IMG/VR virus record: IMGVR_UViG_3300033148_002883
Span: 1-28,289 of that record
From: a virus
Length of the DNA stretch: 28,289 bases
Reading direction: 5' to 3' (one strand)
The notes beneath the pieces were generated by a model that saw only the letters and a program-made list of their open reading frames with translations, ran no database searches and had not been told where the DNA came from. This document shows, one piece after another, positions 1 through 28,289 of this stretch (position 1 is its first letter; each line of letters opens with the position of its first letter). The position numbers and the translations under genes are program-made.

Positions 1-63
1 GATGGCAGAGGCGATAGATTCAAGATCTATAAAGGATGGGTTCGACACCCATATCCCCTACCA
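1..63 (+). tRNA. tRNA-Leu(CAA), 5' end cut off by the window edge
   Basis: The window opens in the D-loop (GGCAGA, a Leu-like D-loop). The anticodon stem is ATAGA/TCTAT at 14-18 and 26-30 with loop TTCAAGA, giving anticodon CAA (reads UUG, Leu). The T-arm is ATGGG-TTCGACA-CCCAT at 36-52, followed by acceptor strand ATCCCCT, discriminator A60 and an encoded CCA at 61-63. The variable region is only five bases (31-35), whereas bacterial tRNA-Leu normally has a long variable arm. The acceptor 5' strand lies outside the window. Confidence 0.8.
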
Positions 64-68
64 AATAT

Positions 69-143
69 AGTCTAGTAGCTCAATGGTAGAGCACTTGCCT
101 TATAAGCGAGCGACGTAAGGTTCGATTCCTTTCTAGACTACCA
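69..143 (+). tRNA. tRNA-Ile(UAU)
   Basis: A complete cloverleaf can be drawn. The acceptor AGTCTAG (69-75) pairs with CTAGACT (133-139), with discriminator A140 and encoded CCA 141-143. The D-arm is GCTC/GAGC around AATGGTA. The anticodon stem CTTGC/GCGAG (one G-T pair) carries loop CTTATAA, giving anticodon UAU, which reads AUA (Ile). The T-arm is TAAGG-TTCGATT-CCTTT with one T-T mismatch at its base. AUA codons are very common throughout this window, so a phage-supplied UAU tRNA fits codon demand: most bacteria read AUA with a lysidine-modified CAU tRNA instead. Confidence 0.92.
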
Positions 144-223
144 GAATTTTAAACAAGGAAAAAACTGTTATGGGTTTTATTAATAGAGTCACTTTGTATA
201 TGAAAGGAATATTGGTCTAATTA

Positions 224-1003
224 ATGAATGGTAAATTATATAATGGTGATAATAGAGAAATCATTCCAAAACTTGAAAATGTTAATCTTGTCATAACATC
301 CCCACCTTATAATGTTGGTATAAAATATGATTCCCATGATGATTTAATGCATCCAGAAGAATATTATGAGTTCATTCGTGATGTGTTTAGTAAAGTATAT
401 TATATCCTACCTGATGATGGCCGTCTCGCTATTAATATACCTATTCAAGTAAACTACAAAAAATCCGGTGGTTCGTTAATATTTTTATCTGCTAAAATAT
501 GGAACATACTTGAAAAAATAGGATTCAATTATATTGCCACTATTGATCTTGATGAAACATCACCACATATGTCAAAACGAACAGCGTGGGGATCATGGCT
601 GTCACCTTCTGCGCCATATGTTTACAATCCTAAAGAATGTGTTATAATATGTTATAAGAATGTTTGGAAGAGGATAAATAAAGGAACATCTTATTTTAAT
701 AAAGATAATAAAAAAGAATTCATGAACTATGTGACTGGTATGTGGGATTACAGGGCCGAAACAAAGAAACTAACAGAGGCTAATTTTTCACTTGATATAC
801 CATTGCCTGCAATAAAACTATTATCATGGAAAGAAGATACAATATTAGATCCATTTATGGGTTCTGGGACAACTGGTTTGGCTTGTGAAATGCTAGATAG
901 AAAATGGATAGGAATTGAAAAGAGTGAAAAATACTATAATGTTGCTTTAAAAAGGATTAAAGAATATGTTAAAATACAAAGAGGCAGAAAAGAGTTTTTT
1001 TAG
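224..1003 (+). CDS. DNA methyltransferase, beta class (N4-cytosine or N6-adenine)
   Basis: 259 aa. Transfers a methyl group from S-adenosylmethionine to an exocyclic amino group of a DNA base. The catalytic motif IV (TSPPYN, residues 25-30) comes near the N-terminus and the SAM-binding motif I (DPFMGSGTT, 209-217) near the C-terminus. This is the permuted beta-class order. The SPPY form is frequent in N4-cytosine enzymes but also occurs in adenine enzymes, so the target base is open. No restriction partner is adjacent, so it probably acts as an orphan enzyme protecting phage DNA or marking it. The AAGGAA site lies about 15 bases before ATG 224, rather far. A 16-codon ORF (170-220) ends just upstream and might couple translation. 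Confidence 0.93.
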   Translation: MNGKLYNGDNREIIPKLENVNLVITSPPYNVGIKYDSHDDLMHPEEYYEFIRDVFSKVYYILPDDGRLAINIPIQVNYKKSGGSLIFLSAKIWNILEKIGFNYIATIDLDETSPHMSKRTAWGSWLSPSAPYVYNPKECVIICYKNVWKRINKGTSYFNKDNKKEFMNYVTGMWDYRAETKKLTEANFSLDIPLPAIKLLSWKEDTILDPFMGSGTTGLACEMLDRKWIGIEKSEKYYNVALKRIKEYVKIQRGRKEFF

Positions 1004-1190
1004 AAAATGGTTGGATCTGTATTTTAAACTGCCGTGGTATGGTGCTTTGGGTGCTGGTGGATTTCCAGCATGTATTTTACTTTTACCTTTTGGTACATCA
1101 TTTATGTTTTATACGTGGATGGTTATTTCGGGTGTTTGTTTATTTCTTGGTGTATTAAAAGTGAGAAAGGAATTGAAAAATGAGTCTTAA
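966..1190 (+). CDS. small two-helix membrane protein
   Basis: 74 aa, function not recognised. The N-terminal third is basic and amphipathic (KYKEAEKSFFRKW). It is followed by two hydrophobic segments, roughly residues 25-43 and 46-64, separated by a short polar turn, and a charged C-terminus (KVRKELKNES). This predicts a small inner-membrane hairpin protein. The start overlaps the methyltransferase gene by 38 bases and has an AAGGA site about 7 bases upstream. Later in-frame starts would remove the basic leader. Small hairpin membrane proteins in phages can be holins or superinfection-exclusion factors, but nothing here supports one over the other. Confidence 0.6.
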   Translation: MLKYKEAEKSFFRKWLDLYFKLPWYGALGAGGFPACILLLPFGTSFMFYTWMVISGVCLFLGVLKVRKELKNES

Positions 1191-1217
1191 ATTGTTTTTA
1201 ATAAAAAGGTTTTTTAA

Positions 1218-1448
1218 ATGATGGAAATAAAATTATGGTATGATGAAGGTGTTGAATGTGGATGGGATTGGTATTCTTTTAATGGGGTATTAACTGGTAA
1301 AAGGAGAAGATCTTCTCTTGGTGATATTGAGGTAGAGGTAAGTGAAAGAAAAATTGTTAATTATGGGTTTTTATGGATGAAAAAAAAGTCTGTTAATGAA
1401 AAACGATTTATTCCAGAATCTCGTATTAGAGAATGGGAGGAGTATTAA
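1218..1448 (+). CDS. hypothetical protein with CGWDW motif
   Basis: 76 aa, family not recognised. It contains the sequence ECGWDWYSF near residues 13-21, almost the same as DCGWDWMSSF in the gene at 1802-2026. The two genes also share nucleotide identity over this stretch. The rest is charged and soluble with a basic middle (KRRRSS). An AAAAAGG site lies 9 bases before the ATG-ATG start at 1218. It ends one base before the next start, suggesting translational coupling. Confidence 0.6.
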   Translation: MMEIKLWYDEGVECGWDWYSFNGVLTGKRRRSSLGDIEVEVSERKIVNYGFLWMKKKSVNEKRFIPESRIREWEEY

Positions 1449-1449
1449 A

Positions 1450-1749
1450 ATGAGTTCTGATTTGGTTTTAACATATAAAGGTGATGATGTTGCTGGTATT
1501 GGTAAATCTCATAGATATTATAAAGATATTTTATTGAACAAAGATAATAATGAATCTATGTATAATAAATTAGATAAAAAGGCAGAACAATTCAAATCAA
1601 AGTTTCTTATTGATTTAATTGATAGTTGTTATACTCTTGAAGAATTGATAGATACGTTTCAAAAAGGATGTATGAAAGTTGGTAGAACACAGGCTATAAT
1701 TGAATGTATAGACGAATATGGTGAATTAGAAATAGTAGAATCAATTTGA
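1450..1749 (+). CDS. hypothetical protein
   Basis: 99 aa, not recognised. I start it at ATG 1450 because a strong GGGAGGAG site ends 7 bases upstream. An upstream in-frame ATG at 1396 lies inside the previous gene without such a site. The protein is helical and soluble, with a leucine-rich segment in the second half (FLIDLIDSCYTLEELIDTF) and an acidic C-terminus. No membrane segments or metal-binding cysteines are seen. Confidence 0.6.
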   Translation: MSSDLVLTYKGDDVAGIGKSHRYYKDILLNKDNNESMYNKLDKKAEQFKSKFLIDLIDSCYTLEELIDTFQKGCMKVGRTQAIIECIDEYGELEIVESI

Positions 1750-1801
1750 AATTATTATTAATGGATAAAATAATATAAATAGAGATATGGAAGAGGGATT
1801 T

Positions 1802-2026
1802 ATGCTTTTTGCTATGGAGTGTGTTGATTGTGGATGGGATTGGATGAGTAGTTTTATGGTTTGCCCAAATTGCAATAGTTGCAATGTAAATCTGATCGAA
1901 GAAGATGATGGCGAAAAAATGTTTGATAGAATGTATTGGATGAGTATAAAAAACATAAAAGGATTCTATGACCCATATCCATTATTAAAAGAAATTAACA
2001 GAATGTTTAGATATATGGAGTATTAA
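1802..2026 (+). CDS. small zinc-ribbon-like protein
   Basis: 74 aa from ATG 1802, which is preceded by AGAGGG. An alternative ATG at 1787 would add five residues but has a weak site. Cysteines are arranged CVDC ... CPNCNSC within the first 26 residues, typical of a zinc ribbon. The CGWDW segment is shared with the gene at 1218. The C-terminal half is mixed and charged, without recognisable domains. The role is unknown; such ribbons commonly mediate protein or nucleic-acid contacts. Confidence 0.6.
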   Translation: MLFAMECVDCGWDWMSSFMVCPNCNSCNVNLIEEDDGEKMFDRMYWMSIKNIKGFYDPYPLLKEINRMFRYMEY

Positions 2027-2028
2027 AT

Positions 2029-2229
2029 ATGAAATTCAAACACTATATTTTATCACCGAATTTAGATGAAGCAGCGTATATGGGTAATATTGGTTTTACA
2101 GAAATGGTCGAATATTATCAAAAAGCTTCCAATGCTCAAATAAAAGAAATAGAAAAAGTAATAAAAAAGGATGATTGGGATGGTTTCAAAAATCTTATAT
2201 TTAAGGTATTGGGTAAAAAATTAAAATAA
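2029..2229 (+). CDS. hypothetical protein
   Basis: 66 aa, not recognised. A short soluble, mostly helical protein rich in lysine towards its C-terminus (EIEKVIKKDDWDGFKNL). It starts 3 bases after the preceding stop with GGAG about 9 bases upstream. It is the last gene before the strong terminator at 2263, so it closes the left-hand transcription unit. Confidence 0.6.
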   Translation: MKFKHYILSPNLDEAAYMGNIGFTEMVEYYQKASNAQIKEIEKVIKKDDWDGFKNLIFKVLGKKLK

Positions 2230-2262
2230 AGTAAAAGCAGACTGGATGTTCTATCCTTAATT

Positions 2263-2303
2263 AAATCGGTATAGAGTAATATTACTTTATGCCGATTTTT
2301 TGT
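2263..2303 (+). terminator. rho-independent terminator, 18-bp hairpin
   Basis: Bases 2263-2298 form an unbroken inverted repeat: AAATCGG pairs with CCGATTT at the ends and the arms continue to the centre with two G-T pairs. A run of T follows at 2296-2301. It ends the left unit, and the next promoter begins directly at its T-run. The near-perfect symmetry means it could also stop transcription from the opposite strand. Confidence 0.9.
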
Positions 2304-2331
2304 TTACATTTTGTATTTTATAAAGTATAAT
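2303..2331 (+). promoter_or_regulatory. sigma70-type promoter, GTTTACA class
   Basis: TTTACA (2303-2308), exactly 17 bases, then TATAAT (2326-2331), 25 bases before the ATG at 2356 with AAAGGAG between. The same GTTTAC-N17-TATAAT layout recurs at 7969, 11972 and 15352. It drives the phosphodiesterase/ligase unit. Confidence 0.85.
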
Positions 2332-2355
2332 ATAATATAAAGGAGAATAGTAAAA

Positions 2356-3108
2356 ATGAGTGATGATTTTAGTTTGAAGGACTTGATAGATCCTAAACAT
2401 CCATCTATGGAGTGTTTAAGAGGTAAAGCACCTGGAACTTATAAACATTGTCAGAATGTTGCTAATTTTGTTGAGGCTGTTGCTATAGAACTTGATCTTG
2501 ATACAGATGCAATGCGTGTTGCTGCTATGTATCATGATATTGGGAAGTGCAATTTTCCAGAAGGTTTTTCAGAGAACCAAAATGGAAAAAATATTCATGA
2601 TGATCTTGATCCAATTCAATCATACACAATTATAACAAAACATGTTGGTGATACTATTTTAAAAATGATTGGTATGAAAGAAATGCCAAGAGAGATTATT
2701 GAATGGGTATCACAACATCATGGTGATACTATTTTACGATATTTTTATGATAAGGAAAAACCAAAAAAAGATAATAAGTATCGCTATAGAAGTGAAAAAC
2801 CACAATCTGTAGAATCTGCAGTATTGATGGTATGTGATTCAGTAGAGGCAAAAGCTCGATCATATGCAGCAAATGGAAAGTTTGAAAGTTCTGATGATAT
2901 TGAACGGTTAGTTCTTATGACTGTTGCTAGACTTGAAATGGATGGTCAATTAGATAATGTATTAACAGGGCATTTAAGACGTATAAAACAAACCTTAATC
3001 AACGAACTCAATTCTATGTATCATAAACGTGAACTTTATCCAGAAGATGAAGAAGAAGAAGAAAATATAGTATTGGGAAAGGAGAAAAAAAATGACAGTA
3101 GTAAGTGA
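2356..3108 (+). CDS. PgpH-like HD-domain c-di-AMP phosphodiesterase (soluble)
   Basis: 250 aa. It closely follows the HD domain of bacterial PgpH/YqfF (7TMR-HD family), which hydrolyses cyclic di-AMP to pApA. Visible in order: PGTYKHCQNVAN (H31), YHDIGK (H60-D61), FSENQ (71-75), HDDLDP (H81), TKHV (H96), SQHHGDTI (H121-H122), a basic RYRSEKPQS loop near 144-151, and CDSVEAKARS (D161). All the metal-binding His/Asp positions expected of this family are present. The seven-helix membrane sensor of cellular PgpH is absent, so the protein should be cytoplasmic. The C-terminus is acidic (DEEEEE). It is first in its operon behind a strong promoter and overlaps the next gene by 17 bases. Substrate is inferred from family; other cyclic dinucleotides are possible. 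Confidence 0.88.
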   Translation: MSDDFSLKDLIDPKHPSMECLRGKAPGTYKHCQNVANFVEAVAIELDLDTDAMRVAAMYHDIGKCNFPEGFSENQNGKNIHDDLDPIQSYTIITKHVGDTILKMIGMKEMPREIIEWVSQHHGDTILRYFYDKEKPKKDNKYRYRSEKPQSVESAVLMVCDSVEAKARSYAANGKFESSDDIERLVLMTVARLEMDGQLDNVLTGHLRRIKQTLINELNSMYHKRELYPEDEEEEENIVLGKEKKNDSSK

Positions 3109-3277
3109 TATATTGAATGTTCTTGTTAATTCAAAAAGTGTACCAATTGAGAAATTAAAGTCAATAAGTATAAATTATCAAGGTGTTAATGGTGAAGATG
3201 TCAATGATGGTCATTTTACAGATATAAAACCTAATATCAAAATAGAGTTCTATGAGGATGAAATTAGTGATAATTGA
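3092..3277 (+). CDS. hypothetical small protein
   Basis: 61 aa, not recognised. It overlaps the end of the phosphodiesterase gene by 17 bases and has a strong AAAGGAG site 8 bases upstream, so the two are probably made together. The sequence is mixed beta-like with an acidic tail (EFYEDEISDN). A partner or regulator role for the phosphodiesterase is possible from the coupling but is not shown by the sequence. Confidence 0.6.
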   Translation: MTVVSDILNVLVNSKSVPIEKLKSISINYQGVNGEDVNDGHFTDIKPNIKIEFYEDEISDN

Positions 3278-3312
3278 TATACTATAAAAATGATAGAAGA
3301 GGATATAATATA

Positions 3313-5202
3313 ATGAGTGAAATAAAAAAATTAATTGAATATGATAATTTGTATTATAATGAAGGCAAATCACCTATTACAGATCAAGAATATGATAAAC
3401 TAAAAGAAGAGATTAAAACAAAATTTCCAGACAATTCTTATTTTAATAGGGTAGGTAGCGATATAAAATCTGATGGTAAGGTAAAGTTAAAGTATATACT
3501 TGGTTCACTCAATAAAGTTAAAATTGATAAAATTGAGAAATGGTTTGAAAAGCAAGATTCTATCATTTTTATCATAAGTGAAAAATTGGATGGTGTGTCT
3601 TTTTATGTGAACTATAAAAATGGAAAAGTAGTATCAGCCGCTACTCGCGGTGATGGTCATTTTGGAAGAGATATTACTGAAAAAGCTAAAATGTTTTGTG
3701 GTGATATAAAATCAAAAGAAAATCACTGGTTTCGATGTGAGGCAATGCTAGTTGGCTCTAAAATTCATGAAGAACTTGGATTCAAAACAAGAAGAAATGG
3801 TGTTGCTGGTATTATAAATAGAGATGGTTTAAGAAATGTTGAACATATTACACCATATTTTTATGAGTTTTTGAATTATCAAGATATACTTAAAGATTCA
3901 AATGAATATGAAAGATTTAATTATATGGAAGAAAATGTTGTTAAATATAACATAAAAAATGAATCACCTTTTATTTTTAGATATGATAAGAAAAAACATA
4001 CAATATCTGATATTATAACATTTTATAATGCAATGAAAAATGCTGGTGGATATGATGTTGATGGTCTTGTTATAACACCTTTAGATTATGAAAGAGAGGA
4101 TGCTCTTTATCCAAAAAATAAAATAGCATTTAAGATGAATGAAGATCCGGTTGATGCTATTGTAAATGAAGTAATATGGGGTGTTACAAGAACAAGTAGA
4201 GTGGTTCCACTAATTAGTATTGAACCTATTGAAATTCAAGGTGTTACTATTTCTAAAGCAACAGGATTTAATGCAAGATATGTTGTCGATAATAATATAT
4301 GTAAAGGAACTAGTGTAAAAATAATAAGATCTGGTGATGTTATACCTTATATTGTTAGTGTTGATAAATATTCATTTCCAACAGATTCATCATCTAGATC
4401 AACAAGCGATGGAAGATCGGATATAATTGATAAATGTCCTGCTTGTAAATCTGATTTGATATGGGAAGGTGTTGATCTAAAATGCACTAATGATAATTGT
4501 TGGAGAAAATCATATAAAGAAGTTGAGCATTTTATTAGAGCAATGGGTGCTGAGAACATAACAGAAAAAACACTTATGAAACTTGGTGTGTCTCATATTG
4601 AAATGTTATATGAAATAGACGAATGGGGTATTTCAACAATAGAAGGATTTGGTGTAAAAAGAGCACAGCAAATAGTAGATGAGGTTCAGGGAACATTATT
4701 CACTACACCAGAAATATTGTTAAGAGCATTTGGTATGAAGAATATTGGTAAAACAGCATCAAGAGAGATAGTAAATCATTTGTATAGAATAACAGATGAT
4801 GATGATGCTGTAATGGAGTATATATTTTCATTGCCATATGATGAACTTATTAAAATTAATGGCATTGGTGAAAAAACCGCTACTACATTTGTTTCTGAAA
4901 TAAATAACTATAGAGATAAATATGAGTTTCTTAAAAGTGTTGGTTTGGTTTTTGCTAATGAAAATGAAAATAAAAAGTTTGATGGTGTGAAATTCACTAT
5001 TACTGGTAAAGGGCCGTTAGGTAGAAAAGAAATTCAAACTTTTATAGAACGAGAAGGTGGTAGTGTTAGTGGTATAAGTAAATCAACTAAATATCTGGTA
5101 ACAAATGATATTGAATCAACATCTAGTAAGATAAAAAAAGCAAGACAATATGGTATTGAAATCATTTTATATGAAGATTTAATGAAAATGTTAGGGGTTT
5201 AA
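3313..5202 (+). CDS. ligA: NAD-dependent DNA ligase
   Basis: 629 aa from ATG 3313 (GAAGAGGA upstream; a TTG at 3274 is less likely). Seals nicks using NAD+. The Ia domain is visible at the N-terminus (YYNEGKSPITDQEYDKL). The adenylation motif I is KLDG at about 91-94, with K91 the AMP acceptor, followed by ATRGDG. An OB-fold region with VTRTSRVVPL follows, then a four-cysteine zinc finger (CPAC...CTNDNC, about 375-395). Helix-hairpin-helix repeats (IEGFGVKRA, INGIGEKTA) and a C-terminal BRCT domain (about 555-629) complete the full bacterial LigA layout. It is slightly shorter than the usual 670 aa. It would join Okazaki fragments together with the RNase H-like nuclease at 15413. A phage using NAD-dependent rather than ATP-dependent ligase is less common. 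Confidence 0.97.
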   Translation: MSEIKKLIEYDNLYYNEGKSPITDQEYDKLKEEIKTKFPDNSYFNRVGSDIKSDGKVKLKYILGSLNKVKIDKIEKWFEKQDSIIFIISEKLDGVSFYVNYKNGKVVSAATRGDGHFGRDITEKAKMFCGDIKSKENHWFRCEAMLVGSKIHEELGFKTRRNGVAGIINRDGLRNVEHITPYFYEFLNYQDILKDSNEYERFNYMEENVVKYNIKNESPFIFRYDKKKHTISDIITFYNAMKNAGGYDVDGLVITPLDYEREDALYPKNKIAFKMNEDPVDAIVNEVIWGVTRTSRVVPLISIEPIEIQGVTISKATGFNARYVVDNNICKGTSVKIIRSGDVIPYIVSVDKYSFPTDSSSRSTSDGRSDIIDKCPACKSDLIWEGVDLKCTNDNCWRKSYKEVEHFIRAMGAENITEKTLMKLGVSHIEMLYEIDEWGISTIEGFGVKRAQQIVDEVQGTLFTTPEILLRAFGMKNIGKTASREIVNHLYRITDDDDAVMEYIFSLPYDELIKINGIGEKTATTFVSEINNYRDKYEFLKSVGLVFANENENKKFDGVKFTITGKGPLGRKEIQTFIEREGGSVSGISKSTKYLVTNDIESTSSKIKKARQYGIEIILYEDLMKMLGV

Positions 5203-5203
5203 T

Positions 5204-5449
5204 ATGTTTAGTAAACAAGAAAAAATGAAAATTGCTCAAGCAATTGAAGATGTATTATTAGAAATTGATCATCCAGAAATGCCAAAAGAAAACCCAAAAT
5301 TTGAGATTCATATAGTTGGTAAAGAATCATGGAGTTGGGCTGATGTTATTCCTAATTGGTGTTATTCTAAAGATTGTCAACCAGCTACTACAGCATGGAA
5401 TGAGAAAGCAAGAGTTTTTATGAAAGAGAGTAAAGAAGATGTTAGATAA
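5204..5449 (+). CDS. hypothetical protein
   Basis: 81 aa, not recognised. It begins 2 bases after the ligase stop with TAGGGG upstream and overlaps the next gene by 11 bases. There is a tryptophan-rich centre (ESWSWADVIPNW) with two cysteines. It is soluble and probably expressed with the ligase. Confidence 0.6.
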   Translation: MFSKQEKMKIAQAIEDVLLEIDHPEMPKENPKFEIHIVGKESWSWADVIPNWCYSKDCQPATTAWNEKARVFMKESKEDVR

Positions 5450-5672
5450 AAATTATAGAGAAATAGGGACGCCATATAATAAGTTGATAGAAGAGCTTGG
5501 TGAGGTTATTCAGGCTTTATGTAAAGCTGAACGATTTGGTCTTTTTACAATACGACATGATAGTGAAACAAATTGGTATAAAATACAAAGAGAAATGGAT
5601 GATGTTGGTGATAGATGGAAAGAATTTAAAGAATATGTGTTAAACAAAAAATTAGAAAGGAATAATAAATGA
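5439..5672 (+). CDS. MazG-like nucleotide pyrophosphohydrolase family protein
   Basis: 77 aa. The segment KLIEELGEVIQALCKAERFG carries the EExxE motif (E18, E19, E22) and QREMDDVGD the ExxD motif (E52, D55). Together they mark the all-alpha NTP pyrophosphatase (MazG-like) fold, in which these acids bind magnesium. It is very short, but small single-domain phage relatives exist. Members hydrolyse NTPs or dNTPs to monophosphates, and phage versions have been proposed to clean the nucleotide pool or alter ppGpp. Which substrate applies here cannot be told. Confidence 0.65.
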   Translation: MLDKNYREIGTPYNKLIEELGEVIQALCKAERFGLFTIRHDSETNWYKIQREMDDVGDRWKEFKEYVLNKKLERNNK

Positions 5673-5893
5673 GGACAATTCTAAGTAAGAAAAAATTTAT
5701 AAATATTGATAGTGCATATTTAGAAATAGATTCATTTTTTAAATTTATAGTATTTAAAAATAATAATGGATATGCGGCAAAGTTTTCTTCTAAATATGGT
5801 AAAGATAATGATATTGTTATTATATTAAAAAGAGCAAAAAACATGGAAGAGGCGAAGAAAGAATTTGAAAAAGGAATGGAATTCGGAGGGTAA
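5669..5893 (+). CDS. hypothetical protein
   Basis: 74 aa, not recognised. The ATG overlaps the previous stop (ATGA) and has AAAGGA 8 bases upstream. The predicted pattern is beta strands (IVFKNNNGYAAKF) followed by a charged helix (AKNMEEAKKEFEKGMEF). It is soluble and lies in the ligase unit. Confidence 0.55.
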   Translation: MRTILSKKKFINIDSAYLEIDSFFKFIVFKNNNGYAAKFSSKYGKDNDIVIILKRAKNMEEAKKEFEKGMEFGG

Positions 5894-5899
5894 TTAAGT

Positions 5900-6160
5900 A
5901 TGGGAAAATGTCAAAAATGTTATTCATACTTTCCTCCACAATATATGCGAGAAATAGAAGGTGCTGAAATTGGTGATTTTCAATGTATATATTGTGAAAG
6001 AGGAAAAGATTATGTAACGATAATCAAGGATGACAATAGTGGAGAAGAAAAATATACAAAGAAACAATGTATAAGTGATTATAAATTGTTTTTAAAAAAA
6101 TTAAAGGAATCATCTAATGTTGCTGAAAAGATAGCAAAAAGAAAAATAGAACCAACATAG
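5900..6160 (+). CDS. zinc-ribbon protein
   Basis: 86 aa. Two CxxC pairs (CQKC near residue 4 and CIYC near residue 29) give a zinc ribbon over the first 35 residues, followed by a charged, basic helical tail. A strong GGAGGG site lies upstream. It sits immediately before the HNH endonuclease gene. No specific family is recognised. Confidence 0.65.
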   Translation: MGKCQKCYSYFPPQYMREIEGAEIGDFQCIYCERGKDYVTIIKDDNSGEEKYTKKQCISDYKLFLKKLKESSNVAEKIAKRKIEPT

Positions 6161-6178
6161 AGAAAGGAATTAAATATC

Positions 6179-6688
6179 ATGAAACGTAACACTGTAGTAT
6201 TATTAAACGCTGACTATAGTTATTTGAATACAATTAAGTGGAAAAAGGCATTAACTCTTGTTGTAAAAGGCAAAGTTAGTGTTGTTAAATATAGTAAAAA
6301 TATAATTGTTTCAGCATCTGGTATGGTAATGAAAATACCTTTGGTAATGAAATTAATTAAGTTTATTAGAACTGTATATAGAACCCGTGTGCCGTTTTCA
6401 AAGAAAAATGTTATGATTCGTGATGGAATGAAATGTGTTTATTGTGGTACTAAAAATGTTAGGTTAACAATAGATCATATTATTCCAAAAGCTAAGGGTG
6501 GTAAATCTACTTTTGAAAATACTGTTGCTGCATGTAAACCATGTAATAATAAAAAGGGAAGTAAGCTTTGTTCAGAAGTAAAGATGTACCCTAACACAAA
6601 AATCTATTCACCAACGATTTCAGAATTTTTAATGATAAAAATGAAAGTTCTTGGTGTGGATAAGATAGTAGAAGATTTATTTAAATAG
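6179..6688 (+). CDS. HNH endonuclease
   Basis: 169 aa. The C-terminal half has the McrA-type HNH fold: CVYCGTKNVRLTIDHIIPKAKGG, then FENTVAACKPCNNKK. The DH pair, the following asparagine and the CxxC...CxxC zinc knuckles are all present, so catalytic residues look intact. The N-terminal half (VLLNADYSYLNTIKWKKALTL) is typical of a widespread phage and bacterial HNH family. It might be a free-standing homing endonuclease or a DNA-processing nuclease. The structured RNA at 6699 lies just downstream, so association with a mobile RNA element is worth considering, but no intron is visible. Confidence 0.92.
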   Translation: MKRNTVVLLNADYSYLNTIKWKKALTLVVKGKVSVVKYSKNIIVSASGMVMKIPLVMKLIKFIRTVYRTRVPFSKKNVMIRDGMKCVYCGTKNVRLTIDHIIPKAKGGKSTFENTVAACKPCNNKKGSKLCSEVKMYPNTKIYSPTISEFLMIKMKVLGVDKIVEDLFK

Positions 6689-6698
6689 TTGAACAATT

Positions 6699-6788
6699 GA
6701 TAAGGTGCTCGTATTTTATTCTAACTGGATGTAGTGACTATTCTTTTTGAATAAGGGGAGTCGGCTTAAATGTGGTGGGAGCCTTATC
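6699..6788 (+). ncRNA. unknown structured intergenic RNA, copy A
   Basis: The ends pair as GATAAGG (6699-6705) with CCTTATC (6782-6788), extended by CTC/GAG. Inside is a hairpin GACT-ATTC-TTTTT-GAAT-AAGGGG-AGTC (6736-6762). The sequence GTGCTCGT (6705-6712) and the block GGCTTAAATGTGGTGGGA (6763-6780) match GTGATCGT and GGCTCAAGGTGTGGTGGGA in copy B at 26936-27000, which is also enclosed by its own different closing stem. Its G content is well above the surrounding DNA. It matches no riboswitch or ribozyme family that I can name. It could be a leader of the glycosyltransferase gene or a separate small RNA. Confidence 0.6.
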
Positions 6789-6801
6789 AAAAAATAAAAT
6801 T

Positions 6802-6822
6802 AGATATAATATAATTATATCT
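6802..6822 (+). promoter_or_regulatory. perfect inverted repeat overlapping a TATAAT box
   Basis: AGATATAAT (6802-6810) and ATTATATCT (6814-6822) form a perfect 9-base inverted repeat around ATA. It contains TATAAT at 6805-6810 but no good -35 box is seen. It lies between RNA copy A and the glycosyltransferase start, so it could be an operator or a weak promoter. In so AT-rich a region, chance symmetry is possible. Confidence 0.35.
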
Positions 6823-6845
6823 GAAAGGTTTGGAGAATATGTTAA

Positions 6846-7964
6846 ATGACAAAAAAGAAAAAAGGTGTATTAAAACGTGTAAAAAAACCCGCACAAATAA
6901 GTTTTCTCAGTTATATAGCAGATAATCAAGGATGTGGCACAATAAGAGTAATGTATCCATTTTTATTGCTTCCGCATCAATCAGATAAAAACACACAATA
7001 TATAACACAATATCAATCCCAATATATATCAAGTCCGAATCATTATAGTGGTTATACATTCGTTCAATTCCAAAGATCCGCAACAAAAGAACATTTAAGT
7101 CTATTTCTACATTTCAAAAACGAAATTCAAAAGAGTTTTAAAGTACCATTAATATATGAAATTGATGATATGTTAATTAATATTCCAAAATTTAATTATG
7201 CTTCATTATATTATACTAAAAATGAAGAATATACTAAACAAATGATTTCTATGGCTGATGGTGTTTCTGTTTCAACACAGAAATTAAAAGAAGTATACAG
7301 CGAATATAATAAAAATATAGTTGTAATACCAAATCATCTTCCAAAATTTATATGGGGTGATATATTTCCAGCACATGAATATAAAAATGAAAAGGAGAAA
7401 ATAAAAATTTTATGGGCTGGTTCTATGAATCATTTTCCACTACCTGAAATGAAAGAATTAGGTGTGAGTGGTGGTGATTTTGGTGATGTGCTTATAGATT
7501 TTATAAAGAAAACAACTGACAAATATAAATGGATATTCATGGGCGCCGTTCCACAGGAATTAAAATTACAAGTTAAATCTAATAAGATAAAATTTATAAA
7601 ATGGACGAATATTTTTCAATATCCATCAATATTAAAAAAGATAGAACCTGATATATGTATAGCACCATTATTTCCAGACGAGTTTAATGATTGTAAATCA
7701 AATATTAAATGTCTTGAATATTCAGCTATAGGGACGCCTGGTGTTTATAGTAATGCAAGACCATATCAAAATATGACACTTACTGCTAATCTTGAAGAAG
7801 AAATGATATCACATATTGAAAAACTAGCTAGTGATATTAATTTAAGGGCAGAAATAGTGGAAAATGATTATAAAACTGTTAAGGAAAATTTATTTTGGGA
7901 AGAAAACAATAATTTGAAAAAATATGTTAATTCCTATTTAAAGTTGTTTGGAAAGCGTTTATAA
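6846..7964 (+). CDS. GT-B fold glycosyltransferase (GT4/GT1-like)
   Basis: 372 aa. Transfers a sugar from a nucleotide-sugar donor. After a basic N-terminus comes a Rossmann-like half with YEIDDML near residue 100 and DGVSVSTQKLKEVY, typical of GT-B acceptor domains. The C-terminal half shows ILWAGS, WIFMGA, and the donor-binding region IAPLFPDEFNDCKSNIKCLEYSAIGTPGVYS (about 275-303), where glycosyltransferase family 4 enzymes bind the donor nucleotide. It has no signal peptide. In T4-like phages such enzymes can sugar-coat modified DNA bases or virion proteins. Acceptor unknown. GGAG lies 11 bases before ATG 6846. Confidence 0.85.
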   Translation: MTKKKKGVLKRVKKPAQISFLSYIADNQGCGTIRVMYPFLLLPHQSDKNTQYITQYQSQYISSPNHYSGYTFVQFQRSATKEHLSLFLHFKNEIQKSFKVPLIYEIDDMLINIPKFNYASLYYTKNEEYTKQMISMADGVSVSTQKLKEVYSEYNKNIVVIPNHLPKFIWGDIFPAHEYKNEKEKIKILWAGSMNHFPLPEMKELGVSGGDFGDVLIDFIKKTTDKYKWIFMGAVPQELKLQVKSNKIKFIKWTNIFQYPSILKKIEPDICIAPLFPDEFNDCKSNIKCLEYSAIGTPGVYSNARPYQNMTLTANLEEEMISHIEKLASDINLRAEIVENDYKTVKENLFWEENNNLKKYVNSYLKLFGKRL

Positions 7965-7968
7965 AATG

Positions 7969-7997
7969 TTTACAAAACATAAATATTTTGTTATAAT
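7969..7997 (+). promoter_or_regulatory. sigma70-type promoter, GTTTACA class
   Basis: TTTACA (7969-7974), 17-base spacer, TATAAT (7992-7997), directly after the glycosyltransferase stop and 23 bases before ATG 8021. It shares the TGTTTACA -35 region with the promoter at 2303. It drives the accessory block 8021-11962. Confidence 0.85.
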
Positions 7998-8020
7998 TAT
8001 AAAATGAAAGGAATATTAAA

Positions 8021-8224
8021 ATGAACAGAGTTGAAAAATTATGTAAAAAGGACTATAAAGATGAAAGTTCGTGGTTAATAACGCATATAAAATTTTGTAG
8101 AAAAGGTGATGTTGTTCGTATTGATGGTGTTAAAGATAAACTTTATGAAAGTGTTTCTGATCCTATATGGAAGGATGTACATAAAGATTGGTGGATGGAT
8201 TTTGTTGTATGGGATATGGTATAA
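8021..8224 (+). CDS. hypothetical protein
   Basis: 67 aa, not recognised. First gene after the promoter at 7969, with a GAAAGGA site. Tryptophan- and aspartate-rich C-terminus (DPIWKDVHKDWWMDFVVWDMV). It is soluble and acidic overall, and the next gene starts one base after its stop. Confidence 0.6.
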   Translation: MNRVEKLCKKDYKDESSWLITHIKFCRKGDVVRIDGVKDKLYESVSDPIWKDVHKDWWMDFVVWDMV

Positions 8225-8225
8225 A

Positions 8226-8828
8226 ATGAAAGATGAAGATATATATTATTTTTTTAGAAAGGCTCAATCAGAATCAAAAGGCAGAGGTTTTAGATTGCCT
8301 AAAGATTTTGAATCTCATTTACAAAATAGATTTACGGTAAAGAATAGAGAATCATTAATAATGGTTACTGGATTCTTTAATACAAAGTGGGAAAATGTTG
8401 ACCCATTTAGATATTTTCAATGCGGATTTGAATTACTTAAAACATTTTCATATATTAATTTTTTTGATCCAAGAGTAATGAGACTATATATACAGAAGGA
8501 TAAGAATATAAAGAGAGAATTAAGTAATTGTAAGAGAGAAATAACAAATTCTGTAGTTTTTGTTAAAAAATATATGAAGAATAATAATATTATTACGTTT
8601 AATGATTATACACAAATAACAAATGGAAACAGAAGTATTATAGTAAAACACTATACACAAAATAAAGTAAGTAAGTTTTTTGTCGTATGGATGATAGTGT
8701 TAGGCAAAATATCTTTGAGTGATAATGATGTTGCGTGGATACCATATATTTCTGATCAGTATAGAGAAATAAGAGTTAAATTAGATGAAATTGGTCCATT
8801 TTTAAGAAAAATACAAAGGAAATTATAA
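8226..8828 (+). CDS. hypothetical protein
   Basis: 200 aa from ATG 8226; upstream in-frame starts lie inside the previous gene. Family not recognised. The sequence is basic and mostly helical (CKREITNSVVFVKKYMKNNN), without membrane segments or cysteine clusters. The N-terminal part has aromatic residues (DIYYFFRKAQSE), and the middle reads GFFNTKWENVDPFRYFQCGFELL. The stop overlaps the next ATG (TAATG), indicating coupling with the small membrane protein downstream. Confidence 0.65.
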   Translation: MKDEDIYYFFRKAQSESKGRGFRLPKDFESHLQNRFTVKNRESLIMVTGFFNTKWENVDPFRYFQCGFELLKTFSYINFFDPRVMRLYIQKDKNIKRELSNCKREITNSVVFVKKYMKNNNIITFNDYTQITNGNRSIIVKHYTQNKVSKFFVVWMIVLGKISLSDNDVAWIPYISDQYREIRVKLDEIGPFLRKIQRKL

Positions 8829-9010
8829 TGATAGAAGCATTATCAGCAATATTTTATATTATTATAATGACAATATCTGTTTATAAAATGATAATATGGT
8901 ATAAAAAATATAGTGGTGAGTGTGATGGTGGTCTTAGTTTTTATTTTTGGTTCATAGTTCTTATTGTATGTTGGATACCGTTTAATTCATTAGTATTTGG
9001 TGTTTTGTGA
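8828..9010 (+). CDS. small two-helix membrane protein
   Basis: 60 aa. Two strongly hydrophobic segments, about residues 2-22 and 37-59, are joined by a charged loop (KKYSGECDGG). The start overlaps the previous stop and has AAAGGA upstream. The size and topology are like small phage holins or membrane-exclusion proteins, but it lies far from the endolysin at 27651 and in an accessory block, so no function is assigned. Confidence 0.6.
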   Translation: MIEALSAIFYIIIMTISVYKMIIWYKKYSGECDGGLSFYFWFIVLIVCWIPFNSLVFGVL

Positions 9011-9048
9011 TATAAATAAAATTGAAAATATAGAGGAGAGTAAACAAA

Positions 9049-9516
9049 ATGAAAACAATAAACTCGTTTCGTGGTGATTTTGCATTTTTGTCAAATTTTT
9101 TTGTTGGTGCTCCTATTGTTGATTGGAGAGGAAATAAATGGGAGACAACAGAACATTTTTATCAATCAAAGAAAACAAATAATATAGATGATAAGATAAA
9201 AATTATGGAGGCTTTCTCACCAGGTAAATCAAAAAAAATTGGTAGAACTGTTGAAATAATTGATAATTGGGATGAACTAAAAATTGGTGTTATGAGACAA
9301 GCTTTGATGTTAAAGTTTGAGCAATGGCCTAAGTATAAAGAATATCTTATACAAATGGAAGGATATGAACTAGTTGAGGGCAATTGGTGGCATGATAATT
9401 TTTGGGGCAATTGTTTTTGTGATAGGTGTGAGAGTATAACAGGTACTAATATGTTAGGAAAACTCTTAATGGAACTTAGAAATAGTTATATTGAAATGGA
9501 GAAAGGAAATGTTTAA
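9049..9516 (+). CDS. NADAR domain protein (YbiA/DUF1768 family)
   Basis: 155 aa, a single complete NADAR domain. Hallmarks: FLSNF (13-17), WETTEHFYQSKK (31-42), EGNWWHDNFWG (110-120) and TNMLGKLLMELR (133-144). NADAR proteins act on N-glycosidic bonds. Family members include YbiA/RibX, which act in riboflavin-intermediate clean-up, and others that remove ADP-ribose placed on guanine by DarT1-type toxins. In a phage, plausible roles are NAD/ADP-ribose metabolism or reversal of ADP-ribosylation by host defence. GGAGAG site 7 bases upstream. Two extra cysteines pairs (CFCDRC, 122-127) sit after the EGNWW motif. The next gene begins inside its last codons. Confidence 0.93.
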   Translation: MKTINSFRGDFAFLSNFFVGAPIVDWRGNKWETTEHFYQSKKTNNIDDKIKIMEAFSPGKSKKIGRTVEIIDNWDELKIGVMRQALMLKFEQWPKYKEYLIQMEGYELVEGNWWHDNFWGNCFCDRCESITGTNMLGKLLMELRNSYIEMEKGNV

Positions 9517-9961
9517 TTGGCTTAGAAATATTAAATATGGTACTAGAAATATTATAAAATGGATTCCTTTAATCTATAAAGATAGAGATTGGGATCATAC
9601 ATTTCTAATGAAAGTTATCAAATTTAAACTTATGAACATGGAAAAACTTTTTAGAGAATATGGTCATGGTGTTAATTCTGAACATGATGCTACGGAAATG
9701 CGTAAATGTGTTCTACTACTTGATAGACTTATTGAAGATGATTATCTCAAAAAAGAATGGGATAAACTTGATGAAAAATGGGGTGGACTGGAATTTACAT
9801 CACATAGTCTAGTTCGTTCCAAAGTTATAACTGAAAAGGATCATAAAGAAGTAAGAAAAGATTCACGTAGACTATATGAAAAAGAAGAATCTTTAAAGAA
9901 TCAGGATATGGATCTTTTATTTAAAATAATGAGAACTAAAATACTTGGATGGTGGGACTAA
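9509..9961 (+). CDS. conserved-looking phage hypothetical protein
   Basis: 150 aa from ATG 9509 (GAGAAAGGA just upstream; a TTG at 9491 is also in frame). All-alpha and highly charged, with the segment RDWDHTFLMKVIKFKLMNME and MRKCVLLLDRLIEDDYL. I have the impression of similar unnamed proteins in other large phages, but no function is known to me. It overlaps both neighbours by a few bases, so it is part of the NADAR/nuclease unit. Confidence 0.6.
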   Translation: MFNWLRNIKYGTRNIIKWIPLIYKDRDWDHTFLMKVIKFKLMNMEKLFREYGHGVNSEHDATEMRKCVLLLDRLIEDDYLKKEWDKLDEKWGGLEFTSHSLVRSKVITEKDHKEVRKDSRRLYEKEESLKNQDMDLLFKIMRTKILGWWD

Positions 9962-10494
9962 TGAAAAAAGCTAGTAAAACAGAAAATCGTATAGTTTTAT
10001 TGGATTCTTTGTTTAGTGTAATTTCTGATAAAGAAATATATGATACTATTGATTATAAGAGAAAGAGTGAAGATTATATAAAACAATTTATGTATCGTCC
10101 TTTGTTACAAAGTATAGCACAAAAGTATAAAGATGAAGGAGATGGATATAAAGTATACATGAGGAAAGCTAAGAAGGCTTTGGTTTGGGAGGCCAATAAA
10201 CAAACAACTTTACATAATATGGTTTTATTTAGCACACAACATAGACCAGATATGGAAATCAATACAGATGATATTTCTATAGCTGTAGAAGTTAAAAAAG
10301 GTACTGTAGGTAGTGATGTTAGACAGGGAATAGGCCAATGTATTGTGTATTCTACAAAATATGATTTTGTTGTTTTTCTTTTTATCGATACAACAAGTGA
10401 TAAAAGAATTTTCAACAGCATGGGTTCTAAAAAAGAAAAGTATATTTGTCAAAGTTTATGGGATAATTATAATATAATGTTTGGTATTGTATAA
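9961..10494 (+). CDS. putative PD-(D/E)XK-fold nuclease
   Basis: 177 aa from ATG 9961, which overlaps the preceding TAA by one base. A core of RPDMEI (D97), IAVEVKKG (E110 and K112) and VRQGIGQCIVYS (Q122, Q126) followed by a hydrophobic strand (FVVFLFID) matches the PD-(D/E)XK nuclease pattern with a motif-IV-like glutamine. The helical N-terminus (1-85) may be a DNA-binding or regulatory part. The target is unknown. It lies between a helical unknown protein and a vWA protein and is expressed with them. The assignment rests on motif spacing, so a distant fold match should confirm it. Confidence 0.6.
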   Translation: MKKASKTENRIVLLDSLFSVISDKEIYDTIDYKRKSEDYIKQFMYRPLLQSIAQKYKDEGDGYKVYMRKAKKALVWEANKQTTLHNMVLFSTQHRPDMEINTDDISIAVEVKKGTVGSDVRQGIGQCIVYSTKYDFVVFLFIDTTSDKRIFNSMGSKKEKYICQSLWDNYNIMFGIV

Positions 10495-10505
10495 GGAGGA
10501 TATTG

Positions 10506-11198
10506 ATGGAAGAATATAAGGATTTGTTTGGTGAAGATATAAAAGAAGGTAAAGAAAAACCAGCTACATATGTTGGTTTTGTATGGGATCATAGTGGTTC
10601 TATGCATGGTAGTGAAGAACTTGCAAGGACTAATTTTAATGAGCAGTTGAATACTCTTAAAAAAGATTCAGATAAGATTGATTATAATATTACTATTATT
10701 GAATTTGATAACGTGATAAGGGAAATAGTTGTAAACAAACCAATTAATTTAGTTGATAATATTAAAGAATATTGGATTGGTGGAACGACCGCTCTATATG
10801 ATGCTGTTGGCGTATGTATCAATAAGATTAAATTGCAAATGGAAAATGAAAATAGAAAAGACAAAGCTGCTCTTATTATTGTTATGACAGATGGTTTTGA
10901 AAATGCATCAAGTGAGTATAATAATAAATCAATTCGTGCTCTTATTAAAGAAATGGATGCTAAAGATGATTGGACATTTGTTTTTATGGGTGCTGGTATT
11001 GATAAGGAACAAGCTATGGATATGGGATTTGGTGATGCTAATACAGTAAGTTTTAGTAAAACATCAACTGGTTTTTCTAACTCAAGTAGTTCTCAAAGAG
11101 CATCATTAGATTCATATTCAGATATGAGATTACGAGGCAAGACAAAAACAAAATCTTTTTATAATGATAATAAAACAGAGGAAGAGAATAATGAGTAA
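10506..11198 (+). CDS. von Willebrand factor A (vWA) domain protein
   Basis: 230 aa from ATG 10506 with an excellent AAGGAGG site. The metal-ion-dependent adhesion site is complete: DHSGSM (D28, S30, S32), GGTTALYDA with the conserved threonine, and VMTDGFENAS with the aspartate. The domain fills residues 20-190. The tail is serine-rich and low complexity (STGFSNSSSSQRASL), then basic. There is no signal peptide, so it acts inside the cell. vWA proteins usually serve as Mg-dependent protein-binding modules. The neighbouring nuclease suggests a shared complex, but this is inference. Confidence 0.9.
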   Translation: MEEYKDLFGEDIKEGKEKPATYVGFVWDHSGSMHGSEELARTNFNEQLNTLKKDSDKIDYNITIIEFDNVIREIVVNKPINLVDNIKEYWIGGTTALYDAVGVCINKIKLQMENENRKDKAALIIVMTDGFENASSEYNNKSIRALIKEMDAKDDWTFVFMGAGIDKEQAMDMGFGDANTVSFSKTSTGFSNSSSSQRASLDSYSDMRLRGKTKTKSFYNDNKTEEENNE

Positions 11199-11376
11199 AG
11201 AATACGATAAAGAAAAATATTTAAAAGACAAAAAGAAAAAAGATCTTTTGAAACAAAATCTACCAGAAGGTGAGGTATTAAAGCCTAAATCACCAGAAGG
11301 TAGACCATTATGGGTTGATGATAAACTGAATGAAGAAAAGAAGAAAAAGAAGAAATTGAATGAGGACAAAGAATGA
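11191..11376 (+). CDS. lysine-rich small protein
   Basis: 61 aa from ATG 11191 (GAGGAAGAG upstream), overlapping the vWA gene by 8 bases. About one third of residues are lysine, with PEGEVLKPKSPEGRPLWVD in the middle. Probably intrinsically disordered or nucleic-acid binding. Family not recognised. Confidence 0.55.
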   Translation: MSKEYDKEKYLKDKKKKDLLKQNLPEGEVLKPKSPEGRPLWVDDKLNEEKKKKKKLNEDKE

Positions 11377-11756
11377 GACGATTTTATCTATTAAATAAGT
11401 ATGTTTATTTGAATTTGGTGATTATATGGTTACAAGTACAAATATATTTTGTGGATATAAAACAATTTTTGAAATTATGTATAAATCCAAAATATTGGCG
11501 TATTGTTAAGATTGAATGTCAATTGTTTATTACTAAAAGAGAATTGCGCGGTGTTGAAAATGAAATTGTGAATTTGTGTAAAAAAAATAATATATGGGAT
11601 TATGAAATAAGAAAGGCTTGGAAAGATACATTGATAGAACAAAAGAAAAGAGAAAAAATAAACCCGAAAATGAGAACAAAAAATAGACCAAAATCCGATT
11701 ATTTTAGAAAAATAATCTCAGAAAAATTAATGAGTATAGAAGAGAAAATTGAATGA
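11373..11756 (+). CDS. hypothetical protein, basic, possible membrane anchor
   Basis: 127 aa, overlapping the previous stop (ATGA). Residues 10-28 are hydrophobic (VYLNLVIIWLQVQIYFV) and could be a membrane anchor. The remainder is a highly basic helical domain. GAGGA lies upstream. Not recognised. Confidence 0.55.
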   Translation: MRRFYLLNKYVYLNLVIIWLQVQIYFVDIKQFLKLCINPKYWRIVKIECQLFITKRELRGVENEIVNLCKKNNIWDYEIRKAWKDTLIEQKKREKINPKMRTKNRPKSDYFRKIISEKLMSIEEKIE

Positions 11757-11962
11757 AAACAAAGGATAAAATTGATTGGGATTTGGTTAAAAATTACCAA
11801 CATAAGTGTAAAATTATTTGTGATGAATATCATTTTCATTCAGCATTAGATGGATGTGTTGGTGGTGATAAAGAAGATGTGTTAATTTGTAAATTATATG
11901 AATATATTTGTTTTTTAGAATCAAAACTTGAAAAAATAGAAAAAATTGTTATTATTAATTAA
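11753..11962 (+). CDS. hypothetical protein
   Basis: 69 aa, starting in the ATGA of the previous stop. It contains CDEYHFHSALDGC and further cysteines and histidines, but not in a recognised zinc motif, and ends with a coiled-coil-like helix (LYEYICFLESKLEKIEKI). It is the last gene before the promoter at 11972. Confidence 0.55.
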   Translation: MKTKDKIDWDLVKNYQHKCKIICDEYHFHSALDGCVGGDKEDVLICKLYEYICFLESKLEKIEKIVIIN

Positions 11963-11971
11963 ATTTTTCTG

Positions 11972-12000
11972 TTTACTTTTATGATATAATTGTGTATAAT
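11972..12000 (+). promoter_or_regulatory. sigma70-type promoter, GTTTACA class
   Basis: TTTACT (11972-11977), 17-base spacer, TATAAT (11995-12000). A second TATAAT at 11985-11990 sits inside the spacer, as in the promoter at 15352. It drives the single-stranded DNA-binding protein gene, whose ATG is 44 bases downstream. Confidence 0.8.
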
Positions 12001-12043
12001 TATATATAAAGTTAAAAATTATATATAATAGGGAGAAAAATTT

Positions 12044-12991
12044 ATGAGTAAGTGGATTTCAAAAGATTTGTTTAACGACTTTCAAAAAGAAAAAAAAGCC
12101 GAGGCTGACAAGCCTAATGATTATGGTATGAGAAGAAGTGATATCATATGGGAAACACCAGTAAAGGGAACACAAGAAAAACCAAAAACATATGAGGGCC
12201 GATTATTACCAGATATAGATGGTGGGTTCTATAAAAAGTATTCATATCATATGTTCAAAAGTGGTGAAAAATGGATGTTTATATTATGTTCAAAGACATA
12301 TGATTTCGAAAATTACTGTCCATTTTGTTCTTCCACTTCTAAGTTGTATCAAGGATCAGCCGCTGATAAACAAATGGCATATAACTATAAAAGAAAGGAA
12401 AAATTTGTTAGCAATTTCTTTCTTGTAAACGATCCCAGAGATGCAGAAAGAGAAGCAGAGAGCAAAGTAAATGGTAAAGTTAAGTTGTATGAATTTCCTG
12501 GCAAAGTAGAAATGAAACTCAAAAATGAAATAACAGATACTAAAGAGGGATATGGTTATTTGATATTTGATCCAGGCGAAGAAGGTCATAATTTCATTCT
12601 AAAAGTACTAGCAACAAAACAAGATAAAAATGGAAATATATGGCCAGATTATAGTTCATCATTATTTTCAAGAAGTTCTGAGGCATTAGGAACTGATAGT
12701 GATATTGATAAAATAATGGAATCAAGAATTAATATTACCGAATACATTAAAAGCCTTGAAAAAACAGATGATGAAATTGTCCAAATTTTAAAAGCTGAAA
12801 TGTTATGGGATTTAGTAGAAGATGAATGGAATAGATACAAAAATATTCAAGAAAAAACCACAACCACATCATCAGTAAAAGAAGAAGATGATATTGATGA
12901 TGAACAATTTGATGATAAAGATGATGATAAAGAAACATCAACAGACGAATTAGATGATGAACAATTGCTCGCAGAACTTGAAAATATGTAA
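12044..12991 (+). CDS. T4 gp32-like single-stranded DNA-binding protein
   Basis: 315 aa. Coats ssDNA during replication and recombination. The zinc site has exactly the T4 gp32 spacing: H69-x12-C82-x9-C92-x2-C95. This lies in an OB-fold core with YKRKEKFVSNFFLVNDP, comparable to the gp32 strand that contacts ssDNA. The N-terminus is short and basic, as needed for cooperative self-binding. The last 50 residues are strongly acidic (EEDDIDDEQFDDKDDD), the gp32-type tail that recruits replication partners. GGGAGA upstream. It has its own strong promoter, as expected for a protein needed in large amounts. Confidence 0.92.
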   Translation: MSKWISKDLFNDFQKEKKAEADKPNDYGMRRSDIIWETPVKGTQEKPKTYEGRLLPDIDGGFYKKYSYHMFKSGEKWMFILCSKTYDFENYCPFCSSTSKLYQGSAADKQMAYNYKRKEKFVSNFFLVNDPRDAEREAESKVNGKVKLYEFPGKVEMKLKNEITDTKEGYGYLIFDPGEEGHNFILKVLATKQDKNGNIWPDYSSSLFSRSSEALGTDSDIDKIMESRINITEYIKSLEKTDDEIVQILKAEMLWDLVEDEWNRYKNIQEKTTTTSSVKEEDDIDDEQFDDKDDDKETSTDELDDEQLLAELENM

Positions 12992-13013
12992 TATTATTGA
13001 GGAAAAATTTTCC

Positions 13014-13043
13014 TTGACGTTTGTTAAAAAATACTTATATTAT
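13014..13043 (+). promoter_or_regulatory. putative sigma70-type promoter
   Basis: TTGACG (13014-13019), 18-base spacer, TATTAT (13038-13043). It is upstream of the small heat-shock protein gene and separates its transcription from the ssDNA-binding protein. The -35 box differs from the GTTTAC class seen elsewhere in the window. Confidence 0.5.
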
Positions 13044-13085
13044 AAGTATAAAAATAATTATATGAAAAGGAGAAATACAAAAATT

Positions 13086-13526
13086 ATGGTTGAATCAGTA
13101 TATAAGTTTGGAAATTGGATGCCATCTATATTTAAGAATGATCCATTTGAAAGTCTAACAAGAGATTTTAATAGTATATTTGGATGTGATTGTGATTGTT
13201 GCAAAAGAGATAAGGACGATAATTTGATCTATACTTTAGATGTTCCTGGGTTTAATAAGGATAATCTAAAAGTAGAAGTAGCTGAAGGTATATTAACTAT
13301 AAGCGGCGAAAGTGAGGTGAGAAAACAAGATTCATATAGTCGTGGTAGAATTATGAAAAGATTTAAAATTGGTGAAATAGAAGATGCAGAAGCAACTGTA
13401 AAAGATGGTATTTTAACAATTAAACTGAAATACCCAAGTAAAGAGATTAGTGTAAAAAATATCAAAGTTAGTGATGGAATATGTGATTGTAATGAAGATG
13501 AAGAATGTGGTGAGTGTATTGTGTAA
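13086..13526 (+). CDS. small heat-shock protein (Hsp20/alpha-crystallin), cysteine-rich
   Basis: 146 aa from ATG 13086 (AAAAGGAG upstream; ATG 13062 lacks a site). ATP-independent chaperone that holds unfolding proteins. The alpha-crystallin domain spans about 45-127: YTLDVPGFNKDNLKVEV, GILTISGE, and ATVKDGILTIKL carrying the family's A-x-x-x-x-G-I-L signature. Unusual features are two cysteine clusters flanking the domain: C34, C36, C38, C39 (GCDCDCC) and C133, C135, C141, C144 (CDCNEDEECGEC). Hsp20s normally have few cysteines and end with an IxI motif. Here KNIKV might serve as that motif, and the cysteine tail follows. Phage Hsp20 homologues occur in T4-like phages and may aid capsid assembly. 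Confidence 0.93.
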   Translation: MVESVYKFGNWMPSIFKNDPFESLTRDFNSIFGCDCDCCKRDKDDNLIYTLDVPGFNKDNLKVEVAEGILTISGESEVRKQDSYSRGRIMKRFKIGEIEDAEATVKDGILTIKLKYPSKEISVKNIKVSDGICDCNEDEECGECIV

Positions 13527-13666
13527 TAAATGGGAAGGAGAAAATAATAGCTCGGTGCAACAAGCGGTTCTATTAACCATAGTCCTTAATACTTGATAAA
13601 TAATAGAATAGTAAAAATAATATAAATTACTAAAATTAAAATTAGAAAAGAGTTAACTATAGTGGA
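13527..13666 (+). other. non-coding stretch between Hsp20 gene and terminator
   Basis: No gene is supported. A strong GGGAAGGAG site (13532-13540) is followed by no ATG at normal spacing; only a 13-codon GTG ORF (13555-13596) lies beyond it. The stretch 13551-13567 is GC-richer than its surroundings. A small hairpin GGTT-CTATT-AACC is present at 13566-13578. It may be a 3' UTR, a small RNA ending at the downstream terminator, or the remnant of a lost gene. Confidence 0.4.
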
Positions 13667-13711
13667 AAAATCCTCCAATTGAAACAGAAACAATTCGGAG
13701 GATTTTTTTTT
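13667..13711 (+). terminator. rho-independent terminator
   Basis: ATCCTCC-AATTG pairs with CAATT-C-GGAGGAT (one bulged C) around an AAACAGAAA loop, flanked by A-run and followed by a long T-run (13703-13711) and a second T-run after one G. The flanking A-run allows it to act in both directions. It ends the gp32/Hsp20 unit. Confidence 0.92.
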
Positions 13712-13790
13712 GTTTTTTTTATCAAAATTCATTTTCTCACTATAAATATAAAATGAATAGGTTATTTCATAAAAATAGGAGAGTGATGTT

Positions 13791-14084
13791 ATGATTAAAA
13801 AAATATCTACTGTTGTTGGTATTATTGTCGCCTTATTTGTAATCCTTGGCGGGGCGTGGAAATATGATCAAATGAAAGCAGATGCATCCGAGCTTCAACT
13901 TGTTGCTGCACGTTTGGATCAAAAAATTGTTAATGATAATATAAGAGCTGTTCAACAACGTATTTGGGATATGGAAATGTATTATAAGAAAATGGGTCAA
14001 TTAATCCCGCCAGAAGTAGAACAACAAATTGTTCAAATGAAATATGATATTGAAGTAATGAAACAGCAATTAAAGAAAAAATAA
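13791..14084 (+). CDS. membrane-anchored coiled-coil protein
   Basis: 97 aa. A single N-terminal membrane helix (about residues 5-23, ISTVVGIIVALFVILGGAW) is followed by a glutamine-rich helical region (40-97, heptad-like IVQMKYDIEVMKQQLKK). The topology resembles small phage membrane proteins of unknown function. An inner-membrane spanin is conceivable only if the host has an outer membrane, and no partner gene is seen. GAGAGTGATGTT precedes the ATG. Base composition is slightly less AT-rich than its neighbours. Confidence 0.65.
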   Translation: MIKKISTVVGIIVALFVILGGAWKYDQMKADASELQLVAARLDQKIVNDNIRAVQQRIWDMEMYYKKMGQLIPPEVEQQIVQMKYDIEVMKQQLKKK

Positions 14085-14095
14085 TGGGTGATTAA

Positions 14096-14632
14096 ATGGG
14101 TAAAGGTGGGGATTTTGAGAGACAAGTATCAAAAGATTTAACTATATGGTTAACAGGTAAAAAGAAACCATATAAATTTTGGAGAATGCCGGGTAGCGGT
14201 GGTCTTGCCACTATACATGAAGAGAATGTTGATTTATCAGGTGATGTAAGAAGTTTGGATAGTGAAGGTGAGTTTTTTACACAAATATGGTCAGTTGAAT
14301 GTAAAAATGGATATCCAAAAACATCATTCTGGCAACATTTTAAGAATGCTAAAACTTTTAGTATAAAACTTTTTTGGATTCAGTGTTGTAATGATGCTGA
14401 TAAGTCTGGTAAACATCCAATGTTAGTATATAGAAAAAAAGGCAGACAACCAATAGTCGGTATATCACTAAATGATGTTCTTATAATTGATAGGATAATA
14501 GATATTTCACATATGAGTAGTATATCACTAAATTGGGGTAGTGAATTGTCATCAGTTGTGTTTTTTGACTATAAAGATTTTTTTGAAAAGATAAAACCAG
14601 ATGATATGAAGGAGATTTTTAATAATGGCTAA
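14096..14632 (+). CDS. Holliday junction resolvase-like PD-(D/E)XK nuclease
   Basis: 178 aa. The order of motifs matches Hjc-like and other restriction-fold resolvases: GGDFERQVSKDL (E8 on the first helix), WRMPGSGG (30-36), DLSGDV (D50) and WSVECKNG (E68, K70). These acids and lysine bind the metal ions. The second half has WIQCCNDA and LVYRKKGRQP, resembling the later strands of the fold. In a phage it could resolve recombination junctions before packaging. Specificity for junctions is inferred, and a general DNA nuclease is the alternative. It overlaps the next small gene by 8 bases. Confidence 0.7.
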   Translation: MGKGGDFERQVSKDLTIWLTGKKKPYKFWRMPGSGGLATIHEENVDLSGDVRSLDSEGEFFTQIWSVECKNGYPKTSFWQHFKNAKTFSIKLFWIQCCNDADKSGKHPMLVYRKKGRQPIVGISLNDVLIIDRIIDISHMSSISLNWGSELSSVVFFDYKDFFEKIKPDDMKEIFNNG

Positions 14633-14774
14633 ATTAGATTTAACACCAGAACAATTTGGTGATTATATATCAGCACTTATGCTTGATAAAATGATTAATA
14701 TGGATGATGTTATGTCCAATAATGAAGAATTTACAGAACTTATGAAAGATTTTAAAGTAAAAGTAAACTTTTGA
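14625..14774 (+). CDS. small acidic hypothetical protein
   Basis: 49 aa, beginning MAKLDLTPEQFGDY and ending KDFKVKVNF. A GAAGGAG site lies about 9 bases upstream in the end of the resolvase-like gene. Helical, methionine- and aspartate-rich (LMLDKMINMDDVM). Not recognised. The tight overlaps on both sides support it as a real gene. Confidence 0.6.
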   Translation: MAKLDLTPEQFGDYISALMLDKMINMDDVMSNNEEFTELMKDFKVKVNF

Positions 14775-14776
14775 AA

Positions 14777-15037
14777 ATGTATCTAGAGATGCCATCTGAA
14801 ATGAGAATGAAATATAAGTGGACGAGAAAAACACTCACAGGCGATTCAAATGCCATTCAAACTATAAGAATAATGCCAGAAGAAAAGAAAAAAGAAGATC
14901 CGAAAAAAGAAGGATTGATTAGAAAAGCTATAAGAAAAATTAAGAAAGCTGTAGGGATTGGTGATTCTGTTAGTTTTTCAACAGAAGAAGCTAAAATAAT
15001 ACAAGAAATAATAGGTTATGAAGAAGGAGAAGAATAA
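14777..15037 (+). CDS. hypothetical basic protein
   Basis: 86 aa from ATG 14777; a TTG at 14771 and ATGs further in are alternatives, and none has a convincing ribosome site, so the start is uncertain. The middle is very basic (PEEKKKEDPKKEGLIRKAIRKIKKAVG), probably an amphipathic or nucleic-acid-binding helix. Not recognised. Confidence 0.5.
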   Translation: MYLEMPSEMRMKYKWTRKTLTGDSNAIQTIRIMPEEKKKEDPKKEGLIRKAIRKIKKAVGIGDSVSFSTEEAKIIQEIIGYEEGEE

Positions 15038-15038
15038 T

Positions 15039-15347
15039 ATGGGAGAACTCGGAGGAGAGTTTCAAGAATCACCGGAAGGAATGGCTGCAAAAGATAATGC
15101 AGTTAGCACACCACCGGATGGAAAAATAAAAACAGATGTTGTTGATGTGTTTGCTGATGGCGAATATAAAGGAACACCTGTATTTGATGTGTCTAAAGGT
15201 GAATTTTATAATAATATGAAACAGGATAGAAAAAGACTTAGATTTAAAACTGATTCAACAGCCGGTACATATATGAGAAAGACTAGGTATAATATACCGT
15301 TTTATATTAGAAATAAAGAAGATGGATATCTAAGAAAAATTAAATAA
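15039..15347 (+). CDS. hypothetical protein
   Basis: 102 aa from ATG 15039 (GAAGGAG 8 bases upstream; ATG 15018 lies inside the previous gene). A glycine- and proline-rich N-terminus suggests a flexible region, followed by a basic part (MKQDRKRLRFKTDS). Not recognised. It ends its unit ahead of the promoter at 15352. Confidence 0.6.
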   Translation: MGELGGEFQESPEGMAAKDNAVSTPPDGKIKTDVVDVFADGEYKGTPVFDVSKGEFYNNMKQDRKRLRFKTDSTAGTYMRKTRYNIPFYIRNKEDGYLRKIK

Positions 15348-15351
15348 AGAG

Positions 15352-15380
15352 TTTACATTCGTAGTATAATTTGATATAAT
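15352..15380 (+). promoter_or_regulatory. sigma70-type promoter, GTTTACA class
   Basis: TTTACA (15352-15357), 17-base spacer, TATAAT (15375-15380), with another TATAAT at 15365-15370 inside the spacer. Same arrangement as at 11972. It drives the RNase H-like nuclease and the long replication/nucleotide unit. Confidence 0.85.
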
Positions 15381-15412
15381 TAGACAAAATGTGTGGTTAG
15401 GAGATATTTAAT

Positions 15413-16327
15413 ATGGTAAAAAAAATTGTTTTGTTTGATTTTAATAATCTGGTTTTTAGGAATTTTTTCATAAAGGAAGTTGAACCACATTCTGAAAAAC
15501 CAGATTTTATGTTATGGAGATATAATATATTTAATTCTATATATCAATCATTGTGGAAAGAGGAAAATATAGTTGAAGTTGTTATTGCTGTTGATGATAA
15601 AAATTCGTGGAGAAAGTCATATTTTCCAAGATATAAAGAATCAAGAAAAAAACAGCGTGATAAGTCAGATGTAAAATGGAATCTTTTATTTGATAATCTA
15701 AACAAACTAGTAAGTGATTTAAAACATTACATGCCGTTTAAAGTTATAAAAATAAGATCTGCTGAAGCTGATGATATTATAGCTATAATTGCTAAAAATG
15801 TTGAAGAGAGTGTTATAGTAATATCTAATGATGAAGATTATTTGCAATTGTCTTCTGATAGAATATTATTATACAATCCACAAAAGAAAGATTATGTTAA
15901 GGTTGCTGATTGTCAAAAATTTTTGATAGAAAAAATAATGTTGGGTCAAAAGAAGGATGATATATTCAATATTATAACACCAGATGATTGGGGACGAACA
16001 GAAAAAACGATGAATAAAAGAAAACCAGGATTTGGCCCAGCCGCTTTAAAAAAGGTAGTAGAAAGCGGCATAGATGAATGGTTGGAAAAGAGACATATTA
16101 ATAAATTATATGGTGAAGTAGATGTTAAAAAAAATTATAAGCGAAATCAAATTCTAATAGACTTTGATAAAATACCAGAGACAATAACAAACCGTATTTT
16201 AGATCAATATGATAATTACTCTTTTCCACCACCATCAAATATATTTCAATTTTTTAAGAGATACCAAATGCGTGGATTTTTAGAAAATTTCAATAGTGTA
16301 GAGAGTAAATTGATGGAGTTGTATTAG
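15413..16327 (+). CDS. rnh: T4 RNase H-like 5'-3' exonuclease (FEN family)
   Basis: 304 aa, the same length class as T4 RNase H (305 aa). Removes RNA primers and adjoining DNA from Okazaki fragments. Acidic metal-binding motifs are visible: LFDFNN (D9), VIAVDDKNSWRK, AEADDIIAIIAK (about 117-128), VISNDEDYLQL (about 136-146), and a later GQKKDDIFNI (about 180-189). The region NKRKPGFGPAALKKVVESG resembles the H3TH DNA-binding element. Together with the ligase at 3313 and the gp32-like protein it completes T4-style lagging-strand maturation. GGAGA precedes the ATG. Confidence 0.92.
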   Translation: MVKKIVLFDFNNLVFRNFFIKEVEPHSEKPDFMLWRYNIFNSIYQSLWKEENIVEVVIAVDDKNSWRKSYFPRYKESRKKQRDKSDVKWNLLFDNLNKLVSDLKHYMPFKVIKIRSAEADDIIAIIAKNVEESVIVISNDEDYLQLSSDRILLYNPQKKDYVKVADCQKFLIEKIMLGQKKDDIFNIITPDDWGRTEKTMNKRKPGFGPAALKKVVESGIDEWLEKRHINKLYGEVDVKKNYKRNQILIDFDKIPETITNRILDQYDNYSFPPPSNIFQFFKRYQMRGFLENFNSVESKLMELY

Positions 16328-16537
16328 ATGAGTGTGAAAGTTTTAATTGAATATCATCATGGAACCGATACAATAACAGTAAAATCGGAGTTTAAAGATG
16401 TTAATGATACACTAAAGCTATTAGCTTTAGGTTATGATAAATGGATGAAAGAGAGGGTAGGCTTGAAGTGTGATAAATGTGGTGAATATATAGATGCTGG
16501 TTGGGAATATTGTGCCAAATGTGGTGAAGATGTATGA
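16328..16537 (+). CDS. small zinc-ribbon protein
   Basis: 69 aa, starting immediately after the nuclease stop with GGAG 8 bases upstream. The N-terminal 40 residues are mixed alpha/beta. The C-terminus is a compact zinc ribbon, CDKCGEYIDAGWEYCAKCGE, of the double zinc-ribbon type. Function unknown. Confidence 0.7.
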   Translation: MSVKVLIEYHHGTDTITVKSEFKDVNDTLKLLALGYDKWMKERVGLKCDKCGEYIDAGWEYCAKCGEDV

Positions 16538-16780
16538 AAACAAAAGTGGTAAATATAAGGAACTATGATGGTGATAGGTGTTGATGGTGATAGAAATGAA
16601 GTAATAGAAAAATATGAAAGATATATAATATCGAACCCGATATTAATGGCTGAGTTGCCTAAGCTTGAAAATGAAGTGCTTGGGTGTTTTTGTGAACCTA
16701 AAAAATGTCACGGAGATGTGATAGTTAAGTTGTTGAAAGAAAGGAGAGTGTTAAATGATTCCAAGATTCGTAATAATTAA
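16534..16780 (+). pseudogene. DUF4326 gene, frameshifted and missing its central motif
   Basis: An ORF starting at 16534 (ATGA overlap with the previous stop) encodes MKTKVVNIRNYDGDRC and stops at 16584. The next frame, from 16565, continues with IGVDGDRNEVIEKYERYI and CFCEPKKCHGDVIVKLL and ends at 16780. Together these are the beginning and end of a DUF4326 protein. The usual middle, with its GR...WGNPF motif (about 15 residues), is missing, and the two parts are in different frames. A direct repeat GATGGTGATAG (16566-16576 and 16582-16592) sits at the break, consistent with a deletion between repeats. The C-terminal ORF may still be translated from ATG 16565. DUF4326 function is unknown. 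Confidence 0.7.
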
Positions 16781-16961
16781 TATTAGTGAAAGAAATGTGT
16801 TTGAGAAAGAGTATCAACTGCCTTATGGATATGGTGATTGTGATATATTTGATAATATAGATGATGCTATTAGAATGTTGAAAGGAGTTCCAGAAATATA
16901 TAAAGGATGTTCTGTAGAAAAAATTGATGAAAATGGTAGGGATGTGGTATATAAACTATGA
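16755..16961 (+). CDS. hypothetical protein
   Basis: 68 aa with AAAGGAG 9 bases upstream, overlapping the DUF4326 remnant by 26 bases and the next gene by 4 bases. Mixed alpha/beta, acidic, with two isolated cysteines. Not recognised. Confidence 0.6.
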   Translation: MIPRFVIINISERNVFEKEYQLPYGYGDCDIFDNIDDAIRMLKGVPEIYKGCSVEKIDENGRDVVYKL

Positions 16962-17734
16962 GTAAAAGTTGTTTTGTAGAAGGATATACAATTGATGATG
17001 TTTATTTTCAGCTACTTAGCGAATTATATAAACATGGAAGAAAGAATCCAATAGATTATGGTAGTTTTGCTGGATCATCACGCTTGGAATTTGATTTTGC
17101 CGCTGGTACAATATATAACCCTACCATAAGACCACTTACACCTATAATGCCAGAAGGTGTCCCGCCAGTTACGACAGATGATGAAATAGAAAAATACTTT
17201 ACTAATTATATAATGGATGGTCATAATCTTGCTAAAAATGAACATTATAGATATGCTACATTTATTTCTGGTGGTGAATATACTTTACCCTATTTTAAAT
17301 GGAAAAGAGATTATGACAGATCTTTTGATCATGGTGATTTATTAATTCATGTCCCAAACCAAGTGGAATGGATCATCAAACATTATAAAGAAAAAGGATT
17401 TGGGAATAACCATTGTTATATACAAGTTGGATATCCAGAAAGTTCTTTTGCATATGATATACCTTGGAAAGATGAATCAGAAAGACAGACTAGTCCATGT
17501 CTCAGAGGTATAGATACTCATATAAAAGATAATAAATTACATATGTCAGTGACTTTTAGATCATGGGATTTATTTGCTGGGTTTCCAGAAAATATGGGTG
17601 GTATTACTATGTTAGGTGAGTATATTTCTGATTCATTGGAAATAGAAATGGGATCACTATCTTTTTCATGCTTGAAATTACATTGTTATGATTCACAGTT
17701 GGATGCTGTAAAAGCTAGATTGTATATTGAGTAG
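16958..17734 (+). CDS. archaeal-type thymidylate synthase / pyrimidine hydroxymethylase (ThyA superfamily)
   Basis: 258 aa. Transfers a one-carbon unit from methylene-tetrahydrofolate to dUMP or dCMP. The catalytic segment is TSPCLRGIDTHI with nucleophile C181, followed by LHMSVTFRSWDLFAGFPENMGG (R201, S202, D204 bind phosphate and base). The N-terminal pattern (GRKN..., RPLTPIMPEGVPP, YFTNYI, NEHYRYA) is like the archaeal thymidylate synthases of the Methanothermobacter MTH774 kind, not E. coli ThyA. The asparagine that distinguishes dUMP synthases cannot be placed with certainty by eye, so dTMP synthesis and hydroxymethylation of dUMP or dCMP are both open. It is close to nrdJ and in one unit, fitting dNTP supply. 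Confidence 0.85.
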   Translation: MSKSCFVEGYTIDDVYFQLLSELYKHGRKNPIDYGSFAGSSRLEFDFAAGTIYNPTIRPLTPIMPEGVPPVTTDDEIEKYFTNYIMDGHNLAKNEHYRYATFISGGEYTLPYFKWKRDYDRSFDHGDLLIHVPNQVEWIIKHYKEKGFGNNHCYIQVGYPESSFAYDIPWKDESERQTSPCLRGIDTHIKDNKLHMSVTFRSWDLFAGFPENMGGITMLGEYISDSLEIEMGSLSFSCLKLHCYDSQLDAVKARLYIE

Positions 17735-17745
17735 AGAGGTATAAT

Positions 17746-18201
17746 ATGTTAGATGATATAGAAAAGATTGTAGATAATTTCAATATAACTGAAGATATAA
17801 CCGAAGATATAACTGAAGAAAAGAATGACTTTGAAAAAACTTATGAAGCATATAATATAAACAAACTAGAAGAACAATATAAAATAGAAGAACGAAAATA
17901 TGAACAAGAAATGCTTATAAGGCGATTAAGGAGTGTAGAGGAAGAAATATTATATGAAGAAAAATTAGAAAGATATAGAGGAAGAACAGAGAAAAATACA
18001 ATATCATGTTCAAATTGTAAAAGTAACATAGAGATATGTTTTAAAGTTGAAAACATATCTCTATATGGACCACCACTATTGGGTAGTAATACAAAAATGA
18101 TTGAATATAAACAAGATTATTTCTATTGTCCACGTTGTTCAATTAGATATGGTATTCATGGAGAAATTGTAAGTATAAAAATGACTAATGAGGTTAAATA
18201 A
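17746..18201 (+). CDS. coiled-coil zinc-ribbon protein
   Basis: 151 aa. The N-terminus has a short repeat (ITEDITEDITEE, residues 15-26, also repeated at DNA level). Next comes a highly charged coiled coil (about 30-85) and then a C-terminal zinc ribbon (CSNC near 93 and CPRC near 131). GAGG lies upstream. It is immediately before nrdJ, with 3 bases between. Family unknown; a dimeric adaptor is a reasonable guess. Confidence 0.65.
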   Translation: MLDDIEKIVDNFNITEDITEDITEEKNDFEKTYEAYNINKLEEQYKIEERKYEQEMLIRRLRSVEEEILYEEKLERYRGRTEKNTISCSNCKSNIEICFKVENISLYGPPLLGSNTKMIEYKQDYFYCPRCSIRYGIHGEIVSIKMTNEVK

Positions 18202-18204
18202 TAT

Positions 18205-20445
18205 ATGAAAGAAAATAATAATTATGGTTTAAGTGAGAATGCAATAAAAATATTTAACGATCTTTATTGTTTTCAAGATGAATCTATAAAAGATGCATTT
18301 AAAAGAGTAGCGAAGGAATTTGTAGTAGAAGATAAAGATTTTGATATGGCGTTTGATTTATTATCAAAAGGATATTGGCGGCCTAATACACCTACATGGC
18401 TTAATGCTGGAACTAATCATAAAATATTTTCTGGTTGTTTTGTAACTGGTCTTCAAGATTCAATGAATTCAATATATGATGTGGCTAATACAGCTCGTAA
18501 AATTTTTCAACATGGTGCTGGTATTGGTATACCAATAGGAAATTTAAGAGAACAAGAATCATGGATATATGAAAACAATACAGATATGCTTCCAAGAGGA
18601 AAAAGTAGTGGGCCAATAACATTTATGAAGTTATTTGATGCTGTTGGGGAAACAACAAAAAGTGGTGGTAGAGTTAGAAGAGCTGCTATTCTTTGTTCAA
18701 TGCCTATATGGCATCCAGATATATTTGAGTTTATAAGATGTAAAGAAGAAGATGGTAGGTTATCAAATATGAATATATCTGTTTCTGTTACAGATAAGTT
18801 TATAGAATCTTTAGAAAACAACATACCATTTGATTTAATAACACCTTATGATGGTAAAAAAATTAGTGAAATAAATCCTCAAGAAATATGGGATATGATA
18901 TCACTAATGTCATGGAAAACAGCCGATCCTGGTATATTTTTTATTGATACAGTTAATAAATATAATCCACTATCATCTGAAATTCTTATAGAAACAAGCA
19001 ATCCTTGTGGTGAACAATTTTTAATACCCAATAATTGTTGTAATTTATCAGCTATTAATGTATATAAATTTATAAAAAATGGTGAATATGATTGGGATGG
19101 TTTATATGAGTGTGCATTTAATGTCATGAAACTGATGGATAATGTTATAGATATAATGGATTATCCAGATGAAAAATTTAAAGAAAATTCTATTAAATAT
19201 AGACCAGTTGGTATTGGTATTATGAGCCTGGCTGATTCACTTTTTGAACTTGGATATAGATATGATGGGGCAGAGGGTAGAAAATTTGCTGGAAAAGTTA
19301 TGAGAATAATAACAACTGCATGTATTCATAAGAGTGCTCTGGTATCAAAAGAGCGAGGCCCATATCATAATTATGATACGCATAAAGAAAAAATGGAAGA
19401 AATAATTGCATCTCATATAGGATTAAATAATTCTAACATGTCACCATATACAAAAGAAGTTATGGAGTTAGTAAAAGAAAATGGTGTTAGAAATATACAA
19501 TTTACTACTTGTATGCCAACGGGCACAACTGCATTATCTTGTGATTCTTCATATGGTATGGAACCATCTTTTGGTCTTGTATTTCAAAAGAATTTAATTT
19601 CTGGCGAAAAGATGATGGTTGCCAATTCTATATTTTATGAAAAGTATAAAAATGAAGATTGGTTTACGGATAATTTAATTGAAAGAATATTTAAGAATGG
19701 TGGTTCTTTAAAAGGAATTCGTGGAATACCTAAAGATGTAAGAGAAGTATTTGTTACAGCACATGATATAAAATATCGTGATCGTATAGATATGCAATCT
19801 GAAATTCAAAAACATACGAGTAATGCGATTTCTAGTACAATAAACTTATCTAGAGAAACCACAAAAGAAGAAATATCAGAAATATATTTATATGCATATA
19901 AAAAGGGGTTGAAAGGTATAACAATATACCGTGATGGCTCAAAACAAAATCAACCAGTAACATTTTCATCTGTTGAGGAATCTATAGAGTTTAAAAGGCC
20001 GAATGTAATGGATTCAAAAACATATACTGTTGAAACTGGTAATGGAAAAATGTATGTAACTATTTCAGAACATAAAAGAAAACCACTTGAAATTTTTATG
20101 AATATAGGTAAAAGTGGTCAAATATTAAATACGTTGACAGAGGCATTAGGTAGATCAATATCTATAGCATTACAAAGAGGTGTTCCAGTAGAAGATATTA
20201 TTAAAACATTAATAAATATAAATAGTGATAAAATAGCGTGGCATAAATTTGAAGAAACTGATAAAAGACCAACACAAATTTTGAGTATTCCAGATGGTAT
20301 TGCTAAGCTTTTATCAAAATATTATTCTGGTGTTGTATATGAAGGTGAATTATCTAGTGAATTATGTGAGAAATGTGGAAATTCAATGACTGCAGTAGAA
20401 GGGTGTTTTAGTTGTTCAGCTTGTGGCCACAGCCGATGTTCATAA
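18205..20445 (+). CDS. nrdJ: class II (adenosylcobalamin-dependent) ribonucleotide reductase
   Basis: 746 aa. Reduces ribonucleotides to deoxyribonucleotides using a B12-generated radical, needing no separate radical subunit. Visible: RPNTPTWLNAGT, first redox cysteine in SGCFVTG (C78), GAGIGIPIGNLR, and the active-site NPCGEQ (C268). Then come MPTGTTALSC, the C-terminal helper segment GLKGITIYRDGS, a TSCPD-like domain (about 610-690, TGNGKMYVTISEH) and a C-terminal cysteine ribbon (CEKCGNS...CFSCSACGHSRC) that relays electrons. The intact domain order matches NrdJ/NrdZ enzymes. It implies that the host has or takes up cobalamin. Start ATG with GAGG 11 bases upstream. Confidence 0.96.
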   Translation: MKENNNYGLSENAIKIFNDLYCFQDESIKDAFKRVAKEFVVEDKDFDMAFDLLSKGYWRPNTPTWLNAGTNHKIFSGCFVTGLQDSMNSIYDVANTARKIFQHGAGIGIPIGNLREQESWIYENNTDMLPRGKSSGPITFMKLFDAVGETTKSGGRVRRAAILCSMPIWHPDIFEFIRCKEEDGRLSNMNISVSVTDKFIESLENNIPFDLITPYDGKKISEINPQEIWDMISLMSWKTADPGIFFIDTVNKYNPLSSEILIETSNPCGEQFLIPNNCCNLSAINVYKFIKNGEYDWDGLYECAFNVMKLMDNVIDIMDYPDEKFKENSIKYRPVGIGIMSLADSLFELGYRYDGAEGRKFAGKVMRIITTACIHKSALVSKERGPYHNYDTHKEKMEEIIASHIGLNNSNMSPYTKEVMELVKENGVRNIQFTTCMPTGTTALSCDSSYGMEPSFGLVFQKNLISGEKMMVANSIFYEKYKNEDWFTDNLIERIFKNGGSLKGIRGIPKDVREVFVTAHDIKYRDRIDMQSEIQKHTSNAISSTINLSRETTKEEISEIYLYAYKKGLKGITIYRDGSKQNQPVTFSSVEESIEFKRPNVMDSKTYTVETGNGKMYVTISEHKRKPLEIFMNIGKSGQILNTLTEALGRSISIALQRGVPVEDIIKTLININSDKIAWHKFEETDKRPTQILSIPDGIAKLLSKYYSGVVYEGELSSELCEKCGNSMTAVEGCFSCSACGHSRCS

Positions 20446-20469
20446 ATATTAAAGAAAGAGGGGATAAAA

Positions 20470-20826
20470 ATGAGTATAAGAAAACATTTTAAAGAATCTG
20501 AAATTGAAGAAATGACTATGGATATGTTATTTGAACAAACATCTAATCCAATGACTGGATCTCAAATAGCTAAAGAAGTAGGAATAACAAGACAAGCTGT
20601 ATCAAATACATTAAAAAGAGCCATGGATAAAGTATTTGCAGAAGTAAAAAAGTTAGAAAAGGGCATGGATAATTTTGAAGTTGCTGTTATGATGTCGCAA
20701 ATATTTGGAGTTGAGCAAGATAGTGAAGAAGAATTAAAAAAATTCTTTAAATTGTTTAAACCAGCAACAAGGAAAAAGATAGAGGAAGATGGTGCAAAAT
20801 ATTTATCTAAATTCCAACAAAAATAA
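20470..20826 (+). CDS. helix-turn-helix DNA-binding protein
   Basis: 118 aa. A clear helix-turn-helix at about residues 29-53 (MTGSQIAKEVGITRQAVSNTLKRAM), similar to sigma-70 region 4 and other DNA-binding HTHs. This is followed by a helical C-terminal half. AAGAGGGG precedes the ATG. Possibly a phage transcription regulator controlling late or middle genes. No sigma region 2 is seen. Confidence 0.8.
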   Translation: MSIRKHFKESEIEEMTMDMLFEQTSNPMTGSQIAKEVGITRQAVSNTLKRAMDKVFAEVKKLEKGMDNFEVAVMMSQIFGVEQDSEEELKKFFKLFKPATRKKIEEDGAKYLSKFQQK

Positions 20827-20971
20827 ACACTTCTTATGTATAGAGTGTGTAAATTGTAAGACTAAAAATGGACTGGTGTATTGTAAAAAAAAATATTTTA
20901 GTGAAAAGAGTAAAAAATCATTGATATATGTGCCTATAGATTTTGATTGTTACGAATGGGAAGAGGCATGA
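20789..20971 (+). CDS. small cysteine-rich protein
   Basis: 60 aa if started at ATG 20789; GTG 20792 gives better spacing from AGAGGA, so the exact start is uncertain. Cysteines as CIECVNCKTKNGLVYC suggest a metal-binding knuckle. It overlaps the HTH gene by 38 bases. Not recognised. Confidence 0.5.
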   Translation: MVQNIYLNSNKNKHFLCIECVNCKTKNGLVYCKKKYFSEKSKKSLIYVPIDFDCYEWEEA

Positions 20972-20987
20972 AATAACTTGTGATAAA

Positions 20988-22034
20988 ATGATAGATTTAC
21001 AATTTGTTAATGAATTTGTATATAGGCATTTTGAGAAGGTTAGTTCTTCCTCTAATGGATCGCATTTTCTTGCTCGTTGTTCTCTATGTGGTGATAGTAA
21101 TAAGAGTAAAGCAAAAAGAAGATTTAATTTAGATTATAATAATGGGAACCCGATTTGGCATTGTTTTAACTGTGGCGAATCGGGTTCTTTTTTGGAATTA
21201 TTTTGTAGATTTGAAGGTTTAACAATAAATGAAGCAAAGAAAGAATTATTTGGTTTTGATTCAGATTATTTAATTCAGAAACTATCTAAAAGAAAAAAAG
21301 ATAAAGTTATAAAAGAAATTGAACATGAAAACCATGATTGGTTGTTAGATGATTGTATTGGTTTAAATATAGAACCAGTGTCCACAGTGTTCTATTCATC
21401 ATATTTAAATTTATTAAAACAATTTTATAGAGACAGAAAAATTGATAAAGATTTTGATATTTTTATCGCATATAAAGGCGATTATAAAGGCAGATTTATT
21501 ATTCCTATATATGATGAATATAAACATATAGTATATTTTCAAGCTAGAAGAGTTCCTGGATTTGATATATTACCAAAATATAAAAACCCAACATTAACAA
21601 AAGGTGGAATAATCCTCAATAGAGAAAAATTTGATAGAGAAAAATATATTATTGTTACAGAGGGTGTCATTGATGCATACACAATTGGTAATCAAGGAAC
21701 ATGTTCATTTGGAACCAATATCACAGAGGAATTTCTTAAAGAACTAATTTCTTTGACTGATAGGGGAGTTATTATTGCTTTAGATAATGATAAAGCAGGA
21801 TATAATTCGTTGAAAAAATTTATGTTAGGTTATACAAAGAGAAAGAAAGAAACACTTAAAAACAAATATGCTAATAGAGTAAAATATTTTCTTTTCCCAA
21901 AGAAATATAAAGACTATAAAGATATAAATAACATCAGGACTGCTTATAATATTAATATCTATAATATGATTATTGATAATTCATATGAGTACTCTAGTGC
22001 ATTAGTTAAATTAAAAATAAATAACTTGTTTTAA
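20988..22034 (+). CDS. DnaG-type DNA primase
   Basis: 348 aa from ATG 20988; an upstream TTG (20943) lies inside the previous gene. No good ribosome site is seen, so translation may be coupled. Makes RNA primers for lagging-strand synthesis. The N-terminal zinc-binding domain has CSLCGDSNKSK and WHCFNCGESGSFLELF (first 70 residues). The catalytic TOPRIM domain shows IIVTEGVIDAY (acid E) and VIIALDNDKAGYNS (the DxD pair). It is shorter than cellular DnaG and lacks the helicase-binding C-terminal domain. No replicative helicase is in this window. Confidence 0.92.
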   Translation: MIDLQFVNEFVYRHFEKVSSSSNGSHFLARCSLCGDSNKSKAKRRFNLDYNNGNPIWHCFNCGESGSFLELFCRFEGLTINEAKKELFGFDSDYLIQKLSKRKKDKVIKEIEHENHDWLLDDCIGLNIEPVSTVFYSSYLNLLKQFYRDRKIDKDFDIFIAYKGDYKGRFIIPIYDEYKHIVYFQARRVPGFDILPKYKNPTLTKGGIILNREKFDREKYIIVTEGVIDAYTIGNQGTCSFGTNITEEFLKELISLTDRGVIIALDNDKAGYNSLKKFMLGYTKRKKETLKNKYANRVKYFLFPKKYKDYKDINNIRTAYNINIYNMIIDNSYEYSSALVKLKINNLF

Positions 22035-22051
22035 AGTGGGGGATGGAAAAT

Positions 22052-22516
22052 ATGATAATTACTTCTGTTGGAACAGATTATATAGAATTAAATGAAAATA
22101 ATTTATATAATAAAGATTTACAACAAATACCAAGAGTTCATTTGATAAAATTAAATTTCAATGAACCAACTGAAAAAAAAGTAAAAAAGGTTTTGAGTTT
22201 GTTTCCAAAAACAAACAGATTCGTTATAGAAAATAACATAAAAATTTATAACTTTATTTTAAGGGGAACAAGCAAAAAGTATTATGTATCTAATATTATT
22301 GATACTAATATGGTTTCGTTTTTTAGAAAAAATAATAAGATTTTAGTGAATTTTAATTACTTTGATTCTATTAATCGTATGTATTATTTACAAGATGATA
22401 TTTTTGAAGATTTGTTAAAAAATGTTGAAGTTATAGATATAAATGAAGATATTTTTAATGAAAAGGATGATATTCTAGAATATTGGCGTGGTAATGTTAT
22501 AATATCTAGCAGATAA
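22052..22516 (+). CDS. hypothetical protein
   Basis: 154 aa from ATG 22052; ATG 22043 is also in frame but is directly abutted by the GTGGGGG site. Not recognised. Mostly beta and charged, with no cysteines or membrane segments. It lies between primase and a glycosyltransferase. Confidence 0.6.
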   Translation: MIITSVGTDYIELNENNLYNKDLQQIPRVHLIKLNFNEPTEKKVKKVLSLFPKTNRFVIENNIKIYNFILRGTSKKYYVSNIIDTNMVSFFRKNNKILVNFNYFDSINRMYYLQDDIFEDLLKNVEVIDINEDIFNEKDDILEYWRGNVIISSR

Positions 22517-22519
22517 AAT

Positions 22520-23362
22520 ATGAAAATTATTGGAATAGGACCATATGTTGGTGATTTTGAACAAGAATTATTGACCTTTAGACCATATGTTAAATGGTTA
22601 TCTAAAATTATAAGTTATGATAATTTATATTTAAATACACATATGAATAGACGATTTCTTTATGATTTTGTACCAGATGAAAATATAATTCCTGTGTATG
22701 AAACATTTTCTAGAAATGAACTTGGTCAAAATGGATATATGCATGAAGATTTATCTAAAAAAGATTTCATGCTGCTAGTCAAAAAGTTTAAAGAGAAAAT
22801 AATAGATATAGAAAATTGTAATAAAAGCAATGTTGAAATATATTACTTAAATTATAGTAAAAATTTAAGTAATTATCCTTATTATAATAAAGTATTTAAT
22901 AAAATAGTAAAGCCAAATGATGTTCGTGTTTTATCAAAGCATAAAAACAAGATAGTTTTTATACCTGATAGAAATGAAAATATAAATAAGTTAGGAATGA
23001 TATTAAAATATCTACAAGACAACTATAAAGATGATGTTATAGTTGTTGGAAATATGGATTCATGGTTTTCTAGTGATAATGTAATACTAAAATTTCCAGA
23101 TTATTTTGAGAATGGTTGGAAATATATTTTATGTTATATATTAGAATCTAAGTGTGTTGTTTGTCCTTCAAGCTATTGGACATCATTGTGTAATTTACAA
23201 AAAATACCTGTTTTTAGCTGGGGAGGAAACCCTAGTCAATATAGAGCAGATGGTATACTTAATTTTAATAATGATAAATGTTCTGTTATACCATCTGATG
23301 ATGATACAAGTATATCTGTTTTGATAAATTCTATAGACTTTTTTTTGAAAGGAATAAAATGA
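22520..23362 (+). CDS. putative glycosyltransferase (GT9/GT-B-like)
   Basis: 280 aa. The C-terminal half resembles the donor-binding half of heptosyltransferase-like GT-B enzymes: KNKIVFIPDRN, DDVIVVGNMDSW, and ILESKCVVCPSSYWTSLCNLQKIPVFSWGGNPSQYR (about 208-243), where a Ser/Thr-rich loop contacts the nucleotide sugar. The N-terminal half starts MKIIGIGPYVGDFEQELL, typical of a Rossmann strand. There is no signal peptide. It is the second glycosyltransferase in the window. Targets could be modified DNA bases, phage proteins or host surface. Weak ribosome site; ends with an ATGA overlap to the next gene. Confidence 0.65.
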   Translation: MKIIGIGPYVGDFEQELLTFRPYVKWLSKIISYDNLYLNTHMNRRFLYDFVPDENIIPVYETFSRNELGQNGYMHEDLSKKDFMLLVKKFKEKIIDIENCNKSNVEIYYLNYSKNLSNYPYYNKVFNKIVKPNDVRVLSKHKNKIVFIPDRNENINKLGMILKYLQDNYKDDVIVVGNMDSWFSSDNVILKFPDYFENGWKYILCYILESKCVVCPSSYWTSLCNLQKIPVFSWGGNPSQYRADGILNFNNDKCSVIPSDDDTSISVLINSIDFFLKGIK

Positions 23363-23571
23363 TTAAATCAAAGCTTGTAAAAAGTGTATATGGAAAGGTT
23401 AGAGTAATAGAAGGGTATAAAGAATATGATAGATTATATGTATTCAAAAAGAAAGGAGCATATATGATATCTAGTAATAGAAGAATATCATTAGATGATA
23501 TGATAAAAGTTGATGGAGAATATTGGTTTTCAACATTAAAAGAACTACATAAATCATTAAATAAGGAGTGA
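23359..23571 (+). CDS. hypothetical protein
   Basis: 70 aa, overlapping the glycosyltransferase stop (ATGA). Basic, beta-rich N-terminus (KLVKSVYGKVRVIEGYKEYDRLYVFKKKG). Not recognised. Confidence 0.55.
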   Translation: MIKSKLVKSVYGKVRVIEGYKEYDRLYVFKKKGAYMISSNRRISLDDMIKVDGEYWFSTLKELHKSLNKE

Positions 23572-23577
23572 AATTAA

Positions 23578-23802
23578 ATGGGAAAAATAGAAAAATATTT
23601 AGATGAAGGAAAAATAGATCTTATGAGTAGTGGTACTCTTAATCCAAAAGCTACAAGTCTTGTATCGAAGGTTAGTGCAGCTTGTGAATGGGGAGATGTT
23701 GATGTATATGCTTTTTGTTTAAGATTGCTTGAAGATTCAAACATGCATAGTGTTATAAAAGATGTAGAACGAGTGTTTATGAAAAATCTTGGATCAAGAT
23801 AA
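23578..23802 (+). CDS. hypothetical protein with capsid-targeting-like N-terminus
   Basis: 74 aa, AAGGAG 8 bases upstream. It starts MGKIEKYLDEGKIDLMSSG, which resembles the N-termini of the genes at 24676, 25853 and 27245 and the T4 capsid-targeting sequence (MKTYQEFIAE). LDE-G would be a [LI]xE cleavage-like site at residues 8-11. The remainder is a small helical domain with cysteines (AACEWGDVDVYAFCLRLL). The match is a motif resemblance, not proof. Confidence 0.6.
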   Translation: MGKIEKYLDEGKIDLMSSGTLNPKATSLVSKVSAACEWGDVDVYAFCLRLLEDSNMHSVIKDVERVFMKNLGSR

Positions 23803-23817
23803 AATGGAATAATTGAA

Positions 23818-24006
23818 ATGCCTATTAGAGAATATAGATGTAATGGATGTGGTAAAGAAATCGAATACCTTATTATTGGTTCCGAAGAGGATGTGGTATG
23901 CTCTAAATGTGGTACTAAAATGGAAAAAATAATATCACAATCTACATTTATACTTAAAGGCGGTGGCTGGTATAGTGAAGGATATAGCAAAAAGGAGAAA
24001 GAATAA
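23818..24006 (+). CDS. FmdB-type zinc-ribbon protein
   Basis: 62 aa. It follows the FmdB/CxxC_CxxC_SSSS family: MPIREYRCNGCGKEIEYLI, then CSKCGTKMEKIISQSTFILKGGGWYSEGYSKK. The four cysteines bind one zinc. The GGGWY-x-x-GY ending is characteristic. Small FmdB-like ribbons are widespread in bacteria and phages, with a suggested regulatory role. A second related gene lies at 24240. Confidence 0.9.
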   Translation: MPIREYRCNGCGKEIEYLIIGSEEDVVCSKCGTKMEKIISQSTFILKGGGWYSEGYSKKEKE

Positions 24007-24240
24007 GTGATTGAAAAAATAGCCGATGCTCAACATAAAATATGGTCACATTGGATGGACTATTTATTTTCTACATGTGAAGAAAGAAATGATGGATGTG
24101 TTGTTATTCCAAAAGATAAAGTTGATAGATGGAAGCGACAAATAAAAACACAATATATTGATCTATCAGAATCAGAAAAAGATAGTGATATAAAGATAGC
24201 TTTTGATGTTTTAAAAGTTGTTCAAAAGGAGATTGATTAA
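24007..24240 (+). CDS. conserved phage hypothetical protein, GTG start
   Basis: 77 aa from GTG 24007 with AAAGGAG 9 bases upstream and no ATG alternative. The sequence HKIWSHWMDYLFS, VIPKDKVDRWKRQIKTQYIDLSESEKDSD matches a family I recognise as common in phages but without a known function. Helical and charged. Confidence 0.75.
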   Translation: MIEKIADAQHKIWSHWMDYLFSTCEERNDGCVVIPKDKVDRWKRQIKTQYIDLSESEKDSDIKIAFDVLKVVQKEID

Positions 24241-24512
24241 TGCCAATTCACGATTTTTTATGCAATACTTGTAAATATAGTTTTGAATTTTTTGTAATAC
24301 ATTCTGATGATATACCTAAATGTAAAAAATGTGGTAGTGGTGATTTAAAAAAATTATGCCCACAATCACCACCAAATTTTAAGTTAGTTTATGATAATAA
24401 AAAAGATATGGTAGATTGGGATGGTAATAGATCTAAATACTTTGATAAATATAAACAAATGAAGAAAAATGGCGAAAACCCTCGTATTGCTGAATTAGAT
24501 GGAGATGGATAA
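24240..24512 (+). CDS. second FmdB-like zinc-ribbon protein
   Basis: 90 aa. Starts in the TAATG of the preceding stop. MPIHDFLCNTCKYSFEFFV ... CKKCGSGDLKKL is a FmdB-type ribbon. The longer C-terminus (DNRSKYFD-like, NPRIAELDGDG) differs from the copy at 23818, and the GGGWY ending is absent. The pair may be an old duplication or two independent acquisitions. Confidence 0.85.
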   Translation: MPIHDFLCNTCKYSFEFFVIHSDDIPKCKKCGSGDLKKLCPQSPPNFKLVYDNKKDMVDWDGNRSKYFDKYKQMKKNGENPRIAELDGDG

Positions 24513-24679
24513 TGTTTAAAGTTGGGGATAAGGTTAAAATAGTAAATTGTTCATATAATGGATATATAAAATGGATTATAGATGGTTTTGGTTATAATCT
24601 TTATGCTGTTATTCTGGACAATAAGTTTTGGCCAAACTTGTTATATTCATTCAAAGAGGAAGAAATGGAGTTATTATGA
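24512..24679 (+). CDS. small SH3/KOW-like protein
   Basis: 55 aa, begins MFKVGDKVKIVN. The start overlaps the previous stop (TAATG), and the stop overlaps the next start (ATGA). The opening FxVGDKVKI is typical of small KOW or SH3-like barrels that bind RNA or protein. The remainder is aromatic and beta-like (YNLYAVILDNKFWPN). No specific family assigned. Confidence 0.65.
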   Translation: MFKVGDKVKIVNCSYNGYIKWIIDGFGYNLYAVILDNKFWPNLLYSFKEEEMELL

Positions 24680-24972
24680 AAGACAAGTATAAGAAATACA
24701 TTATAGAATCTGATATTGATGAAGGTAAGTATGCCAAATATCTTGAAGCTGGTAAGAAGAAAAAAACCATGCGGAAGGATATGATAAAAGATTATAATAG
24801 TCAAGTAAAACAACTGAAAAAACAACTTGCTGAAATCAATAAATTAATGGATAAACATATTGTTAAACAGCGAAAAGATCCAATGAATAACCAGTATATA
24901 GTTGAGGTTCATAGTTATGTAGAATTGTTAGAAAAAGTGTTAACTGAAATGGATATAAGAAGAAGATTTTAA
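24676..24972 (+). CDS. coiled-coil protein with capsid-targeting-like N-terminus
   Basis: 98 aa from ATG 24676 (GGAG upstream; a TTG at 24628 is inside the previous gene). It begins MKDKYKKYIIESDIDEGKYAKYLEAGKKKK. This has two successive Y-[IL]-x-E-like peptides (KKYIIE-S, AKYLEA-G), comparable to the T4 capsid-targeting sequence and [LI]xE cleavage site. The middle is a coiled coil (NSQVKQLKKQLAEINKLMDK), and the protein is strongly basic. Basic, small and possibly packaged into the head, like T4 internal proteins, but this is inferred. Confidence 0.6.
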   Translation: MKDKYKKYIIESDIDEGKYAKYLEAGKKKKTMRKDMIKDYNSQVKQLKKQLAEINKLMDKHIVKQRKDPMNNQYIVEVHSYVELLEKVLTEMDIRRRF

Positions 24973-24998
24973 AAATTGTGGAAAGTGAGGTATAATAA

Positions 24999-25841
24999 GT
25001 GATCAGTTATATTGGTGGTAAATCAAGAATAGGTAAGTGGATAAGAGATTATATTCCAAAAAATATAAAAACATACGTTGAACCTTTTGGTGGAATGTTT
25101 TGGGTATTTTACAATATGGATTTATCACCATATTTTTATCTTGAAAACATTGTATATAATGATTTTAATAGATTAAATGCAAACCTTTTTGAGTGTGTTA
25201 CAGAGTATGATAAGCTATGGGATATTTTAAATAGTGAGTCATTCCAGCAACGCGATGTGGTAAATACGCCACAAGAACTAAAAGATAAGTTCTATATATA
25301 TCAACAAGAAATATTTTCTAAAGAATTGGTTATAACAGAAGAAAACAAATTTGATATAACTAAGAAATATCTATATGTTTTAACCCAAATATTTTCTGGG
25401 TCTAAGCCTGAAAAAGCTAAGTATATGGACTATAAAGGCAAGTATAAATGTAAGTTCTTAACATTCATGGATAAGCTAAAGAAACCAGCATATAGATATC
25501 ATTTTGATAGAATTACAAATGTTGAGAATATGGATTTTGAAGAACTAATTAAAAAATATGATTCACCAACTTCATATTTTTACTTAGATCCACCATACTG
25601 GAAGACAGAAAACTACTATTCTAATCATGATTTTGATAGAAGTGATCATGAAAGGTTGGCTAATGTTTTACGAGGTATTCAAGGTAGATTTAGTTTAAGT
25701 TATTATAATTTTGATCTACTTAATAATTGGTTTCCAGATGATAAATATATATGGATTACTAAAGGATTTACAAAAGCCGCTGCTGCACGGAAAGGGGTAA
25801 AACAAAACAAGAGTGAAGAACTTTTGATTATGAATTACTAG
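24999..25841 (+). CDS. Dam-type DNA adenine methyltransferase (D12 class)
   Basis: 280 aa from GTG 24999 with GAGG 9 bases upstream. Methylates N6 of adenine. Alpha-class order: GGKSRIGKWI (SAM-binding start), EPFGGMFW (motif I), YNDFN, then YLDPPYWKT (catalytic DPPY about 197-200) and the C-terminal SYYNF and KSEELLIMNY. All key motifs are present. The usual GATC specificity is not certain. The window thus carries two methyltransferases of different classes (with 224-1003). Confidence 0.93.
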   Translation: MISYIGGKSRIGKWIRDYIPKNIKTYVEPFGGMFWVFYNMDLSPYFYLENIVYNDFNRLNANLFECVTEYDKLWDILNSESFQQRDVVNTPQELKDKFYIYQQEIFSKELVITEENKFDITKKYLYVLTQIFSGSKPEKAKYMDYKGKYKCKFLTFMDKLKKPAYRYHFDRITNVENMDFEELIKKYDSPTSYFYLDPPYWKTENYYSNHDFDRSDHERLANVLRGIQGRFSLSYYNFDLLNNWFPDDKYIWITKGFTKAAAARKGVKQNKSEELLIMNY

Positions 25842-25852
25842 AGGTAATAATT

Positions 25853-26932
25853 ATGAGATTTGAAGAATATTTAATAGAGGCTGATGCTTCAACAACTACA
25901 AGATTACAAGAGTGTGTTCATTGTGTTGCCTATGCTATGAGACAAATGACTAAAAAAGATATAACCAGGAATGATGTTCTTGAACCTGGTTTTTTTATTG
26001 ATGCTTATGCAAAATATTGTACAATTGATACACCTGATAATACATTATTTGATTGGATATTTGATAATAGTAAATGGGTTGATTCTATTGTTGCATCAAC
26101 AAATACTTGTAAAAAATCTGGATATTTAAAGAAAAACAACTATGTCTTTCATAGAGGATCACCATTCATGAATTCTATATATGAACAGGCTTTAGTTTTA
26201 TTGAAACAAGAAGGCGTTAGGATTGGTGGTGATAAATGGAATCCTTCTGATATATGGGCCACTACAATGTCTTCTGTTCCAAAATTTAATACTATTATTG
26301 AATTTAATGATTGGATTGAGAAAAATTTGAACAATGGTAAACTAGTTGGTATATCATTGAAAATGGTTGGTAAAAGTGCTAAGGTTGTTTTATCTTCTCC
26401 AAAAATAAAACATGAACCCGTTGGATATAAATCTATTAAAAAACCTAGAGATGTTTTACCTACGGGTTCTATGGTTATGACTATTAAAACTGGTACAGGA
26501 ATAAATTTTAGAAGTTTTAGAATATCAAATCAAGCTGATATAACTGGTGAAATAGTAATGGTTGGTGGTGCTGCAAGACATGGAAAGGTTCCATCTACAA
26601 TATTGAAGAAAGCTATAAAAGATAATAATATACCACAATTAACAAAAAAAAGAATTGGTGATCAAACAGATGATCAACTCATAAAATCAGTTCAAAATCT
26701 TTGGAAACAATGTGGTTATAATTTTTCTGATAAACAAATGGCTCAAGGATGGGAAAAAAGAAAGAATAATATTCAAGATAGAATAGGATATTGGCAGTCA
26801 ATTATTCATTCTTTAGAGTTAGGTGCTTTCTTAAATAGTAATAAAGGTAAGGCTGATGATATTATCAATACTTTCTTTGTTGGTGCATCATCTGCAAGTG
26901 AGTTTAGTTCAACATTTATAAAAGTATATTAA
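25853..26932 (+). CDS. putative capsid-targeted (internal) head protein
   Basis: 359 aa. The N-terminus MRFEEYLIEADAS closely resembles the T4 capsid-targeting sequence MKTYQEFIAEA, with LIE-A matching the [LI]xE cleavage site of T4 prohead protease. Later regions contain GGDKWNPSDIW (about 124-134), a pattern I associate with structural proteins of large myoviruses, and a basic C-terminal half (KKAIKDNNIPQLTKKRIGD). There are no membrane segments. I infer a protein packaged in the head and perhaps injected. Its enzymatic activity, if any, is not recognised. GAGG precedes the ATG. Confidence 0.6.
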   Translation: MRFEEYLIEADASTTTRLQECVHCVAYAMRQMTKKDITRNDVLEPGFFIDAYAKYCTIDTPDNTLFDWIFDNSKWVDSIVASTNTCKKSGYLKKNNYVFHRGSPFMNSIYEQALVLLKQEGVRIGGDKWNPSDIWATTMSSVPKFNTIIEFNDWIEKNLNNGKLVGISLKMVGKSAKVVLSSPKIKHEPVGYKSIKKPRDVLPTGSMVMTIKTGTGINFRSFRISNQADITGEIVMVGGAARHGKVPSTILKKAIKDNNIPQLTKKRIGDQTDDQLIKSVQNLWKQCGYNFSDKQMAQGWEKRKNNIQDRIGYWQSIIHSLELGAFLNSNKGKADDIINTFFVGASSASEFSSTFIKVY

Positions 26933-26935
26933 AAT

Positions 26936-27000
26936 AATGGTGAATCCGTGATCGTGGAGGCTCAAGGTGTGGTGGGATTCGTAACGTAGGTGGGACCAAT
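26936..27000 (+). ncRNA. unknown structured intergenic RNA, copy B
   Basis: GAATCC (26942-26947) pairs with GGATTC (26975-26980), and an outer GGT/ACC stem (26939-26941 with 26995-26997, extended by A-T pairs) encloses it. Inside, GTGATCGT (26948-26955) and GGCTCAAGGTGTGGTGGGA (26959-26977) match copy A at 6699. A second GTAGGTGGGA (26986-26995) repeats part of the core. It lies between the head-protein gene and a GTG-started gene, 24 bases before that start. Its closing stems differ in sequence from copy A while pairing is kept, which argues for a conserved RNA fold. Confidence 0.6.
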
Positions 27001-27024
27001 ATTTAATCAAAAGGAGATCATGCT

Positions 27025-27252
27025 GTGTGGGATATATTAGAAAATTTTAGAAAATTTGATAAAGGTGATAGTTTTGCAACAGATGTAAAATGTGATGGTT
27101 GTGCTAGTTTAGCTGAACAATATATATACGTTACTAATGGTGTTTATTGTAAAGGTTGTTTAACAAAAGCTATTGATATGTTAGATAAAAATTTTATGAA
27201 GCACTGTGATGATGATTGGAATAAAAGACAAAGGAGTGATAAAAATGGATAA
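27025..27252 (+). CDS. small zinc-finger protein, GTG start
   Basis: 75 aa from GTG 27025, with AAGGAG ending 8 bases upstream (ideal spacing); the nearby ATG 27020 frame closes after six codons. Cysteines CDGCASL ... YCKGCLTK form a CxxC/CxxC zinc site at about 19-47. The C-terminus is basic. It sits directly after RNA copy B, which might control it. Confidence 0.7.
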   Translation: MWDILENFRKFDKGDSFATDVKCDGCASLAEQYIYVTNGVYCKGCLTKAIDMLDKNFMKHCDDDWNKRQRSDKNG

Positions 27253-27436
27253 AATAGAAAAATATTTAGATGAAAAGAAATTACAAACCTCTGGTGGGGC
27301 AGAGCCTCGTGAAATTAGAGATATGTTAATGGCTAAAATTGGTAACATATTAGCTCAAGAAGTATCATATGATAATATTTCAAATAAGGAATATAAAGAT
27401 ATCAAAACAGCAATCAAAAAAATATTAAAAGTATAG
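27245..27436 (+). CDS. hypothetical protein with capsid-targeting-like N-terminus
   Basis: 63 aa from ATG 27245 (AAAGGAG upstream), overlapping the previous stop. Begins MDKIEKYLDEKKLQTSGG, nearly the same as MGKIEKYLDEGKIDLMSSG at 23578. The remaining sequence is helical. It shares only the N-terminal peptide with the other genes of this type, which suggests that the peptide is a transferable address tag. Confidence 0.6.
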   Translation: MDKIEKYLDEKKLQTSGGAEPREIRDMLMAKIGNILAQEVSYDNISNKEYKDIKTAIKKILKV

Positions 27437-27451
27437 GAGTGTGAAGAAAAA

Positions 27452-27658
27452 ATGTTAAAGACAACGTTAGAATTAGAAGAGAGTAAATGGGATGATAGAT
27501 ATGTGATGAGAATTATACATAATGGTGAAATCATACAAGAAGAATATGATGGTGGTGAACCAGAAGATAGTAGTTTTGTTCGTGATTGGAATTGGGTTCC
27601 ATCTGCAATTGAAAAGGCATATAAACTTGGTTTTGAAGATGGTGAAAAAAATGCCTGA
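27452..27658 (+). CDS. hypothetical protein
   Basis: 68 aa with GGAG upstream and overlapping the endolysin start by 8 bases. Acidic, with tryptophan-rich FVRDWNWVPSAIEKAYKLGFEDGEKNA at the C-terminus. Not recognised. Its position suggests coupled translation with the endolysin. Confidence 0.55.
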   Translation: MLKTTLELEESKWDDRYVMRIIHNGEIIQEEYDGGEPEDSSFVRDWNWVPSAIEKAYKLGFEDGEKNA

Positions 27659-28244
27659 ATTTGAAAACGCATATGAATTTGTCCTTGGATATGAGGGTGG
27701 TTACTCAAATGATCCAATTGATAGAGGCGGTGAAACGTATAAAGGCATAGCTAGAAGATATTCAAAAACTTGGGCTGGATGGTTGATTATAGATACCATG
27801 AAATCTGATTTATCACATGTTTTTCCAGAATGTCTTGTCAATAATATAATACTTGATCAGTTAGTAAAAAAACGTTATAAAGATATATATTGGGATACTC
27901 TATTGTTAGATGATATATTGAGCCAAGATTTAGCAAACGAATTATTTGATATTTCTGTAAATATGGGGTATTATAGATCTGGTAAATTCTTACAGATTGC
28001 TTTAAATGCTATGAATAGAAATCAATCATTATATAATGATATAGTTGTTGATGGTAAAGTTGGTGATAAGACAATTGAAGCTTTAGAGAAATATTTTATT
28101 AAAGATTCATCAAACTATCTGATAAAAATCATAAATATTCTTCAGGGAAACCACTATATAGAGTTTATGAAAAAATCAACAGAACAAGAAAGATTTGCTA
28201 GAGGATGGTTAAATAGAGTTGTTCTAATAAAAAATAAAATGTAA
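27651..28244 (+). CDS. endolysin, GH108-family N-acetylmuramidase
   Basis: 197 aa from ATG 27651; longer in-frame ORFs overlap the previous gene without a better site. Cleaves peptidoglycan at lysis. The catalytic motif is YEGGYSNDPIDRGGETYKGI with E15 the likely acid, as in GH108 enzymes. The central region contains LANELFDISVNMGYYRSGKFLQIALN, followed by a peptidoglycan-binding-like segment (VDGKVGDKTIEAL). It has no signal peptide, so a holin would be needed; none is identified next to it. Confidence 0.92.
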   Translation: MPEFENAYEFVLGYEGGYSNDPIDRGGETYKGIARRYSKTWAGWLIIDTMKSDLSHVFPECLVNNIILDQLVKKRYKDIYWDTLLLDDILSQDLANELFDISVNMGYYRSGKFLQIALNAMNRNQSLYNDIVVDGKVGDKTIEALEKYFIKDSSNYLIKIINILQGNHYIEFMKKSTEQERFARGWLNRVVLIKNKM

Positions 28245-28257
28245 AGAGGTGTAATGA

Positions 28258-28289
28258 ATGAATGAAAAAAATGTAATATTGTTGGGTTA
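28258..28289 (+). CDS. start of a gene cut by the window edge
   Basis: ATG 28258 begins MNEKNVILLGL after an AGAGG site 12 bases upstream; two nearby ATGs in other frames close within a few codons. Too short to identify. Confidence 0.5.
   Translation, partial: MNEKNVILLG

Follow-up and report, generated by a model that had tools for sequence, protein, structure and literature searches.

A phage-specific clade of free-standing PgpH-type HD domain proteins with a putative role in c-di-AMP hydrolysis

In a 28,289-base virus record from IMG/VR (analysed at full length and hereafter called the window), we identified a gene for a free-standing HD domain protein that has the fold and catalytic residues of the c-di-AMP phosphodiesterase PgpH, lacks the membrane sensor of its cellular counterparts, and belongs to a clade of such proteins found in phages. 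The best explanation, and one that we regard as probable, is a soluble, unregulated phage c-di-AMP phosphodiesterase that derives from PgpH's catalytic HD domain. Enzymes of this catalytic kind are already known; new are a soluble clade specific to phages and how widely it is distributed.

Sequence and predicted fold of the HD protein

The coordinates and reading frame of the gene are exact, with an ATG at its first position, 250 codons, and a stop codon that ends it (Table 1). In profile searches, the encoded protein matched Pfam HD (55.6 bits) and NCBIfam HDIG (53.9 bits), with no Pfam match other than HD, and the more specific HD families of both libraries all scored under their own cut-offs. 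Among sequences in the PDB, the sole significant match was the HD domain of Listeria PgpH (Lmo1466, PDB ID: 4s1b/4s1c), with a phmmer E value of 3e-37 across residues 12-230. Such a match, together with conservation over dozens of phage contigs, excludes chance. The PgpH-type assignment made in the initial annotation is thus supported by sequence, as it is by the predicted fold described below, and the PGTY, FxENQ (here FSENQ), and QHHG signatures that it had pointed out are all present.

Seven metal ligands have been published for PgpH (H514, H543, D544, H580, H604, H605, and D648) (PMC8177086), and in 4S1B numbering these correspond to H31, H60, D61, H96, H121, H122, and D161 of the phage protein. 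Moreover, K64 aligns with K547, the oxyanion lysine of PgpH (PMC12072042). The initial annotation had listed these seven positions as metal-binding along with H81 (equivalent to H565), which is invariant, yet stands outside the seven published ligands, and so this last part of its list was not upheld.

An AlphaFold2 model built from an alignment of 16 phage homologues (mean pLDDT of 84) was compared with the PDB using Foldseek. Here, the top four hits were PgpH HD chains (4s1c/4s1b; E values of 3e-12 to 1e-11), with target-normalised TM scores of 0.85-0.90 and rmsd values of 2.3-3.3 Å. The superposition on the Listeria PgpH HD domain that had been proposed as a check gave the best of these (TM of 0.90 on the target, rmsd of 2.3 Å), the structurally aligned residues being about 38-39% identical. 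The families that followed, dNTPases and other HD proteins, had E values of 5e-3 or above and query-normalised TM scores of 0.52 or less; for dNTPase 2dqb, the values were an E of 5e-3, a TM of 0.43, and an rmsd of 10 Å. There was also no dNTPase profile match in Pfam or NCBIfam. The best match is therefore to PgpH and not to the dNTPase or GTPase HD families, a best match to which the initial annotation had named as speaking against its reading. As for the HD-GYP subfamily, the GYP motif is missing from the protein sequence, HD_5 scored 19.7 bits against a cut-off of 27.2, and the HD-GYP structures 4mcw and 4r8z gave query-normalised TM scores of 0.52 or less.

Compared with known systems, the phage protein shares with Listeria PgpH the HD fold, the seven metal ligands, K547, and the PGTY/ENQ/QHHG signatures, but unlike it is soluble, without the 7TMR-HDED sensor and 7TM domain, encoded in replication modules, and placed in a separate clade. 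The HD-GYP phosphodiesterases predicted in jumbo phages are likewise phage HD-superfamily proteins proposed to act on cyclic nucleotides (PMC7824862), but represent another HD subfamily, to which our protein, lacking GYP, is structurally only weakly similar. Acb1, the anti-CBASS nuclease of phage T4, is also a phage enzyme that opens cyclic dinucleotides, a likeness that runs via the predicted activity of the HD protein; its fold, however, is that of a 2H phosphoesterase, and no 2H family was matched in Pfam. Similarly, GdpP and DhhP carry out the reaction expected here (c-di-AMP to pApA), but with a DHH-DHHA1 fold, and Pfam revealed no DHH-DHHA1 domain in the HD protein. PmxA of Myxococcus was considered as a PgpH-like precedent and dropped, as the literature has it as an HD-GYP enzyme that prefers cGAMP.

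Absence of the sensor and the phage family

Besides the window, 43 IMG/VR contigs ranging from 5.6 to 312 kb were found by scanning to encode the free-standing HD protein. A further free-standing HD gene lies in a contig (L020; DAOVGR010000022.1) of a Thermoplasmatales archaeon MAG, where its neighbours are DNA polymerase-like, QueE-like, and thymidylate synthase-like proteins (names read from sequence), and this contig is best read as a phage contig misbinned in the MAG. The phage members have open frames of 238-286 residues, and in none is the HD domain preceded by a transmembrane segment. Moreover, the 7TM-7TMR_HD domain (PF07698) occurs in none of 19 viral records (the window and 18 related ones, many of them fragments) in a search whose positive controls gave matches. 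The missing membrane sensor noted in the initial annotation is thus borne out, both by the homologues and by these partly fragmentary records. Diadenylate cyclase (PF02457) was likewise not found in the 19 records, many being fragments, and so the host pool is the likely source of substrate.

Cellular PgpH is built otherwise. Among the best 80 loci of a genome scan, the 80th of which was the L020 contig, transmembrane segments precede the HD domain in all 79 cellular ones. A PgpH match was present in 204 of 267 genomes (149 Bacillota and 118 Bacteroidota), with the HD domain in a longer frame in every one of the 204. Only two of these matches lie in open frames shorter than 440 residues (280 and 350); considered as free-standing cellular HD domains, these two Bacillota frames were rejected, being contig-end cuts that still hold transmembrane segments.

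Conservation in the phage family is high at the catalytic core. In fact, all 41 distinct phage proteins have the seven metal ligands and K547 in place, and they likewise keep E556, N557, H565, S573, Y631, P636, Q681, and R710. Several residues conserved in cellular PgpH (G584, G633, and P634) are changed in the phages, all outside the core, and given these changes the substrate specificity of the phage enzymes may have shifted. The family is under purifying selection, with dN/dS values of 0.04 and 0.18 in two phage pairs whose dS is near or above saturation. Trees were built from 80 cellular proteins with either 16 or 41 phage ones, and in both a branch with a support of 100 splits all phage proteins from the cellular ones; since the trees are unrooted, we read no donor or direction from them.

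The viral records are all metagenomic, many of them fragments. As terminase profiles matched few of them, the T4-type Gp23 capsid gene was taken as the virus hallmark, and this was found in 10 of 38 records. No near-identical phage record was found for the window, and its nearest cultured phages by gp32 are Synechococcus and Acinetobacter phages, which are distant (40-43% coverage). We do not presume that these phages infect Gram-positive bacteria.

Other features of the contigs bear on hosts or translation. The tmRNA genes of contigs L001 (7798-8154) and L008 (5011-5374) encode near-identical tags (ADDYYTELALAA and ADDYYTELAKAA), which could hint at the host. In contig L002 (7350-8129), a protein reads as having a PEP-CTERM-like sorting signal, which would point to an exosortase-bearing host. 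The 141-kb viral contig L129 carries at 2225-2300 a pyrrolysine-type tRNA with anticodon CTA (ARAGORN), a possible sign of amber suppression.

As regards earlier examples, PHROGs gave no clear family for the HD protein (best match of 20.7 bits, E of 4e-4), and among the BFVD viral protein models Foldseek returned nothing at an E of 0.001, with other phage HD proteins at a TM of about 0.4. Of four PgpH matches checked in annotated-phage records, two had seven transmembrane segments, one had eight, and one was cut at the contig start; three of them (an Enterococcus record and two faecal scaffolds, with 7-8 segments) are host-like and were rejected as earlier examples. Within the open-access literature and the incomplete libraries of PHROGs, BFVD, and annotated phages, we found no described phage enzyme of PgpH type, which agrees with the initial annotation in knowing of none comparable. 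Iyer et al. (2021) had already proposed that phage HD phosphodiesterases, namely HD-GYP proteins of jumbo phages, counter nucleotide signals, with the PgpH type unnamed there (PMC7824862).

Promoter and gene neighbourhood

The initial annotation had placed the HD gene first behind a strong promoter, and the sequence upstream of the gene fits this, as a terminator-like hairpin is followed there by a good sigma-70-like promoter (Table 1). The predicted RNA fold of 2230-2300 has an energy of -22.4 kcal/mol (z = -5.5), and no shuffle was as stable. Exact copies of TTTACA-17-TATAAT number three in the window (at 2303, 7969, and 15352), all on the + strand and about 60 bases or less upstream of an ORF start, and the other two (7969-7997 and 15352-15380) are likely phage promoters. 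Promoter-like matches overall are no commoner in the window than in shuffles, and so the evidence for the promoter is its exact pattern, its placement, and the terminator. The HD gene heads a replication-gene module in the window, whereas several relatives have a tRNA gene upstream of it instead. Direct placement downstream of such a gene was seen in contigs L001 (8154-8180, tmRNA), L002 (4165-4187), L003 (9952-9977), and L007 (9938-10001), the last with the HD gene following a long array of phage tRNA genes.

Table 1. Features of the window at and around the HD gene
Feature	Positions	Strand	Evidence
Intrinsic-terminator-like hairpin, closes upstream transcription unit	2263..2298	+	16-pair stem, then T-run
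Sigma-70-like promoter TTTACA-17-TATAAT	2303..2331	+	11/12 consensus positions
Ribosome-binding site AAGGAG	2341..2346 (approximate to 1-2 bases)	+	Read directly from sequence
Free-standing, putative PgpH-type HD phosphodiesterase, 250 aa	2356..3108	+	phmmer, Foldseek, Pfam/NCBIfam, ligand alignment
NAD-dependent DNA ligase, recurrent downstream neighbour in the window's phage lineage	3313..5202	+	Pfam DNA_ligase_OB, DNA_ligase_aden, BRCT
T4 gp32-like ssDNA-binding protein, lineage marker of the syntenic replication module	12044..12991	+	Pfam gp32, 51.3 bits

Genes in the window include those for a gp32-type ssDNA-binding protein, T4-type RNase H, class II RNR, thymidylate synthase, and DNA ligase, as well as two DNA methyltransferases, a phage PDDEXK nuclease, NADAR, HSP20, and lysozyme. 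The window and seven other HD-bearing contigs have the gp32-like protein in common, and in the window's lineage synteny covers the HD gene and ligase as well as the small zinc protein, HNH, glycosyltransferase-like protein, and gp32. In 10 of 41 loci, a DNA ligase homologue follows the HD gene downstream at a distance of no more than 5 kb. In other lineages, the HD gene lies beside Rad52-like, DNA polymerase and QueE-like, or SbcCD-like genes (unscanned names read from sequence), and so its neighbourhoods are mostly those of replication and recombination. The NADAR domain protein of the window (9049-9516, +; PF08719, 86.7 bits) also occurs in the related contigs L165 and L166, and a stand-alone VWA domain protein (10503-11198, +) is a recurrent neighbour in the window's phage lineage.

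Proposed role and rival explanations

We infer the substrate, direction of effect, timing, and benefit of the phage enzyme as follows. With its gene at the head of a replication-gene module and behind a promoter of its own, the enzyme would act in the host cytoplasm, where it would use the PgpH mechanism to hydrolyse 3',3'-c-di-AMP to pApA; water activated by two metals would attack the phosphate, and the conserved lysine would stabilise the leaving oxyanion. Because the 7TM and 7TMR-HDED sensor is missing, we propose that it would be always on, lowering host c-di-AMP whatever the state of the host. The hold of c-di-AMP on potassium uptake, osmolytes, and other targets would then be released during phage replication. 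PgpH itself hydrolyses c-di-AMP and not c-di-GMP (PMC8177086). Moreover, c-di-AMP restrains potassium uptake, and a point mutation in KtrC leads to phage resistance in Bacillus subtilis (PMC8406301), which suggests that the c-di-AMP pathway can matter to a phage and makes this host control a plausible target.

A possible, though rather unlikely, alternative is that the enzyme serves counter-defence by destroying the cyclic dinucleotide signals of CBASS or related immunity, housekeeping c-di-AMP being a side target or no longer a substrate. Phage nucleases such as Acb1, Apyc1, and AcrIII-1 are used in this manner, and for the jumbo-phage HD-GYP enzymes the same purpose was predicted in a study that also proposed NADAR proteins, a class present in the window, to counter NAD/ADP-ribose signals (PMC7824862). 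Some peripheral positions are unlike cellular PgpH, and the HD gene adjoins DNA methyltransferase-like genes in contig L001 and is near such genes in L010. The conserved core, however, is that of the c-di-AMP enzyme, and the gene usually sits among ligase, Rad52-like, and DNA polymerase genes rather than in a defence island. Known anti-CBASS sponges are also described as having to leave homeostatic nucleotides alone (PMC11722364), which again speaks against counter-defence. A different HD phosphohydrolase, one that processes dNTPs, RNA, or DNA ends when the phage replicates, would suit the replication genes around it, and the HMMs of Cas3 HD, RNase Y, and HD_5 match weakly, below their thresholds. 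Nevertheless, we consider this improbable, in that RNase_Y (17.6 against a cut-off of 454.35 bits) and cas3_HD (25.8 against 43.45 bits) fall far short, dNTPase fold matches reach a TM of 0.43 or less, and PgpH-specific residues outside the metal site are invariant.

That the protein is a catalytically dead sponge, binding cyclic dinucleotides and leaving them uncut, is very improbable, as its catalytic residues are all invariant in the 41 phage proteins, even though sponges are common in phages. Host DNA or an assembly artefact wrongly binned as viral was also weighed, given that the PgpH matches in annotated-phage records (Listeria, Enterococcus, and faecal) look like host sequence, as judged from the four checked. 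The window, however, holds gp32, T4-type RNase H, class II RNR, phage PDDEXK nuclease, and lysozyme genes, its locus is syntenic in eight contigs, Gp23 is encoded in related records in the proportion given above, and the viral clade stands apart from every cellular PgpH sampled, so that we give this explanation hardly any weight.

Returning to the soluble c-di-AMP phosphodiesterase, that many large, uncultivated phages carry a sensorless enzyme of PgpH type suggests that a central host messenger may be cut during infection. Taken more broadly, and tentatively, the soluble PgpH enzymes may be an old family, specific to phages and common to large tailed ones, that strips the host-essential messenger c-di-AMP as a regular step of infection, which would free the host's control of ions and osmosis or do away with a checkpoint based on c-di-AMP. 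Speaking against such a role, depletion by the phage enzyme could trip decoy systems such as Panoptes, as loss of c-di-AMP-type decoys can trigger it, though the Panoptes decoy is the 2',3' isomer (2',3'-c-di-AMP); the enzyme is a candidate trigger of decoy-based defences of this type.

In many bacteria, c-di-AMP is essential or tightly controlled, and the nucleotide-degrading enzymes of phages have so far been viewed as immune countermeasures expected to spare such housekeeping signals. A widespread clade with an intact active site and no sensor makes it testable whether phages attack host c-di-AMP on purpose, and whether such an attack aids replication or evades defence. As compact, soluble enzymes, these phage proteins could be tools for c-di-AMP depletion. 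If the broader reading above holds, they would stand for a class of host takeover that targets second messengers with housekeeping functions, not immune signals.
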